Shown: positions 1-64,000, counted from the stretch's first letter. The stretch: DNA of 64,000 bases from Pseudoruminococcus massiliensis (GCF_900291955.1 NZ_OLMR01000002.1:310001-374000), one strand, 5' to 3'. Notes: generated by a model from the sequence alone, not told the origin. Made by a program: numbers and translations.

Positions 1-108
1 TGCTGTGCTAGTTGTTGTACCGCCGTTACCGCCACAACCTGCGAATGCACCTGCACACATTAGAGATGCGAGAAGCAACGCTGTGGTCTTTTTTGCCTTA
101 CTTGCCAT
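1..108 (-). CDS. N-terminus of a lipoprotein, probably a solute-binding protein (partial)
   Basis: The gene runs off the left edge and only its first 36 codons are present. The ATG at 108 follows an AGAAGGA ribosome binding site at 6-7 nt. The peptide has a Lys-rich start, a hydrophobic core and a lipobox FAGC, with the lipidated Cys at residue 25. A Gly/Thr/Ser-rich linker follows. This is a type II signal peptide, so the product is tethered to the outer face of the membrane. In this lineage such starts are most often ABC-transporter substrate-binding proteins, but nothing in the visible part proves that. A sigma-A promoter and a structured leader lie just upstream, at 109-296. Confidence 0.75.
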   Translation of the reverse strand, partial: MASKAKKTTALLLASLMCAGAFAGCGGNGGTTTSTA

Positions 109-262
109 TTTAAAATCCTTCTCTCTAAAAAATTTTTGTTTGTTCTGACTTGCATATAAAGCATCTGCTTTATACCTCTCAGCGAGGTATTCGGAGCATA
201 ATAACGAAAATTAACAATTTTGTTTAAATCGCATATACGCTCAGCGAACCCCTCCGCCTCTG
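109..262 (-). promoter_or_regulatory. structured mRNA leader, possible attenuator or riboswitch
   Basis: The predicted leader contains two overlapping hairpins. One has arms ATACCTC/GAGGTAT at 172-190 with a 5-nt loop. The other is a 9-bp inverted repeat TATAAAGCA/TGCTTTATA at 155-174. They share bases 172-174 and cannot both form fully. The 5' end of the transcript (GAGG, then GGAG) could also pair with CTCC and CCTC further down, competing with the first hairpin. It matches no riboswitch class that I recognise, and no clear T-run terminator is visible. Function is inferred from pairing only. Confidence 0.4.
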
Positions 263-267
263 TAGTA

Positions 268-296
268 ATAATAACATATGATTTTGAACTTTGCAA
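268..296 (-). promoter_or_regulatory. sigma-A promoter of the left-edge lipoprotein gene
   Basis: On the minus strand a TTGCAA -35 (291-296) and a TATTAT -10 (268-273) are separated by exactly 17 bp. Transcription should start near 260, giving a leader of about 150 nt before the ATG at 108. Confidence 0.6.
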
Positions 297-679
297 CTAT
301 AAATTGTAATTTTTATTCATATAACTATAAATGGTATCCTAAATTTGTTTAATATTACTCGTTTTTTTATGATTTTTTCCGTTTTGCATAAATTAAATTT
401 CCTGTTTATGTGCATTTTTAATATAATTCTTCCGTAATATTTTGACAAAATTTTGAATAGCTTTTTTATTTTTTGTTAAAAATAGTTCCAGCCAAGAACT
501 ATTTTCCCCATTTTTAGCATTTTTTGGGTTTTTTAATGCTTTTTGACGGCATTTTGCACAAAACGACACTATCATTAAAAAAACTTCCAAAAATTCATAT
601 ATAAATTTGCACATTTTAACCATAATAATATACTACGCAATTATACAATCTTCAAAGTATACAGATTATAAAATATCTT
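297..679. other. AT-rich gap with no supported gene
   Basis: This stretch holds the upstream region of the left-edge lipoprotein gene and the region downstream of ytaF. A minus-strand reading frame of 76 codons at 393-623 lacks a ribosome binding site and is Lys/Asn-rich, as random AT-rich sequence would be. I see no RNA gene or repeat here. Confidence 0.5.
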
Positions 680-1309
680 CTATATAAATAGCCTTATAAC
701 CGCAATAAGTATTATAACAAGTCCTGAAATCCTTGTAAAAATTTCAGATGGTATTCTTTCTATTCCTCTCAGCTTTTTTCCTAAAAATAGACCACAACAA
801 AGAAATATCAACTGAAACGCTCCACATAAACCTGCTGCCGAAATTGCACCTATTCCGCTTACTCCCATAGAAACCCCTGCTCCAATCGAATCTATTGAAA
901 GTGCTGTACCAATATAACAGGCCTCTTTTGAGTCTATTGTATTTGATTTATCAATATCACAAAGAGAAGGCTCTCTTATTATGCTTATAGTTATTCCTAA
1001 AGGCTTTAAGGCCAGTGTTATGCTTTTCCTTTTTGGTTTTTTATTTCTGGCAAAGCTCCCAAAAATTATATAAATACCAAGTATACATAACATTCCACAG
1101 CCAATATATCTTGCCACTTCTTGGCTTATAAATCTTGCCAAAGCTTCACCACAGAATATTGAAATACCCATAATAAGTACAGAAATTGCACAAATTATCA
1201 GTCTCGATTTCCAAGAGGCCTTTATTCCACCTAATGCACAACTTGTTCCAATTGTAAATGCATCTATTGAAAGTGACATTGATAGTAAGAGCAATCCAAA
1301 TATTTCCAT
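680..1309 (-). CDS. ytaF: sporulation membrane protein YtaF (MntP-like)
   Basis: This is a 209-residue polytopic membrane protein of the YtaF/MntP fold. Two homologous three-helix halves each carry a conserved LS(I)DA/ALSIDSIGAG-type motif, near residues 11-18 and 136-145. The cytoplasmic linker has the hallmark run KPLGITI, IR.P and D.DKS...KEA. MntP proteins export Mn2+. YtaF is a related family found in endospore formers whose substrate is not established. The ATG follows a GGGGGGTAGG-type ribosome binding site. It stands alone, divergent from rny, and is full length for the family. Confidence 0.85.
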   Translation of the reverse strand: MEIFGLLLLSMSLSIDAFTIGTSCALGGIKASWKSRLIICAISVLIMGISIFCGEALARFISQEVARYIGCGMLCILGIYIIFGSFARNKKPKRKSITLALKPLGITISIIREPSLCDIDKSNTIDSKEACYIGTALSIDSIGAGVSMGVSGIGAISAAGLCGAFQLIFLCCGLFLGKKLRGIERIPSEIFTRISGLVIILIAVIRLFI

Positions 1310-1484
1310 AGCCTACCCCCCTAAATAGCTACTCTTACTATAATATGAATTTTACCAATTTCTCGCCATTCATAGGCTCAATATACTTCTTCAAAGCTTT
1401 TAAGTTTTAAAGCTGTCTTATTTGTAAAAAATAATAACCAAATTTATACAGCAATTTTATACTTTAAATGCGATTGTAAATCGC

Positions 1485-1513
1485 TTGACAATTTATATAT
1501 CACCGTTTAAAAT
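1485..1513 (+). promoter_or_regulatory. sigma-A promoter upstream of rny
   Basis: A consensus TTGACA (1485-1490) and TAAAAT (1508-1513) are spaced by 17 bp. Transcription should start near 1520, about 390 nt before the rny start codon. Confidence 0.65.
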
Positions 1514-1907
1514 AATACTTAGGGTAGTTTGTCAACTATCCCTATAACGGTTCTGCTGTTATACTATTTTTCTGCCGAAAGGCTGTTATTATATATATTA
1601 AATGATGATAAGATTCCACATTATTGGGTTATAATAGTTCTTAACTCAAAAAATGATTTTCGAATTCATATATTTTTCCGTAAAAGAATTTATTGCGGTG
1701 AATAGATATATTTTCTGAGCCTTAATAATCTGTTTAGAAATAATGTGCTGATGTAGGGGATTAGTGCGTTATTATGAAGTATCACGACTTTTCGGACTGA
1801 TTTTATAATACTCAGATTAAAAATTTTATAAAATATAATAGCGGCACTTCCTCGGCAACTGACATAATTTTGAAATACTAAAGATTAAAAAGGAGGTGCC
1901 TATAACT
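1514..1907 (+). other. long 5' leader of rny, or a small RNA
   Basis: About 390 nt lie between the strong promoter and the rny start codon with no open frame worth calling. Near the 5' end is a hairpin with arms AGGG/CCCT and TAG/CTA, interrupted by one bulge. No T-run terminator is visible before rny, so read-through into rny is the simplest reading. RNase Y genes elsewhere can be feedback-regulated, but nothing here demonstrates that. Confidence 0.35.
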
Positions 1908-3461
1908 ATGGATTTATGGTTGGCGATTGTACTTATTATAGTTTTTGCTGTAATAGCCGGCATAGTAGCTTTTTACGCCGGAATAAACTATCGTAAAAAG
2001 GTTGCAGAAAGCCAAATCGGTTCTGCTGAAAAGGAAGCTGAGCGTATAGTCGAGGCTGCTAAAGAATCCGCAGAAGCCAAAAAGAAAGAATCCATACTTG
2101 AAGGTAAGGATGAAATCCATCGTTTGCGTAATGAAGCAGACAAAGAACTTAACGAACGCAGAAGAGAGATTCAGCGTCAGGAACGCAGAATACAACAAAA
2201 AGAGGAAACTCTCGAAAAGAAAATGACAAGCCTTGAGGCTAAGGACGAAACTCTTAACAAAAAACTCAAGGGGGCTGATGATAAGCTCGCTGAGGCTGAA
2301 AAGGTCAAAACGGCTCAGATAGAGGTTCTCGAAACAATATCTAAGTTTACTTCAGAGCAGGCAAAGGATTATTTGCTCAAAACACTTGAAAATGAGCTTG
2401 TTCACGAAAAATCTGTTAAGGTTCTTGATTACGAACAGAAAACTCGTGACGAATGCGAAAAAAAGGCAAGAGAGATTATTTCACTTGCTATTCAGCGTGT
2501 TGCGGCTGACCATGTTACAGAAGCAACAGTATCTGTTGTTCCACTGCCAAATGATGAGATGAAGGGCAGAATTATCGGTCGTGAGGGAAGAAATATCAGA
2601 GCGATAGAAACTCTCACAGGCGTTGACCTTATTATTGATGATACACCTGAGGCTATCACACTTTCTTGCTTTGAACCTGTAAGACGAGAAATAGCAAGAG
2701 TTATGCTTGAAAAGCTGATTTCTGATGGAAGAATCCACCCTGCAAGAATTGAAGAAATGTATGAAAAGGCTCGCAGAGAGGTTGAAAATACCATCAAGGA
2801 AGAGGGCGAAAGAGCTGTTATTGAGGCTGGCGTAAACGGAATACACCCTGAGCTTATTAAGCTGCTTGGCAGACTTCGTTACCGCACAAGCTATGGACAG
2901 AATGTTCTTAACCACTCGCTTGAAGTTGCATATCTTGCTGGTATCATGGCTTCGGAGCTTGGTCTTGACCCGACACTTGCTCGCCGAGCAGGACTTCTTC
3001 ATGATATTGGCAAGGCTCTCGACCACGAGATTGAGGGTTCTCATGTTGAGATTGGTGTTGATGTTGCCCGCAAGTATAAAGAGAGCGAAACAGTTGTTCA
3101 TGCTATTCATGCTCACCACGGAGATGTTGAGGCTAAAACGGTTATTGCTTGTATCGTTCAGGCAGCTGATGCCATTTCCGCTGCAAGACCTGGTGCAAGA
3201 CGAGAAAACCTCGAAAACTACATTAAGCGTCTTGAAAAGCTTGAAGAAATCGCATCAAGCTTTGATGGTGTTGAGCGTAGCTTTGCAATTCAGGCTGGTA
3301 GAGAAATCAGAATCATTGTTAAGCCTGAAAAGATTAAGGACGACCAGATGGTTCTTCTCGCAAGAGATATTTGCCGTAAGATTGAGTCTGATGTTGAATA
3401 TCCAGGACAAATTAAGGTTAATATCATAAGAGAAAGCCGAGCATTCGATTACGCAAAGTAA
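1908..3461 (+). CDS. rny: ribonuclease Y
   Basis: RNase Y is the membrane-anchored endoribonuclease that starts mRNA decay in Firmicutes. The 517-residue product shows the family order: an N-terminal transmembrane helix (about residues 5-25), a long charged coiled coil (about 30-200), a KH domain with the [11 protein letters not shown] loop, and an HD domain with catalytic His-Asp in LLHDIGKA. Length is typical. I chose the ATG at 1908, which follows AGGAGGTG at 1891-1898. A GTG at 1896 lies inside that ribosome binding site and is rejected. A hairpin terminator follows. It is preceded by a long leader and its own promoter. Confidence 0.97.
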
Positions 3462-3476
3462 AATAATATAAACTAT

Positions 3477-3515
3477 AAAAACGGTAAAGCCTAATTTTGG
3501 CTTTACCGTTTTTTT
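3477..3515 (+). terminator. Rho-independent terminator after rny
   Basis: An 11-bp perfect stem, ACGGTAAAGCC with GGCTTTACCGT around a 7-nt loop (3481-3509), is extended by A/T pairs and ends in a run of T. It sits between convergent genes and can act in both directions. Confidence 0.9.
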
Positions 3516-3543
3516 GTGTTTTAAGTAGATATATTGAAATTTA

Positions 3544-4650
3544 TTAATCTTCGCCACCATTTATTTCATTGAGGTCAAGGTCGTAGGTTGTTACTGTATC
3601 CCAATCTCTACGAATAACAATTTCGGCTGTGAGGTCGGTATTATTATACAAGATTGACCATTGAGTGTTGCTGGTTATATCATCTTTGCTTGGTTTTTGT
3701 GATGCGGCCTTAAGTGCGTCCCACGCAACTTTGTTTGTGATTTTGCCCTCATTTTTGTTGAAAATTTCTTCCATAGCATCATATCTTTCCTTGCCATGAC
3801 CGTAATTTTCGTTGTGTTGATTTGGCTTTACCTTATCCTTATACATTTCAAAGAAGTTTGTTACAGCACGAGCAGGTGTTGCAACAAGCTTTCTTTCGCT
3901 ATCAAGGCTATACTCGATTACTCTTCCGTCACCGCTTGAGTCTGTTATATAAAAATGATAATCTCGACCACTACTTGCCATCATATCATAGTTTTTTAGA
4001 AGTTCGACAGCTTCCTCAGTAGATGCGGCTTTATCAAGCACTAATCTTATGGCTAAGGTTGTAGCAATGGTTGGTTTACCAGTATTTTGCTTGGTCGGTT
4101 CGCTATCGAGAGTAAGAACAGCGATAGATACACCTTTTTCATTCATTCCGTCTAAGCATACAAATGGTGCGGTAAGGCAGGCAAGTCGGGATTTGAGGCT
4201 TGCATCAGCAGTATTTGCAGAAATATTATCAAGAGCAGCAAAGGCGACTGACTTATATCCATCTTTTGGAGTTGAATAAACAAGCATTGCTGAACTATCA
4301 TTTTTGAAATCGTAATTTCTGCCCATAAGGTTATTATTGTCGGTATCCTTAACGCTGAAAGCACTGCAACCAAAATCGGGAACTTCAATATGTACTGGCA
4401 AAAGTGGCAAAGCTTCTTTTGTTACAGCGTCAACAAAGGACTGATTATCAGTTATACCATAATTTATGATGTTTTCAATACTGTAATCATATTTAATATC
4501 CATACGGTAGAGGTTATATTCATCATATGCTGTGATTTTTTGAATAGTTGCCGATGTTTGGAATCTTGTGAAATAGATAGTTGTAAAAACAATAGCAACT
4601 ACAACTATAAGTGCAGCTAAAATAAGGAGCGTCCTTTTTAATATTTTCAT
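3544..4650 (-). CDS. Ntn-hydrolase of the choloylglycine/acyltransferase superfamily, membrane-anchored
   Basis: The 368-residue protein starts with an uncleaved-looking signal anchor (residues 5-27). A linear amide C-N hydrolase domain follows, with the candidate catalytic nucleophile Cys95 in DFGCSAFS and then GRNYDF at about 110-115. This resembles the choloylglycine hydrolase/penicillin acylase-type Ntn family. The Cys is internal to the encoded chain, so either the protein needs processing to expose it or the enzyme departs from the classic N-terminal mechanism. The start at 4650 is set by GGAGGAAA; a longer frame would begin inside the upstream TetR gene. It directly follows that regulator and is probably co-transcribed. 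Substrate is unknown. Confidence 0.75.
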   Translation of the reverse strand: MKILKRTLLILAALIVVVAIVFTTIYFTRFQTSATIQKITAYDEYNLYRMDIKYDYSIENIINYGITDNQSFVDAVTKEALPLLPVHIEVPDFGCSAFSVKDTDNNNLMGRNYDFKNDSSAMLVYSTPKDGYKSVAFAALDNISANTADASLKSRLACLTAPFVCLDGMNEKGVSIAVLTLDSEPTKQNTGKPTIATTLAIRLVLDKAASTEEAVELLKNYDMMASSGRDYHFYITDSSGDGRVIEYSLDSERKLVATPARAVTNFFEMYKDKVKPNQHNENYGHGKERYDAMEEIFNKNEGKITNKVAWDALKAASQKPSKDDITSNTQWSILYNNTDLTAEIVIRRDWDTVTTYDLDLNEINGGED

Positions 4651-4651
4651 C

Positions 4652-5347
4652 TTATTTCCTCCATTCAGTATTAAAAGTGAAATCAAATTTCATTGCTAAT
4701 GCAATAAAAAGCTTTTGCATTACTTGATTGGCTATATGGCGAATATCAAGGCTTGATATATAGCTAAGGATTTGTTGCTGTTCATCATCAGGAACAGCAT
4801 AGACAGTCATACTCATAGCAAGAAAGCGTTGAATCTTTTTTTCGAGTGTGAAATATTTATCGCAATGCTTTGCCATATATCCACACATAATTCCTGATGA
4901 GCCAATTTCAAGCTCATAAAAATCGCTTTCTTCGTAGTCTGGAAGATAAGTGCCAAATATTTTATGCAATTCAGTAGATGTATGTTGATGAATATATTCT
5001 ATGGTCTGACTATTTGAATATGCTTCTATATAAATATCACGAAGGTTTTCGTTTAATTCTGCTAAGGCAATTTGAATAGATGTTTCTACGGCGTATATAA
5101 GTACAGGATTTGAGGTTTTGGCTATTGTTCTTGCCATACCGAATTGATTTTCAAACATAAATTCAACTAAATCCATAAGTACACCGTCTTTTGTGTGAAA
5201 AATATTTTGAAATGTACTGCTTGTAACATCGGCTTCTCTTAATATTTCTGCTAATGTGGTATTATGATAACCTTTCTCTATGAAAAGCTTTACACAAGCG
5301 GATAGTATTCGTCTTTTTGAGTCTTCCTTATCATATCTTCGAGCCAT
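4652..5347 (-). CDS. TetR/AcrR-family transcriptional regulator
   Basis: The 231-residue protein has an N-terminal TetR helix-turn-helix. RRILSACVKLFIEKGYHNTTLAEILREADVTSSTFQNIF is split here as RRILSACVKLFIEKGYHNTT plus the recognition helix around residues 30-50. A variable ligand-binding domain follows. I start it at the ATG at 5347, because the longer frame would begin inside a 26-bp palindrome that overlaps the promoter. The Ntn-hydrolase gene begins one base past its stop codon. Autoregulation through that palindrome is inferred from position. Confidence 0.85.
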   Translation of the reverse strand: MARRYDKEDSKRRILSACVKLFIEKGYHNTTLAEILREADVTSSTFQNIFHTKDGVLMDLVEFMFENQFGMARTIAKTSNPVLIYAVETSIQIALAELNENLRDIYIEAYSNSQTIEYIHQHTSTELHKIFGTYLPDYEESDFYELEIGSSGIMCGYMAKHCDKYFTLEKKIQRFLAMSMTVYAVPDDEQQQILSYISSLDIRHIANQVMQKLFIALAMKFDFTFNTEWRK

Positions 5348-5368
5348 TTTAATCACTGCTTTCTGATA

Positions 5369-5394
5369 TATAATTGGTTTATAAACCAATTATA
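5369..5394 (-). promoter_or_regulatory. 26-bp palindromic operator over the tetR promoter
   Basis: A perfect palindrome centred between 5381 and 5382 (half-site AATTGGTTTA) covers a minus-strand TATAAT -10 at 5389-5394. A plausible TTGCGA -35 lies 18 bp further upstream at 5413-5418. It is 21 bp upstream of the TetR start codon. This is the expected layout for an autorepressing TetR protein. Confidence 0.75.
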
Positions 5395-5506
5395 ACATAA
5401 AAGCTGAGTTTTCGCAAGATGTATAATAATAAAATTAACTTTAATAAAATATAGTAAATATCTAACAAAAAATCAAATTTAAAATTCCTCTTAATTTTTT
5501 TGTAAG

Positions 5507-5539
5507 CTTAAAGTAAATTTAAGGCAGGACAATTATTAT
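5507..5539 (+). promoter_or_regulatory. putative activator site and -10 of the VTC operon
   Basis: A perfect inverted repeat CTTAAA-N5-TTTAAG (5507-5523) occupies the place where a -35 should be relative to a TATTAT at 5534-5539. No acceptable -35 is present, which suggests an activator-dependent promoter. The regulator is not identifiable here. Confidence 0.4.
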
Positions 5540-5582
5540 ATAGACATAGAAAACAAACCAACCTATTAGGAGATGAGATATT

Positions 5583-6320
5583 ATGAGCCAATTCCAAAGT
5601 ATCTTTAAAAGATATGAGAAAAAATATATTCTCACATCTCGGCAAAAACAAAAAATCCTTGAAACTGCAAAGCTGTATCTCGCAAAGGATAAATATTTTC
5701 ATAGCACTATTTGCAGTATATATTATGATACCCCGTCAAGATTAATGATTCGCAACTCTATTGAAAAGCCTATATATAAAGAAAAATTAAGACTTCGCAG
5801 TTATGGTACACCAAGTGCTGATGATAAGGTTTTCATAGAGCTAAAGAAAAAATATCGTGGTGTAGTTTATAAACGCCGTACAGCTATGACACTTCGTGAG
5901 GCGGAAATGTTTCTTTCTGGTAAGCTTTTGCCGAAAACACAGATTGAAAAAGAGCTTGCATGGGCATTGAAATATTACGAAGGCATAGAACCAGCAATGT
6001 TTGTAAGCTATGAGAGGGATTCTTATTGCGGTATTCAAGATTCAACCTTGAGAATTACCTTTGATAGTAACCCACTTATCAGAGAAGAAAAGCTTTCATT
6101 AGCTGACGGAATATGGGGAGAAACAATTCTTCAGGACGGGCTTTATATTATGGAAGTTAAAACACCATATGCAATGCCACTTTGGCTTGCAGATGAGTTA
6201 GATAGATTAAAAATTTTTCCGTCGTCATTTTCTAAGTATGGTACGGGATACATAAATTCATTGAAAAAACAAAATACATCTGAACTTGAAAAGGTTCAAG
6301 AAATTAAAAAATTAGCATAA
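5583..6320 (+). CDS. VTC-domain polyphosphate polymerase-like protein
   Basis: The 245-residue soluble protein is a stand-alone VTC domain, the catalytic tunnel fold of eukaryotic VTC4 that makes polyphosphate from ATP. The basic and acidic strands expected to line the tunnel are visible: FKRYEKKYIL near the start, YKEKLRLRSYG (about 62-72), FIELKKKYRGVVYKRR (about 82-97), LRITFD (about 150), IMEVK (about 185) and FSKYGTGY near the C-terminus. It opens a three-gene operon with a DUF4956 membrane protein 12 bp downstream. Bacterial stand-alone VTC proteins are mostly untested, so polymer synthesis is a family-level inference. Confidence 0.85.
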   Translation: MSQFQSIFKRYEKKYILTSRQKQKILETAKLYLAKDKYFHSTICSIYYDTPSRLMIRNSIEKPIYKEKLRLRSYGTPSADDKVFIELKKKYRGVVYKRRTAMTLREAEMFLSGKLLPKTQIEKELAWALKYYEGIEPAMFVSYERDSYCGIQDSTLRITFDSNPLIREEKLSLADGIWGETILQDGLYIMEVKTPYAMPLWLADELDRLKIFPSSFSKYGTGYINSLKKQNTSELEKVQEIKKLA

Positions 6321-6332
6321 GGAGAGATTATA

Positions 6333-7016
6333 ATGGATATTTTTAACAGCGTATTATCAAATCAGTCAACAGCAAGTTTTACAGAGGGTTTATTCTTCCT
6401 TTGTATGGGTGCATCAATAGCTTTTGGATTGATTATTGCATTTGTTTATTCCTTCAGAAATTCAACTTCAAAAAGCTTTGTTATGACGCTTGCTCTGCTT
6501 CCTGCAATCGTACAAGTAGTTATAATGCTTGTGAATGGCAGTATCGGTGCGGGAATTGCAGTAATGGGAGCTTTCAATTTGGTTCGTTTCCGTTCTGTGC
6601 CAGGAAGTGCAAAGGAAATTTGCAGTATATTCTTAGCAATGGCAGTAGGACTTGCAACAGGTATGGGTTATCTTCTCCTTGCAGGAATTTTGGTTGTTGT
6701 TATTTGTACAATTCAGCTTATCTTTAGCTTTATCAAAATCGGTGATAAGACTTCTGTTAAGAAGGAGCTTAGAATTACTATTCCTGAAAGCTTAGATTAT
6801 ACAGGCGTTTTTGATGAGCTTTTTGAGCAGTATACAAAGTCAAATGAGCTTGTAGAAGTAAAGACTGCAAATATGGGAAGCCTTTATAAGCTTAGATACA
6901 TAGTTATACTTAAAGAGCAGAGCCAAGAAAAGCAATTTATAGATGACCTTCGCTGCAGAAATGGTAATCTTGAAATCTCTTGTTGCAGAGCGGCTTTTAA
7001 TCAAGAAACATTATAA
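6333..7016 (+). CDS. DUF4956 membrane protein
   Basis: The 227-residue protein has about four transmembrane helices in residues 15-135. A conserved short segment GAFNLVRFRSVPGSAKEI links the helices and is diagnostic for DUF4956. A cytosolic C-terminal domain of about 90 residues follows. It is translated from AAGGAGA directly after the VTC gene. The family recurs beside VTC-domain proteins and surface beta-helix or CotH-type proteins in Firmicutes, but its molecular role is not known to me. A partner or channel for the product of the VTC enzyme is a guess from context. Confidence 0.8.
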   Translation: MDIFNSVLSNQSTASFTEGLFFLCMGASIAFGLIIAFVYSFRNSTSKSFVMTLALLPAIVQVVIMLVNGSIGAGIAVMGAFNLVRFRSVPGSAKEICSIFLAMAVGLATGMGYLLLAGILVVVICTIQLIFSFIKIGDKTSVKKELRITIPESLDYTGVFDELFEQYTKSNELVEVKTANMGSLYKLRYIVILKEQSQEKQFIDDLRCRNGNLEISCCRAAFNQETL

Positions 7017-7041
7017 TTTATGATAAAGGAGATTGATTGAA

Positions 7042-9000
7042 ATGAAAGGTAAAAGAATTTTTGCGGTGTTAATGTCCGCACTTATTATAGTTTCAGCCTT
7101 TGCGGGCTGTTCAGGCGATTCGCCACAGACAACTTCTGTTACTTCTGACAGCAGTAAAGCTACCACAAGCTCAAGTAGTTCGGAATCGAGCAAGACAGTT
7201 AAAGCGGAATCTGTAAATGCAAACTTTACTGCTCGTGATATGGATGTTGGTTATGAAGAAACAGATGCAGTTAAAATTTCTTGTAGCGGAAGTGAATTTA
7301 GCATAAGTGGAAGTGGTGCAACGGCTAAAGACGGTGTGCTTACAATCAACAAGGAGGGTACATATGTACTGAGCGGTTCAATAGATGAGGGCAGAATAGT
7401 GGTAAATGTTACGGATAGTGAAAAGGTTCAGCTTGTTCTGAATGGCTTTACGATAAAATGCACAACACATTCACCGATATTTATAAAATCTGCGGATAAG
7501 GTTTTTATTACCCTCAAAGATGACACTAAAAATATTATAACAGACGGTACTTCTTATACAGACCTTGCAGACGATGAAAGCAATGTTGATGCAGCTATTT
7601 TCAGCAGAGCGGATATGACTATAAACGGCAGTGGTTCTCTGATCGTCAACGGAAATATGAAAAATGGTATCGTTTCAAAAGATGATTTGGTGATTACAGG
7701 CGGTACGATTACTGTTAATGCAAAAAATAATGGTATTTGCGGTAAGGACTGCGTTAAAATTGCGGACGGCAATATTACAATTAAGTCCGAGGGTGACGGT
7801 ATTAAATCTAACAATAGTGAGGATACTTCAAAGGGATATATTTATATCTGTGGTGGAAAAATCAACATAACCTCTACAACTGACGCTATTCAGGCAGAAA
7901 CGACGCTTACAATAGAAAAAGGCGAAATTAATCTTAAAACTGGTGGCGGAAGCGAAAATTCCTCAAAGACCTCTGAAGGTAAGGACAATCCTCAATGGGG
8001 TAAGTGGGGACAAGAGGATTCATCTACAACGGAAGAAGATACTGCAAGTGCAAAGGGTCTTAAAGCAGGCGGTGATATAAAAATCAGCAATGCAACTATT
8101 GCCGCAGATACCTCGGACGATTCCATTCACTCAAATTCTAATGTTACCATAGAGAGCGGAACATTTAATCTTAAATCTGGTGATGACGGCATACACGCTG
8201 ATACCTCAACAGTTATTAACAACGGTAATATTGTTATAGAGAAAAGCTATGAAGGCATTGAGGGTTCTAATGTAACTATAAATGGCGGTACAATAGAACT
8301 TACTGCAAGCGATGACGGAATAAATTCCGCAGGTGGCAGTGACAGCTCTTCTATGGGCGGAAGAATGGGACAAAACAGCTTTACCGAAAATTCTGATATT
8401 TATATAAAGATTACAGGCGGTAAGGTTACAGTTGATGCCTCTGGCGACGGGCTTGATTCTAACAGCAATCTCATAATTGAGGGCGGTGAAATTTATGTAA
8501 ACGGTCCTACAAATGACGGTAACGGTGCTTTGGATTATGACGGCACAGCAACTATCAGCGGTGGAACTTTCGTTGCAGTTGGTAGTTCAGGAATGGTACA
8601 GGGTTTCTCAGATAGCTCAACTCAATGCTCAATTCTGTATAATCTTTCAAGTAGCCATTCTACTGATGAAAAGATTACGCTTGCTGATTCAAGCGGAAAT
8701 GAGATTATTTCTTATACATCAACAAAGCAGTTTAGCTCTGTTGTGATAAGCTCAGCTAAGATTACAAAGAGCGGAGCATACAAGCTTACTGTTGGTAGTG
8801 AAAGCTATGATATAGAAATGAGTTCGACAGTATATTCTAATGGCTCAAATGGCTTCGGCGGTGGCGGAATGGGTGGTAATAAGCCTGACGGCTTTGGTAG
8901 AGGCAACAATGGCAAGCCTCCAAAAATGCCAAATGGCGAAAATTCGGGAATGACACCACCTGATATGCCAAATGAAGAAATTTCAAGCACAAATACTTAA
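7042..9000 (+). CDS. beta-helix carbohydrate-binding surface lipoprotein (Cthe_2159-type)
   Basis: The 652-residue lipoprotein has a type II signal peptide (lipobox AFAGC, Cys23) and a Ser/Thr linker. Long runs of short parallel beta-helix coils follow (recurring INGGTI, SGDGL/SDDGI, GGDIKISNATI motifs). The C-terminal tail is rich in Gly, Pro and Asn. The fold and repeats match the Cthe_2159 family, whose founding member binds cellulose and polygalacturonate. The start at 7042 uses AAAGGAG at 7025-7031; a TTG at 7033 is too close. It is the last gene of the VTC operon, and a hairpin terminator lies 260 bp on inside a repeat element. Confidence 0.8.
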   Translation: MKGKRIFAVLMSALIIVSAFAGCSGDSPQTTSVTSDSSKATTSSSSSESSKTVKAESVNANFTARDMDVGYEETDAVKISCSGSEFSISGSGATAKDGVLTINKEGTYVLSGSIDEGRIVVNVTDSEKVQLVLNGFTIKCTTHSPIFIKSADKVFITLKDDTKNIITDGTSYTDLADDESNVDAAIFSRADMTINGSGSLIVNGNMKNGIVSKDDLVITGGTITVNAKNNGICGKDCVKIADGNITIKSEGDGIKSNNSEDTSKGYIYICGGKINITSTTDAIQAETTLTIEKGEINLKTGGGSENSSKTSEGKDNPQWGKWGQEDSSTTEEDTASAKGLKAGGDIKISNATIAADTSDDSIHSNSNVTIESGTFNLKSGDDGIHADTSTVINNGNIVIEKSYEGIEGSNVTINGGTIELTASDDGINSAGGSDSSSMGGRMGQNSFTENSDIYIKITGGKVTVDASGDGLDSNSNLIIEGGEIYVNGPTNDGNGALDYDGTATISGGTFVAVGSSGMVQGFSDSSTQCSILYNLSSSHSTDEKITLADSSGNEIISYTSTKQFSSVVISSAKITKSGAYKLTVGSESYDIEMSSTVYSNGSNGFGGGGMGGNKPDGFGRGNNGKPPKMPNGENSGMTPPDMPNEEISSTNT

Positions 9001-9020
9001 AGGGCAAAATAATCATCATT

Positions 9021-9461
9021 TAAGCTAATGCACTTACCCAAGAAACTCAAAAGTTTCGCTTGAGCCTTTTTAAAGGCTCACGGTTTCCAAAGATAGTCAC
9101 CTATGGCAGAGCCTCGGGTAGTTTATTGGTAATTTCTTTATCCGTGGCAATAAACTGCTCTTGTAGATGTCGAGGTTTTGCTTGCAAAACCGATTACGCG
9201 TCTTGGGGGCGGCGGCTCGCCGTTTAAGGGCGAAGCCCTTAACATCTCTTACTTCCTGAAGGGGGCGGACAAAGTCCGCCCCCTTTTTACTAATGTTGAT
9301 AACAAAAAAATAAGCGGCGGACTATGTCCGCCGCTTAGAGAGCAAAGAATGTTAAGGGCGTTGCCCTTAAAACCCATGAGGGACTCCGTCCCTCAACCCT
9401 GCAAGCTTTTGAAAAAGCTTGAGCAAAACTTTTAATTGTCTTTGGAAAGTGTGTTAGCTAA
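9021..9461. repeat. palindrome-mosaic intergenic element E1
   Basis: The left end begins with a TTAAGCTAATGCAC tip and reads AAAAGTTTCGCTTGAGCC. The right end carries the inverse order GCTTGAGCAAAACTTTTAAT and closes on TTAGCTAA just before the ABC gene stop. Internal cassettes are perfect hairpins, including GCGGAC/GTCCGC, TTAAGGGC/GCCCTTAA and GAGGGAC/GTCCCTC. It carries no credible gene. It is the fullest of the copies in this window. Confidence 0.8.
9261..9288 (+). terminator. strong hairpin with T-run inside element E1
   Basis: The stem GGGGGCGGAC/GTCCGCCCCC has a 3-nt loop (9261-9283) and is followed by TTTTT. It can terminate the VTC operon transcript that enters from the left. Confidence 0.7.
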
Positions 9462-9464
9462 GGT

Positions 9465-11351
9465 TTAGTTAGCCGCACCTGCAAACTGGCTATTATACAG
9501 ATTGGCATAGAAACCGTTTTTAGCCATAAGCTCATTATGATTTCCTTGCTCGACAATGTCACCGTTATTCATAACAAGTATTAAGTCAGCATCTCTGATG
9601 GTACTAAGTCTATGTGCGATTATAAAGCTTGTTCTGCCCTTCATAAGATTATCCATAGCCTTTTGAATGAGAACCTCTGTTCTTGTATCAACAGAACTTG
9701 TTGCTTCATCAAGAATCAATATCTTAGGGTCGGCAAGAATTGCTCTCGCAATAGTTAAAAGCTGTTTCTGACCCTGCGATACATTGTTGGCTTCTTCGTT
9801 GAGAACCATATCGTATCCACCAGGAAGTGTTCTGATGAAGTGGTCAGCCTGTGCTGCCTTAGCCGCTTTAATGACATCTTCATCGGAGGCTTTAAGGTTG
9901 CCATAGAGGATATTATCCTTAATACTTCCGCTATAAAGCCAAGTATCCTGCAAAACCATTCCAAAGAGTGACCTTAAATCATCTCTCTTGAAATCTCGAA
10001 TATCATAACCATCAACAAGAATAGCCCCCTCGTTGACATCATAGAATCTCATAAGAAGCTTGACCATAGTTGTTTTACCAGCACCAGTAGGTCCGACAAT
10101 AGCAATTTTTTGTCCAGGTTCAACAATAGCTGAAAAATCATTTATTATGATTTTATCGTCTGTATATCCAAAATGAACATGAGCAAATTGAACACTGCCC
10201 TCGATTGTGACATTAAGCTCTGAGTCTGGCTTATCACTTTCGTTAATTGTGATTGGGTGGTCGGATTCTGGAATTTCTTCATCTTCTTCGAGAAACTCGA
10301 AAACTCTTTCAGAAGCGGCAACAGTTTGCTGCAAAACATTTGAAATGTTTGCAATCTGCATAATAGGCTGTGTAAACTGTCTTACATACTGCATAAAAGC
10401 TTGAATATCACCGACAGCCAAGCCCTGACTTACTGCAAGATAACCGCCAAGAATACAAACTCCGACATAACCTATATTGGAAACAAAGTTCATAATTGGC
10501 TGCATAATTCCAGAGAGAAACTGTGATTTCCATGCGGACTCATAAAGCTTATCGTTATATTTATTAAAGGTTTCGAGAGATTCATCTTCTCCGCAGAAAG
10601 CTTTAACAACTGTATGACCGCCATACATTTCTTCAACATGGCCGTTTACATTGCCGAGATATTCCTGTTGATTCTTAAAATGCTTTTGAGATTTCTTGAT
10701 TATTGCGATAATAAAGATAAAAGAAATAGGTGCTATGCAAAGTGTGATTAGTGTCATATAGAAGTTAATCGAGAACATCATAATCACAATACCAATCAGA
10801 GAGGTAACAGAGGTTATAATCTGTGTAAGACTCTGATTCAGCGATTGGCTGAGGGTATCTATATCATTGGTGATTCTTGAAAGAACTTCGCCGTTTGTTG
10901 TTCCATCAAAATATTTCAAAGGAAGTTTGTTGAGCTTCTTTGAAATATCTTTTCTAAGATTGTAGGTTACTTTCATAGAAACATCGGTCATAATGAAGCC
11001 CTGAATATAAGAGAATAAAGCACTTACTATATAAAGTCCTACAAGCCAGAGAATTATATTTCCTATTCCTATAAAGTCGATTCCTTCGCCACTTCCTGTG
11101 AATGATGACATAAGACCATTTGCGAGGATTGTAGTTGCATTTCCTAAGATTTTAGGACCAACAATGTTAAATATTGTCGAGCATATCGCAAATATAATAA
11201 CGAGCGATACTCTGCCTTTATATTTGCCCATATATTTTAAAAGTTTTTTTGTACTGCCTTTGAAATTTTTAGGCTTTTCAACTGCTCCCATAGGCCCTCT
11301 GCCCATAGGACCTCTGTGTTTCTGAGGTGAATTATTTACTTTTTCGCTCAT
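9465..11351 (-). CDS. ABC exporter half-transporter (canonical Walker B subunit)
   Basis: The 628-residue protein has a six-helix exporter membrane domain (about residues 45-335) and a nucleotide-binding domain with Walker A GPTGAGKTT, a noncanonical signature VSQGQ and Walker B LILDEATSSVD with the catalytic Glu. Its ATG overlaps the stop of the upstream half-transporter by 4 nt (11348-11351). The two are therefore a translationally coupled heterodimer of the BmrCD/LmrCD/TM287-288 type. Such pumps export drugs, lipids or peptides; substrate is not predictable here. Confidence 0.9.
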   Translation of the reverse strand: MSEKVNNSPQKHRGPMGRGPMGAVEKPKNFKGSTKKLLKYMGKYKGRVSLVIIFAICSTIFNIVGPKILGNATTILANGLMSSFTGSGEGIDFIGIGNIILWLVGLYIVSALFSYIQGFIMTDVSMKVTYNLRKDISKKLNKLPLKYFDGTTNGEVLSRITNDIDTLSQSLNQSLTQIITSVTSLIGIVIMMFSINFYMTLITLCIAPISFIFIIAIIKKSQKHFKNQQEYLGNVNGHVEEMYGGHTVVKAFCGEDESLETFNKYNDKLYESAWKSQFLSGIMQPIMNFVSNIGYVGVCILGGYLAVSQGLAVGDIQAFMQYVRQFTQPIMQIANISNVLQQTVAASERVFEFLEEDEEIPESDHPITINESDKPDSELNVTIEGSVQFAHVHFGYTDDKIIINDFSAIVEPGQKIAIVGPTGAGKTTMVKLLMRFYDVNEGAILVDGYDIRDFKRDDLRSLFGMVLQDTWLYSGSIKDNILYGNLKASDEDVIKAAKAAQADHFIRTLPGGYDMVLNEEANNVSQGQKQLLTIARAILADPKILILDEATSSVDTRTEVLIQKAMDNLMKGRTSFIIAHRLSTIRDADLILVMNNGDIVEQGNHNELMAKNGFYANLYNSQFAGAAN

Positions 11352-13579
11352 TTTAATTCCTCCTCATTTAGCTGTGATGAAGCAATCTCACGATAGGTTG
11401 GACAGCTTTGCATAAGCTCTTTGTGAGTTCCCTTGCCCACCATCTTGCCTTCGTCAAGAACAATAATTTGTTCAGCGTCCATAATTGTACTTATTCTCTG
11501 TGCAACAATCAAAACTGTTGAGTCGCCTGTATATTTTTTAAGAGCTTTTCTGAGAGCGGCATCAGTCTTGAAATCGAGTGCAGAAAAGCTATCATCAAAG
11601 ATATATACAGGAGCTTTTTTAGCTAAGGCTCTTGCGATACAAAGTCTTTGTTTCTGACCACCTGAAACATTCGTTCCACCTTGGGCGATAGGTGATTCAT
11701 ACTTTTCAAGCTTGGAATTTATGAAGTCCTCTGCCTGAGCAACTTTAGCAGCTTCGGCAATTTCGCTATCACTTGCATCTCTCTTACCATAACGGAGGTT
11801 AGATGCTATATCACCAGAGAAAAGTACACCCTTTTGTGGTACGAAACCGATTTTACTTCTAAGCTCGTGTTGGGTTATATCTCGAATATCAATACCATCA
11901 AAAGTGATTGAACCAGCTGTAACATCATAAAATCTTGGAATAAGATTTACAAGTGTAGATTTACCTGAACCAGTAGAGCCGATAAAGGCGGTCGTTTGAC
12001 CAGGCTTTGCGGTAAAGCTTATATTCTCAATGACATTATCTTCTGCATTTCCATACTTAAATGAAACATTATTGAAAGAAATTTCACCCTTTGAATTTTC
12101 TCCGAGAGATTTTGGATTTTTGCTGTCTTTAATAGAAAGCTCACTCTCAAGAACCTCTGCTATACGAGATGCGGAAACAGATGCTCTTGGAATCATAATA
12201 AACATCATTGAAATCATAAGGAATGCCATTATAATAATCATTCCATATTGCATAAATGCCATCATATCACCAATCTGAATTTGAGCGGCTTCAATTTGAT
12301 GAGCACCTACCCACACAATTAAAAGTGTAACACCATTCATAATAAGTGTAATGATTGGCATAAGTATGACCATAACCCTATTAACAAAGAGGTTTACTGA
12401 GGTCAAGTCTTTATTAGCTTTATCAAAGCGTTCTTCTTCGTTCTTCTGTGTGCCAAACGCACGAATAACCATCATACCTGTAAGGCTCTCACGGGTTACG
12501 AGGTTGAGCTTATCTACCATTTTCTGTATAGATTTGAATTTCGGCAAAGCAACTATACATATTACAACCATTACAATAATTAAGAGTACAATAGCAAGCA
12601 GAATTATCCAACTAAGTGAAACGCCCTGCTGTAATGCCATAATCATACCGCCTATGCCCATAATAGGTGCAAAGCAGATAAGTCTTATCGCCATAACAAC
12701 AAACATCTGAATTTGTGTAATATCGTTGGTTGTTCTTGTTATGAGGGAAGCGGTGGAAAAACTATCAAATTCACGATTTGAGAAGCTTTCAACCTTTTGG
12801 AATAAATCTCGTCTAAGGTCTTTGGCAACACCTGCGGCAACCTTTGATGCTATAAGACTAACCAAAATAGCGAAGATACCACCTGCAAGTGTTATCAAAA
12901 GCATATATACACCAATTTTAGCGATATAGTTAAACTGATACAGTCCCATATCAATGCCAACTTCCTTATAAAAAAGCTTGGTCATTGCACAGCCAACAGT
13001 GTTTATAATCTGATTATCAGCATTATTGCTATCATTGATATATCCATCAAACTTAGCTTGAGGTATCATAGAAAGCATAGGATTTATTTTATACATTTCC
13101 GTTATATCAGCATTTGATATATCCATATCTTTACTTGAGCTTGCTGATGTATTTCCTTGCTTTGCAAAATCCTGCATCATAGCAATAAGTGCTACGCTCG
13201 CTTTTCCAAAGGTGTCATCAAGAGCAGACCTATCAGAATAATCTGTAAGGATATAGACGCCTTTTCCGCTTTCTTTTAGGATTGGGTAAGCATTTTCATA
13301 GTCCTTGGCAGAATCTGTTCCGCTCTCAACCAGCTTATAGGATTTTTCTATGAGCTTTTTTGAATTATCGCTCATAAAAGGTTTCAGAAGCGTCATACCG
13401 TCAGTACTGATTACTTCTGGGGAGGCATTTTCTACACCTGTATTCTGAATACCGACATTGACTATATCGGACATCAGGTTTGGAAGTACAAGCTCACAGA
13501 CAGCCTCGCCAAAGAGAAAAAGTATTGCAAGAATTATCGCAACGATATGCGGCTTAAGATACTTTTTCAGCTTAAACAT
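11348..13579 (-). CDS. ABC exporter half-transporter (degenerate Walker B subunit)
   Basis: The 743-residue protein is longer than the usual 580-600 because about 150 extracytoplasmic residues (roughly 45-195) are inserted between membrane helices 1 and 2. The nucleotide-binding domain has Walker A GSTGSGKST, a canonical signature VSGGQ and Walker B VYIFDDSFSALD, in which Asp replaces the catalytic Glu. Paired with the partner's VSQGQ signature, this gives one degenerate and one consensus ATP site, typical of heterodimeric exporters. The ATG at 13579 follows AAGGAGATGAT. A consensus promoter and a candidate operator precede it. Confidence 0.9.
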   Translation of the reverse strand: MFKLKKYLKPHIVAIILAILFLFGEAVCELVLPNLMSDIVNVGIQNTGVENASPEVISTDGMTLLKPFMSDNSKKLIEKSYKLVESGTDSAKDYENAYPILKESGKGVYILTDYSDRSALDDTFGKASVALIAMMQDFAKQGNTSASSSKDMDISNADITEMYKINPMLSMIPQAKFDGYINDSNNADNQIINTVGCAMTKLFYKEVGIDMGLYQFNYIAKIGVYMLLITLAGGIFAILVSLIASKVAAGVAKDLRRDLFQKVESFSNREFDSFSTASLITRTTNDITQIQMFVVMAIRLICFAPIMGIGGMIMALQQGVSLSWIILLAIVLLIIVMVVICIVALPKFKSIQKMVDKLNLVTRESLTGMMVIRAFGTQKNEEERFDKANKDLTSVNLFVNRVMVILMPIITLIMNGVTLLIVWVGAHQIEAAQIQIGDMMAFMQYGMIIIMAFLMISMMFIMIPRASVSASRIAEVLESELSIKDSKNPKSLGENSKGEISFNNVSFKYGNAEDNVIENISFTAKPGQTTAFIGSTGSGKSTLVNLIPRFYDVTAGSITFDGIDIRDITQHELRSKIGFVPQKGVLFSGDIASNLRYGKRDASDSEIAEAAKVAQAEDFINSKLEKYESPIAQGGTNVSGGQKQRLCIARALAKKAPVYIFDDSFSALDFKTDAALRKALKKYTGDSTVLIVAQRISTIMDAEQIIVLDEGKMVGKGTHKELMQSCPTYREIASSQLNEEELK

Positions 13580-13601
13580 TCCGTATCATCTCCTTAAAAT
13601 A

Positions 13602-13650
13602 TGTATTAGTGTTGTGATACAAGTATAATCATTAAAATTTATAATGTCAA
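13602..13650 (-). promoter_or_regulatory. promoter and candidate operator of the ABC exporter pair
   Basis: On the minus strand TTGACA (13645-13650) and TATACT (13622-13627) are spaced by 17 bp. Just downstream lies an imperfect inverted repeat with arms TGTAT/ATACA (13602-13621). A repressor bound there would block the start of transcription. No regulator gene is adjacent. Confidence 0.65.
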
Positions 13651-13677
13651 TAATACTTATAAAAAATATGGATTATA

Positions 13678-13976
13678 GCTTGGTTGACGGACTTTTTCAA
13701 GACGCTTAATGTTTAGGCTTTGCGGATTCCAAAGGCAGAGCCTTTGATGGGTTTTAAGGACGAAACCATTAATATCAAATAAGCAGACAATATCCGCACT
13801 TTTTACTAATGTTACTTACAAACGAAATTAAGCGGTGGACAAAATCCACCGCTCAAAGAGCAAAGAATGTTAAGGGTATTGCCCTTAAAACCCATCAGGG
13901 ACTCCGTCCCTCAGCCCTGCAAGCTTTTAAAAAAGCTTGCACAAAATTTTTGAGTGTCTTAGGGTAGTCGGTTAGT
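13678..13976. repeat. palindrome-mosaic intergenic element E2
   Basis: It shares with E1 the cassettes CCAAAGGCAGAGCCTTTG, the Pu/Py arms around GCGGTGGAC/TCCACCGC, GTTAAGGG/CCCTTAA, GGGACTCCGTCCC and the AAGCTTTTAAAAAAGCTT end. Several arms have decayed by point changes. The right tip GGTTAGTTAA abuts the stop codon of the P-type ATPase. Confidence 0.7.
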
Positions 13977-16642
13977 TAAAGTGTTGATTTAAATTTTGTA
14001 TGAATTAAGGTTGGAGCTTTATGCTTTGTTGTTTTATGTTGAAAAAACTTTTCAATCTCTACTACAACAAGCGGTATAAACGATAAGCCCGCAACTATAA
14101 GCCATTGAATAGGTGAAAGAGGCACAGCTTTAAAAATCGTTGCTAAAGCTGGTATTGATATAACTGAAACTTGCATTATAACTCCGATTATAAAAGATAA
14201 AATTAACTTTGGGTTGGTGAATAACCCTCCCTTAAAAATTGATTGTTCGCTTTTTATGTTAAAAGCGTGTATAAGCTGGCAAAGACTAAGTGAAGCAAAG
14301 GTCATAGTTCTGCCAACAACAGGTTCACCACCATTATCGAAGAAAACTCTGCCAATGGTAAAGGCAAGAAATGATAATGCACCAATAAAACAGCCCTCTA
14401 TGGCAATATTGAAAATCATTCCGTCAGCGAAAAGGCTCTTTTTTGCATCATTTGGTTTGCGTTCCATAATGTCTTGAGGAGTAGGCTCAACACCAAGAGC
14501 AAGTGCGGGCAAGCTATCAGTTACGAGGTTTACCCATAGTAATTGAATAGCAAAAAGCGGTGACGGAAGTCTTAAAAGAAATGCCGTAAATACAGTTATA
14601 ATTTCGCCAATGTTGCTTGAAAGCAGAAAATGAACAGTTTTTTTGATATTTTCATATATACCTCTACCTTCAGAAACCGCCTCTACTATTGTTGAAAAAT
14701 TATCATCAGTAAGAATCATATCAGCCGCACCCTTTGCGACATCTGTTCCAGTAATACCCATAGCACAGCCTATATCGGCGGCTTTGAGTGCAGGAGCATC
14801 ATTAACACCATCACCAGTCATAGCTACAACGGCAGATGCCGAACGAAAAGCTTTTACAATTCGCACCTTGTGTTCAGGCGAAACCCTTGCAAAAACCGAA
14901 TATGAAAAAATGTTTCTTGTCAAATCTTCGTCTGAAATTTTATCAAGCTCCACACCAGTCATAGCTTTATCATTCCCAGAAAAAATGCCTAAATCCTTTG
15001 CAATAGCCTTTGCAGTTGCGATATGGTCGCCTGTTATCATAACAGGCTTAATTCCAGCGGTTTTACATCTTGCAACAGCGTGCTTTGCCTCTGGGCGAGG
15101 AGGGTCTATCATTCCGATAAGCGCTGTGAAAATCAAGCCTTTTTCAGCCTCATCAGCAGTTTTGGGAATAGTGACTGTATCACGATAAGCAACTGCAAGA
15201 ACTCTTAAAGCGTCTGACGCCATAGCTTCATTTTTTGAAATGACAGCTTTTTGGGAAATTTCGGTCATACCTCTGCCGTCTGAACTTGCCGAACACAGCG
15301 GAAGCAACATATCAGGAGCACCCTTTGTGATAATTCGATAACCGCCATTTTTTAGTTTATGTATAGTGGTCATACGCTTTCTTGTTGAATCGAAAGGAAA
15401 TTCCTTTACACGAGGAAGCTCCTGTTCAAGCTTTTCTTTTTTACGACCAGCCTTGAGAGCCGCAAGAACCAAAGCTCCCTCGGTAGGGTCACCTGAGGCT
15501 GTACCGTCAGAGTTGATACGGCTGTTGTTACAAAGTGTGCATAAAGAAAGAGCAAATACGCCTTCGGGAGAATTAAAGCTTGCCGAACCCTTCGGAAGCT
15601 CTAAGCGTGTAACAGTCATTCTGTTTTGTGTAAGAGTGCCTGTTTTATCTGAACATATGACATTTGCTCTGCCGAGCGTTTCAACAGCTGGCATTCTGCG
15701 GACTATTGCCCGTCTTGCCGCCATTTTCTTTATGCCAAGTGCAAGAACTATTGTAACTACCGCAGGCAAGCCCTCAGGAATAGCCGCAACAGCAAGGCTT
15801 ATTGAAATCATAAACATATTAAGTGGCGGAATTTGCTGTAATAAGCCGAGCACAAAAATAATTATACAAATTGCAATAGCACCTATACCGAGCATTTTAC
15901 CAGTTTTCGCAAGACTTTTCTGAAGTGGGGTCTTAGGGCTTTCCTCATCATTTATCATTTTGGCGATTTTTCCTACTTGAGTTCGCATACCTGTTTCAAC
16001 AGCAACAGCAAGGGCATTTCCCGAGGATATAATTCCAGTAGAGAAAAGCATATTGTGTCTATCACCGATAGGTGCAGATTTTTCACAGATTATATTGGCA
16101 CTTTTTTCAGACGGAACAGCTTCTCCTGTAAGAGATGATTCCTCAGACTTAAGAGAGGCTTCGGATATTATTCTTGCGTCACAGCAAAGAATATCGCCAG
16201 TTTCAAGTACAAGAATATCTCCCGGAACGACCTCCTCTGATAAAATACTTTTTTCTTTACCGTCACGAATAACCTTTGCGTGTGGTGCGGATAACCTTTT
16301 AAGTGCTTCAATAGCTTTCTCCGCTCGATTTTCTTGAATAACGCCTGTTACAGCGTTTATTACAACAATAAGTAAAATCATTATAGGGTCGATGAAATCT
16401 CCAGTTCCCTCGATTATAGCGGTTACAAATGAAACTCCAGCCGCAGCTAAGAGTATAAGAACCATAAAATCAGAAAACTGTGCTATAAATTTAGCAAATA
16501 GAGATGGCTTTTTAGGCTCGTGCAGACGGTTTTTCCCATATTTTTCAAGTCTTTTTTTAGCTTCGGCAGACGAAAGTCCGTTTCTTTCATTTGTTTTAAG
16601 AGTTTTTATTACATCAGCTGAGGATTGAGCGTGCCAGTCCAT
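13976..16642 (-). CDS. calcium-type P-type ATPase
   Basis: The 888-residue P2 ATPase carries the actuator motif LTGEAVPSEK, the phosphorylation site ICSDKTGTLTQN, KGAPDMLL in the nucleotide domain and the hinge MTGDGVNDAPALKAADIG. Helix 4 reads AIPEGLP and helix 6 NLVTDSLPALALG, which are the Ca2+-site residues of the SERCA/PMR1 group. It most likely exports Ca2+ (or Mn2+). I start at the ATG at 16642, which has a GGAAGGGAG ribosome binding site at 10 nt. A frame 13 codons longer lacks a site. It is monocistronic. Confidence 0.92.
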   Translation of the reverse strand: MDWHAQSSADVIKTLKTNERNGLSSAEAKKRLEKYGKNRLHEPKKPSLFAKFIAQFSDFMVLILLAAAGVSFVTAIIEGTGDFIDPIMILLIVVINAVTGVIQENRAEKAIEALKRLSAPHAKVIRDGKEKSILSEEVVPGDILVLETGDILCCDARIISEASLKSEESSLTGEAVPSEKSANIICEKSAPIGDRHNMLFSTGIISSGNALAVAVETGMRTQVGKIAKMINDEESPKTPLQKSLAKTGKMLGIGAIAICIIIFVLGLLQQIPPLNMFMISISLAVAAIPEGLPAVVTIVLALGIKKMAARRAIVRRMPAVETLGRANVICSDKTGTLTQNRMTVTRLELPKGSASFNSPEGVFALSLCTLCNNSRINSDGTASGDPTEGALVLAALKAGRKKEKLEQELPRVKEFPFDSTRKRMTTIHKLKNGGYRIITKGAPDMLLPLCSASSDGRGMTEISQKAVISKNEAMASDALRVLAVAYRDTVTIPKTADEAEKGLIFTALIGMIDPPRPEAKHAVARCKTAGIKPVMITGDHIATAKAIAKDLGIFSGNDKAMTGVELDKISDEDLTRNIFSYSVFARVSPEHKVRIVKAFRSASAVVAMTGDGVNDAPALKAADIGCAMGITGTDVAKGAADMILTDDNFSTIVEAVSEGRGIYENIKKTVHFLLSSNIGEIITVFTAFLLRLPSPLFAIQLLWVNLVTDSLPALALGVEPTPQDIMERKPNDAKKSLFADGMIFNIAIEGCFIGALSFLAFTIGRVFFDNGGEPVVGRTMTFASLSLCQLIHAFNIKSEQSIFKGGLFTNPKLILSFIIGVIMQVSVISIPALATIFKAVPLSPIQWLIVAGLSFIPLVVVEIEKFFQHKTTKHKAPTLIHTKFKSTL

Positions 16643-16831
16643 TATTTTCAAGCTCCCTTCCGAAAATTCTTTATTAGCCATTATATTATTGTTGTCAGAA
16701 TTTTATTCATTCAAAGTAAGAAATTACTCGTAAGCTTACAGATTCTCTCAAAATTATTATAAATTAATCATCAAGCTTCTATTAATTCTCATAATAGCCC
16801 TTTACGCCTAAACGATTTTTGTAAAAAGTGC

Positions 16832-16860
16832 TTGGATTACATCATAATTTATGGTAATAT
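16832..16860 (+). promoter_or_regulatory. sigma-A promoter of the PTS operon
   Basis: TTGGAT (16832-16837) and TAATAT (16855-16860) are spaced by 17 bp, with the predicted start near 16867 and the first gene at 16910. No antiterminator hairpin is visible in the short leader. Confidence 0.6.
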
Positions 16861-16909
16861 AGATACAAATTACTATATTAACGCCATATTTTTATAAGGA
16901 GGCGACCCT

Positions 16910-18883
16910 ATGAGAATTTCTTCCCTCTTGAATGAAGATGGTATCTTACTTAAAAGTAAACCAAAATCAAAAGAAGAAGTAATCAACACTCTTGTTGAAT
17001 GTCATTTCAGGCTTGGCAACCTGAATGACAAAGATTCATTCAGAAAAGCTGTTTTAGAGCGTGAAGCAAGTACAAGCACTGGCATTGGTGGTGGTATGGC
17101 TATTCCCCACGCTATGACAGAAGCAGTTAAAAGACCTGCCATAACTGCTATGACAGTTGAAGATGGTGTAGATTTTAAATCTCTCGATGGTAAACCTGTA
17201 AACCTTATATTTATGATAGCAATGCCCAATGATGGCAAACAACATATGAATTTGCTTTCTCATTTAGCAACGCTTATGATGGATAAAAGCCTTTTTTCAT
17301 CATTAACAGCCGTTGAAACTCCCGCCGAATTCATAGATTTCATAGATAAATTAGAGGATAAGCTTTTCCCAGATGAAGCTTCGGAAAATCCAGAGCCCTT
17401 AGAAGAAAATAAAGGCTATAAAATTCTTGCTGTTACCGCCTGTCCTATGGGAATCTCACATACATATATGGCGGCAGAAGCCCTCGAAAAGACTGCAAAA
17501 GAAATGCACTATTCTATAAAGGTTGAAACAAATGGCTCTGCTGGTGCGGCAAATGTTTTAACTGATGAAGAAATAGAGAAAGCCGAAGTCATAATCATAG
17601 CCGCTGATAAAAATGTTGATATGGAACGCTTTAATGGCAAGCGTGTTTTTATAACTTCTGTTACTGATGGTTTAAGAAAGCCAAAGGAAACTATAAAAGC
17701 CGCTCTCAGCAATAAAGAGCTTTATAAATATAAAGGTGATACATCAGGAAGTGAATATATAAGTAAGCCGTCCATACCAATGCACGAAACTATTGCACAT
17801 AAATGTTATAAGCACCTTATGAGTGGTGTTTCATATATGCTTCCCTTCGCCATTGGTGGTGGTATATTACACGCACTGTCATATTTTTTAGATATGATAA
17901 TGCTTGGAAATTCCGCACTTGATTTTGGTGTATTTGGTACAGGAACACAGGTTTCCGCATTTTTAAATACTCTTGGAGAATACGCCTTTCAATGTATGAT
18001 ACCGATTTTCTCAGGCTATATCGCCATGAGTATTGCTGACCGACCGGGTCTTGCTATCGGTGCTGTCGGAGGTCTTATGGCAAATATAGGTATGACCTTC
18101 ACTAATCCTCAAGGCGGCGTATCTTCTGGCTTTATTGGTGCGTTACTTGCAGGATTTTTCGCTGGTATTTTTATGTGGTTCTTAGAGCGTCTATGCTCAC
18201 ATATCCCAAAAAGTATAGCTGGCATAAAATCGGTCTTGATATATCCTGTTGCAGGTATGATTGTAATAGGCTTTGTTATGGGTGCTATAAATCCATTCGC
18301 CTCGCTATTAAATGAATATTTAATGTATGATTTGAATATGCTTGACGGAAATGCTAGAATAATGCTTGGTGCCGTTCTCGGCGGAATGATGGCTCTTGAT
18401 ATGGGCGGTCCTCTCAGCAAGGCTGCGTATCTCTATGGAACAATTTCACTTACTATGGGTAAATATGATGTTATGGCAGCGGTTATGGCTGGTGGCATGA
18501 CACCTCCGCTCGGCATAGCACTTGCAACAACCTTCTTTAAAAGTAAATTTTCAGACGCAGAGAGAAAATCCGGTGCAGTAAACTATGTTTTAGGGCTGTG
18601 CTTTATAACAGAAGGAGCTATCCCCTATGCTGCGGCTGACCCCTTGGCGATTTTACCATCGTGTTTCTTAGGCTCAGTGCTTGCAGGAAATGTATCTATG
18701 TCCTTAGGCTGTACGCTTCAAGTTCCACATGGCGGAATCTTTGTAATTCCATTTATGGGAAACCCATCAGGATATTTATTTGCAATTTTATCAGGTTCAC
18801 TTGCAACTATGCTTATAATTGCAGTACTAAAACGAAGAGAACCAATAAAAAAACATAGTTTAGATACAGGAATTTTTGATTAA
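16910..18883 (+). CDS. fruA: fructose-type PTS enzyme EIIABC
   Basis: The 657-residue phosphotransferase permease contains all three domains in order. IIA spans about 1-150, with phospho-His67 in AIPHAM. IIB spans about 170-270, with phospho-Cys178 in TACPMGISHTYMAAEAL. A multi-span IIC membrane domain of the fructose family runs from about 295 to 645. It takes up fructose or a related sugar and phosphorylates it in transit. The start follows AAGGAGG. No 1-phosphofructokinase or DeoR-type regulator lies beside it. HPr follows, so the operon supplies its own phosphocarriers. Confidence 0.92.
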   Translation: MRISSLLNEDGILLKSKPKSKEEVINTLVECHFRLGNLNDKDSFRKAVLEREASTSTGIGGGMAIPHAMTEAVKRPAITAMTVEDGVDFKSLDGKPVNLIFMIAMPNDGKQHMNLLSHLATLMMDKSLFSSLTAVETPAEFIDFIDKLEDKLFPDEASENPEPLEENKGYKILAVTACPMGISHTYMAAEALEKTAKEMHYSIKVETNGSAGAANVLTDEEIEKAEVIIIAADKNVDMERFNGKRVFITSVTDGLRKPKETIKAALSNKELYKYKGDTSGSEYISKPSIPMHETIAHKCYKHLMSGVSYMLPFAIGGGILHALSYFLDMIMLGNSALDFGVFGTGTQVSAFLNTLGEYAFQCMIPIFSGYIAMSIADRPGLAIGAVGGLMANIGMTFTNPQGGVSSGFIGALLAGFFAGIFMWFLERLCSHIPKSIAGIKSVLIYPVAGMIVIGFVMGAINPFASLLNEYLMYDLNMLDGNARIMLGAVLGGMMALDMGGPLSKAAYLYGTISLTMGKYDVMAAVMAGGMTPPLGIALATTFFKSKFSDAERKSGAVNYVLGLCFITEGAIPYAAADPLAILPSCFLGSVLAGNVSMSLGCTLQVPHGGIFVIPFMGNPSGYLFAILSGSLATMLIIAVLKRREPIKKHSLDTGIFD

Positions 18884-18928
18884 TCAAAAATGGATTTTAT
18901 TATTAAAGGTATATGGAGGAATATTAAA

Positions 18929-19195
18929 ATGCTTAATAAAAAATTTACTATCATCTCAGCAGAGGGTTTACATCTTCGGACTGCTGGGATTCTGGCAAAT
19001 GAACTGTGCAAATACGATTGTGATTCTGAAATTTTATATAAAGGCGATATGATAAATGCAAAAAGCCTTTTAAATATAATGGCGGCTTGCATTAAATGTG
19101 GTGACGAAATCGAGCTTCAATGCAATGGTATAGATGAAAAAGAAGCTATTGAAAAGGCTGAAAAACTCATAGCATCTGATTTTAATGTTGATTAA
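18929..19195 (+). CDS. ptsH: HPr phosphocarrier protein
   Basis: The 88-residue HPr has phospho-His15 in GLHLRTAG and the HPr-kinase target Ser46 in NAKSLLNIM, both at the standard positions. The active-site loop is HLRTA instead of the common HARPA: Arg17 is kept but Pro18 is Thr. The start at 18929 follows TATGGAGGA; a longer frame beginning at 18890 has no site. It lies 45 bp after EIIABC. A palindrome-mosaic element separates it from ptsI. It could be either the general HPr or a paralogue dedicated to this permease. Confidence 0.9.
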   Translation: MLNKKFTIISAEGLHLRTAGILANELCKYDCDSEILYKGDMINAKSLLNIMAACIKCGDEIELQCNGIDEKEAIEKAEKLIASDFNVD

Positions 19196-19239
19196 AACAA
19201 ATATCAGACCTATTTAGTATTAATACAATCAAAAAAGTT

Positions 19240-19556
19240 ATCAAACGGGTGAACACAGTTCGCCCCTACACTTTTTCTGTAAAATACTTAAAGGTTTCGG
19301 TGGCGTACCGCCACTGTCAAGACGCGGAATCGGTTTTGCAAGCAAAACCTCGACATTTTAAATCAACTTGTGTTGACGCGGTTGAAGTAATTACCAATTA
19401 GCTTAATGAACTTTCCCTAAGACACTTAAAAGTTTTGCTCAAGCTTTTTCAAAAGCTTGCGGATTCCAAAGGCAGAGCCTTTGGTGGGTTTTAAGGGCAA
19501 AGCCCTTAACATTCTTTGTTCCTAATCGGCGGATTTTATCCGCCGATTGATGACTT
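19240..19556. repeat. palindrome-mosaic element E3 between HPr and EI genes
   Basis: The element contains GTGAACACAGTTCGCCC, GTGGCGTACCGCCAC, the CGGTTTTGCAAGCAAAACC arm pair, and TAATTACCAATTAGCTTAAT. These are followed by AAAAGTTTTGCTCAAGC, CCAAAGGCAGAGCCTTTGG, TTAAGGGCAAAGCCCTTAA and AATCGGCGGAT...ATCCGCCGATT. It interrupts what is normally a tight HPr-EI gene pair. Confidence 0.75.
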
Positions 19557-19608
19557 CGGTTATCAAATAGTTCTATTTTATTTTTATTAAATAAGGCGGT
19601 GATTAGTT

Positions 19609-21330
19609 ATGTTAAAAGGCATAGGTGTATCTGAGGGCATTGGAATAGGAAAAGCTTTAGTTATAGAAAGCCATGATATAAAATTTGATAGCTATGCTAT
19701 CAGAAGTATTAATGAGGAACTTGAACGCTATCACAAGGCGGTAGAAAAATTCATTATGAGAACAAAGGAAATGGCAAACAATATTGCCACTAATGCAAGC
19801 GAAAAAGAGGCAGAAATTCTTTTTGGTCATATAATAATGGTCAAAGACCCTTATATGCAGGGCGAAATCGAAAGCCTTATAAAAAGTGGTCAATGTGTAG
19901 AATACGCAGTTTCTAAAATCTGCGATTCCTTCATTTCAATGTTTTCCTCTGTCGATGATGAACTGACTAATCAGCGTGCAACAGATGTTCTCGATATAAA
20001 AAATTCATTATTAGCTATTTTGCTTAACATAGAAGAAATAAATCTCAAAGACGCACCTCCTGAAACAGTAGTGGTGGCAGATGTTCTTACTCCATCTATG
20101 ACCTCAGGAATAAATAGTGAAAACATTGTAGGAATCATAACAGAGAATGGCGGAGCAACCTCTCATTCATCAATCATCGCTCGTGCCTTAGGTATTCCAG
20201 CGGTTCTTAGTGTAGATAATGCACTTCAAAATATAAAAAATGGTGATACTGTTATTGTTGACGGAAACAAAGGTGATGTTATTATTTCTCCAAATAAAGC
20301 AGCCTTTGCAGAATATTCCAAAAAACAGCTCCAATACATAAAACAGCGTAATGAGCTTAAAAAATATAAAAATGCTCCAACAGTTACAGCCGATGGAGAT
20401 AAAAAACTTCTTTTCTGCAATATCGCTTCATCAGATGACGCCTTAAAAGCCAAGGAGTGTACTGCTGAGGGTATCGGGCTTTTCAGAACAGAGCTTATGT
20501 TTCTTGAAAAAGACAGACTTCCCACAGAGGACGAGCAATACACTGAATATAAACGCACAGCACTTACATTCAGACATAAGCCCGTAAAAATCAGAACTCT
20601 TGATATTGGCGGAGATAAAATAATTCCATATCTTAATATTGAGAAAGAAGAGAATCCATATCTTGGCAACAGAGCTATACGATATTGCCTGAAACAAGAG
20701 GATATTTTTCTCACACAGCTAAGAGCTATTCTTCGTGCAAGCATTTATGGAAAAATAAAGCTTATGATTCCACTTGTAACCTGCATAGAAGAAGTAAAAG
20801 CTGTCAAAAAGGCTATTGAAACTGCAAAAGAACAGCTCAAAGAAAATGGAAAATGCTTTGAAGAAAATATTGAAGTCGGCATTATGATAGAAACTCCATC
20901 AGCAATGATGATAGCAGATATTCTCGCCGAAGAAGTTGACTTTTTCAGCATAGGAACAAACGATTTAACACAATATATTATGGCAGTAGACCGAGGAAAT
21001 GATGATGTATCCTATCTCTATTCCGCCTTTCACCCTTCTGTAATTCGTGCTATAAAGCATATTATTGAAAGTGGACACAAAGCTGGAATACCAGTTGAAA
21101 TGTGCGGTGAGGCAGCAAGCGACCCTCTTATGATACCGCTTTTAATAGCTTTCGGACTTGATGAATTCAGCGTTTCGGCAGCAGTAACTCTCAAAACAAG
21201 ACGAGCTATCTCAAAATGGAGCAAGGCTCACGCAAAAAAAGTTGCAGAAAATGTTCTCAAAATGAAAAGTGAAAAAGAAATTGTTAATTACTTAAAGCAA
21301 GAGGCTGAAAGCTGTGGTAGCATACTATGA
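19609..21330 (+). CDS. ptsI: PTS enzyme I (phosphoenolpyruvate-protein phosphotransferase)
   Basis: Enzyme I moves phosphate from PEP to HPr. The 573-residue length is normal. The N-terminal HPr-binding/phospho-His domain has His186 in GGATSHSSIIARALGIPAV. The C-terminal PEP-binding barrel contains GLFRTELMF, RTLDIGGDK and GTNDLTQY. The start at 19609 follows AAGGCGGTGA. It is separated from HPr by a repeat element, and the next gene overlaps its stop by 4 nt (ATGA). Confidence 0.95.
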   Translation: MLKGIGVSEGIGIGKALVIESHDIKFDSYAIRSINEELERYHKAVEKFIMRTKEMANNIATNASEKEAEILFGHIIMVKDPYMQGEIESLIKSGQCVEYAVSKICDSFISMFSSVDDELTNQRATDVLDIKNSLLAILLNIEEINLKDAPPETVVVADVLTPSMTSGINSENIVGIITENGGATSHSSIIARALGIPAVLSVDNALQNIKNGDTVIVDGNKGDVIISPNKAAFAEYSKKQLQYIKQRNELKKYKNAPTVTADGDKKLLFCNIASSDDALKAKECTAEGIGLFRTELMFLEKDRLPTEDEQYTEYKRTALTFRHKPVKIRTLDIGGDKIIPYLNIEKEENPYLGNRAIRYCLKQEDIFLTQLRAILRASIYGKIKLMIPLVTCIEEVKAVKKAIETAKEQLKENGKCFEENIEVGIMIETPSAMMIADILAEEVDFFSIGTNDLTQYIMAVDRGNDDVSYLYSAFHPSVIRAIKHIIESGHKAGIPVEMCGEAASDPLMIPLLIAFGLDEFSVSAAVTLKTRRAISKWSKAHAKKVAENVLKMKSEKEIVNYLKQEAESCGSIL

Positions 21331-22025
21331 ATACAGAAAATAAGATTCGTGCCGAGCTTCTCTCCTTGCAAGATTTAGAATATAAAAATTTTCATTCAAA
21401 GCTTATGCCGACAGTCAATCCTGAAACTATTATCGGCATAAGAATGCCGATTCTAAGGAAATATGCAAAATCTCTTGCAAAAACTGCCGAAGCTGATGAG
21501 TTTTTAACAATACTTCCACATAAATATTATGAGGAAAATAATCTTCACTCGTTACTTATCGAACCCATAAAGGATTATGATAAGGCTATAAGCTTAACAG
21601 ATGAATTTCTTCCCTATATAGATAACTGGGCAACCTGCGATTTAATGTCACCAAAAATTTTTGCCAGACATACAGACGAACTTTTTATAAAAATAAACGA
21701 ATGGATAAATTCAGAACAAGCTTATACTGTAAGATATGGACTTGGTATGCTTATGCGATATTTTCTTGATGAAAAATTTGAAGAAAATCACCTTGAGCTT
21801 GCCTCAAAAATCATTAGCAATGAATATTACATAAATATGATGATTGCGTGGTATTTTGCAACAGCTCTTGCAAAGCAATATTCTTCGGCAATTAAATTTA
21901 TAGAACAGAAAAAACTTACTCCGTGGGTTCATAACAAAACCATTCAAAAAGCAATAGAAAGCTTTCGAGTAAGTCCTGAACACAAAGCCTATCTTCGCAC
22001 ACTAAGGCTTAATCCCAGAAAATAA
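21327..22025 (+). CDS. AlkD-like DNA alkylation repair protein
   Basis: The 232-residue all-helical HEAT-like protein belongs to the AlkD/AlkC family of alkylpurine DNA glycosylases. Typical segments are VNPETIIGIRMPILRKYAK, the YIDNWATCD motif (about residues 90-99) with its Trp-Asp pair, and PWVHNKTIQKAIES near the end. Its ATG overlaps the ptsI stop, so it is translationally coupled to the PTS genes, an unexplained pairing. A strong terminator follows. Confidence 0.85.
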   Translation: MNTENKIRAELLSLQDLEYKNFHSKLMPTVNPETIIGIRMPILRKYAKSLAKTAEADEFLTILPHKYYEENNLHSLLIEPIKDYDKAISLTDEFLPYIDNWATCDLMSPKIFARHTDELFIKINEWINSEQAYTVRYGLGMLMRYFLDEKFEENHLELASKIISNEYYINMMIAWYFATALAKQYSSAIKFIEQKKLTPWVHNKTIQKAIESFRVSPEHKAYLRTLRLNPRK

Positions 22026-22028
22026 CTA

Positions 22029-22076
22029 AAAAACGACTTGAAATCTGAATTTGAGATTTCAAGTCGTTTAATCTTT
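22029..22076 (+). terminator. bidirectional Rho-independent terminator
   Basis: A long stem AAACGACTTGAAATCT with its complement around a 6-nt loop ends in TTTAATCTTTT. It lies between the convergent AlkD-like and glycosyltransferase genes. Confidence 0.9.
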
Positions 22077-22089
22077 TGAATATTAAATT

Positions 22090-23052
22090 TTAGTTATTTG
22101 GCTTTTCTTCATCGTGAAGGAATTTTTCAACAATAAACCTTGGGCGATGCTTTGTTTCAAGATAAATCTTACCTATGTATTCGCCAACAATACCGATTGC
22201 AAAAATCTGCAATCCACCAAGAAGCCATATTGAGAAGATAATGCTTGTCCAGCCGGCAACTGTTACTCCGCATATCCACTGAATAAGGAATACAAGGAGC
22301 ATAATTATACTGATAAGTACGGATATAAGTCCTATAAAAGTAATAATTCTTATAGGCTTAACACTAAGAGATGTTATACCTTCCCAAGCAAGAGCAAGCA
22401 TTTTCTTTAATGGATATTTGCTTTCGCCTGCAAGACGCTCTTTGCGTTCATACTCAACAATATCGCTTTTTAAGCCAATCATTGGCACCATGCCACGAAG
22501 GAAGATATTAACCTCTTTATACTCAGCAAAGATATTCAAAGCTCGTTTGCTCATAAGTCTGAAATCGGCATGATTAAAGATAGTCTTTGCACCAAGCTTA
22601 TTCAGAATTTTATAATATGCCTCTGCTGTAAAGCGTTTGAACTTTGTGTCTGTTTCTCTGCTTGAACGAACACCATAAACAATATCCGAACCCTGTTCAT
22701 ATTTATCAAGCATTTTGTCGATTGCATCAATATCGTCCTGAAGGTCAGCATCAATAGAAATAACTGCATCTGCGTAGTCCTTTAAGGTTATAAGACCACA
22801 AAGAAGGGCGTTTTGATGACCTCTGTTGCAACTAAGCTTAATACCACTGAACATAGGTATTTTCTCATGGAGTCCTTGAATAATACTCCATGTCTTATCT
22901 GATGAACCATCGTCTATAAATACAATACGGCTATCCTTTGAAATTCTGCCCGCTTTCATAAGCTGTCTATATTTATTAAAAAGCTTTTCTGCGGAATCAA
23001 GCAAAACTTCTTCTTCATTATAGCAAGGTATGGCAAGATAGAGCTTTGTCAT
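22090..23052 (-). CDS. family 2 glycosyltransferase with C-terminal membrane anchor (GtrB/DPM1-like)
   Basis: The 320-residue GT-A enzyme begins IPCYNEEEV, has DDGSSD and the metal-binding DADLQDD, then two C-terminal transmembrane helices (about 232-290). This architecture is that of polyprenyl-phosphate hexose synthases such as GtrB and CsbB. They charge a lipid carrier that a GtrA-like flippase turns over. A GtrA protein is encoded 2.6 kb away at 25688-26146. The start follows AAGGAGG and its own promoter. Confidence 0.88.
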   Translation of the reverse strand: MTKLYLAIPCYNEEEVLLDSAEKLFNKYRQLMKAGRISKDSRIVFIDDGSSDKTWSIIQGLHEKIPMFSGIKLSCNRGHQNALLCGLITLKDYADAVISIDADLQDDIDAIDKMLDKYEQGSDIVYGVRSSRETDTKFKRFTAEAYYKILNKLGAKTIFNHADFRLMSKRALNIFAEYKEVNIFLRGMVPMIGLKSDIVEYERKERLAGESKYPLKKMLALAWEGITSLSVKPIRIITFIGLISVLISIIMLLVFLIQWICGVTVAGWTSIIFSIWLLGGLQIFAIGIVGEYIGKIYLETKHRPRFIVEKFLHDEEKPNN

Positions 23053-23091
23053 AGCTATTCCTCCTTATAATAATCCTAAGGTGTAACTTAT

Positions 23092-23120
23092 ATTATATAA
23101 CGATAATAACTAAAAGTCAA
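23092..23120 (-). promoter_or_regulatory. sigma-A promoter of the glycosyltransferase gene
   Basis: TTGACT (23115-23120) and TATAAT (23092-23097) on the minus strand are spaced by 17 bp. Confidence 0.7.
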
Positions 23121-23283
23121 CTTGTCAGAATATGCCGAATGTAGTCAGATTTAGCCATAGAGTTTAAATGTTTTAACCAATATATAGATAAGTTATAAAT
23201 TTATTAAAAATTTTTAACTTTATAATAATGATAAAAATTTCACCCATACTAATTCTATAAAATAAAAACGGAGGCAGAATTTT

Positions 23284-23718
23284 ATGATAGAATCTGATAC
23301 CATTAAGCTTTTAAGAGAGTGTGATGCTGGAATAAAAATGGGCGTAGCAAGTATAGAAGATGTACTCAACTATGTAAGCAATACCGACCTTAAAAAACAT
23401 CTCGACCGTTGCAAGAATGACCACGAAAAGCTTGAAAATCAAATTCAGCTTTTACTTGATAAATACCACGATGACGGCAAAGACCCCAACGCTATGGCGA
23501 AAAGTATGTCATGGCTTAAAACAAATATGAAGCTTGCCGTCAATGAATCTGACGGCACTGTTGCCGACCTTATCACTGACGGTTGCAATATGGGTGTGAA
23601 ATCTCTCAGCCGATACCTTAATCAATATAAAGCGGCGGACGAAACCTCAAAACAAATCACAAAACACCTTATTGAGCTTGAAGAACACCTTGCTCATAAC
23701 GTAAGACCTTTTCTATAA
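23284..23718 (+). CDS. ferritin-like helical protein (DUF2383-type)
   Basis: The 144-residue protein is predicted to be mostly helix. It has paired acidic/His positions (DHEKLENQ about residues 46-53, LEEHLAH near the C-terminus) resembling the ferritin-like DUF2383 group, some of which are linked to stress or sporulation. Metal binding is not proven from sequence. The start follows CGGAGGCAG. It is 75 bp before the Cys-rich gene and may share its transcript. Confidence 0.55.
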   Translation: MIESDTIKLLRECDAGIKMGVASIEDVLNYVSNTDLKKHLDRCKNDHEKLENQIQLLLDKYHDDGKDPNAMAKSMSWLKTNMKLAVNESDGTVADLITDGCNMGVKSLSRYLNQYKAADETSKQITKHLIELEEHLAHNVRPFL

Positions 23719-23793
23719 AATAATTGCACAAAACTACTGCTCCCACATAGAATGTTACTGTAATCCATTCTATGAAGGGAGCTTTGTAATTAT

Positions 23794-24630
23794 ATGGCAG
23801 AAAATGAATTTGATACAAGAGAAGTTAATAACTGCTCTCAAAATGGCGGTTTTAACGAAACCGTTTGCATAGACGCTCAAAGAGTTTATGATTCATGCGG
23901 AGATAAGGATTGTCTTGAAGATTTAGAGGTTTATTTTACTCCTCCAACACAAAATATAATTGATAAGGCAACTAATGTAAGACTGCGTGATGTTGAGGTT
24001 ATAACGGTTCTGCTTGATTTAGAACCTGTACCATTCCATAAGGGCTTTTACTCTGTGGATATGACCTTCTTCTTTGATGTATGCCTTGATGTATTTATGC
24101 AGCCTGCGGCTGTACCTGTAACAGTTTCTGGTTTATCTGTCTTTAGCAAGAAAGTCATTCTCTATGGCAGTGAGGGAAATGTAAAGGTATTCAGCTCTGA
24201 TTTTAAGCTTGATGAATTTGACCACCAAAATATGTTTGTTCGTAATCTTCCAAAAGCAACTGTACAGGTTGCCGAGCCGATAGCACTTTCGGCAAAGCTT
24301 TGTGAGAAAAAGAAATGCTGTCCACCACCTTGCAGAATACCTGAGTGTATCTGCAAGAAATATGGCGGAGAATTTCAAGGGGATAAATCTGAAAAAGAGG
24401 TTCTTGTTACAATCGGTATATTCACAATCGTTCAGATTGAGAGAAATGTGCAGATGATGATTCCTGCGTATGATTTCTGCATTCCTGATAAGGAATGTGT
24501 AACCTCTTGCGATAATCCTTGCGAGCTTTTCAGCAGAATAGATTTCCCGACAGACGAATTTTTCCCACCTAAGTCAACTGAGCTTGACGAAGATTGTGGT
24601 TGCTCATTAAAGCATAAAAATCATAAGTAA
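23794..24630 (+). CDS. Cys-rich protein of unknown function, possible spore-coat component
   Basis: The 278-residue soluble protein has no signal peptide or membrane helix. Cys is concentrated at the ends and in the middle: CIDAQRVYDSCGDKDC near residues 25-40, CEKKKCCPPPCRIPEC near 170-185, and CIPDKECVTSCDNPC near 230-245. The core is beta-rich and hydrophobic. The pattern resembles Cys-rich exosporium or coat proteins of clostridia, but I do not recognise the family with certainty. It is followed by a strong terminator. Confidence 0.6.
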   Translation: MAENEFDTREVNNCSQNGGFNETVCIDAQRVYDSCGDKDCLEDLEVYFTPPTQNIIDKATNVRLRDVEVITVLLDLEPVPFHKGFYSVDMTFFFDVCLDVFMQPAAVPVTVSGLSVFSKKVILYGSEGNVKVFSSDFKLDEFDHQNMFVRNLPKATVQVAEPIALSAKLCEKKKCCPPPCRIPECICKKYGGEFQGDKSEKEVLVTIGIFTIVQIERNVQMMIPAYDFCIPDKECVTSCDNPCELFSRIDFPTDEFFPPKSTELDEDCGCSLKHKNHK

Positions 24631-24645
24631 ATTTCTTGATAAATC

Positions 24646-24688
24646 TAAAAATGCTATCACAACCTTGATATTGTGATAGCATTTTTAT
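24646..24688 (+). terminator. Rho-independent terminator
   Basis: A stem AAAAATGCTATCACAA with its near-perfect complement is followed by a T-run. It closes the 23.3-24.6 kb transcript. Confidence 0.9.
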
Positions 24689-24699
24689 TTGTAGCTTTT

Positions 24700-24819
24700 C
24701 GATAGCTAATCATAGTGCGAACTTTGGTTGCCCATTCAGCAGTTTATTGGTAATTACTTAAACTGTGTAAAAATCTTCCATAACCTGTTGTAAATGCAAT
24801 TTTGCCACAAGTAAGTTGC
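24700..24819. repeat. fragment of the palindrome-mosaic family (E4)
   Basis: Only the module AGTTTATTGGTAATTACTT and a worn TAGCTAATCATAGTGC tip remain. The same module recurs at about 9122, 19389 (inverted), 36491 and 45758. Confidence 0.45.
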
Positions 24820-25644
24820 TTAGCTTTTAGCCTGTCTTACTGTCAGCCAATAAGAGATTGTCAAGCTTAGGCTTTCGAGAGAATCTAAACGCCTTCTGTG
24901 TTCAGGGTTTATTCTGCGAATATGTGGTGTCATTTCTAAAAGGGATTTCAGCAAATCACCGCTAACATCAATCTTATAACTAAAATTTTCGCAAGAAATT
25001 TCTTTGAATTTTTCTCCACAAGGTGCTGGGTGCTTATCTTGCGGAAAAACCTCATCATAAATAACCTGTTTTAGCTCTATGAGATGCTCTGTACCTGCTG
25101 TAACCTCGACAATATAGCCACCATTACGCAAAATCCTTGCAAACTCATCTTCACAGACAAGCGAAAACATCGCTGTTATAACATCTACGCTTTTAGATTC
25201 AAAAGGTAAATGTGAGGCTGTTGCAACACAATATTCAATATCCTTGCCACGAGAACACGCCATTCTTGTGGCATCTTTTGAAATATCTGCACCGACACAA
25301 TGCGAGCCTACTATATTATCCGCTATTTTGCGTGTATAATAGCCCTCACCACAACCGACATCTATTATTACTGGTGCTTTTTGCTTAGCTGTAAGTGTTT
25401 GTATTTTACTTGTAACGCTATTTGCGATTGGCTCATAAAATTCACTATTCAGAAAATTTCTACGAGCATTAAGCATTTCTTTATCGTCACCAGGTCTTAA
25501 GGAATGTTTCTGACCTACTGGAAGTAAATTGACATAGCCTTGTCTTGCAATATCAAAGCTATGATTATTTTCACAAACAAAACTTTTTTCAATTCTTGCA
25601 AGATGCTCTCCGCAAATGGGACAAATATATCTTATATCATTCAC
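24820..25644 (-). CDS. rlmA: 23S rRNA (guanine-N1) methyltransferase, RlmA-like
   Basis: The 274-residue enzyme begins with the RlmA zinc finger (CPICGEHL...CENNHSFDIARQGYVNLL). A Rossmann SAM-binding motif VIIDVGCGEGYYT and FSLVCEDE follow. RlmA methylates G745 or G748 of 23S rRNA, and some homologues influence tylosin-type antibiotics. I take the GTG at 25644 as the start because AGGAG lies 12 nt upstream; a TTG four codons earlier touches that site directly. It is last in the rqcH-DUF4340-gtrA-rlmA run. Confidence 0.85.
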   Translation of the reverse strand: MNDIRYICPICGEHLARIEKSFVCENNHSFDIARQGYVNLLPVGQKHSLRPGDDKEMLNARRNFLNSEFYEPIANSVTSKIQTLTAKQKAPVIIDVGCGEGYYTRKIADNIVGSHCVGADISKDATRMACSRGKDIEYCVATASHLPFESKSVDVITAMFSLVCEDEFARILRNGGYIVEVTAGTEHLIELKQVIYDEVFPQDKHPAPCGEKFKEISCENFSYKIDVSGDLLKSLLEMTPHIRRINPEHRRRLDSLESLSLTISYWLTVRQAKS

Positions 25645-25687
25645 AGCAAGATACAACTCCTAATATAAACTTTCAGAAACAAGAGTT

Positions 25688-26146
25688 TTACTTTTTCGGT
25701 TCATCTTTATCCTTTTTGAAAATAACAAACTTACTTGCAATATAGTTAAGTATAACGACAACTACTGCACCTATGAATTTTGCGATAAGACTATTCCATT
25801 TTTCATCAGGATAAAGCGGAACTATGTCTATAAAGAACCATAGAATAACCATTTCTGCTACAAGCGAGAATAATCTTGCGGCAACAAATTCTATTGCTTC
25901 AATAAATTTCTTCTTGAAGCCCTTTGCCTGAGAATTAAATACTATACTTCTGTTTGTTAAAAATGCAAATATTACACCTGCTACCCACGCAATGCAGTTT
26001 GAAATCTCATAGTGAACACCAAGTGGAACTGCAAAAATGAAATAAACTATATAGTTCAAAGCTGTTGTAAGTACACCAAAAACCAAATAGAGAATCATTT
26101 CTTTATACTTTGTGTATAACTGTTTCAATCTACTCTGCTCTTCCAT
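25688..26146 (-). CDS. GtrA-family membrane protein
   Basis: The 152-residue protein has four transmembrane helices and the GtrA signature regions FGVLTTALNYIVYF, FLTNRSIVF and the Lys-rich tail after NYIASKFVIFKK. GtrA proteins are thought to flip polyprenyl-phosphate sugars made by a GtrB-type synthase. The matching glycosyltransferase is at 22090-23052, in a separate transcription unit. It starts from AAAGGAGA, 13 bp after the DUF4340 gene. Confidence 0.9.
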   Translation of the reverse strand: MEEQSRLKQLYTKYKEMILYLVFGVLTTALNYIVYFIFAVPLGVHYEISNCIAWVAGVIFAFLTNRSIVFNSQAKGFKKKFIEAIEFVAARLFSLVAEMVILWFFIDIVPLYPDEKWNSLIAKFIGAVVVVILNYIASKFVIFKKDKDEPKK

Positions 26147-26159
26147 TTTTTAATCTCCT

Positions 26160-27668
26160 TTATGCAGTCGCTTGGCTACTATCAGATGTTTCATTTTTGT
26201 CCTCAACAAGAGAATCAAAGTCTGTGCCTGTTGCAAGAAGCTTCGCACAATTATTAAGCTTTTCAGCCGTTTCAAGCTCAGTTGTGCCAACAGCCTTACC
26301 ATTTAATACAACTATTGCTTTTTTATCTCCCTTATAAATTTCAAGAGTATCTATTGTATCATCGGTATATGTAACTGATACGCTTAAAACTGGATTTGAT
26401 TTTTCGTCATATGCTGGAATTTTTTCTGCTCTTTCCAAAACAGAAAGATTTCTCATAAACTTATTGAATAAAGTAATGTTAGTTTCTTCACCATTATAAT
26501 AAACCTTTGTTGTAGTAATATCTACACCATCTTCATTCTTTGTAACCGTGTTTTCAATAGTATAGGTATCTTTAATCTTGCCATAAGAAACATCAACAGA
26601 TTTGAGTTTAAGATTATTAGGATAGAAAATAGTTTTTGACACTATATCACTTCCATCTCCGCCCATAAAATCAATAACATTACTCTCAATCTTATAGATA
26701 ATGTCAGCTCCATTGAGCATAATATAACAATTTTCGTCTTTATCAGGCTTAGAAACAAGAATTTTATATGAGCGTGTGCTTGTCTTAGCATCTAAAATAT
26801 AATATGGCTTATCTAAGTTATATTTGCTCAGGTCACTCTCTTTGACATCTATTGCAGCAACAGAATCTGCAACAAGTGGGAATAAGCTTGAATTACACAA
26901 GCTTTCTATTTTATCTGCATCACAAGCCGCCTGATTTGGTGATGAAAGATAATAACTTGAAATATTAGAGAAAGCTTTCTTTTCAAGCTTGAGTGCTTTC
27001 TTTCTGCCCGAACCCGTTACAGATAGCAGACTAAGTGTTTCGTCATCACTAAGGCTGTTAAGTATGGTTTTATCGAACATCTGAAGCTTTTCAACAAGCA
27101 TACTATTTACTGAATCGAGAGCAACAACATAAATTTTATTGCTATCCCCCATTCTTATATAAGCACTTTTGCCGTCTGGAACATCATTTCCAACCTTTAT
27201 GGTTTTTTCTGAACCATCAGAAAAGCTGACTGTTACAGTAGCACGAGGCTTATCAAGACCATAGTCGGAATCCGGATTATTATTAGCATTAACCACCTTA
27301 GAGGCAACAAGATTCGTACAATCATAGGCAAGGGCATCTGATTTATCCTTATCTATAAGATAAGAGCTATGCTCCTGCATTGTAAAGACCATTTCTGTTG
27401 TTGTAACAGTACTTGTTTCACCACTGCTCTCGACTGTACTCTCAACCTGAGCACCATAACCCATAAGTGTATATGTTCCACCGCTGTTTTGTACTACAAT
27501 TTTCTCTATATTACCTGTTGCCTGCTCAATGAGTGTTGTTGCCGTACTGGAGCTTGTACTTGTGCTTTCATCTTCTTTATTTGGCATTGTAAGCAAGAAA
27601 ACTAACGCTCCGATAAGAATAGCTAAAATTATTCCTGCGATAATAATATATCTAATCTGCTTTTTCAT
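26160..27668 (-). CDS. DUF4340 protein, membrane-anchored extracytoplasmic
   Basis: The 502-residue protein has a single N-terminal membrane helix (about 7-27) and a Ser/Thr stretch. It then has repeated beta-rich DUF4340 modules of the kind VKVGNDVPDGKSAYIRMGDS, where a short peptide reports as a residue on a substrate-like strand. DUF4340 proteins usually sit beside an ABC transporter of the GldG type. Here there is none, and the gene lies between rqcH and gtrA. Role unknown. It starts after AGGAGGTC. Confidence 0.75.
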   Translation of the reverse strand: MKKQIRYIIIAGIILAILIGALVFLLTMPNKEDESTSTSSSTATTLIEQATGNIEKIVVQNSGGTYTLMGYGAQVESTVESSGETSTVTTTEMVFTMQEHSSYLIDKDKSDALAYDCTNLVASKVVNANNNPDSDYGLDKPRATVTVSFSDGSEKTIKVGNDVPDGKSAYIRMGDSNKIYVVALDSVNSMLVEKLQMFDKTILNSLSDDETLSLLSVTGSGRKKALKLEKKAFSNISSYYLSSPNQAACDADKIESLCNSSLFPLVADSVAAIDVKESDLSKYNLDKPYYILDAKTSTRSYKILVSKPDKDENCYIMLNGADIIYKIESNVIDFMGGDGSDIVSKTIFYPNNLKLKSVDVSYGKIKDTYTIENTVTKNEDGVDITTTKVYYNGEETNITLFNKFMRNLSVLERAEKIPAYDEKSNPVLSVSVTYTDDTIDTLEIYKGDKKAIVVLNGKAVGTTELETAEKLNNCAKLLATGTDFDSLVEDKNETSDSSQATA

Positions 27669-27693
27669 TTATTTGACCTCCTGACTTCAACTT

Positions 27694-29433
27694 TTAGTTT
27701 TCCATAGGCTCTACATATAAAGTTTTTTGGTTTACATAGATTACCATACCGGGCTTTGAACCCTGTGGCTTAGAAACATAGCGGATTTTTGTATAATCAA
27801 CAGGAACTTTTCCTGCATTTCTTGCCTTACTATGATATGCCGCAAGACTTGCTGCATAAAGAATGGCATCATCATCAGGAGTTTGTCCATTAGTGACTAT
27901 AATCGTATGTGAACCAGGAATTTCTTTAGTATGAAACCAAAGGTCGTTTTTATCAGCTTGCTTTAGAGTTAATTTATCATTTTGGCGGTTATTTCTGCCG
28001 ACAAGAATAGTAAATCCGCTCTTGGATTTATATTCAAGCGGTGGAAGTGTGGCTTCTTTTTTCTGCTTTTTACGATTTGTACGGATATAGCCTTGCTCTG
28101 CAAGCTCTGTGCGGATTTCATTGAGTTCTCTTTCTGTTTCCGCTCTGCCAAGAGAATCAAGCACAGCCTCAAGATATTGCAATTCCTCGTGTGCCTTTTC
28201 AAGCTGAACCTTGAGCATCTGTTCGGCTGTTTTAGCCTTACGATAATCCTTATAATATTTCTGAGCATTTTGTGTTGGAGAAAGGGCTGGATTTAATTTA
28301 ATCTTAATTTTAGCAAGGTTTTCATCATAGAAATTCTCCGCCTCGCAAAATTCATCGCCCTTTTTTATTCTATAAAGATTTGCTTCAAGTATATCTCCAC
28401 AAATTCTCAAATGCTCTCTATCTACGCAAGCCATAAGCTCTGCTTGCTGTGCGATAATTTTTCGGGAAATTCTTTCACAAAGGTTAGTCAAAAGCTTTGA
28501 TAAATCCTGTGACCTCGCTCTCATTCTCTCGATAGAATCTCGCCTTGAATAAAATTCATCAAGCAGGCTACAAAAGCTTTCGGGGTGTTCGATAGAAACA
28601 CTATTTCCGTATTGTGTTATATCAAGGAACGAAATATCTGTTGGTTTGCCTGTGTTATCCTTTATGAGTATAGGCGAACCGCTTATATTCTTAGCTGTTT
28701 CGATAGTTCTATTTAAGAAATATAGCAAACGCTTTTCATCTTCGGCGGTTAGTTCCTTTGAAAATACATCATTTCCTCTGCCTGTGAGATGTGCAACTTC
28801 TCGACATATAATAGGCGAAACGCCTTGAACCGTTGCAAGAATAGCCTTAGACAGGTCTGCATTTTTCGGATAGGCTTTTATTGCTGAAAGTATCTCCTCG
28901 GCTGACACCTCAAGCATATTGAGCTTATTCTGCTTTGGTGGAAGTTCGTAACGAACATTGGGCAGTACAAGTCTTTTTGATGACATAGTAGGGTCAACAC
29001 GCTTTAGTGCGTCAATAATCATACCCTCACCATCTATGAAAATAACATTGCTATACTGTGCCATAATTTCGACAGCAAGTGTCATCATAACTGTATCGCC
29101 GAGTTCATTTTTGCCCTCAAAATCAAGAAAAAGTATTCTTTCAAGCTCAGGCTGACGAATTTCACGAAGTCTTGCTCCTGCAAGCCTTTTTCGCAAAAGC
29201 ATACATAGCATAGGTGGAGTTTGTGGATTTTCGGGTATCTGAGAGGTTATATTTATGCGGGGACTATTAGCTCTTGCGGAAAGAAGAAGTTTTTTCGAGC
29301 CACTATCACGAGAACGCATAGTCAGAACAATTTCATCATTTGAAGGCTGATAGACTTTATCTACACGACTATCGGCAAGAGCCTTTTGTAATTCATTTTT
29401 AATGTGGCGTAAGAAAACACCGTCAAGTGCCAT
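27694..29433 (-). CDS. rqcH: RqcH/Rqc2 ribosome quality-control NFACT protein
   Basis: The 579-residue protein has NFACT-N (about 1-170), helix-hairpin and coiled-coil segments (about 300-430), and the C-terminal NFACT-R block with DLWFHTKEIPGSHTII. RqcH binds the stalled 50S subunit and directs Ala tailing of nascent chains. The N-terminal Asp-Arg pair required in Bacillus is Glu98-Arg99 here. Length is normal and the start follows TAGGAGGTC. It heads the run rqcH-DUF4340-gtrA-rlmA with gaps of 25, 13 and 43 bp. Confidence 0.93.
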   Translation of the reverse strand: MALDGVFLRHIKNELQKALADSRVDKVYQPSNDEIVLTMRSRDSGSKKLLLSARANSPRINITSQIPENPQTPPMLCMLLRKRLAGARLREIRQPELERILFLDFEGKNELGDTVMMTLAVEIMAQYSNVIFIDGEGMIIDALKRVDPTMSSKRLVLPNVRYELPPKQNKLNMLEVSAEEILSAIKAYPKNADLSKAILATVQGVSPIICREVAHLTGRGNDVFSKELTAEDEKRLLYFLNRTIETAKNISGSPILIKDNTGKPTDISFLDITQYGNSVSIEHPESFCSLLDEFYSRRDSIERMRARSQDLSKLLTNLCERISRKIIAQQAELMACVDREHLRICGDILEANLYRIKKGDEFCEAENFYDENLAKIKIKLNPALSPTQNAQKYYKDYRKAKTAEQMLKVQLEKAHEELQYLEAVLDSLGRAETERELNEIRTELAEQGYIRTNRKKQKKEATLPPLEYKSKSGFTILVGRNNRQNDKLTLKQADKNDLWFHTKEIPGSHTIIVTNGQTPDDDAILYAASLAAYHSKARNAGKVPVDYTKIRYVSKPQGSKPGMVIYVNQKTLYVEPMEN

Positions 29434-29479
29434 AATAGACCTCCTAATAATAAATACAAGTAAAAATATGCTTAAAAAA

Positions 29480-29742
29480 TCGGTGCGTTGAGAGGTTCAA
29501 CGCACAAAAATGAAGATTATATAATATAAATTCAAAGTTTTAAACAACATTTATTTTTCAGGGAACCCCCTGCGAGGGTTCCCTACGAAAAACATTCCAC
29601 TGGAATGTTTTTCTACCCTCCTGCGCTTTAAGAAGTATAAAGTGTTTCGCTCTCTGCGGAGAGCGACCAAAGGCTCTGCCTTTGGAAACTGCAAGCTTTT
29701 GAAAAAGCTTGAGCAAAACTTTTAATTTTCATCGAACTAACA
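29480..29742. repeat. palindrome-mosaic element E5
   Basis: Cassettes include GGGAACCCCCTGCGAGGGTTCCC, split here as arms GGGAACC/GGTTCCC, then AAACATTCC/GGAATGTTT, CGCTCTCTGCGGAGAGCG, CCAAAGGC/GCCTTTGG and AAGCTTTTGAAAAAGCTT. The end reads GAGCAAAACTTTTAATTTTC. It fills the gap between rqcH and nif3. Confidence 0.75.
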
Positions 29743-30498
29743 TTATATAATATATTTTATACCATCTGTATATTTTTCCGATTGATAAAATTCTATTTCA
29801 GGAAATTCCTTACTTAATTTCTCGCACAAAACAGGCACAATCAATTCTTCACATTTACTGTGTCCAACATCGAATATCGCAATATTATTCTGTCTTGCAA
29901 ATAAAACTTCGTGATGCTTGATTTCGCCTGTAACAAACGCTTGAGCATTTTTAGCTTTTGCAAGGAAAATTCCTTCTCCGCCAGCACCTGCAACAAGTGC
30001 CACTCGACAGATTTTCTCTCCACAATCAGAAAAACGCAAGCCGTCGCAATTAAATTTCACCTTGATAAAATTTGCAAATTCATTTGCAGACATAGGAACT
30101 TTCAAGCTTCCGATAAGCCCACCGTCAATTTCAAGCTGTTCCATATCTTGAAGTTCAAGAGCGTTGAACATTGCAGTATTAGTGCCATCACTGCTTAAAT
30201 CAAGGTTTGTATGAGCGGAAATTACAGATATTCCGCTCTGTGCAAGCTTATAAACAACGCTATCCGCAGAAAGCCTTTTAAGCGGATTGAATATAACAGG
30301 GTGGTGGCTGATAATAAGCTGTGCAGATTTTTCTTTCGCCTCGGCAACAACCTCATCGGTTACATCAAGTGTGACAATAGCACGAGTTGGCTCTGCGTTT
30401 TTATCACCAACAAGGATTCCGACATTATCGAAATCCATAGCTGTATCAAACGGTGCAAAACTATCTATGTAGTTATAAATATCGACAATTTTAGTCAT
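29743..30498 (-). CDS. Nif3-like dinuclear metal-centre protein
   Basis: The 251-residue member of the Nif3/YqfO family has metal-ligand motifs LIISHHP (about 58-64), SAHTNLD (about 95-101), the SGxxEG-equivalent loop VAGAGGEGI and a C-terminal VGHSKCE. These proteins are widely conserved and form hexameric rings; their function is not established. It usually sits next to trmK, as here. The ATG lies 3 bp after the MazG-like gene's stop. Confidence 0.9.
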   Translation of the reverse strand: MTKIVDIYNYIDSFAPFDTAMDFDNVGILVGDKNAEPTRAIVTLDVTDEVVAEAKEKSAQLIISHHPVIFNPLKRLSADSVVYKLAQSGISVISAHTNLDLSSDGTNTAMFNALELQDMEQLEIDGGLIGSLKVPMSANEFANFIKVKFNCDGLRFSDCGEKICRVALVAGAGGEGIFLAKAKNAQAFVTGEIKHHEVLFARQNNIAIFDVGHSKCEELIVPVLCEKLSKEFPEIEFYQSEKYTDGIKYII

Positions 30499-30501
30499 AG
30501 C

Positions 30502-30801
30502 TTAATCCTCGATTCTTGTATTAACTCCATTTACATTTTTATATTGCCTTTTTTCATTTATTTCGATTTTTCTTTTAATTTCACTTTCTAAATCAATTCC
30601 TAAAATCTCGGATATACCCAGTAAATATATTGCTATATCAGCAAGCTCAGAGCCTAGACCCTCATCTTTTTTTCTGTATGCTTCATATGCCTCTGCAATC
30701 TCGCCATATAAAAGACAAAATTCCTTATTTATGTCGGTAACATTAAAGCCTTTATCAACTTTATTTTGATATATCCGCTTTTGAATTTCAACTATGTTCA
30801 T
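30502..30801 (-). CDS. MazG-like nucleotide pyrophosphohydrolase
   Basis: The 99-residue all-alpha NTP pyrophosphatase has the metal-binding EIAEA...ELADIAIYLLG pattern (ExxE-12-28-ExxD). It is the single-domain house-cleaning type. It overlaps the 3' end of trmK by 14 bp, so expression is coupled. Confidence 0.75.
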   Translation of the reverse strand: MNIVEIQKRIYQNKVDKGFNVTDINKEFCLLYGEIAEAYEAYRKKDEGLGSELADIAIYLLGISEILGIDLESEIKRKIEINEKRQYKNVNGVNTRIED

Positions 30802-31489
30802 TAAGCACCTCGTTTATAGCTTTCAAATCCGCTTCATAAATCTCTGCTTCGGCAATATTTCCGGAGGCTCTTAATCCGTTAATCTTCTTTTCGAGTTTTC
30901 TAACAACTGATGCTATGTAAATATCCCGTTCCGAATCGACTTCATCAATCAATAAGCCTAAGTATTTAAAGGCTGGTGAACATTCACGAATAATTCCGTC
31001 ATATTCGCTGACAATAACAGAATAGACCTTTTTCGAGCTTATGCAGGCTTTCTCGGCAATTATATTAAAGCCCTTTGCATAAAGAAAAGAACGCAGCGAA
31101 TCTGCACGAGTCATAGGCTGAAGAATAAGCCTTCTGTTACCCTCGCAAATCCACGGCGTATTTTCGATTATAGCTGCGATAAGCTCACCGCCCATTCCGG
31201 CAATGACAATATCATATGCGTCCTCTGGCGAAATATTTTGTAAACCGTCAGAGAGAACGGTTTTTATATTCGTTACACCATATTTTTGAATATTGCTTTC
31301 AGCACTTTTCAAAGGTTTAACCCTAATATCAGCCGCCACAGCACTCTCTATTTTTCCGTCTAAAGAAAGACGAATAGGAAGATAGCCGTGGTCTGTGCCG
31401 ATGTCAGCAAGTCGTGTTCCTGAGCGAACGAATGAAGCACAAAGCGAAAGTCGCTCATCAATCGAAAAATCTCTTTTCTCGCTATTCAT
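30788..31489 (-). CDS. trmK: tRNA (adenine-N1)-methyltransferase TrmK
   Basis: The 233-residue Rossmann methyltransferase carries the TrmK motifs RLADIGTDHGYLPI, AADIRVKPLKSAE and DIVIAGMGGELI. TrmK methylates A22 of tRNA in Firmicutes. The start overlaps the DUF1858 stop by one base (TAATG). Its neighbour nif3 is the usual partner. Confidence 0.92.
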   Translation of the reverse strand: MNSEKRDFSIDERLSLCASFVRSGTRLADIGTDHGYLPIRLSLDGKIESAVAADIRVKPLKSAESNIQKYGVTNIKTVLSDGLQNISPEDAYDIVIAGMGGELIAAIIENTPWICEGNRRLILQPMTRADSLRSFLYAKGFNIIAEKACISSKKVYSVIVSEYDGIIRECSPAFKYLGLLIDEVDSERDIYIASVVRKLEKKINGLRASGNIAEAEIYEADLKAINEVLNEHS

Positions 31490-31692
31490 TACTTATCAGC
31501 AAGATGTGCGTTAAGCTTTGCTACGAGCTCGTCAGCGTCTACGCCGTGAACCTCGCAAGCCTGCTCAATTGTTTCGCCTCTTGATGCTGGGCAGCCAAGG
31601 CAGTGCATACCCATCTCAAGGAAGAATGGTGCTGTTGTTCCATCTAAATCAAGAATATCTCCGATAACTGTTTGTCTATTAATCTGTGCCAT
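31489..31692 (-). CDS. DUF1858 small protein
   Basis: The 67-residue protein contains the DUF1858 core, with GMHCLGCPAS giving a CxxC pair and a third Cys in QAC. The family appears alone or fused to redox and hydroxylamine-reductase-like proteins. A disulfide or metal role is suspected, not shown. The start at 31692 follows AAAGGA. It is first in the DUF1858-trmK-MazG-nif3 operon. Confidence 0.85.
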   Translation of the reverse strand: MAQINRQTVIGDILDLDGTTAPFFLEMGMHCLGCPASRGETIEQACEVHGVDADELVAKLNAHLADK

Positions 31693-31730
31693 TTTTATCA
31701 ATCCTTTCAATTTATGAAGAGTTTGTCCCT

Positions 31731-31759
31731 ATTATAATACTATTCTTCCTTTTTTTCAA
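31731..31759 (-). promoter_or_regulatory. sigma-A promoter of the DUF1858-trmK operon
   Basis: TTGAAA (31754-31759) and TATAAT (31731-31736) are spaced by 17 bp. Confidence 0.75.
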
Positions 31760-31802
31760 GTGAATATGTAAATAGGAATATAAATGCTATTTTCATATAA
31801 AG

Positions 31803-33173
31803 CTATGCTAAGCTCTTTGCCTTTGAAAATGTCTTTTTGCGAATTATGAAGTATGTTGTTAGCATTGCGACACCTGTTATAACCCAAGAAATTGGGTATA
31901 TTATCAAAAGCGTTTCATAGCTCTTGAATTGCTGACAAACTGTATAAACCCATATCAGACGCAATGCACAAGTTCCGAGAACGGTTATAACCGCTGGTGT
32001 CGTAGAATAGCCTATTCCACGAAGTGCCGCACCGCCAACCTCATATGTACTTGCAATCAGGTTTATCATCAAAACTATAAACATACGAATTTCTGCATAT
32101 TTGATTACTTCTGCATCAGGTGTAAAAATTGATATGAAAAAGCTGTGTCCTGCCGTAATTGATAAGCTCATACAACCTGTTGTTATCATACTTGCTATCA
32201 TACTTATTCGGAATACCTTTTTGCATCTGTCATATTCTCCTGCACCATAATTTTGGCTTGTAAATGTAACTGCCGTCTGGCTAAATGCAGTAATAACAAA
32301 ATATGTTATGCTTTCGTAATTGAGTGTAACAGAAGAGCCTGCTACAACATCTGCACCAAAGCTATTTAATGCAGACTGAATAACTACATTTGATATAGAG
32401 AAAACCATAGATTGTATACCAGCTGGTATGCCGATTTTAAGCATTTTCCAAAGCTCATTCTTTGATATACTGAGTTTTTTCCACGAAAGATTGAAAGGCT
32501 CAGCCTCCTTAGTGAGAAAGTGCCAAACCATACAAGCACTTATGATATTTGATACTACCGTTGCAATAGCAACACCTGCAACATCGAGATGAAAAACAAT
32601 AACAAGAAATAAATTTAAAGCACTATTCACAATACCTGAAACAAGTAAACAGTATAAAGGCCTTTTAGTATCTCCGATACACCTTAAAATTGCTGAACCA
32701 AAGTTATAAACCATAATAAAGGGCATACCGAGAAAATATATCTGCAAATATATTACCGCATAATCTAAAACTTCTGCTGGTGTATTCATAAGAGTTAATA
32801 GTGGCCGTGATATAAATAAACCAAGAATCGTAAGAAATATACCGCTTATAATCGCAACAAGCATTGCCGTATGAACGGCTTTTTTGATATTTTCTGTCTT
32901 TTTCTGACCAACATATATAGATATTATTACATTTGCTCCGATAGATATGCCGATAAAGAGATTTATAACCATATTTATAACAGGGCCATTACAGCCAACG
33001 GCTGCCTGAGCCTGACTATTGGCAAAATGTCCAACAACAGCAACATCTACCGAATTGAATAACTGCTGTAAGATACTGCTCGCCGCTAGAGGAAGTGCAA
33101 ATAAGATGATGTTCTTTAAAAGACTTCCACTAAGCATATCTACTTGTTTCTTAGATGATTTTGTAGCATTCAA
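31803..33173 (-). CDS. MATE-family efflux transporter
   Basis: The 456-residue transporter has twelve predicted helices and MATE features: LPLAASSILQQLFNSVDVAVVG at the first helix (given as two parts, LPLAASSILQQ and LFNSVDVAVVG), GxxNMVINLFIGISIGANV, and C-terminal symmetry. It exports cationic drugs or metabolites using Na+ or H+. I start it at a TTG at 33173 because GGAGGA lies 9 nt upstream. The longer frame overlaps the promoter at 33211-33239. Confidence 0.9.
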   Translation of the reverse strand: MNATKSSKKQVDMLSGSLLKNIILFALPLAASSILQQLFNSVDVAVVGHFANSQAQAAVGCNGPVINMVINLFIGISIGANVIISIYVGQKKTENIKKAVHTAMLVAIISGIFLTILGLFISRPLLTLMNTPAEVLDYAVIYLQIYFLGMPFIMVYNFGSAILRCIGDTKRPLYCLLVSGIVNSALNLFLVIVFHLDVAGVAIATVVSNIISACMVWHFLTKEAEPFNLSWKKLSISKNELWKMLKIGIPAGIQSMVFSISNVVIQSALNSFGADVVAGSSVTLNYESITYFVITAFSQTAVTFTSQNYGAGEYDRCKKVFRISMIASMITTGCMSLSITAGHSFFISIFTPDAEVIKYAEIRMFIVLMINLIASTYEVGGAALRGIGYSTTPAVITVLGTCALRLIWVYTVCQQFKSYETLLIIYPISWVITGVAMLTTYFIIRKKTFSKAKSLA

Positions 33174-33210
33174 TTTTGCATATCCTCCATTTAATATACT
33201 ATGTGACCTT

Positions 33211-33239
33211 ATTATATATTTGTAGATTGATAAATTCAA
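33211..33239 (-). promoter_or_regulatory. sigma-A promoter of the MATE gene
   Basis: TTGAAT (33234-33239) and TATAAT (33211-33216) on the minus strand are spaced by 17 bp. This supports the TTG start at 33173 over any start further upstream. Confidence 0.7.
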
Positions 33240-33300
33240 GACCTATGTTTTTATATGTCGAGTATTGTTTTATCTTGATAAAGCTAACATAAATAAGAGC

Positions 33301-33329
33301 CATATTGCCGAGTGGCTTTCGGCAATATG
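33301..33329 (-). terminator. hairpin downstream of the small membrane protein gene
   Basis: A perfect 11-bp stem CATATTGCCGA/TCGGCAATATG has a 7-nt loop. The minus-strand side reads on into a weak T-containing tract, so termination is only moderate. Confidence 0.5.
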
Positions 33330-33417
33330 ACTCTCTATCTATTAAAAAGCGGTAGGGGAATTCCACACCCCGCAATACATACTATGCTGTTTTTAGCTTT
33401 ATTGACAACATCTAAGG

Positions 33418-33729
33418 CTATTCTTTATCAGATTTTTCTGAATCATTTGTTTTAGAGCTTTGAGAATTTCTTACAGAATTAGCAGACTTCTTTCTTTCAC
33501 CATAAACAACTAAAATGCAGAGTATCAATGCTAAAAGTGCTACACCCTTATGTATCCAGCCATAAATGCCAGAATACATATCTATCGCAAGAACTTCATT
33601 TAGCGTTTGCCATACTCCCCAAAAAAAGAAAAAGCCCCCAACTGCAAAAAACGCTTTATTTTCCTTTCCCATCTTAAAGACGAGTATCATTCCTACTATA
33701 AACCACAAAGCTGCATAAACATATCCCAT
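33418..33729 (-). CDS. small membrane protein of unknown function
   Basis: The 103-residue protein has about three transmembrane helices (2-17, 25-42, 58-76) and a charged Ser/Lys/Asp tail. The start follows AGGAGCAT. I do not recognise the family. It stands alone between the MATE gene and the zinc-ribbon gene. Confidence 0.6.
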   Translation of the reverse strand: MGYVYAALWFIVGMILVFKMGKENKAFFAVGGFFFFWGVWQTLNEVLAIDMYSGIYGWIHKGVALLALILCILVVYGERKKSANSVRNSQSSKTNDSEKSDKE

Positions 33730-33845
33730 AAACAGATGCTCCTATTCTATAAAATCTGCCAACTTTTGTTATTATAACACATATATGTACTTTTAAATTC
33801 TGATAAAGAACTAAAAATCGTATATCTTAGCACAAAATGCAAGCA

Positions 33846-33881
33846 AAAAAGACTGCCGACACAAGGTTGACAGTCTTTTCT
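33846..33881 (-). terminator. terminator after the zinc-ribbon membrane protein
   Basis: Read on the minus strand, a GAAAAGACTG arm pairs with CAGTCTTTT, and the hairpin is followed by a T-rich tract. It lies 24 bp past the stop at 33905. Confidence 0.7.
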
Positions 33882-33904
33882 TTATTAAAATAAAGAGAGA
33901 GAAT

Positions 33905-34630
33905 TTATTTAATAATTCTGAACTTACCAATAATAGGAAGCTCCTTTGCCTTACCATTAGCAGCATTGATAATACCAAGAATAAGGAAAGCAAGTGACGG
34001 AATTGCAAGAATAAAACCAAACAAACCAGAAAGGAACAAGCCAAAACCATTTGTAGCATAAACGCCTGTGCCAATACCAAAATAAGTAATCTCTGTACGG
34101 AATATAGCATTAATGATTGCTTGAAGAATACCACTAACAATGCCACAAGCCGCAGAAGCAATCAACATAAGAAGAGCCTGATTTGCGTGGAAACGGCCAT
34201 ATCTTGAGTTGCTATTAACTGCAAGTGGAAGCCAGAAAAGAATCCAGAAATAGCTGGCAATAGTAATGCCCTTGCTATTTGCTATATCAGCCGGGTCATA
34301 CTGAGCTGTATAATCAGGTGTATTTAAAATATCCTTAAAGAAGTTACCTGTTTTAGGTGCCTGATATGGTGGAATCTGTGTGTTTTGACCATATACTGGT
34401 GGCTGCTGTTGTTGTGGTGGAACTTGTCCATAAACCTGCTGCTGGGGTGGAACCTGTGTTTGTTGCTGATAATTATTGGGAGCAGGATTGAAGCCAGGAG
34501 CATTAAAGCTTTGGTCATTATTGGGCTGAGAATATTGTGGAGCTTGTGGCTGACCAATAGTTGCACCGCACTTAGGGCAGAACTTCGCACCATCATTCAT
34601 CTGAGCACCACATTGGTTACAGAATTGCAT
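33905..34630 (-). CDS. zinc-ribbon, Gln/Pro-rich, four-helix membrane protein
   Basis: The 241-residue protein has an N-terminal zinc ribbon with Cys4, Cys7, Cys18 and Cys21. A low-complexity Gln/Pro/Tyr/Asn linker follows (about 25-95), then a membrane domain with about three or four helices (120-235) resembling DUF4870-type proteins. The start follows TAGGAGGAA. The layout (zinc ribbon, Gln-rich linker, membrane) parallels the 617-residue protein at 38113-39966. Function unknown. Confidence 0.75.
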   Translation of the reverse strand: MQFCNQCGAQMNDGAKFCPKCGATIGQPQAPQYSQPNNDQSFNAPGFNPAPNNYQQQTQVPPQQQVYGQVPPQQQQPPVYGQNTQIPPYQAPKTGNFFKDILNTPDYTAQYDPADIANSKGITIASYFWILFWLPLAVNSNSRYGRFHANQALLMLIASAACGIVSGILQAIINAIFRTEITYFGIGTGVYATNGFGLFLSGLFGFILAIPSLAFLILGIINAANGKAKELPIIGKFRIIK

Positions 34631-34667
34631 ATATTTTTCCTCCTAAAAAATAAATATTATAGCTATA

Positions 34668-34696
34668 ATTATACACTCTCTAAATCTTACTGTCAA
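34668..34696 (-). promoter_or_regulatory. sigma-A promoter of the zinc-ribbon gene
   Basis: TTGACA (34691-34696) and TATAAT (34668-34673) are both exact consensus and spaced by 17 bp. Confidence 0.8.
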
Positions 34697-34787
34697 TCTA
34701 AAAGCTGAAAATATTGCGATATTATATACATAAAAGTAGCATCATAGTATAATTGTTTTAGTGTATATTTTATAAATAAAATAATAA

Positions 34788-36152
34788 TTATCTTTCATTA
34801 AGCTCTTTATATTCTATTCTTTCGTGGATAGCTTTATATGCAGGACGAATAATTTTGCTTTGGTTGACAAGCTCCTCGATTCTATGAGCACTCCAGCCAG
34901 CTATTCTTGCTATTGCAAAAATAGGTGTGAAAAGTTGTGGTGGAAGGTCGAGCATACTATAAACAAAGCCACTATAAAAGTCAACATTGGCAGAAACACC
35001 CTTATAGATTTTTCTTTCCTCAGAAATAATAAGCGGTGCAAGCCTTTCAACAGAAGAATAAAGCTGAAATTCGTCCATTCTTCCCTTTTCTAAAGCAAGC
35101 TTTTCAACAAATTTCTTGAAAACTCTTGCACGAGGGTCTGAAAGTGAATATACAGCATGTCCCATACCATATATAAGACCTGCTCTATCGAAAGCTTGCT
35201 TATGAAGTAAAGCTCTGAGATAATCACAGATAGCCTTTTCATCGCTATAATCCTTGATATTTCGCTTCATATCCTCAAACATACGGACAACCTTAATATT
35301 AGCACCACCATGCTTAGGGCCTTTCAGTGAGCCCAATGCCGCCGAAATAGCTGAATAGGTATCTGTGCCTGATGAGGTTACAACATGAGTTGTGAATGAT
35401 GAGTTATTACCACCACCATGCTCTGCGTGGAGAACAAGTGACATATCAAGAAGCTTAGCCTCAAGATGAGTATACTTTGAGTCTGGTCTTAGCATATGAA
35501 GAATATTTTCTGCTGTTGAAAGATTTGGGTCCGGAGCATGAATAATAAGGCTCTGACCATCATGATAATAGCTTGATGCCTGATAGCCATATACCGAAAG
35601 CTGTGGAAAAAGTGCAATGAGCTGTAAGCACTGTCTTAAAACATTAGGAATAGATATATCATCAGCATTTTCATCATAAGAATAAAGCATTAAAACACTT
35701 CTTGCGAGAGCATTCATCATATCTGGGCTTGGAGCTTTAAGAATAACATCACGCACAAAAGAGGTTGGCAAGCTTCTATATGAACCAAGAAGCTTATTAA
35801 AGTCGCTAAGCTCATCTTTATTTGGCAAATAACCAAAGAGCAAAAGATAGACAACTTCCTCAAAGCCGAATCTATCATCGTGAATATAGCCTCTGACTAT
35901 ATCCTCAACATCTACGCCTCTATAATAAAGCTTACCATCACAAGGAACAGTCTGACCATCTATCACGCAAGATGAACAAACCTCAGATATTTCGGTAAGA
36001 CCAGCAACAACGCCTTTTCCGTTAATGTCACGCAAGCCACGCTTAACATCGTTTTTTGTATAAAGATTCGGGTCAATCTGGTCACATCTCATACAATATT
36101 GACTTAGTGCAAAAATCTGTGGTGTTACTTTGCTGAAATCTTCTGTTTTCAT
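34788..36152 (-). CDS. gltA: citrate synthase
   Basis: The 454-residue protein carries the citrate synthase active-site pieces LHAEHGGGNNSSF, GMGHAVYSLSDPRA and NVDFYSGFVYSMLDLP, that is two His and one Asp. The N-terminal extension with CVIDGQTVPCDGKLYYRGVDVEDI is typical of the clostridial subgroup. In anaerobes it feeds the oxidative branch to 2-oxoglutarate for glutamate. The start follows AAAGGAGA. No other TCA gene is nearby. A 2-methylcitrate synthase activity cannot be excluded. Confidence 0.9.
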   Translation of the reverse strand: MKTEDFSKVTPQIFALSQYCMRCDQIDPNLYTKNDVKRGLRDINGKGVVAGLTEISEVCSSCVIDGQTVPCDGKLYYRGVDVEDIVRGYIHDDRFGFEEVVYLLLFGYLPNKDELSDFNKLLGSYRSLPTSFVRDVILKAPSPDMMNALARSVLMLYSYDENADDISIPNVLRQCLQLIALFPQLSVYGYQASSYYHDGQSLIIHAPDPNLSTAENILHMLRPDSKYTHLEAKLLDMSLVLHAEHGGGNNSSFTTHVVTSSGTDTYSAISAALGSLKGPKHGGANIKVVRMFEDMKRNIKDYSDEKAICDYLRALLHKQAFDRAGLIYGMGHAVYSLSDPRARVFKKFVEKLALEKGRMDEFQLYSSVERLAPLIISEERKIYKGVSANVDFYSGFVYSMLDLPPQLFTPIFAIARIAGWSAHRIEELVNQSKIIRPAYKAIHERIEYKELNER

Positions 36153-36344
36153 ATTTTGTTCTCCTTTATTCTATAAATTTGGTTTAGAAATCATTACTAC
36201 ATATTATATTTAGTTTATTGTTAGATTAAAATTGCAAAATCATTTTATGTTTTGCAAAAGTATATTTCAATTATTATATCATAATTTTAATAATCATTCA
36301 AATACTTTTGTGAAATTTGTAACAAAACAACATAATTGTTTAAA

Positions 36345-36560
36345 AGACGAATTTCATTCGCCTCTAAGGAGGCAAGACAGGTTAAGGGCGTTGCCCTTAA
36401 AACCCACGAAGGACTCCGTCCCTCGACTCTGCAAGCCTTTAAAAAGGCTTGAGCGAAACCTTTAATTGTCTTAGGGAGGTTTTATTTGATAGTTCATTGG
36501 TAATTACTTCGACCGCGTCAACAAGTTGTCCTCACACACCGCAAGAAACTTTTAATTGTC
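36345..36560. repeat. palindrome-mosaic element E6
   Basis: It contains TTCGCCTCTAAGGAGGC, GTTAAGGGCGTTGCCCTTAA, GGACTCCGTCC, GCCTTTAAAAAGGC and the end GAGCGAAACCTTTAATTG. After these come TTCATTGGTAATTACTTCG and a second AACTTTTAATTGTCTTAG. It lies between divergent gltA and the DHHW lipoprotein gene. Confidence 0.7.
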
Positions 36561-36579
36561 TTAGAAAAATCTATCAACA

Positions 36580-36710
36580 AAAAAGGAAAAGCCTGATAGC
36601 TATACTATCAGACTTTTCTCAATAAAATTATGAGGGGTACATTGAGGAGGGTAGAACATATACTCCTGATGGTTGCGGCTCCATCATTTTGAGTACAAGC
36701 TATAGTATAA
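36580..36710 (+). other. hairpin-rich intergenic segment
   Basis: A hairpin CTGATAG/CTATCAG with flanking GAAAAG/CTTTTC pairs (about 36585-36618) looks like a terminator. It is followed by arms AGGAG/CTCCT and TGATGG/CCATCA, closed by a GTAC pair (36636-36704). The fold could be a three-way junction. It could also be a worn fragment of the repeat family, since GGAGGGTAGAACAT resembles one of its cassettes. Confidence 0.35.
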
Positions 36711-36825
36711 CTATAATATATGAACATTATATGAATAGTTCTTAAAAAAATTATAATATAAATTATGTTTTTCTACAAATTATATTATTTTTAAAAATAT
36801 TTTTAATTAATCAAGATTTTTATTA

Positions 36826-36854
36826 TTGAAATTATGAATTTATAGTAGTAGAAT
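36826..36854 (+). promoter_or_regulatory. sigma-A promoter of the DHHW lipoprotein gene
   Basis: TTGAAA (36826-36831) and TAGAAT (36849-36854) are spaced by 17 bp, 32 bp before the start codon. Confidence 0.7.
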
Positions 36855-36885
36855 AAACTAAAAATATTATGGGGGTTATTTTAAA

Positions 36886-38049
36886 ATGAAAAAAATAGTA
36901 TCTCTGTTGCTTTGTGCAATGTTAGCGGCTATGGTGGCAGGTTGTTCTAATTCTGATAAAAAAGCAGAACCATCAAGCTCCACCGCTTCTCAAACATCAT
37001 CAGCTAAAATTGAAACAAATAGTAAAGCCTCAGAATCTTCAAAAGAGGAATCTTCAGAAGCTGAGGTTTCAAAGGCAAGAGATTATACAAAAGAAAAAGC
37101 CGAAGGCGAAATTACTGATGACGGACTTCTTATTGTCAAGCAAGATAACCACTGGAGAGCTATGGAGCAATTCGGTGGTGGCTCTGGTGATAGCTATGTT
37201 GAAAGCCTTAATAACCTAAGAGATAAGCTTGATAGCAGCGTTAAGATTTATTCTATGCCCGCTCCTCTTGCCTGCGAATTTTATACACCATCAAACCTTT
37301 CTGATAACTATGTAAGTCAGGCGGATTGTTTTTCGAGCATAGCTAAAAGGCTTAATTCAGAAATCACAAGCGTAGATATTTGTTCAGTATTAAAACAACA
37401 CACTGAAGAAAACATTTATTGCCGTACAGACCACCACTGGCAGCCACTTGGAGCATACTATGCTGCTAAAACCTTTGCTGAGGCAGCTGGAGTTTCTTTT
37501 GATGATATAAGCAAATATAACAAGGTTACTGATGAGGGCTATGTTGGAACACTTTACGCATTCTACGGCGATGAGCGTATAAAAAATGACCCTGAAAGCT
37601 TTACTTATTACGAACCAAAAACAGAATACTCTACATACTATTATGACCAAAGCTTTGATTATCAATATGAAGGCTCGCTTTTATATGATGTAGATGTTGC
37701 AAACTCATATATTCGCTTTATGGGCGGAGATGACAGCTCTGTAAAGATTAAAACTGGTGTAAACAATGGCAGAAAGCTCCTTGTTGTTAAGGATAGCTAC
37801 GGAAATGCCGAAATTCCATTCTATACAAATTCGTTTGAAGAAATCTATGTTGTAGATATGAGATATTTCAAGTGTAATCTTGTCAACTTCATAAATGATA
37901 TGGATATAACAGATGTTCTCTTTACTATGGCAGCATATTCAGTTGTCGGTGGTAATGCAGAAAATATTGATACGCTTATAACTCAAGACGCAGATAATCG
38001 AGTTGTTGATGGTCAGCTCACTGCAAGTACAGAAGATTCCGAAGAATAA
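36886..38049 (+). CDS. DHHW-family lipoprotein
   Basis: The 387-residue lipoprotein has a signal peptide with lipobox VAGC (Cys20) and a Ser/Lys/Glu linker to about residue 65. A DHHW domain follows, with the eponymous TDHHWQPLGAYYAAKT at about 181-196 and a later KDSYGNAEIPF (about 300), where the Ser resembles an SGNH/AlgJ-type catalytic position. Such proteins usually accompany an MBOAT O-acyltransferase, but none is in this window. An extracytoplasmic esterase or acyltransferase role is inferred. A strong terminator follows. Confidence 0.85.
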   Translation: MKKIVSLLLCAMLAAMVAGCSNSDKKAEPSSSTASQTSSAKIETNSKASESSKEESSEAEVSKARDYTKEKAEGEITDDGLLIVKQDNHWRAMEQFGGGSGDSYVESLNNLRDKLDSSVKIYSMPAPLACEFYTPSNLSDNYVSQADCFSSIAKRLNSEITSVDICSVLKQHTEENIYCRTDHHWQPLGAYYAAKTFAEAAGVSFDDISKYNKVTDEGYVGTLYAFYGDERIKNDPESFTYYEPKTEYSTYYYDQSFDYQYEGSLLYDVDVANSYIRFMGGDDSSVKIKTGVNNGRKLLVVKDSYGNAEIPFYTNSFEEIYVVDMRYFKCNLVNFINDMDITDVLFTMAAYSVVGGNAENIDTLITQDADNRVVDGQLTASTEDSEE

Positions 38050-38055
38050 ATTATA

Positions 38056-38096
38056 CAAAAAATGACGCAGTTTTAAAACTGCGTCATTTTTATTTT
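38056..38096 (+). terminator. bidirectional Rho-independent terminator
   Basis: A perfect stem AAAATGACGCAGTTTT with its complement forms a near loop-less palindrome followed by T's. It separates two convergent genes. Confidence 0.9.
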
Positions 38097-38112
38097 ACTT
38101 ATCTTAAATCAA

Positions 38113-39966
38113 TTATGTAAAGTCATAAACCTGATTAATATCATCAACAGCATTATCTCCATCATAATATTTATCTGGAATATAGCCTGTTGATGGAGTT
38201 GCTTTAGCATTTTTAATATCATTTATTTCAGATTCGCTAAGCTCTACCTTTGTATTGCCAATCTTTGAGATTGAGAAATCAATCTTAGCACCAAAACTAT
38301 TAAAAGCAAAACCACTTAAATAACCTGCGTTATCAACTGTAATATCAAATTTTAGATTTATACTATTCAAATAGCTTTCTGCCTCTGGAAGTTCATTTTT
38401 AAGCTCATTATACTTGCTCTTATCCTTGAAAAGTGGCTCTATCTCATCAACAATAATTGAAATAGTTTTGTATGTGTTTATATCAAAGCTGTATTTTGTA
38501 CCATTATCAACAGCACTTTCCTTTATACCAAGAGCCTCTTTTCCATTACCATTCTCAAATGTATTCTTGAGCGAGTTGGAAACTGCGTCTATTTTTGTTG
38601 TATCTATGTAATCTTTAAGATCAGCATCTTCAAGCAAGGAGTTCCAATCAAGCTCTTGCTCTGCATTTGTTTTATTAATGCTGTCAAAGAAATTATTAAG
38701 TGTTTCTTCATCAATCTCTGTATATGTTGTATTGCCGTTTGCTGTAATTGCTGATTTGCGTACACCATCTTTGCAGTAGACAACACCCTTAAATGTATCA
38801 CCTGAGTTTGAACCATTCATAACAAGAACGATTTCTTTCTTGCTTGCATCAAGCTCATAGCTTATATCGCACTTTGTTTTTTCTCCGTTTGCCTCTACAC
38901 TCGCAGAAATTGTTGCACTGTTAGCCTTTGCAAGCTGTTTTGCACTGTCGGCTATCTTTGTGATAGGACCGCCCGATGGCTTCAACATATTAAGTACCAT
39001 TACGCCCGCAACTGCGACGGCTGCAACACCAACAACAGATACACCCGCAATAATAAACGGCTTTTTAGAGCGTTTTTTAGGTGCAACAAGATTTTCACTT
39101 GCTGTCATACTGGGTGCATAAGGATTGATAGGTTGTGAAAAATCGTTATCAGCAGAATTTTTCTCAACAGAATTAACTACGCCTTGTGTTGATTGATTAT
39201 TAATATATGGGTTAGTCTGCTGAGTTGGTTGTTGTGGCTGTGCGTATAGGTTAGCTTGCTGAACTGGTTGCTGTGGCTGTGCGTATGGGTTAGCTTGCTG
39301 AACTGGTTGCTGTGGTCTTGCGTATGGGTTAGCTTGCTGAACTGGTTGCTGTGGCTGTGCGTATGGGTTAGCTTGCTGAGCTGATTGCTGTGGTCTTGCG
39401 TATGGGTTAGCTTGCTGAGCTGGTTGCTGTGGTCTTGCGTATGGGTTAGCTTGCTGAGCTGGTTGCTGTGGTCTTGCGTATGGGTTAGCTTGCTGAGTTG
39501 GTTGCTGTGGCTGTGCGTATGGGTTAGCTTGCTGAGTTGGTTGTTGTGGTCTTGCGTATGGGTTAGCTTGCTGAGTTGGTTGCTGTGGTCTTGCGTATGG
39601 GTTAGCTTGCTGAGTTGGTTGTTGTGGTCTTGCGTATGGGTTAGCTTGCTGAACTGGTTGCTGTGGCTGTGCGTATGGGTTAGCTTGCTGAGTTGGTTGT
39701 TGTGGTCTTGCGTATGGGTTAGCTTGCTGAGTTGGTTGCTGTGGTCTTGCGTATGGGTTAGCTTGCTGAGCTGGTTGCTGTTGTTGTGCATATGGATTAG
39801 CTTGCTGAGTTGGTTGCTGTTGTTGTGCATATGGATTAGCTTGCTGAGCTGGTTGCTGTTGTTGTGCAAGCGTAATATTAGTTCCACATTGACTGCAAAA
39901 GTTTTTGCCTGCGATTAATGGTGAACCACATTTTGGACAAAATTGTAGCTTATTATTATTTTCCAT
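38113..39966 (-). CDS. zinc-ribbon protein with 17 Gln/Pro repeats and an extracytoplasmic domain
   Basis: The 617-residue protein begins with a zinc ribbon (Cys10, Cys13, Cys24, Cys27). Residues 34-254 are 17 tandem 13-mers of the type ARPQQPTQQANPY. A basic patch KKRSKK and one transmembrane helix (about 303-325) lead to a C-terminal domain of about 290 residues on the outer face, which resembles lipoprotein-like folding and has no Cys. Topology would put the ribbon and repeats in the cytoplasm. The start follows AAGGAGGAA. The domain order resembles stress-sensing or secretion-linked zinc-ribbon proteins. Function unknown. Confidence 0.75.
   Translation of the reverse strand: MENNNKLQFCPKCGSPLIAGKNFCSQCGTNITLAQQQQPAQQANPYAQQQQPTQQANPYAQQQQPAQQANPYARPQQPTQQANPYARPQQPTQQANPYAQPQQPVQQANPYARPQQPTQQANPYARPQQPTQQANPYARPQQPTQQANPYAQPQQPTQQANPYARPQQPAQQANPYARPQQPAQQANPYARPQQSAQQANPYAQPQQPVQQANPYARPQQPVQQANPYAQPQQPVQQANLYAQPQQPTQQTNPYINNQSTQGVVNSVEKNSADNDFSQPINPYAPSMTASENLVAPKKRSKKPFIIAGVSVVGVAAVAVAGVMVLNMLKPSGGPITKIADSAKQLAKANSATISASVEANGEKTKCDISYELDASKKEIVLVMNGSNSGDTFKGVVYCKDGVRKSAITANGNTTYTEIDEETLNNFFDSINKTNAEQELDWNSLLEDADLKDYIDTTKIDAVSNSLKNTFENGNGKEALGIKESAVDNGTKYSFDINTYKTISIIVDEIEPLFKDKSKYNELKNELPEAESYLNSINLKFDITVDNAGYLSGFAFNSFGAKIDFSISKIGNTKVELSESEINDIKNAKATPSTGYIPDKYYDGDNAVDDINQVYDFT
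39205..39867 (-). repeat. 39-bp coding minisatellite, 17 units
   Basis: Seventeen 39-bp units encode 13-residue repeats without interruption. Units differ mainly at three codons (Arg/Gln at position 2, Pro/Gln at 3, Thr/Ala/Val at 7). The period is a multiple of 3, so unit gain or loss keeps the frame. Confidence 0.95.
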
Positions 39967-40016
39967 AAAATTTCCTCCTTAAAATAGATGCATCTTTCAT
40001 ATATAAATCTAATTTT

Positions 40017-40045
40017 ATCATATCATAAAAGCACCAAAATTTCAA
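40017..40045 (-). promoter_or_regulatory. sigma-A promoter of the repeat protein gene
   Basis: TTGAAA (40040-40045) and TATGAT (40017-40022) are spaced by 17 bp on the minus strand. Confidence 0.6.
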
Positions 40046-40076
40046 TGATTTATACAAAATATTTTATTAAAAACTA

Positions 40077-40916
40077 TCAGCAGATATTTAAATTCTTACT
40101 TAAAATTTTTCTTATAATAATATACTCAATACTGATAACAACAAGAAGAAAAACCCAATCTACTATTGATACAACAGAATTTATAATTGGAGCTACATCA
40201 GTATTCCAACTTGTAACTATATCTGAAAAAGATATATCCTCGCTATAAGCATTATATACTCCTGATGGAAAAATCTTTTCTACAATATTCATAATTAAAA
40301 TAGAAAAAGCATTAACAACTATAAGCAAACCTATATAGAATGTAGCCGAAAAAATAAGTCTGTGCTTATTAAATAATGAGGCAAGAGAAATTGCACAATA
40401 TATAGACATAATCTCCTGAAAGGTTGATATTAATATATCTAAGAAAAGATAAAAAATTGCTTTTATTCCGTCTGCTGTTAATGATGATAAAATATTGCCA
40501 AAATATGAAAAATTGATAATATTGTCATCAATATTGCGGTTAAATATCATCAAAAAAATGCCTAAAACTGTAAAAACGGACATAAGAAAGCCCCATATAA
40601 AGGCACAAAGAAACTCACTTATAATTATATAATCCACTTTAACGGGAAGCGTAAAAAGCAAATATCCCTCATCGCTTGAGGTATTTCGATAAAATCTCCA
40701 TATTATTACAATGGCAGTAGCGACAAACATTGTTATAGCAGAGATTATAAAGACAAAAAGCCCCATACCATTGATAAAACTCCAAAGAGAGCCTTCATCA
40801 ACCTGAAGGTCTATAGATACTCTTGAAATGATTGTAATTGCTATAAAAGCAATATATATCGGAACTAAAACCTTTGAAGTAGCTTTTAGCTCATACTTAA
40901 AAAGCCTTCCTAACAT
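40077..40916 (-). CDS. ABC-2-type transporter permease
   Basis: The 279-residue protein has six predicted helices and the opening MLGRLFKYELKATSKVLVP typical of YtrC/YhaP-like permeases. It follows the ATPase with no gap (TAG then ATG). Substrate unknown. GntR-linked systems of this kind often respond to cell-envelope stress. Confidence 0.8.
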   Translation of the reverse strand: MLGRLFKYELKATSKVLVPIYIAFIAITIISRVSIDLQVDEGSLWSFINGMGLFVFIISAITMFVATAIVIIWRFYRNTSSDEGYLLFTLPVKVDYIIISEFLCAFIWGFLMSVFTVLGIFLMIFNRNIDDNIINFSYFGNILSSLTADGIKAIFYLFLDILISTFQEIMSIYCAISLASLFNKHRLIFSATFYIGLLIVVNAFSILIMNIVEKIFPSGVYNAYSEDISFSDIVTSWNTDVAPIINSVVSIVDWVFLLVVISIEYIIIRKILSKNLNIC

Positions 40917-41627
40917 CTATATTATTCCCCCTAAGCATATATATGTTTCTCTGAAAATTTCATCAACAGATTTTCCACGCTCCTCTCTTAAATCTTCAAC
41001 TGCAGAATTTAGTTCTATTTTACCTTCATTCAAGAAAATAACATCATCGAGAATTTTTTCAACATCAGCTATATGGTGAGTTGTAATGATTACACTACTA
41101 TCTTCGCTATAATTGGATATGATTGTTCTAAGTATGTAATCTCTTGCGGCTGGGTCAACTCCAGCAATAGGCTCATCAAGAAGATAGAGCCTTGCAGCTC
41201 GGCTCATAACAAGAACAAGATTCAGCTTTTCCTTAGTGCCTTTGGACATAGTTTTAATTCTATCATTAACCCCTATATTAAGAAGCTTAAGCATTTCCAT
41301 AGCCTTTTTCATACTAAAATCTCTATAAAAATCAGCAAAAAAAGCTAAAATATCGTGAACCTTCATCCAGTTCGCAAAATATGGCCTATCTGGTAAAAAC
41401 GAAACAATCGCTTTCGTTTCTATGCCAATTTCTTTATTATCAATAAGTATATCTCCGCTTGTTGCTGTAAGCAAACCCGCAAGAAGCTTTATAAGTGTAG
41501 TTTTTCCACTTCCGTTAGGCCCTAAGAGACCAACTATCTTTCCTGAATCGACATTCAGGCTTATGTTATCTATTACATTTTTTGTATGATATTTTTTTAT
41601 CAGGTTTTTAATTTCAAGAATCGGCAT
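40917..41627 (-). CDS. ABC transporter ATP-binding protein
   Basis: The 236-residue ATPase has Walker A GPNGSGKTT, the linker signature MSKGTKEKLNL (a relaxed LSGGQ) and Walker B YLLDEPIAGVD. It is the motor for the permease downstream. Its ATG overlaps the GntR stop by one base, giving a tight three-gene operon. Confidence 0.9.
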   Translation of the reverse strand: MPILEIKNLIKKYHTKNVIDNISLNVDSGKIVGLLGPNGSGKTTLIKLLAGLLTATSGDILIDNKEIGIETKAIVSFLPDRPYFANWMKVHDILAFFADFYRDFSMKKAMEMLKLLNIGVNDRIKTMSKGTKEKLNLVLVMSRAARLYLLDEPIAGVDPAARDYILRTIISNYSEDSSVIITTHHIADVEKILDDVIFLNEGKIELNSAVEDLREERGKSVDEIFRETYICLGGII

Positions 41628-41992
41628 TATTCATCCTCCATAGCCTTTTTAAGAAGTTCAACAGCTTCATTAAATGAATATCCAAGATTATTTACATTTT
41701 CAAGATAAAGCCTTGCATTACTTCTTGCAATATCCTCTCGAATCTCCTGAATAAGCTTAATATTATCTGTGACAAATCTGCCACTTGTTCCCTTAGCATA
41801 GAGCAAGCCTTTTTTCTCAAGCTCAACAAGGGCTTTCTGCATAGTATTCGGATTTACTCCAACCTGAGCGGCAAGTTCACGAACAGACGGGATATTTCCC
41901 CCAGGCTTATATATACCAGAAACAACATCAAACTGAATTTTTTCCATAAGCTGTAAATATACTGGTCTGTCAGATTTTATCTCCCAATCCAT
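41627..41992 (-). CDS. GntR-family regulator (YtrA subfamily)
   Basis: The 121-residue regulator has the winged helix IPSVRELAAQVGVNPNTMQKALVELEKKGLLYAKGTSGRFV (residues about 33-72; key part VRELAAQVGVNPNTMQKALV) and only a short C-terminal tail, as in YtrA. YtrA-type regulators repress the adjacent ABC operon. The start follows GGAGGTGAC. Confidence 0.9.
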   Translation of the reverse strand: MDWEIKSDRPVYLQLMEKIQFDVVSGIYKPGGNIPSVRELAAQVGVNPNTMQKALVELEKKGLLYAKGTSGRFVTDNIKLIQEIREDIARSNARLYLENVNNLGYSFNEAVELLKKAMEDE

Positions 41993-42031
41993 TCAAGTCA
42001 CCTCCAAGCAACATCATACCATTCTAATACA

Positions 42032-42060
42032 ATCATAACACATAAACCTATTTTTATCAA
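42032..42060 (-). promoter_or_regulatory. sigma-A promoter of the GntR-ABC operon
   Basis: TTGATA (42055-42060) and TATGAT (42032-42037) are spaced by 17 bp. Confidence 0.7.
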
Positions 42061-42119
42061 GTATAAATCCCTTTACATAGCACTATCGGCACAACAACAT
42101 TGTTTATATATTTAAAAAT

Positions 42120-43290
42120 TCATTAGCTAAATAATTTATGGCGAACTGCGTTCGCCTAAAGAAAAAACAAATGTTTGGCTTCGCCCAAAAGTGTTTCGCT
42201 CTCTGCGGAGAGCGACCAAAGGCCCTGCCTTTGGAAACTGCGAGCCTTTGAAAAGGCTCGAGCGAAACTTTTAACTATCTTAAAAAAGTACGTTAGCTAA
42301 ACGGCGTAGCCCATTCTGTAGTTTCTGCATTTAATTCAATTATACCTGTTAGCTAATCATTAAATACCCACAGGGAACCCCCTGCGAGAGTTCCCTACGA
42401 AAAACATTCCACTGGAATGTTTTTCTACCCTCCTGCGCTTTGTGAAGCATAAAGTATTTCGCTCTCTGCGGAGAGCGACCAAAGGCCCTGCCTTTGGAAA
42501 CTGCGAGCCTTTGAAAAGGCTCGAGCGAAACTTTTAACTGTCTTAAAAAAGTGCGTTGGCTAAACGGCAGAGCCGAACGGCGTAGCCCATTCTGTAGTTT
42601 CTGCAATTTAAAGTATTTCGCTCTCTGCGGAGAGCGACCAAAGGCCCTGCCTTTGGAAACTGCGAGCCTTTGAAAAGGCTCGAGCGAAACTTTTAACTAT
42701 CTTAAAAAAGTACGTTAGCTAAACGGCGTAGCCCATTCTGTAGTTTCTGCATTTAATTCAATTATACCTGTTAGCTAATCATTAAATACCCACAGGGAAC
42801 CCCCTGCGAGAGTTCCCTACGAAAAACATTCCACTGGAATGTTTTTCTACCCTCCTGCGCTTTGTGAAGCATAAAGTATTTCGCTCTCTGCGGAGAGCGA
42901 CCAAAGGCCCTGCCTTTGGAAACTGCGAGCCTTTGAAAAGGCTCGAGCGAAACTTTTAACTGTCTTAAAAAAGTGCGTTGGCTAAACGGCAGAGCCGAAC
43001 GGCGTAGCCCATTCTGTAGTTTCTGCAATTTAAAGTATTTCGCTCTCTGCGGAGAGCGACCAAAGGCTCTGCCTTTGGAAACTGCGAGCCTTTGAAAAGG
43101 CTCGAGCGAAACTTTTAATTGTCTTAAAAAAGTGCGTTAGCTAAACGGCAGAGCCGAACGGCGTAGCTCGTTCGGCTACGGTAGCTACTTCATCCGCGGC
43201 AACCAACTTCCCCTACCCACTACGAGCGAGGCAAGGCCGAGCGATTCCGCGTCTTCGCCGTGGGTCGGCACCCACACTTGAATAAATTTT
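42120..43290. repeat. palindrome-mosaic array E7 between GntR operon and pcrA
   Basis: This 1.2-kb gap contains no gene. It is built from the same cassettes as the other elements: CGCTCTCTGCGGAGAGCG, CCAAAGGC/GCCTTTGG, GAGCCTTTGAAAAGGCTC, GAGCGAAACTTTTAACT, TTAGCTAA, CAGGGAACCCCCTGCG and AAAACATTCC/GGAATGTTTT. A fragment with GAACTGCGTTC lies at the left, and a decayed segment with CGAACGG/GTTCGGCTACGG pairs lies at the right. Confidence 0.85.
42195..43160. repeat. 422-bp tandem direct repeat, two identical units plus a partial third
   Basis: Units at 42195-42616 and 42617-43038 appear identical base for base. A third copy starts at 43039 and diverges after about 120 bp. Each unit itself contains the CGCTCTCTGCGG cassette twice, 263 bp apart, so the cassette occurs five times. 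The identity points to a recent duplication. Confidence 0.9.
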
Positions 43291-43348
43291 TGAAATGAGG
43301 TATTATATAAGGGTAGAAAATATGATGAAATTAGAGGGAATGAATTAA

Positions 43349-45712
43349 ATGTCTTTGAATAATAATGAAATCATTGAACTTAGAAAAAGAATTATTGAAA
43401 ACGAATTTAATCGTATGAATGATATGCAAAAAAAAGCTGTACTTAGTGTTAATGGTCAACTGTTAATTCTTGCTGGTGCAGGAAGTGGAAAAACTACCGT
43501 TATCGTAAATCGTATCGCTAATATCCTACGCTTCGGTGAGGCTTATGAAAGCGATAAACTCTATGGAAATTATTCTGATGAGGAATGTTCAGAAATCATC
43601 TCCGCCGCAAGAGGTGAAACAAGCTTATCTGATGAACTCGCTGAAAAACTCTCCGTTGGCAAAGTAAATCCTTGGAGAATACTCGCTATCACCTTCACAA
43701 ATAAAGCCGCTAATGAACTCAAAGAGCGTATCTGTAACAAAGTTGGTGAAAATGGCTCTAAAATCTGGGCATCAACCTTCCATTCCTGCTGCTCAAGAAT
43801 ACTCCGCAGTAAAGGAGAACTTCTTGGCTATACTCCACATTTTACAGTTTATGATACAGAAGATACCAAAAAGCTTATTAAAGACTGTATGAAAGCATTG
43901 CAAATTGATGACAAGACCTTGCCTGTCAGAAGTGTCCAATTTTATATTTCTCGTGCAAAGGATTCCATCGAAGCTCCTGCCGACTTTAAAAACAAGGCTG
44001 GCGAAGATAGCAAGCTTGTTTCCGTTGCCGCTATCTACGAAATGTATCAGAAACGCCTTAAAGCTGCTAATGCAATGGATTTTGATGATATTATCCTTAA
44101 TACTGTCCAACTCTTTAAGCAATATCCTGAAGTTCTTGAAAAATATCAAGAACAATTCAAGTATATTATGGTTGACGAATATCAAGATACAAACAAGCTT
44201 CAATATGAGCTTATAAGACTTCTTACTGGTGAAAACGGCAATCTTTGTGTTGTTGGTGATGATGACCAGAGTATATATAAATTCAGAGGGGCTACTATCG
44301 AAAACATTCTCAACTTTGAGGATAATTACCCAAATGCAAAGGTTATCAGACTTGAACAGAACTACCGTTCTACAAAGATGATTCTTTCTGCGGCAAATGG
44401 AGTTATCGAAAATAATGAACAGCGTAAGGGCAAGACCCTTTGGACAGAAAATGACCACGGCGAACCTATTCATATATTTACTGCCTTTGACGAACAGGGC
44501 GAGGCATCATATATCGCAAGAACTATTACAGATAAGGTTTCTAAGGGTGCAAAATTCTCAGATTTTGCTATTCTCTATCGAATGAACTCTCAATCTCAGA
44601 ATATAGAAAGAGCTTTCACAAGAATGGCTGTTCCTTATAGAGTTATCGGCGGACACCGTTTCTTTGAGCGTATGGAAATTCGTGATATGATAGCCTATCT
44701 CGCTGTCATCTGCAACCATGATGACAATGTTCGTTTAAAGCGTATTGTCAATGTCCCTAAAAGAGCTATCGGTGAAGGCAGTATTGCTCGTGTTGAAAAT
44801 ATTGCTGGCAATCTCGGCGAAAGTATCTTCCATATAATGAATACAAGTGATGAATTTTCGATACTTTCGAGAGTTTCACCAAGCTTGCTTGAATTCTGCA
44901 AGCTTATAAATGACCTTACAAGAATGCTTGATGAGGGCAAAGCCATAGCTGATGTGTATGATTGTCTGCTTAATAGCATAGGATATAGAAGATACCTTTT
45001 AAAAACAAGCGACCACGCAGAATCCGCTATCGAAAATATCGAAGAACTTAAATCAAGCATTATGCAATATGAGGAAGAAAACGGTGAAGACGCAAGTCTT
45101 GAGGGCTTCCTTGAGGAAATTGCATTGCTTACTGATATAGATAACTATAATTCCGAGTCTGATAGTGTAGTTATGATGACACTTCATTCTGCAAAGGGAC
45201 TTGAGTTTCCATATGTATTTATTCCTGGTATGGAAGACGGAATATTCCCAGGCTATCATGCAACACTTTCTGAGGAGGATTTACAGGAGGAACGCCGTTT
45301 GGCTTATGTTGGCATTACTCGTGCGAAAAAAGAAATCTACCTTGTAAACGCTGAATCAAGAACCGTATTCGGCAAGACCTCAAGAAACCGCCCATCACGC
45401 TTTATCTCTGAAATTCCTACAGAATTCGTAAAATCTGAGCGTGTTGAGCATACAAGAACCTCTATATCTGCCGCAAAGAAAAATCGTCCTAAGCCTACAT
45501 ATGATGTAGAACGCACCATAACACCGACAACTGCTAAATCAAGCAGTGCAACATTCAAAGTCGGTGACAAAATCAATCACAAGATTTTTGGCCCTGGACT
45601 TATCGTTTCCGCAACAAAGACAGCCAGTGATATGCTTTTAGAAGTTTCTTTCGAGAAAGTCGGTACAAAAAAGCTGATGGCAAACTTTCTTTCAAACAGC
45701 TTGAAGAAATAA
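43349..45712 (+). CDS. pcrA: UvrD/PcrA-type DNA helicase
   Basis: The 787-residue superfamily 1A helicase has Walker A LAGAGSGKTT, motif Ia ITFTNKAANELKER, motif II VDEYQDTN, motif III GDDDQSIYKFRGA, motif IV LEQNYRST, motif V MTLHSAKGLEF and motif VI RRLAYVGITRAK. The C-terminal 50 residues (KVGDKINHKIFGPGLIV) form the Tudor-like RNA polymerase-binding module of PcrA. A roughly 40-residue insertion follows the Walker A region (YESDKLYGNYSDEE). The start follows AGAGGGA. Confidence 0.95.
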   Translation: MSLNNNEIIELRKRIIENEFNRMNDMQKKAVLSVNGQLLILAGAGSGKTTVIVNRIANILRFGEAYESDKLYGNYSDEECSEIISAARGETSLSDELAEKLSVGKVNPWRILAITFTNKAANELKERICNKVGENGSKIWASTFHSCCSRILRSKGELLGYTPHFTVYDTEDTKKLIKDCMKALQIDDKTLPVRSVQFYISRAKDSIEAPADFKNKAGEDSKLVSVAAIYEMYQKRLKAANAMDFDDIILNTVQLFKQYPEVLEKYQEQFKYIMVDEYQDTNKLQYELIRLLTGENGNLCVVGDDDQSIYKFRGATIENILNFEDNYPNAKVIRLEQNYRSTKMILSAANGVIENNEQRKGKTLWTENDHGEPIHIFTAFDEQGEASYIARTITDKVSKGAKFSDFAILYRMNSQSQNIERAFTRMAVPYRVIGGHRFFERMEIRDMIAYLAVICNHDDNVRLKRIVNVPKRAIGEGSIARVENIAGNLGESIFHIMNTSDEFSILSRVSPSLLEFCKLINDLTRMLDEGKAIADVYDCLLNSIGYRRYLLKTSDHAESAIENIEELKSSIMQYEEENGEDASLEGFLEEIALLTDIDNYNSESDSVVMMTLHSAKGLEFPYVFIPGMEDGIFPGYHATLSEEDLQEERRLAYVGITRAKKEIYLVNAESRTVFGKTSRNRPSRFISEIPTEFVKSERVEHTRTSISAAKKNRPKPTYDVERTITPTTAKSSSATFKVGDKINHKIFGPGLIVSATKTASDMLLEVSFEKVGTKKLMANFLSNSLKK

Positions 45713-45714
45713 TA

Positions 45715-45840
45715 AAGGGGCGAACTATATTCACCCCTACATACGCCTGAACAATAATTCATTGGTGATTTTTTCGACCGCATTAACAATCCTTCCCGAC
45801 CCACTACGAACAATTCTGCTTTTTGCTGTGGGTTGGTTTC
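45715..45840. repeat. palindrome-mosaic fragment E8
   Basis: It shows GGCGAACTATATTCACCCC, TTCATTGGTGATTTTTTCG, CGCATTAACAA and the inverted pair CCCACTACG...CGTGGG-like around 45800-45835. It matches modules of E3 and E6. Confidence 0.5.
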
Positions 45841-45859
45841 AATGGAGAGGAGAAGCCCG

Positions 45860-46753
45860 ATGCCAGCCGTTGTTTCACATTATATCATGTCCGAAAGGCT
45901 GATTGATGATATACACGAATTTTACCCATCACTAAAGCTCAACCGAACCGCCTTTATCTGGGGTGGAAATGGCCCTGATTTTTTCTTCTGCCACAGAATT
46001 ATGCCTTGGCAAAGGGGTAAAAGCTATAACAAAATCGGCACGCTTATGCACAAAATGCCTGCTGAAAATATTCTTGGTTATCTTGTTGCATATGCGAAAA
46101 ACCACGAAAGCGATACCGCTCTCAGCTATGCCCTCGGATTTATTTCACACTATGCTTTTGATAGTACCGCTCACCCATATATACTATGTCGTGCCTCAGA
46201 GCTTGCAAAATCTGAAATAGGTCTGCACGAATCAACTTGTCACAATGATATAGAGGCAAACCTTGATGTTCTTCTATACGAACATTTTTATAACAAGCCA
46301 TTAACAACTATCAATCTGAAAACACTCTCACCATTAGATTCTAATGTTATGACGGTTATTGCCGATATGATGCACAGTTTGATGGTAATGTATTCCTTGC
46401 CAACTATGACAAAGCGTGAAATAATAACCGCTCAACACGATTGGCACAATGGTCTTGCATTAATTAACGACAAAACACATTTTAAACGCAAGGTTCTTTC
46501 TATCGGAGAAAAGGCTGTAAAGCTTCCGCCTGTACTTTCATCTCTTCTAAGACCAGCAAACAATAAAATTGAGTATGATTATGCAAATTTATCCCATAAA
46601 GAATGGCGTTCACCATTCAATCCTGATGAAATAAGAACAGATAATTTTTATGAGCTATTTGACAAAGCACACCTACGCTCAATAGAGTTAATCTCTACTG
46701 CTATGCGTGGAGATTCTCTAAAAGAACTTGTACATGGAATACCTTTCGGATAA
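45860..46753 (+). CDS. zinc-dependent phospholipase C-family protein
   Basis: The 297-residue protein has the helical metal-ligand pattern of the phospholipase C/P1-nuclease-like family: VVSHYIMSERL at the start, WGGNGPDFFFCHRI, LGFISHYAFDSTAHPY and HNDIEANLD. Unlike clostridial alpha-toxin it has no signal peptide, so it is probably cytosolic and of unknown substrate. The start follows GAGAGGAG. Confidence 0.8.
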   Translation: MPAVVSHYIMSERLIDDIHEFYPSLKLNRTAFIWGGNGPDFFFCHRIMPWQRGKSYNKIGTLMHKMPAENILGYLVAYAKNHESDTALSYALGFISHYAFDSTAHPYILCRASELAKSEIGLHESTCHNDIEANLDVLLYEHFYNKPLTTINLKTLSPLDSNVMTVIADMMHSLMVMYSLPTMTKREIITAQHDWHNGLALINDKTHFKRKVLSIGEKAVKLPPVLSSLLRPANNKIEYDYANLSHKEWRSPFNPDEIRTDNFYELFDKAHLRSIELISTAMRGDSLKELVHGIPFG

Positions 46754-46789
46754 GAAAATTAATTGATAGTTTTTCAAATGAAATCTCCT

Positions 46790-46866
46790 AATAAGGGCGG
46801 ACAAGGTCCGTCCTTATTAACTAATATCGCTAACGAGCCTTTCAGAGGCTCAAGCAAAGCCTTTAG
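46790..46866. repeat. palindrome-mosaic fragment E9
   Basis: It contains AATAAGGGCGGAC/GTCCGTCCTTATT around AAG, then ACTAATATCGCTAACGAG and GAGCCTTTCAGAGGCTC. The last bases overlap the spoIIP stop codon by a few nucleotides. The GGCGGAC stem could terminate both neighbouring transcripts. Confidence 0.55.
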
Positions 46867-48023
46867 CTATTTCCAGGAGAGGCACTTTTTTCAAGACACT
46901 CCGCTAAGGCATTGCCGAGCAGACTGCCTGCAAGCTTGACTTCATTCAGACTATTACCGTCTGTGCCGACCTCTATAAGCAATGAACCTGTATTCGCATT
47001 CATATTATATACGAAATCTCCGAAATTCAGCGGTCTGGTCATACCCGGATATAGTGTTTCTGCTGTCTGCTGTAGCCTTAGTGCAAGACGAAGATTATAT
47101 CGCCATTCTGGGAAATCTCTCACTCCGTCAACATCACAACCCGCCATAATCATTATCTGTGCCGCCTTTTGACCATCTGCTGTTTTAAAGGTTGGCTTTT
47201 TCATTGCACCGTCCTCATCTGTACTGAAGGCATCTCTATGAATATCTAAAACCACCTTTATAGATGGATATTTTTCAAGATAGCTCTGAATAGTTTCCAT
47301 ACTGTTATCATATGCTCCGTTATAGCTTTCATCGTGCTTTGTGGTATCGTGTATAGTCTTTATGCCACGCTTATTGAGAGATTTCGTTATCGCCGCACCA
47401 ACAGCACATACATTTTCGTTATTATCATCTGTTCGTGGATAGTAGCTTTCATAATAATATCCTGTATCGTATTTAAGATAGCTTTCGCCTGTGTGCGTAT
47501 GTATTATCAAAACTTGTGGTTGGTCGCTTTTTTCAATAGTAAAGCCAAGCTCTCCGCTCAATTCCTCTCCTATATCTATATCAGCTGAGGCATTATTTTT
47601 GACATAAAAATTATCATACTTCTCCCCTGCACCTGTTATATTTGTTTCATAGACAGTAAATTTATTCTCGCCTTCGTGGGCTTTGTCATATTCAGCAAGC
47701 TCTTCCTCAGTAGGCTCTGAAAGCTCCGCATTCACTGGAACAGCCTCTGCTTTTTTCTTAGGCTTTTCTGAGGCTTCTTGCTTTTTATCTTCTGATGTTT
47801 CGCTTGTTTCTTGGCTTTCAGCCTTGCTCGCTTCTTTGTTATCGCTCATTGAGGTATTGCCTGTTGGCAAAGAAAGCTTTGCCGCAAAAACCATAGCCTC
47901 GTTATAATCAAGAGGAGAACTCATTACTCTGAATATTACACAAGCTACTGCAAGAATCGACAACAAAGACGCTGATATATGCGGAATGAATTTTTTTATA
48001 CTTTTAATTTGTTGTTTCTTCAT
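46863..48023 (-). CDS. spoIIP: stage II sporulation protein P
   Basis: SpoIIP is the peptidoglycan amidase/endopeptidase that, with SpoIID and SpoIIM, drives forespore engulfment. The 386-residue protein has an N-terminal membrane helix (about 12-35), a charged Glu/Lys/Ser spacer (70-120) and the catalytic domain with IIHTHTGESYL, VLDIHRDAF and LIEVGTDGNSLNE. The start at 48023 follows GGGGGAG. No gpr or other sporulation gene is adjacent. Confidence 0.93.
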   Translation of the reverse strand: MKKQQIKSIKKFIPHISASLLSILAVACVIFRVMSSPLDYNEAMVFAAKLSLPTGNTSMSDNKEASKAESQETSETSEDKKQEASEKPKKKAEAVPVNAELSEPTEEELAEYDKAHEGENKFTVYETNITGAGEKYDNFYVKNNASADIDIGEELSGELGFTIEKSDQPQVLIIHTHTGESYLKYDTGYYYESYYPRTDDNNENVCAVGAAITKSLNKRGIKTIHDTTKHDESYNGAYDNSMETIQSYLEKYPSIKVVLDIHRDAFSTDEDGAMKKPTFKTADGQKAAQIMIMAGCDVDGVRDFPEWRYNLRLALRLQQTAETLYPGMTRPLNFGDFVYNMNANTGSLLIEVGTDGNSLNEVKLAGSLLGNALAECLEKSASPGNS

Positions 48024-48219
48024 ATTGCTCCCCCTCAAAGATATATCCACTGCTTATATCATAGCTGAAGTATTCTGCGAAAAACGAAAATTTATGTATG
48101 ATATGAAATTTATTTTAAATGTATGAAATTTTGGGGAATATCTTCCGCAAAAGAACGGTTTTTATTGTCTTTTATCTTATGATGTGATATTATTTAGTAA
48201 AAGCTAAGGGGAGATTATT

Positions 48220-48804
48220 ATGAAAAACTCAAAGAAAAAAGACACCGGCGGTGCTATGAAATTATCTGTCTGGTGCTTTGTTATATTTCTTTTGATTACC
48301 GCTTTGCAATTTGTTATTAAGGCTATGGTGCCTATGGTTGGCGATATTTATTTCTATGCACTCAGCGTTTCTTTTGCTCTGCAAATGCTTGCAGGAATTA
48401 TAAGCGTAATCACCTTTATAATAAGCTGTATAAAGCGAAAGGTACTATCCCTTGGATTTGCAGTTATTACAATAGTTATGCTTGGCTGTGTTATCGGTGA
48501 GGGCTTCTTAGGTGTGCCTTATATAAATGACTTCAAGAGCAAAGCTGTAAATGTTATAACGAGCGATTATTCAGTAATTGGCAAGGAAAACAACAAAAGC
48601 ATATATTTTTCCGATAACAAAAATAACGAAGAAGCTCTCAGGCTTGATAAAGCTACACTCAGCTATCTTGAGGACAACAACGCAGTAGATGTAAATAACT
48701 CCTATGTCATCAATACTTCATATCTGCATCATATTAATTATATTGATATAGAGTACTATCCAAACACAGGAATACTCAAGAAAATCACAGTTATTGAGCA
48801 ATAA
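48220..48804 (+). CDS. membrane protein of unknown function
   Basis: The 194-residue protein has three predicted helices (about 15-36, 43-68, 72-97). A soluble C-terminal domain of about 90 residues ends SYLHHINYIDIEYYPNTG. The start follows AAGGGGAG. I do not recognise it. It is divergent from spoIIP and alone. Confidence 0.65.
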   Translation: MKNSKKKDTGGAMKLSVWCFVIFLLITALQFVIKAMVPMVGDIYFYALSVSFALQMLAGIISVITFIISCIKRKVLSLGFAVITIVMLGCVIGEGFLGVPYINDFKSKAVNVITSDYSVIGKENNKSIYFSDNKNNEEALRLDKATLSYLEDNNAVDVNNSYVINTSYLHHINYIDIEYYPNTGILKKITVIEQ

Positions 48805-48908
48805 GGCAAGCCTTGCCTTATCTTGACTTATATGCCAAAATGTCGTAAAATATCTACATTAGGGGCATTTATACACTCGTAATAAGATTGAAAAAATCAC
48901 TGACACCG

Positions 48909-49306
48909 ATTAGCTAATGCACTTCTCTAAGAAAATTAAAAGTTTTGCTCAAGCTTTTTCAAAAGCTTGCGGTTTCCAAAGGCAGAGCCTTTGGTGGGTT
49001 TTAAGGGCAACGCCCTTAACATCTCTTGCCCCCAAAGGGCGGACAAAGTCCGCCCTTGTTGACTAATGTCAGCAACGCAAGAAAATTAAGCGACGGACTT
49101 TGTCCGCCCTTACTGACTAATGTTGCTACCAAAAGAGAATGAATCGGCGGATAAAATCCGCCGATTTTAAGAAAAAATAAATGTTGGGCAAAGCCCAAAG
49201 GTGTTTCGCTCTCTGCGGAGAGCGACAAGGGCGTTGCCCTTGTCCTACGAGCCTTTAAAAAGGCTCGAGCGAAACTTTGAGTGTCTAAGAAAAGTATGTC
49301 AGCTAA
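48909..49306. repeat. palindrome-mosaic element E10
   Basis: This is a full copy with both tips. The left is TTAGCTAATGCACTT...AATTAAAAGTTTTGCTC; the right is GAGCGAAACTTTGAGTGTC...CAGCTAA. Internal cassettes are AAGCTTTTTCAAAAGCTT, CCAAAGGCAGAGCCTTTGG, TTAAGGGCAACGCCCTTAA, GGGCGGACAAAGTCCGCCC, AATCGGCGGAT/ATCCGCCGATT and CGCTCTCTGCGGAGAGCG. Confidence 0.85.
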
Positions 49307-49344
49307 GTGGCAAATTAAATGCAAAATCAAGGAGAGGATTTATA

Positions 49345-50595
49345 ATGATAAGTTTAGCAAAAGAAGCATCACTTCTGATGTCGTCACTTTCAATATATAG
49401 AGGAATATTAAACCGCACTGTGCCTAAGGCTTTCTTTAAGCTACTTTGCTCACTCGATAAAGAGCCTATCGAATTTGCTGGTGCTTGGGGAGAATTCTTT
49501 CAGGTTCTCAGTGACAGAGGCTTCGCAAGCAATTTCGCTGGCTGTATAACAGAAACTGCTCTCTTTGACGAGAATCGCTTCTCTATGCTTGCCGCAGATA
49601 ACCGCATAAATGAGCTTTCCGCAGAGGCTTTATCCGCAACTAAGCGTGATATTGCCGCTATCATCAAAATAAGCCGAATAACTCCTGAACAAATTCTCCT
49701 TGGCTATGAACACAGAGATGAGCTTGGCTCTTTTGAACATTCCCTGCCAAGATGGGGTACTGGCAAGCCTTGCGAGGAATTTGCCACACTCAGAGAATGT
49801 GTAGACAGGCTCGTAAATTATTATGCTAAAAATGGCTGTGGTATGTTCGCAAGATACAGAGCCTTTATATGGAGAAACGGCAACATTGAACCTGTCGTAC
49901 ACCCTGATAAAATCTCTATCTCCTCACTCAAGGGCTACGAGATACAGCGTGGACTTGTTGTTGATAATACTAAGGCCTTCCTCAACGGAATACACTGCAA
50001 TAACTGCCTGCTCTATGGCGATAGAGGAACAGGTAAATCCTCAACCGTAAAGGCTATCCTCAATGAATTCTATAAGGACGGCCTTAGAATGGTAGAAATG
50101 CCTAAGGACAGGCTTGGCGACTTCCCTATACTCGTAGATAAAATTGCGGCTCTGCCGCTTAAATTCATCATCTTTATAGATGACCTTTCATTCTCTACTG
50201 ACGATAAAACTTATGCACAGCTCAAGGCTGTTCTTGAGGGTGGTCTTGCGGCTCGTCCTGACAATACTCTCATCTACGCAACATCTAACCGCCGTCACCT
50301 CATCAAGGAAACATATTCCGACAGAGGCAGTGATGACCTGCACAGAAATGATACTATGCAAGAAACTCTCTCACTTTCAGATAGATTTGGTCTTGCAGTT
50401 AATTTCAGCGTTCCTGATAAGGAAAACTATCTTGAGATTGTCCGTTCTCTCGCAAATGAAAAGGGTCTTGAGATAGACATCGAAACTCTTGAAAATGAGG
50501 CTGAACAGTGGGCTTTAGAGCGTGGCGGTCGTTCTCCGAGATGTGCAAAGCAATTTGTCGCCATAGCAGAGGCAAGACAGCTTAAAAACAACTAA
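49345..50595 (+). CDS. DUF815 AAA+-type ATP-binding protein
   Basis: The 416-residue protein has an N-terminal helical region (1-190). A P-loop ATPase of the DUF815 family follows, with Walker A YGDRGTGKSS, Walker B FIIFIDDLSF, sensor-1 YATSNRRHL and sensor-2 ALERGGRSPRCA. Role unknown. I start at 49345 (AAGGAGAGG); the longer frame runs back through a repeat element. It is 24 bp upstream of the binding-protein fusion gene and probably co-transcribed. Confidence 0.85.
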   Translation: MISLAKEASLLMSSLSIYRGILNRTVPKAFFKLLCSLDKEPIEFAGAWGEFFQVLSDRGFASNFAGCITETALFDENRFSMLAADNRINELSAEALSATKRDIAAIIKISRITPEQILLGYEHRDELGSFEHSLPRWGTGKPCEEFATLRECVDRLVNYYAKNGCGMFARYRAFIWRNGNIEPVVHPDKISISSLKGYEIQRGLVVDNTKAFLNGIHCNNCLLYGDRGTGKSSTVKAILNEFYKDGLRMVEMPKDRLGDFPILVDKIAALPLKFIIFIDDLSFSTDDKTYAQLKAVLEGGLAARPDNTLIYATSNRRHLIKETYSDRGSDDLHRNDTMQETLSLSDRFGLAVNFSVPDKENYLEIVRSLANEKGLEIDIETLENEAEQWALERGGRSPRCAKQFVAIAEARQLKNN

Positions 50596-50619
50596 CCTTT
50601 TTCGGAAAGGAAATGTGAA

Positions 50620-51930
50620 ATGTTTAAGAAAATTGTTGCATTGGCACTTGTGGCAGGTATGGTACTTTCAGCGACGGCCTGTAACTCAAGCCGTTCTGAG
50701 GAATATCCTGTGAAATTAGCCAATATCACAATAAGCAAAGCTCCAGACAGAGTTATCGTACTTTCGGATTCTATCGCAGATATTCTCGTTTCCTGCGGAT
50801 TTATCAAGAAGATAGAGGGCAGGTCTGACGAGTGTACTCAGGAGGAAATCTCTGGTGTTAAGACTGTTGGCTCTAAATTAAAGCCTGACCTCGAAAAGAT
50901 TTCCGCTCTTAGCCCTGATGTTATCTTTGCCGACAGCGATATGCCAAAAGAACAGCTCACCAAGCTAAATGAATCGGGCTTTACAGTAATCACCTTCGTT
51001 CCTGCTACAAGTATGAGCGGTATCAGCGACCTTTTCGGCAATGTTGGTGCTGTTATGGCTGGCGAAACAACAGGCAGAGAAATCGGCGAGGAAAGAGCCG
51101 AAACTCTCTCTGTAACTATGGACGACCTGCAAAGGCTTATTCCAGAGAGCAAGGTTCTTGTAACTGCCTGCTATCTATATGATGAGAAAGGTACTTCTCT
51201 CAAGGACGATACACCCTCGGGCAAGCTCTTTGAATATCTCAACGCTGTTAATGTCTGCAAGGCTGGTGTTGCTGATGATGAGGCTTTCAATGCACTAAAG
51301 CTTGCCAATCCGCAATATATCTTCTGCGATATAGGCGTTAAAGATAAGATTATGAAAAGTGAGCTTTTCAAGGATTTTTCCGCTGTTAAAAACAAACAGG
51401 TCTATGAGCTTTCATCAGAGCTTTTCTCTCGTCAGGGAAATTCTCTTGTAGAGGCTCTTACTGATATGATTGAAATTATGTATCCTTCGGTTTCCATCAA
51501 TCCAGAAGACCCTACAAAGAGAACTGAATCGAGTAAAGCTGAAACAAGCAAAGCTGAAACAAGCAAAGCCGAAACAAGCAAAGCCGAAACAAGCAAAGCC
51601 GAAACAAGCAAAGCCGAAACAAGCAAAGCTGAAACAAGCAAAGCTGAAACAAGCAAAGCTACTACCTCAAAGGTTAAAGCTGATACCTCCCTGAAAATAA
51701 CCAAAGATATGTTCTTTGAATTCGGCGACATTAAGGACGATATTAAAAAGGTTCAGAACCGTCTTGAGGCTCTTGGATACTTCAATGAGGAAAAGTCTGG
51801 CTACTATGGAGAAGTCACTCAAAAGGCTGTAAAGGCTTTCCAAAAGGCTAATAAGCTGACTCAATCTGGTAATTGCGATTACAAAACCTTAACACTTATG
51901 TTCTCTGCTAAGGCTAAAGCTGCCGGATAA
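50620..51930 (+). CDS. solute-binding lipoprotein fused to a peptidoglycan-binding domain
   Basis: The 436-residue lipoprotein has lipobox SATAC (Cys21). Residues about 30-290 are a periplasmic-binding-protein fold of the iron-siderophore/cobalamin (BtuF/FecB) type (RVIVLSDSIADILVSCG; ALSPDVIFAD). Residues about 306-350 are eight KAETS repeats plus KATTS. The last 75 residues are a peptidoglycan-binding domain of the PG_binding_1 type (IKKVQNRLEALGYF...YYGEVTQKAVKAFQKANKL). No permease or ATPase is adjacent. The fusion suggests a wall-anchored binding protein. Ligand unknown. Confidence 0.85.
   Translation: MFKKIVALALVAGMVLSATACNSSRSEEYPVKLANITISKAPDRVIVLSDSIADILVSCGFIKKIEGRSDECTQEEISGVKTVGSKLKPDLEKISALSPDVIFADSDMPKEQLTKLNESGFTVITFVPATSMSGISDLFGNVGAVMAGETTGREIGEERAETLSVTMDDLQRLIPESKVLVTACYLYDEKGTSLKDDTPSGKLFEYLNAVNVCKAGVADDEAFNALKLANPQYIFCDIGVKDKIMKSELFKDFSAVKNKQVYELSSELFSRQGNSLVEALTDMIEIMYPSVSINPEDPTKRTESSKAETSKAETSKAETSKAETSKAETSKAETSKAETSKAETSKATTSKVKADTSLKITKDMFFEFGDIKDDIKKVQNRLEALGYFNEEKSGYYGEVTQKAVKAFQKANKLTQSGNCDYKTLTLMFSAKAKAAG
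51535..51669 (+). repeat. 15-bp coding repeat (KAETS)
   Basis: Eight KAETS units and one KATTS unit of 15 bp each form the linker between the binding and peptidoglycan-binding domains. Unit changes keep the frame. Confidence 0.9.
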
Positions 51931-51967
51931 TTCCTACTCTATTTTTATAAAATATCTCAAAAAATTC

Positions 51968-51996
51968 TTGACAAACCACGCCGAATATGATAATAT
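51968..51996 (+). promoter_or_regulatory. consensus promoter of the tRNA cluster
   Basis: TTGACA (51968-51973) and TAATAT (51991-51996) are spaced by 17 bp. The expected transcription start lies about 10 nt before the mature tRNA-Trp. Confidence 0.85.
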
Positions 51997-52006
51997 TATA
52001 TTCGGC
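51980..52006 (+). promoter_or_regulatory. inverted repeat over the tRNA promoter -10
   Basis: Arms GCCGAATAT (51980-51988) and ATATTCGGC (51998-52006) flank 9 bp that contain most of the -10. It could be an operator, or the remains of a terminator for the upstream gene. There is no T-run after it. Confidence 0.5.
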
Positions 52007-52012
52007 TCACAT

Positions 52013-52088
52013 AGGGGTATAGCTCAGTTGGTAGAGCAGCGGTCTCCAAAACCGCGTGCCGAGGGTTCAAGTCCTTCTGCCCCTGCCA
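52013..52088 (+). tRNA. tRNA-Trp (CCA)
   Basis: A 76-nt cloverleaf with a 7-bp acceptor stem AGGGGTA/TGCCCCT and TAGCTCAGTTGGTAGAGCA in the D arm. The anticodon loop reads CTCCAAA with anticodon CCA, the T arm is GGTTCAAGTCC, and the CCA end is encoded. Confidence 0.97.
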
Positions 52089-52091
52089 TTT

Positions 52092-52168
52092 GGCCCGGTA
52101 GTTCAGTTGGTTAGAACGCTAGCCTGTCACGCTAGAGGTCGTCGGTTCGAACCCGATCCGGGTCGCCA
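52092..52168 (+). tRNA. tRNA-Asp (GTC)
   Basis: A 77-nt cloverleaf with acceptor GGCCCGG/CCGGGTC, anticodon loop CTGTCAC with anticodon GTC, T arm GGTTCGAACC and an encoded CCA. It starts 3 nt after tRNA-Trp. Confidence 0.97.
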
Positions 52169-52173
52169 ATTTT

Positions 52174-52249
<76 letters not shown>

Positions 52250-52255
52250 GTCGAG

Positions 52256-52290
52256 TGCCTCGACACGCATTACGCGTGCGGGGCATTTTC
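52256..52290 (+). terminator. terminator of the tRNA cluster
   Basis: TGCCTCG and CACGC pair with GCGTG and CGGGGCA, with one bulged A, followed directly by TTTTC and a T-rich tract. Confidence 0.8.
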
Positions 52291-52348
52291 TGTTTTAAGT
52301 TATTTTCACGCGTTTGAATATGCGTATATTCGCAGTAAACTTAACCGC

Positions 52349-52388
52349 TTAATCAAGCCCTTCTTCGGAAGTGGGCTTGATTTTTTTA
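52349..52388 (+). terminator. second Rho-independent terminator downstream of the tRNAs
   Basis: A stem AATCAAGCCC/GGGCTTGATT with a short loop is followed by seven T's. It lies about 100 bp beyond the tRNA-Thr, with no gene between. It may mark the end of a lost gene. Confidence 0.8.
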
Positions 52389-52693
52389 TGCGTGAAAAAG
52401 TCGATTTGTCTACTATTACAATAACAATAGCTTAAAGTCTGTAACCATACAAACATTCACACGATTAACCACACGCTATTTACACGCAATATGTAATATT
52501 TAAGACAGCTATACAAAAAAGTTTGTCGCTTTAATGTAATAAAATATGAGCAACTGAAGATTTTAAAAATAAAAGGAATTTTTTTCATAGAACAGAGCCA
52601 CCCTATGTGGCTATACCTTTTCGGAAACTTTTTAGCCTGCCCCCTTACCTCCAGTAAAGCCGAGAGCGGTATAATTTCGCTCCCGATAAACAA
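52389..52693. other. gene-poor segment after the tRNAs
   Basis: There is no supported gene. It contains several ACACG/CGTG copies near 52460-52490 and a hairpin AGCCAC/GTGGCT at 52590-52606. The composition and the nearby pseudogene suggest remains of an integrated or deleted element. Confidence 0.4.
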
Positions 52694-52723
52694 AGAAAAA
52701 GCGACAGACCGAAGTCTACCGCT
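52694..52723 (-). terminator. TTCG-loop terminator of the remnant antitoxin gene
   Basis: Read on the minus strand, a 10-bp stem (AGCGGTAGAC with GTCTGTCGCT, two G-T pairs) has a TTCG loop followed by TTTTTC. It lies 30 bp past the remnant at 52753. Confidence 0.8.
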
Positions 52724-52752
52724 CTAAAAAATACTGCTTTTTACAGCATTTT

Positions 52753-52885
52753 TTAAACTATCTTGTCAAGATTATCCCAGTCAATCTCAATTAGCGGAAA
52801 TATATCCGCTTTGCTCTGCTTCCTCAATTTCTTTATCTGGAAGCATATCAATCATTTCAGCTATTTGTGCAGTCTTAGCAGTCAT
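52753..52885 (-). pseudogene. frameshifted, shortened remnant of an antitoxin-like small protein
   Basis: An ATG at 52885 with a perfect AGGAGG site opens a frame reading MTAKTAQIAEMIDMLPDK and then EEAEQSGYISAN before a stop. In the +1 frame the sequence goes on as IEIDWDNLDKIV and stops at 52753. The pieces match the start and end of a common clostridial small protein family whose members are about 75-80 residues and often sit next to toxins. The middle seems deleted and the junction frameshifted. The family call is from memory of the motif IDWDNLDK. Confidence 0.55.
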
Positions 52886-53027
52886 AAATAAAACCTCCTA
52901 TTTATAAATATCACTGGTGTTTCTGCTAATAAAACTAAAATCCTTTCATAGAAGGTTCAGAAACCATAGTACGATTATATTCTGTAATCTGCATAAAAAT
53001 CAATATAAAAAACTATATTATAGCTTT

Positions 53028-53372
53028 TCACATTTCATCTCCGATGTCACCGATTGAATCAAAAAGTTTCTCGTATCCCTGTTGGCTTGAAGCACCATAA
53101 AACATCTGAAAATAGTCATTATCATTTCCGTATAAAACAGCAAGCAAATTGTCGCTGTCATTATAATATAGCTTAATATTTACATCAATCCAGTTTTTCA
53201 GTTCAAATGGATATTTTTCAAGTCGAGATTCAATCAAAGAAAATTCCTCTCCAGTTAATTCATAAATATCATCTGAACAAAATTCAAATGCAAACACTGC
53301 TTCATAACCACAAAATTCTTCAACCGAATAAATTCGTTTCAATCTCTCAAAAAAAGATTTTTCCATAATCAT
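53028..53372 (-). CDS. hypothetical cytosolic protein
   Basis: The 114-residue acidic protein has no signal or membrane helix. The start at 53372 is set by AAAAGGAG at 10 nt; a longer frame at 53420 has no site. I do not recognise it. It sits between nifJ and the antitoxin-like remnant, in a region that looks rearranged. Confidence 0.6.
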   Translation of the reverse strand: MIMEKSFFERLKRIYSVEEFCGYEAVFAFEFCSDDIYELTGEEFSLIESRLEKYPFELKNWIDVNIKLYYNDSDNLLAVLYGNDNDYFQMFYGASSQQGYEKLFDSIGDIGDEM

Positions 53373-53420
53373 ACTTTCTATACTCCTTTTAATTCTTGGA
53401 ATATTAAGATATATAAACAA

Positions 53421-53452
53421 GGACTGTCATAGCCATATTGCCATAACAGTCC
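53421..53452 (-). terminator. hairpin terminator of nifJ
   Basis: On the minus strand a 13-bp stem GGACTGTTATGGC/GCTATGACAGTCC with two G-T pairs is followed by TTGTTTAT. The wobble pairs favour use on the minus strand. Confidence 0.7.
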
Positions 53453-53510
53453 CGTTTTATATATTCAGATTATATGCGTATAAATTCAACTCTGAAAGCC
53501 AATTTACTGA

Positions 53511-56500
53511 TTATTTACCAGCAAGCTTTTCGAGATGCTCATACTTCTCAGCGGCAACCTTTTCAGCCTTTTCAAAGAGTTCTTCGGCACGCTCTGGGAA
53601 TGAACGAGTAAGAGAGTTATAACGAACCTCACCCATGATGAAGTCACGATAGCTTTCGCTTGGAGCCTTGCCATCGAGCATAAATGGATTCTTGCCCTCA
53701 TCTGCAAGTCTTGGGTCAAAGCGGAAGATATTCCAGTAGCCAGCAGCAACAGCCTTCTTTTCCTCGATTTGAGAAATGCCCATACCGCCCTTAATACCGT
53801 GGTTGATACAAGGAGCATAAGCGATAATGATTGAAGGTCCGTTATAGCTTTCAGCCTCTGCGAATGCCTTTACGCACTGATTGTAGTCAGCACCCATAGC
53901 TACCTGTGCAACATATACATAGCCATAGCTCATTGCGATAGCTGCGAGGTCCTTCTTCTTTGTTGATTTACCTGTTGCGGCAAACTGTGCAACAGAACCA
54001 ACAGGTGTAGCCTTAGAAGCCTGACCACCAGTATTTGAATAAACCTCTGTATCGAATACGAGGATATTTACATTCTTACCACTTGCGATAACATGGTCAA
54101 GACCACCGAAGCCGATGTCATATGCCCAGCCATCGCCACCGAATATCCACATAGACTTCTTAGCGAGAGAATCCTTATCAATAAGTGTCTTCTTAGCAAG
54201 CTCAGCAGCCTCACCGTCACCGCCAGCAATTACTTCAAGCTTTTCGATAAGAGCGTCAGTAGCCTCTCTGCTTGCCTTTGAATCTGTAAGAGTATCAACA
54301 TACTTAGCAACTGCTGCCTTAACTTCTTCATCAGCAGAAAGCTCTGCAATCTTTTCAACATTCTCTTTGAGTCTGTCGTGAATAGCATTCTGTGCAAGTG
54401 TCATACCGAAACCGAACTCAGCATTATCCTCAAAGAGTGAGTTATGCCAAGCAGGACCAAAGCCCTTGTGGTTTACTGTGTATGGAGTTGCCGGTGCAGA
54501 ACCGCCCCAGATTGAAGAACAGCCTGTTGCATTAGCAATGAACATTCTGTCACCAAAGAGCTGTGTAGCAAGCTTTGCATAAGGTGTTTCACCACAACCT
54601 GCACAAGCACCAGAGAACTCAAGGAGTGGCTGCTTGAACTGGCTGCCCTTAACAGTAGTTTCCTTAAACTTAGCGGCAACCTCTGGCTTTGGCTCAATAG
54701 TTCTGCCGTAATCGAATACCTCCTGTTGTGGACGCTGTGAGTCGATAGACTGCATTGTGAGAGCCTTATTACCCTTCATACCTGGGCAAACCTGTGTGCA
54801 AGAGCCACAGCCTGTGCAGTCGAGGGTAGAAATTGTCATAGAGAAGTTGAAGCCAGCAAGACCTGTCGCAGGCTTAGACTTTGTGTTTGCAGGAGCAGCT
54901 GCAAGCTCTTCGTCGCTCATAATTACAGGGCGAATTACAGCGTGTGGGCAGACGAGTGAGCAGAAGTTACACTGAATGCAATTTGCAGGATTCCATTCAG
55001 GAACATCAACAGCAATGCCTCTCTTTTCATAGGCAGCAGAACCCTGTGGAGCTGTACCGTCAACATGATTTGAGAATACAGAAACAGGAAGCTTGTTGCC
55101 CTGATATGCGTTTACAGGCTTGAGGATAGAATTTACATACTCAACAACATCAGCTCTATCGCCTGTTGCAGGAGTATCAACTCTGTTATCTTCAGCAGTT
55201 TTCCAAGCTTCAGGAACATTAACCTTGTGGAAGCTTTCCATACCCTTGTCAATAGCAGCGTGGTTCATAGCAACAATCTTTTCGCCCTTCTTGCTATATG
55301 ACTTTGTAGCAGCGTCCTTCATATACTGCTTTGCATCTTCCTCAGGAATGATGCCGGCAATCTTAAAGAATGCAGCCTGAAGAACTGTATTGATTCTTCC
55401 GCCAAGACCGATTTCCTTACCAATATCAATACCATCAATAGTATAGAAGTTAATATTCTTTTCAGCAATAATTCTCTTCATCTTGCCAGGGAGTCTTTCT
55501 TCAAGCTCTTCGTCACTCCATGGGCAGTTGAGGAGGAAGCTTCCGCCCTCTTTAAGGTCCTCAACCATTTCATACTTATCAACATAAGATGGGTTATGGC
55601 AAGCTACGAAGTCTGCCTTACTGATATAGTAAGTTGATTTAATTGGCTGATGTCCGAAACGAAGGTGAGAAACTGTAAGACCGCCAGACTTCTTAGAGTC
55701 GTATGCGAAGTAACCTTGTGCATACATATCTGTGTGGTCGCCGATAATCTTAATGGAGTTCTTGTTTGCACCAACTGTACCGTCAGCACCAAGACCCCAG
55801 AACTTACAAGAGCTTGTACCAGCAGGAGTTGTGTCAGGATTTTCCTTAACATCAAGAGAGAGATGTGTAACATCATCAACAATGCCGATTGTAAAGCGTC
55901 TCTTTGGCTCGTCTGTTTCCATATTTCTATAAACAGCAACAATATCGCCAGGGGTTGTATCCTTAGAACCTAAGCCGTAACGACCTGTATAAACAGGAAC
56001 CATACCAAACTTAGAGCCCTGAAGTGCTGCAAGAACATCAAGATAAAGTGGTTCGCCGATAGAACCAGGCTCTTTTGTTCTGTCAAGAACAGAGATAGAC
56101 TTAACAGTATCAGGAATAACATCGAGAAGATACTTAGCAACGAAAGGTCTGTAAAGTCTTACCTTGATAAGACCAACCTTATCGCCTGCTGCGTTAAGAT
56201 AATCAACAACTTCTTCTGTTGCGTCACAGACAGAACCCATTGCAATGATAACTCTCTCTGCGTCAGGAGCACCATAATAGTTGAATGGCTTATAGTCTGT
56301 ACCGATTTTTGCGTTGACCTGATTCATATAGTCAACAACAACATCAGAAATCTTATCATAATATACATTACAAGCTTCACGAGCCTGGAAGAAAATATCG
56401 TCATTCTGAGCTGTACCACGAATTACAGGATGCTCAGGGTTCAATGCACGGCGACGGAAAGCCTCAACAGCGTCCCAATCGAGCATATCGCCGAGGTCCT

Positions 56501-57065
56501 CATAATCCCAGACTTCAATCTTCTGAATCTCGTGAGATGTACGGAAACCATCAAAGAAGTTAAGGAAAGGAACTCTGCCCTTAATTGCTGAAAGATGAGA
56601 AACAGCAGAAAGGTCCATAACCTCCTGTGGGTTATTTGAACATAGCATAGCATAGCCAGTCTGACGGCAAGCATAAATATCTGAATGGTCGCCAAAGATT
56701 GAGAGAGCATGGCTTGTAAGAGCACGAGCAGAAACATGAATAACGCTCGGCATAAGCTCGCCAGCCATCTTATACATATTAGGAATCATCAGCAAAAGGC
56801 CTTGAGAAGCAGTAAAGGTTGTTGTCAAAGCACCTGCTGCGAGTGAGCCATGAACAGCACCTGCCGCACCACCCTCAGACTGCATTTCTGTAACCTGAAC
56901 TTCTCTGCCGAAAAGGTTCTTACGACCTGCTGCGGAGAACTTGTCGGTTTCATCAGCCATAACTGATGATGGAGTAATTGGATAGATTGCGGCAACATCT
57001 GTGAAAGCGTACGCTACATGAGCGGCAGCATTATTACCGTCCATTGTTTTCATTTTTCTTGCCAT
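53511..57065 (-). CDS. nifJ: pyruvate:ferredoxin (flavodoxin) oxidoreductase
   Basis: The 1184-residue single-chain PFOR oxidises pyruvate to acetyl-CoA and CO2, reducing ferredoxin; it is a central fermentative enzyme in anaerobes. It has the usual order of domains. The two ferredoxin clusters are CIQCNFCSLVCP (about 695) and CTGCGSCTQVCP (about 755). The TPP domain has CAGCGETPYAKL and ANATGCSSIWG, and the Mg-TPP loop is GDGWAYDIGFGGLDHV. The start follows GGAGGAAA. Its own promoter and a terminator bracket it. Confidence 0.97.
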   Translation of the reverse strand: MARKMKTMDGNNAAAHVAYAFTDVAAIYPITPSSVMADETDKFSAAGRKNLFGREVQVTEMQSEGGAAGAVHGSLAAGALTTTFTASQGLLLMIPNMYKMAGELMPSVIHVSARALTSHALSIFGDHSDIYACRQTGYAMLCSNNPQEVMDLSAVSHLSAIKGRVPFLNFFDGFRTSHEIQKIEVWDYEDLGDMLDWDAVEAFRRRALNPEHPVIRGTAQNDDIFFQAREACNVYYDKISDVVVDYMNQVNAKIGTDYKPFNYYGAPDAERVIIAMGSVCDATEEVVDYLNAAGDKVGLIKVRLYRPFVAKYLLDVIPDTVKSISVLDRTKEPGSIGEPLYLDVLAALQGSKFGMVPVYTGRYGLGSKDTTPGDIVAVYRNMETDEPKRRFTIGIVDDVTHLSLDVKENPDTTPAGTSSCKFWGLGADGTVGANKNSIKIIGDHTDMYAQGYFAYDSKKSGGLTVSHLRFGHQPIKSTYYISKADFVACHNPSYVDKYEMVEDLKEGGSFLLNCPWSDEELEERLPGKMKRIIAEKNINFYTIDGIDIGKEIGLGGRINTVLQAAFFKIAGIIPEEDAKQYMKDAATKSYSKKGEKIVAMNHAAIDKGMESFHKVNVPEAWKTAEDNRVDTPATGDRADVVEYVNSILKPVNAYQGNKLPVSVFSNHVDGTAPQGSAAYEKRGIAVDVPEWNPANCIQCNFCSLVCPHAVIRPVIMSDEELAAAPANTKSKPATGLAGFNFSMTISTLDCTGCGSCTQVCPGMKGNKALTMQSIDSQRPQQEVFDYGRTIEPKPEVAAKFKETTVKGSQFKQPLLEFSGACAGCGETPYAKLATQLFGDRMFIANATGCSSIWGGSAPATPYTVNHKGFGPAWHNSLFEDNAEFGFGMTLAQNAIHDRLKENVEKIAELSADEEVKAAVAKYVDTLTDSKASREATDALIEKLEVIAGGDGEAAELAKKTLIDKDSLAKKSMWIFGGDGWAYDIGFGGLDHVIASGKNVNILVFDTEVYSNTGGQASKATPVGSVAQFAATGKSTKKKDLAAIAMSYGYVYVAQVAMGADYNQCVKAFAEAESYNGPSIIIAYAPCINHGIKGGMGISQIEEKKAVAAGYWNIFRFDPRLADEGKNPFMLDGKAPSESYRDFIMGEVRYNSLTRSFPERAEELFEKAEKVAAEKYEHLEKLAGK

Positions 57066-57206
57066 TGGAATTTCCTCCTTTGAGTTTATAAAGAAATAAT
57101 CAACGCTGTACTAAAATCTTCCAAGCGTTGGCAGCGGAACTAAATTATTCTATTTTTCCGAAACCAGTCGCACATAGCTATGCCACTGACATACTGCGTT
57201 TAGTTA

Positions 57207-57235
57207 ATTCTATCACTTTTTTGTAATTATGTAAA
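57207..57235 (-). promoter_or_regulatory. sigma-A promoter of nifJ
   Basis: TTTACA (57230-57235) and TAGAAT (57207-57212) are spaced by 17 bp. The leader is about 135 nt and holds one hairpin (GCATA/TATG(T)GC core near 57165-57180). Confidence 0.65.
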
Positions 57236-57325
57236 GCATTATCTGTATAATTTTTATGGAAAGTTATAAGCTGTTGAAAACGCTTTATCAAGGGATTTAT
57301 AGCAGTTAATCAATTCTTGTAATAA

Positions 57326-58108
57326 TTATGAATTTTTATCAACAACTAATTTTAATTCAGAATAAATTCTTTTTATAACCTCGTTCATATTTTCCGTATA
57401 CATAGCCTTAAAAAGCTCATCAAGATTTTCTTCAAAGTCATTTGGCAAAATCTCACATTGCTTTTTTGCCATCTCTACAAGTCGCTTTTCGCCTGGGTGC
57501 GTCTTTTCATTCAAAGCAAAAATTATATCAAAATAGCTTTCAAGAAATGCTGCCAGCCTATGATTTACGCTGACAAAATCCCCTCTTGCCACAGTTTTAG
57601 CAATTTGCTTATCATACGAAGGCAGACAGCCACTCAATAAATTCATATTTCTTTCAATAATATTCTTTTTAAGCTCTTGTGGATATGGAACAGTAAAGCG
57701 TTCCTTCATAGCCTGTAATCTTCCGTTTCGGTCAAAAAGCACCTTACAAGTAACCACATTATGCCAGAAGCAGGTTGTATAACCGTTTAGAGCAGTATGC
57801 TTTTCAACAACCTCTCCGATAAAACTGCTCATTCTGTCGATAGAGCGATAAATTATATCAATCTCTATGCCGTCCTTCATAATGCAATTATCCTCAAGCT
57901 CCCAATAGTGGTTTGATATTTCCATAATATCACAGCATTCGCTCAGAATATCTCTTTTAGTACTTACAGATATTTCATCAGTTGTATATACATAAATATC
58001 ATAATCAGATTTCTTATCATTTGCACCCGTCGCTCTTGAGCCTCCAAGAGCAATTGCTTCTACTTCATTTAAACTACTAAACTTTTCAATAATTTTTTCA
58101 AAATACAA
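57326..58108 (-). CDS. nucleotidyltransferase-domain protein
   Basis: The 260-residue protein has an N-terminal MNT-type nucleotidyltransferase domain (LGGSRATGANDKKSDYDIYVY, with the GS and the DxD metal pair) and an alpha-helical C-terminal domain. The arrangement is like aminoglycoside adenylyltransferases and minimal nucleotidyltransferases. Substrate unknown. I start it at a TTG (58108) six bases after GAGGTG. A frame beginning at 58219 overlaps the next gene by almost 100 bp and is rejected. Confidence 0.75.
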   Translation of the reverse strand: MYFEKIIEKFSSLNEVEAIALGGSRATGANDKKSDYDIYVYTTDEISVSTKRDILSECCDIMEISNHYWELEDNCIMKDGIEIDIIYRSIDRMSSFIGEVVEKHTALNGYTTCFWHNVVTCKVLFDRNGRLQAMKERFTVPYPQELKKNIIERNMNLLSGCLPSYDKQIAKTVARGDFVSVNHRLAAFLESYFDIIFALNEKTHPGEKRLVEMAKKQCEILPNDFEENLDELFKAMYTENMNEVIKRIYSELKLVVDKNS

Positions 58109-58121
58109 TTTTTTCACCTCA

Positions 58122-59054
58122 TCACCAAAATTGTTCCTCAAGCCAATTTTTAGCCTTATCGCTATATTCAGACACTGTTCCAGAATTTTCGCTTGCCCAT
58201 TTTTCAAGCTTTTTGCCATATTCTGAGATAGTATCCTTATTTTGTTCTACCCATTCTTCAGCCTTGCTTTCATACTCAGCAAGCTTATCTTTGTTATCAT
58301 CAAGCCACTGTGCCATATCATCTCCATATTCTCTAAGCTGTTTTTTGTGTTCAATAATCCATTCCTTAGCCTTATCTGATGCAGAATCAAGCGTATCAGC
58401 AAGAATCTTATTAGATTTTAATGTAACACTCCCCTCTTCCGGAATAAATTCTTCAAGCGAAACCTTCAAATCTATACCTTCAACGGTAGTTTCAAGAGAA
58501 ACAGGAAGCTGGAGCATATTTTTTTTGCATTTAATCTTATCTGCAAATGTTTTTTTAAGAATATCTCCAAGCATAGAATCTGGAATAGGAAGCATACCAA
58601 GCTTGGTATTTGACAAAGTAACCTCAAGTATTTTCTGAGATTTATCAAGATTAAATTCCGCCTCGCAATATACGCCGAAATCACCGCTATAATTAAGCTG
58701 AGGTATATTCAAATTAACTCTGCCATAAATATCAGCCTTATTTTCATCGTGAAAATAAACCGCAAGGTCTTTTATCTTAGACTCACTCTTAGAGTCTACG
58801 CTCTTTCTTATGTATGAATTAACTTCTTGGTCATTGGCTGTATAAGCCTTGCCAAAAACAGCAGCTTCGGCTATATCTGCAACAAGGTCAGCATTTATTT
58901 CAACAGTATCTGTGGTAGAATATTTCTCCTTATATGGGTCCTGCATAGCAAGAATAACACATACCGTACAAAATATAAGTGCCATAACTATAAGGCTAAT
59001 GAGTGTTATAATAATTGATTTCAATAATATGTGCTTATTTTTTGTTGTTTTCAA
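58122..59054 (-). CDS. membrane-anchored protein with an 18-residue helical repeat
   Basis: The 310-residue protein has an N-terminal membrane helix (about 11-35) and a DUF-like extracytoplasmic region (45-225). Residues 226-310 are four full 18-residue repeats plus a short fifth; each has a Trp in its first third and ends in EY. The start is a TTG at 59054 with GGGAGAG upstream. I do not recognise the family. It is just upstream of the nucleotidyltransferase gene, with a gap of 13 bp. Confidence 0.7.
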   Translation of the reverse strand: MKTTKNKHILLKSIIITLISLIVMALIFCTVCVILAMQDPYKEKYSTTDTVEINADLVADIAEAAVFGKAYTANDQEVNSYIRKSVDSKSESKIKDLAVYFHDENKADIYGRVNLNIPQLNYSGDFGVYCEAEFNLDKSQKILEVTLSNTKLGMLPIPDSMLGDILKKTFADKIKCKKNMLQLPVSLETTVEGIDLKVSLEEFIPEEGSVTLKSNKILADTLDSASDKAKEWIIEHKKQLREYGDDMAQWLDDNKDKLAEYESKAEEWVEQNKDTISEYGKKLEKWASENSGTVSEYSDKAKNWLEEQFW

Positions 59055-59088
59055 TGCTCATCATCTCTCCCCAAATCCAATAAAATAT

Positions 59089-59335
59089 TATTAAATGCGT
59101 TCGATAAAAATTAAAAGTTTTGCTCAAGCTTTTTCAAAAGCTTGCAGTTTCCAAAGGTAGTCACCTACGGCAAAGCCTTTGGTCGCTCTCCGCAGAGAGC
59201 GAAATTCTTTATCCTTCTCAAAGCGCAGGAGGGTAGAAAAACATTCCAAAGGAATGTTTTTCGTAGGGAACCCTCGCAGGGGGTTCCCTGAAAGCTATAT
59301 TAAGAACTAACAGCTATTATCAAACCCACACTATT
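59089..59335. repeat. palindrome-mosaic element E11
   Basis: AATTAAAAGTTTTGCTC, AAGCTTTTTCAAAAGCTT, CCAAAGGTA...CCTTTGG, CGCTCTCCGCAGAGAGCG, the AAACATTCC/GGAATGTTT pair and GGGAACCCTCGCAGGGGGTT occur in that order. It is the reverse complement of E5. It lies downstream of mutS2. Confidence 0.75.
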
Positions 59336-59339
59336 AAAA

Positions 59340-61697
59340 CTATTTCAACTCTGCAATGGTAACGCCTGCATCGCCTTCGCCATATGTTCCAAGACGGTAT
59401 GAACGGATTGAGGGGTGCTTTTTAAGGTGTGCCTGAATTTCCTTGCGAAGAACTCCTGTACCCTTTCCGTGAATAATAGTCAAAGTGTTCAAGTTCATAA
59501 GTATAGCGGAATCTATTGCGTTATCAACCGACATAACCGCCTCCATAGCGGTCTGACCTCGCACATCAACCTCTGTCGAAGCTGTACGGCTGACATCAGT
59601 CTTAACAGTTCTTGTCGATTTGCGGATAGGCTTTTTAACTGTATCCTCCTTGAGAAGTCTAAGGTTAGAAAATTCCACACGCATTTTGACAATTCCCGCT
59701 TGAACCAAAGCATTCTGAGCAGTTTCGTCAATATCAAGAATAATTCCCTTTTTATCTATGTCGAAGATAAGAACATTATCGCCCTTTTTCAACTTTCTTG
59801 GCAGAACATATTCGTCATTCTTTCTGCGTTCGATAGGGTCGGCATCATTTTCCATATTTCTGATACCAGCCTTTAGCTTTGCCTTATCCTCGGCAGTAAC
59901 ATTCTGTTTTTTCTTAACTGCCTCAAGCTCATCAAGAAGGGCATATACTTGTGCCCTTGCCTTTTGTACTATGTTTCCAGCCTGAGCCTTTGCGAGGTCA
60001 AGCTCATTTTTAGCGTCTTTTTCTATGCGTTCAGCCTTTTCGTTAGCCTCTTTTAAAATCTGTTCAGACTCACGCTTAGTATTTTCGGCTTCAATAAGCT
60101 TTTCCTCAAGAACACTTCTGCTGTCCTCAAGCTTCTTAACAACCTCCTCAAAGCGAGTATTCTCTTGTGAAACAAGCTCTTCCGCACGAGCAATAATCTC
60201 ATCATCAATACCAAGACTTTTAGAAATAGCAAAGGCATTCGACCTGCCAGGCATACCAATCAAAAGCCTGTAAGTTGGTCTTAAAGTCTTAATATCAAAT
60301 TCACAGCAGCCATTTTCAACACCGTTTGTTTCAAGGGCGAAACGCTTGATTTCGTCATAGTGAGTTGTTGCGGCAAGCCTTACACCCATAGAACGAAGCC
60401 TTTCCAGAATAGCTGTTGCAAGAGCCGCACCCTCGGCAGGGTCAGTTCCCGAACCAAGCTCATCTATAAGTACAAGAGAACGGTCATTCGCTCTCTTTAA
60501 AATCTGAATTATCATAGTCATATGAGCAGAGAAGGTCGAAAGTGATTGCTCAATGCTCTGTTCATCGCCAATGTCCGCAAGAACATCATCAAAAACAGAA
60601 AGTTCACTATTATCCGATGCAGGAATCATCAGCCCACACATAGCCATAAGCGAAAAAAGACCGATAGTTTTAAGCGTAACCGTCTTACCGCCCGTATTAG
60701 GGCCTGTAATTACAAGAGTATCAAAGCTTGTTCCAAGTTCAATATCGGTTGCAACAACCTTTTCAGGGTCAATGAGTGGGTGACGAGCCTTTTTTATTTT
60801 AATTCTTCCATCTGCATTAAGTATCGGTGCAGTTGCCTTCATCTTATATGCAAGATTTGCCTTAGCAAAGATAAGATTAAGCTGTACAAGAATATCATAG
60901 CTCTTGCACATAGAATCCGCATAAGCACCTATTTCCGCAGAAAGATTTGCAAGTATTCTTTCGATTTCAGCCTGTTCTTTAGAGCGTAAAATTCTAATAT
61001 CATTATTAGCCTCAACAACTCCCATAGGCTCGATAAAGACTGTCGCACCACTCGCCGAGGTATCATGTACAAGTCCGGGAACAGAGCTTCTGAATTCTGC
61101 CTTTACTGGAATAACAAATCTTCCGCCACGAATAGTAACAATCGAATCCTGCAAAAATTTCTGATAAGATGCACTGTGTATAATCTTATCAAGCCTTTCT
61201 CTTACCTTAGAAGATGCAATAGAAATTTTTCTGCGAATATCCTGCAAATTATGTGATGCCGTATCCGCAATTTCATCTTCTGAAAGAATAGATGTTGTAA
61301 TCTTAGTTTCAAGATACTTATTAGGAGCAAGCATATTAAACCTCATATCGAGTTTAGTTTCGATAGAGGCACTTTTCTTACGCCATTCCTCAAGAGAGCG
61401 GATAACTCTGAGAAGCTCCGCAATTCTAAGAAGCTCAAGAGTATTCAGAACCGCACCAGCCTGTGCTCTGCGGATAGCATTAGTCATATCACGAACAGTT
61501 CCGAATGACGGTGTACCAAAACGCCCAACAAGCATATGTGCGTCATTTGTTTCGGCAAGAAGCTCATTCGCCTCAAATAAACCGCTTGATGGCTCAAGTG
61601 CCAAAGCGGCTTCTCTTGAACGCTCAATAGAGGTTTCGTCCGCAAGAAGTAAAAGTATTTTGTCAAGCTCAAGACATTTATAAAATTTATTTTCCAT
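59340..61697 (-). CDS. mutS2: MutS2 family ATPase/endonuclease
   Basis: The 785-residue protein has the MutS-type clamp and ATPase core with GPNTGGKTVTLK, Walker B LVLIDELGSGTDP and LAATTHYDE. A coiled coil (about 515-630) and a C-terminal Smr domain (VDVRGQTAMEA...IIHGKGTGVLR) follow. MutS2 is implicated in suppressing recombination and in ribosome rescue. The start follows TGAGGA. It is the third gene of yqzL-recO-mutS2. Confidence 0.95.
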   Translation of the reverse strand: MENKFYKCLELDKILLLLADETSIERSREAALALEPSSGLFEANELLAETNDAHMLVGRFGTPSFGTVRDMTNAIRRAQAGAVLNTLELLRIAELLRVIRSLEEWRKKSASIETKLDMRFNMLAPNKYLETKITTSILSEDEIADTASHNLQDIRRKISIASSKVRERLDKIIHSASYQKFLQDSIVTIRGGRFVIPVKAEFRSSVPGLVHDTSASGATVFIEPMGVVEANNDIRILRSKEQAEIERILANLSAEIGAYADSMCKSYDILVQLNLIFAKANLAYKMKATAPILNADGRIKIKKARHPLIDPEKVVATDIELGTSFDTLVITGPNTGGKTVTLKTIGLFSLMAMCGLMIPASDNSELSVFDDVLADIGDEQSIEQSLSTFSAHMTMIIQILKRANDRSLVLIDELGSGTDPAEGAALATAILERLRSMGVRLAATTHYDEIKRFALETNGVENGCCEFDIKTLRPTYRLLIGMPGRSNAFAISKSLGIDDEIIARAEELVSQENTRFEEVVKKLEDSRSVLEEKLIEAENTKRESEQILKEANEKAERIEKDAKNELDLAKAQAGNIVQKARAQVYALLDELEAVKKKQNVTAEDKAKLKAGIRNMENDADPIERRKNDEYVLPRKLKKGDNVLIFDIDKKGIILDIDETAQNALVQAGIVKMRVEFSNLRLLKEDTVKKPIRKSTRTVKTDVSRTASTEVDVRGQTAMEAVMSVDNAIDSAILMNLNTLTIIHGKGTGVLRKEIQAHLKKHPSIRSYRLGTYGEGDAGVTIAELK

Positions 61698-61738
61698 ATA
61701 TTATCAAATCCTCAAATAAAGCAGTTCAAAATTTCAAA

Positions 61739-62482
61739 TCACGATTTCATAGTATTATAGAAATCAAGCGATGCAAAGTGTCTGCCAACTGTATATATTA
61801 AATATTGTTCAGTGGCATAGGAAAATTCCTGTAAAGCCGTACCTGTAACATTAAAAGAGAAAATCTTTTCAAAATCTGCATAAATACTATGACGCATAGA
61901 AGTCAAAGCTCCTATACTAAGCGGAATATAATTTTCCTCACCCTTATAGCACGAATCGCAAAGCAATGTTCCCTCCGCCTTAGAAAAATACATAATCTTA
62001 GATTCGTATATTTTACACTTATCACAGCATACTAAATTTGGCATAAAGCCTGCAAGTGACAAAAGTCTAAGCTCAAAAACTGCCTTTATAAGCGGCATAG
62101 GACGCTTTCCATTTGCGACAAAATAAAGTGAATTCAATATCAATCTAAGGTAAGGAACAGTTTCCGCACCCTCTGGAACAATATTTATCATCAATTCGCA
62201 GAAATATTGAGCAAGTGCAAGCTTTTCTATATCGAGCCTCAATTCATAAAACACGCTCAAAGACTCAGCTTGGTCAATTATGTATTTATCCCGTCCCTTA
62301 AAGATAGAAAGACGGGAATAGCAAAGAGATTGTGTTCCGACGCAAAGATTAGATTTTATATTTTTTGCATTCTTAGCAAAACAGCGAATAATACCGTCAC
62401 TTTCAGTAAGCACAGTAACGAGCTTATCGCTCTCTCCAACGCTCTGCTCTGTCAGAATAAGTCCCTTTGTCTGTATCCTCAT
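61739..62482 (-). CDS. recO: DNA repair protein RecO
   Basis: The 247-residue protein has an N-terminal OB fold (TKGLILTEQSVGESDKLVTVLTESDGIIRCFAKNAKN; key part KGLILTEQSVGESDKLV), a helical core and the zinc finger CCDKCKIYES...LLCDSCYKG. RecO loads RecA with RecR. I start it at 62482, eight bases after AGGTGA. It overlaps the upstream yqzL-like gene by 59 nt. Confidence 0.92.
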   Translation of the reverse strand: MRIQTKGLILTEQSVGESDKLVTVLTESDGIIRCFAKNAKNIKSNLCVGTQSLCYSRLSIFKGRDKYIIDQAESLSVFYELRLDIEKLALAQYFCELMINIVPEGAETVPYLRLILNSLYFVANGKRPMPLIKAVFELRLLSLAGFMPNLVCCDKCKIYESKIMYFSKAEGTLLCDSCYKGEENYIPLSIGALTSMRHSIYADFEKIFSFNVTGTALQEFSYATEQYLIYTVGRHFASLDFYNTMKS

Positions 62483-62597
62483 ATTGTGTATCACCTGACG
62501 AGTTAGAATATTTTTCCGTACAATAAATAAGATAATCTTCAACCTTGCCTGTTGAAGTAAAGTTCAGCCACGCTGTATTTTCATCAAGCCTATCCAT
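62424..62597 (-). CDS. yqzL: YqzL-like small protein
   Basis: The 57-residue protein contains AWLNFTSTGKVEDYLIYCTEKY, shown as AWLNFTSTGKVEDYLIY plus a tail. This matches the YqzL pattern (W..F..TG..xxYL.Y) found between era and recO in many Firmicutes. An acidic/basic tail of about 27 residues extends into the recO frame. The start follows AAGGAGG. Function unknown. The assignment rests on motif and position. Confidence 0.6.
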   Translation of the reverse strand: MDRLDENTAWLNFTSTGKVEDYLIYCTEKYSNSSGDTQYEDTDKGTYSDRAERWRER

Positions 62598-62689
62598 ATA
62601 GAACGCCTCCTTCAAACAAATAATTCTCTCACTATAATTATTTGTTTAGAAAGCAAAATATATGAGTTGAAAATATTACCGCAAGAAAT

Positions 62690-62940
62690 TTTTAAGATTA
62701 AACTTCCACAAGAAGCTCAAAAGTTTCGCTCGTGACTAATTAAGGGAAGATTATTGATGCGAATTACGAAATTCCCAATGAACTACCGTTAGGGCGAACT
62801 ATGTTCGCCTTTGAAAAAAGAGATGTTAAGGGCGTTGCCCTTAAAACCCATGAGGGACTCCGTCCCTCAACCCCGCAAGCCTTTGAAAAGGCTTGTGCGA
62901 AACTTTTGAGGAACTTTGCCACAGGTCGTTACATGTCAAT
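62690..62940. repeat. palindrome-mosaic element E12 between era and yqzL
   Basis: CTCAAAAGTTTCGCTCG, the CAATGAACTACCGTTAGG region, GGCGAACTATGTTCGCC, GTTAAGGGCGTTGCCCTTAA, GGGACTCCGTCCC, AAGCCTTTGAAAAGGCTT and GCGAAACTTTTGAGG are present. The right end is 4 bp from the era stop. Confidence 0.75.
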
Positions 62941-62943
62941 ACT

Positions 62944-63867
62944 TTAGTTATCAAAATTTCTTTCGTCATAGCCGAGTGAGCGAAGTATACCCTCTCTATT
63001 ACGCCAATCCTCTTTAACCTTTACCCATATAGTAAGGTTAATTTTACAGCCAAAAAACTTTTCCATATCAGCACGGGCATAACTGCCTATCTTCTTAAGC
63101 ATAGAACCGCCCTTACCAATAATAATTCCCTTGTGGCTTGCCTTTTCGCAATAAACTGTTGCGTCTATATCTGTAATATTGCTGTCTTCACGCTCTCTCA
63201 TTCTTTCAACAACAACAGCCGAACCGTGAGGAACCTCCTTTGCAAGCAATCTGAGCATTTTTTCACGAATAATTTCAGCCGCAAGAACTCTTTCAGGCTG
63301 GTCTGTAAGGGTATCATCATCAAAGAAGTGCATACCCTCCATAGCAAGAGCCTTCAATTCATTTTTCAGGTCATCTATGCCGTCATTTGTCTGAGCAGAG
63401 CAAGGCACAACCGCCTCAAAATCATAAAGCTTAGAAAGCTTTGCAATCTGTCCTGCAAGTATAGTTTTATCTTTTAAAGTATCTGTCTTATTTATCGCAA
63501 GAACCGCCGGAATATCAAGAGCCTTAAATTTTTCAACAAGCTCCAGCTCCTCTGGCGAAACCTCTCTGCCCGCTTCTGTAACAAGCAAACAAGCATCAAC
63601 ACCTGCAACAGATTCACTTACAGAGCGTACCATAAATTTATCAAGCGAATTTCTTGGCTTATGCAAGCCTGGCGTATCAGTAAATACAAGCTGAGTTTCG
63701 TTTTCGGTAAGAACGCCCATAATTCTTGTTCTTGTAGTTTGTGGCTTAGACGAAACAATCGCCACCTTTTGTCCAAGAAGTGTATTAAGAATAGAAGATT
63801 TACCTACATTAGGTCTGCCCACTATTGCAATAAACGCTGTCTTACTCTGAACATTTTCATTTCCCAT
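62944..63867 (-). CDS. era: GTPase Era
   Basis: The 307-residue Ras-like GTPase helps mature the 30S subunit by binding the 16S 3' end. G motifs are GRPNVGKSS, DTPG and NKTD. The C-terminal KH domain carries IIIGKGGSMLKKIGSYAR. The start follows AGGAGAAAA. It normally adjoins yqzL-recO, but a repeat element separates them here. Confidence 0.97.
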   Translation of the reverse strand: MGNENVQSKTAFIAIVGRPNVGKSSILNTLLGQKVAIVSSKPQTTRTRIMGVLTENETQLVFTDTPGLHKPRNSLDKFMVRSVSESVAGVDACLLVTEAGREVSPEELELVEKFKALDIPAVLAINKTDTLKDKTILAGQIAKLSKLYDFEAVVPCSAQTNDGIDDLKNELKALAMEGMHFFDDDTLTDQPERVLAAEIIREKMLRLLAKEVPHGSAVVVERMREREDSNITDIDATVYCEKASHKGIIIGKGGSMLKKIGSYARADMEKFFGCKINLTIWVKVKEDWRNREGILRSLGYDERNFDN

Positions 63868-64000
63868 AATTTTCTCCTTTTAAATCTCACAAAAGCAGCT
63901 TATGACAGCCGTTTTTATCAATCAATGCCCTTTTTAGTTTTTCCAAATCTTCTACATATAGTTGGTAAAAATATTATATATATTAAGGCTATTATAATCG
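63868..64000 (-). promoter_or_regulatory. upstream region of era
   Basis: A minus-strand TATAAT is at 63991-63996; its -35 would lie beyond the window. No gene is visible up to the edge. A 28-codon open stretch without an ATG is not called. Confidence 0.3.

Follow-up and report, generated by a model that had tools for sequence, protein, structure and literature searches.

What does a bacterial cell gain from encoding a stand-alone VTC domain, related to the polymerase of the eukaryotic VTC complex, together with a membrane protein of the DUF4956 family and a large exported beta-helix lipoprotein? This arrangement is found near one end of a 64,000-nucleotide stretch of Pseudoruminococcus massiliensis DNA (hereafter, the window). 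The reading developed here, to which we give about an even chance, is that the products of the operon are a polyphosphate polymerase coupled to the membrane and an exported surface client served by it.

The three-gene operon and its VTC enzyme

The operon shows three genes on one strand, followed by a hairpin:

5583-6320, + strand: VTC domain protein, 245 aa (PF09359, E 4.1e-37), a predicted cytosolic polyphosphate polymerase of the triphosphate tunnel fold.
6333-7016, + strand: DUF4956 membrane protein, 227 aa (PF16316, E 5.8e-15), with five predicted membrane helices and an ACT-like domain.
7042-9000, + strand: Cthe_2159-type beta-helix lipoprotein, about 652 aa (PF14262, E 8.5e-101).
9260-9289, + strand: terminator-like hairpin, GGGGGCGGAC-AAA-GTCCGCCCCC and then TTTTT, found by sequence inspection.

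The gap between the VTC and DUF4956 genes is 12 nt and that between the DUF4956 and Cthe_2159 genes is 25 nt, and ribosome-binding sites are present. Spacing, ribosome-binding sites and Pfam matches agree with the VTC, DUF4956 and beta-helix lipoprotein operon that an earlier, sequence-only reading had placed here. Judging by the spacing, the three genes would be co-transcribed, and the hairpin is the probable end of their transcript. The start of the third gene is most likely the ATG at 7042 rather than the TTG at 7033. Profile searches of the 2.43-Mb genome found single copies of the VTC, DUF4956 and Cthe_2159 genes, and CotH was not found anywhere in it. Neighbouring genes encode an RNase Y-like protein, a C45-type hydrolase, a TetR protein and ABC exporters, and the closest named relatives of the VTC protein belong to uncultured Ruminococcus and other Clostridia. 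The hairpin sequence belongs to a repeat element which has a further occurrence near 49038.

The VTC protein matches PF09359 with 128 bits (cut-off 23), covering profile positions 1-231 of 235. Nearly all of its 245 aa are VTC domain, and it shows neither an SPX domain nor a second Pfam match above cut-off. By sequence-only comparison its similarity to yeast Vtc4 is minimal (E 0.13), and a profile of 31 bacterial VTC relatives matches Vtc4 at E 7.8e-25. The structure model (pLDDT 93.7) has Vtc4 (3g3r) as top structural match, with a Z of 19.6 over 217 residues at 2.6 A and a Foldseek E of 6.6e-13, versus a Z of 13.8 or less for non-VTC tunnel enzymes. Once alignment positions were converted to Vtc4 numbering, R10, K14, R70, R72, K88 and K97 of the window protein correspond to R196, K200, R264, R266, K281 and K294 of Vtc4, and R145, R157, E191, K193, S217 and K218 correspond to R361, R373, E426, K428, S457 and K458. 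Among the 110 bacterial sequences in the conservation count, the first ten of these positions (R196 to K428) are identical in 110/110, and S457 and K458 in 109/110, so that the basic-tunnel motifs, earlier described as intact, are indeed conserved in at least 109 of the 110 relatives. Three of the residues, R264, R266 and E426, are the positions altered to inactivate yeast VTC (PMC9911596). Taking sequence and model together, the window VTC is very probably an active Vtc4-type enzyme, and its fold and active site point to polyphosphate, made from ATP, as the product.

Tunnel enzymes are chemically diverse, and the product could be another. E12 of the ExExK motif is kept in 109/110 bacterial VTC proteins and is replaced by threonine in Vtc4, so the metal chemistry may differ. 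VTC might then move ATP phosphate to a different acceptor, such as a lipid carrier, a glycan or the client protein, and yield a phospho-modified surface molecule. This would be in line with the phosphorylation of surface proteins by CotH (PMC7821199), with the clusters that adjoin Pel genes (PMC7112168) and with the glycosyltransferase gene which is recurrent downstream of CotH. Transfer to another acceptor is nevertheless unlikely in our estimation, given that every mapped Vtc4 tunnel residue is kept and that no other tunnel enzyme comes as close in fold as Vtc4.

The VTC-DUF4956 pair and its exported partners

The survey contains 196 Clostridia genomes, and the loci compared were 111 VTC loci plus the window, in regions of up to 16 kb. 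VTC is present in 97 of the genomes and DUF4956, above its cut-off, in 92, all of which contain VTC (Fisher p 1.6e-50); the five VTC genomes without DUF4956 show partial or contig-edge VTC matches, or are incomplete assemblies. At 108 of the 112 survey loci, DUF4956 is on the same strand as VTC and adjacent or nearly so. Three of the four exceptions are at contig ends or have a truncated VTC, and the other (L093) has DUF4956 on a separate contig. DUF4956 is also beside VTC in all 80 loci from named genomes, a set skewed toward the VTC clade of the window, for which reason its partner counts are not frequencies. The cassette also occurs in the relatives Roseburia inulinivorans (L246) and Ruminococcus albus (L209). 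Both families match in the distant control genomes of Bacteroides ihuae, Corynebacterium glutamicum and Methanosarcina acetivorans. The recurrence of the association, which had been proposed from the window, is thus stronger than could be seen from it: VTC and DUF4956 are almost inseparable.

The third gene of the window encodes a protein that matches PF14262 with 337 bits and PDB entries 4peu/4phb at E 3.7e-40 over 212 residues. It begins MKGKRIFAVLMSALIIVSAFAGC, in which a signal peptide and a lipobox are recognised, and has a Ser/Thr-rich linker after the lipobox and a Gly/Pro-rich C-terminus. The family and structure matches, the signal peptide and the lipobox bear out the prediction of an exported beta-helix lipoprotein. 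At the 112 survey loci, the neighbour of the pair is CotH in 47 and Cthe_2159 in 32, and none has both; in the named set, both are found at 1/80 loci (L213). The third slot is empty or occupied by another gene at 33/112 survey loci, some of them at contig ends. Loci without CotH or Cthe_2159 show an exported metallo-beta-lactamase-fold lipoprotein (five in the survey), an S-layer protein or a glycosidase. Genomes G034, G059, G151, G207 and G216 each contain separate cassettes with different partners. A hydrophobic N-terminal segment is present in 31/31 Cthe_2159 and 44/45 CotH proteins of these loci, versus 6/112 VTC proteins.

Partner labels placed on the VTC tree require at least 25 changes, compared with 2 if each state had a single origin and about 51 with shuffled labels, so the partner tracks lineages yet has often been exchanged. 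Such exchange, and the loci devoid of an exported partner, would also be expected of a mere habit of gene order, in which surface-related genes travel on a mobile cassette without the enzyme and the exported protein working together directly; in the congener G197, the sequence block immediately before the operon is unrelated, as expected of a moved cassette. We regard this explanation as highly improbable, because VTC and DUF4956 remain joined through all the exchanges, the swap is almost only between two families, and the genome-wide co-occurrence persists within families. CotH or Cthe_2159 is found anywhere in the genome in 93 of 97 VTC-positive genomes and in 10 of 99 VTC-negative ones (p 1.2e-38), the four VTC genomes lacking both being incomplete or showing fragment matches. 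As the surveyed genomes are related, labels were shuffled within families, which covers 146/196 genomes; the associations of VTC with CotH and with Cthe_2159 both hold (p 0.0002 and 0.0003). That exported CotH always needs VTC was ruled out by four VTC-negative genomes with exported CotH, which shows that CotH is not strictly VTC-dependent and limits the idea of polyphosphate as its phosphate donor.

The DUF4956 protein of the window matches PF16316 with 55.9 bits (cut-off 30.6). Its model (pLDDT 89.2) shows five helices (residues 18-133) and a beta-alpha-beta domain (143-219), which is ACT-like. In 105/105 sequences an RFR motif shows an invariant R87 and either R or K at position 85; in the model, R85 and R87 presumably sit at the cytosolic end of helix 3. 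Since the basic helix ends are on that side, the positive-inside rule would place the C-terminal domain in the cytosol. This domain resembles the C-terminal domain of MgtC (2lqj) with a Z of 8.2, tied with many ACT/ferredoxin-like folds, and hhalign of DUF4956 against a set of four MgtC proteins yields E 9.3e-5 and a probability of 59%. The MgtC profile (PF02308) matches neither the DUF4956 protein, for which hmmscan returns only DUF4956, nor any other protein in the genome. DUF4956 would thus have the layout of MgtC, with five predicted helices plus an ACT-like domain, and shows a weak profile similarity to it, but Pfam does not assign it to MgtC, and the comparison with a solved structure is effectively one of the C-terminal domain, the membrane half having no informative match in structural libraries, which is no sign of a new fold. 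From the C-terminal similarity and the profile comparison, an MgtC-like origin of DUF4956 is likely. A search of the whole genome for the Vtc1-type membrane domain (PF02656, DUF202) gave no match. DUF4956 differs from this channel family, which the genome lacks, and export by DUF4956 would consequently be an analogy only. A defence-system reading was discarded, as PADLOC gave no match beyond a marginal one of DUF4956 to CARF_TM (E 0.0014), taken as chance.

MgtC is a membrane regulator or anchor for ATP metabolism, and ACT domains are often ligand sensors. If its five predicted helices and ACT-like domain make it MgtC-like, DUF4956 might likewise be a membrane regulator or anchor, the polyphosphate staying inside the cell and the exported protein being merely co-regulated; as the VTC protein has no SPX sensor, DUF4956 may supply its control. 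PPK1 bears on this alternative. It is present in the genome of the window and in 37 of the 97 VTC genomes, against 31.7 expected (p 0.13), and this presence without depletion rules out VTC as a PPK substitute. Polyphosphate is therefore possible without the VTC operon, and the co-presence of PPK1 argues that the VTC product is not merely stored phosphate. Because PPK1 can serve internal storage in these genomes, and because VTC and two exported families nearly coincide across genomes (93/97 versus 10/99), which points outward, we consider an intracellular polymer rather unlikely.

Proposed mechanism and related systems

In the preferred reading, a membrane-coupled polymerase with an exported client, VTC would build polyphosphate from ATP at the cytosolic face of the membrane, as its fold and active site suggest. 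DUF4956, its MgtC-like and near-obligate partner, would dock VTC through its own cytosolic face and would either carry the chain across the membrane or control VTC. The exported client would use polyphosphate outside the cell. In the window, the Cthe_2159 beta-helix lipoprotein would be this client and should bind the polyanion, calcium perhaps taking part; in relatives the role would fall to the secreted kinase CotH. An affinity for polyanions is plausible given that Cthe_2159 of Clostridium thermocellum (4peu, 4phb) binds cellulose and polygalacturonic acid (PMC6712302), the latter an acidic sugar polymer. The window protein belongs to the same beta-helix family, and differs from that of C. 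thermocellum in being a predicted lipoprotein encoded in an operon with a polymerase. Synthesis of a polyanion coupled to a surface polysaccharide-binding protein, as the sequence-only reading had it, is compatible with these analogies. A fuller version, in which VTC-DUF4956 is a bacterial polyphosphate synthase-exporter whose outside chain is a calcium-binding scaffold for Cthe_2159 and a phosphate donor for CotH where ATP is scarce, seems to us distinctly unlikely as a whole.

Four known systems resemble parts of the operon besides MgtC. The eukaryotic VTC complex, containing Vtc4 with Vtc1 and Vtc2/3, couples cytosolic synthesis to membrane translocation (PMC9911596), which makes export attractive by analogy, DUF4956 being a different protein. 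The two have in common the tunnel polymerase fold, the active-site residues and the pairing of enzyme and membrane protein. Unlike the eukaryotic complex, the operon of the window has no SPX sensor and co-encodes an exported protein, and where that complex pairs the enzyme with the three-helix Vtc1 type, the operon has DUF4956, with its five predicted helices and ACT-like domain. The second system is the group of accessory genes at Gram-positive Pel loci, in streptococci, clostridia and bifidobacteria, which encode CotH, a poly-P polymerase, DUF4956 and DUF4832 (PMC7112168). This group also shows a VTC-DUF4956 pair, with a surface-related protein encoded by the third gene beside it; in the window, however, the third gene is Cthe_2159 instead of CotH and no Pel genes (pelDEADAFG) adjoin it. 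The third is the VTC / VTC / CotH cluster of C. perfringens NELoc-2, which contains a small protein annotated as a tubulin/FtsZ GTPase (PMC2879425). By its size and place we infer that this protein fits DUF4956. Both clusters then show VTC, a small membrane protein and an exported family, in this order; NELoc-2 has CotH in the third place, followed by HEAT-repeat and glycosyltransferase genes, unlike the operon of the window. The fourth is Cthe_2159 itself, described above.

In the literature searched, the terms 'VTC domain' and 'DUF4956' were not found together in one paper. CotH-VTC-DUF4956 clusters beside Pel loci are already known. New with respect to that literature are the near-absolute pairing of VTC and DUF4956, a third slot in which CotH and Cthe_2159 replace one another, the genome-wide association of both families with VTC-DUF4956, and the layout resembling MgtC. 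The exchangeable third protein suggests a general system by which phosphate polymers are connected with the cell surface. Should VTC and DUF4956 make and export polyphosphate, they would be a second, membrane-coupled bacterial polyphosphate system besides PPK, and roles of surface polyphosphate in gut and rumen Clostridia could be tested directly. Such a system would also be relevant to where CotH, a kinase that uses ATP in vitro, obtains its ATP, a question described as unanswered for the spore coat (PMC7821199). With or without export, VTC-DUF4956 is nearly equivalent in its occurrence to two exported families, which gives DUF4956 a system. DUF4956 is rarely mentioned by name in the literature searched.

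Promoter region and regulation

Upstream of the VTC gene, the window shows two candidate control elements:

5507-5523, no strand assigned: inverted repeat CTTAAA-N5-TTTAAG, an exact match in place of a -35; candidate operator.
5534-5539, + strand: candidate -10 TATTAT of the operon promoter, found by sequence inspection and kept in G197.

The repeat is exactly where a -35 would be, as had been noticed, and a scan of the + strand from the repeat to the VTC start found no sigma-70 consensus pair; the scan misses TATTAT because no -35 is present. Structure in the leader RNA is no better than in shuffles (z 1.0). The 2.43-Mb genome contains one exact copy of the repeat and six of the reversed control pattern; the repeat is thus no more frequent than chance would give, and with a single exact copy it was ruled out as the site of a regulon. 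One copy is present at the same place in the congener G197, and a second congener, G196, does not have it. An 83-bp block that includes the repeat shares 93% identity with G197; similarity falls to 41% further upstream, and third codon positions of the VTC genes of the window and G197 are 85% identical. The repeat may be a dedicated operator. The proposal of a switchable promoter finds weak support in this single-copy repeat, kept in one of two congeners.

A TetR gene neighbours the operon divergently and has an operator-like palindrome of its own. TetR is not supported as regulator of the operon, since this palindrome is in the leader of the TetR gene itself and the G197 operon is not preceded by a conserved copy of the region. 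The suggested search for a cognate response regulator gave none adjoining the operon in the window, while two-component genes are found near the cassettes of relatives, about a third of whose loci show a two-component system beside the cassette. Histidine kinases occupy 71/399 places within two genes of the cassette versus 10/671 places three to seven genes off, and response regulators occupy 38/399 versus 8/671. This crowding supports, in general, regulation of the cassettes by an outside signal.

Flanks of the VTC operon

The region upstream of the operon contains, in window coordinates:
3544-4683, choloylglycine-hydrolase/C45-type protein, next after the TetR-type regulator gene
4652-5347, minus strand, TetR-type regulator
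5374-5389, perfect palindrome TTGGTTTATAAACCAA, in the leader of the TetR-type regulator gene

The ATG near 5347 is probably the true start of the regulator, and the palindrome is likely the operator of the regulator gene itself. GC-rich hairpin pairs (GGCGGACAAAGTCCGCC, TTAAGGGCGAAGCCCTTAA) show an inverted arrangement in two places, at window 9223-9371 and near 49038-49108; they appear to be a small repeat element, some copies of which could serve as terminators.

Neighbouring genes at other VTC loci

At the VTC loci L084, L108, L156 and their relatives, the CotH-type cassette often extends into genes for a secreted protein with weak similarity to GH72, a protein with HEAT repeats and a glycosyltransferase of family 2, and cassettes with these genes look like a polysaccharide locus. 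C. perfringens NELoc-2 resembles them in this gene run. CP4_0461 and CP4_0464 (226 and 222 aa), membrane-located and adjoining VTC genes, are annotated as tubulin/FtsZ GTPases (PMC2879425 table), and are probably misannotated DUF4956 proteins.

In loci L070, L116, L150, L158 and L244, the VTC-DUF4956 pair is directly adjoined by a secreted metallo-beta-lactamase-fold lipoprotein of ~285 aa, possibly a third type of client (the exported third-slot protein).

Cthe_2159 and CotH domains, which alternate in the bacterial cassette, are both found in anaerobic gut fungi, among the families distinguishing these from other chytrids (PMC6712302).
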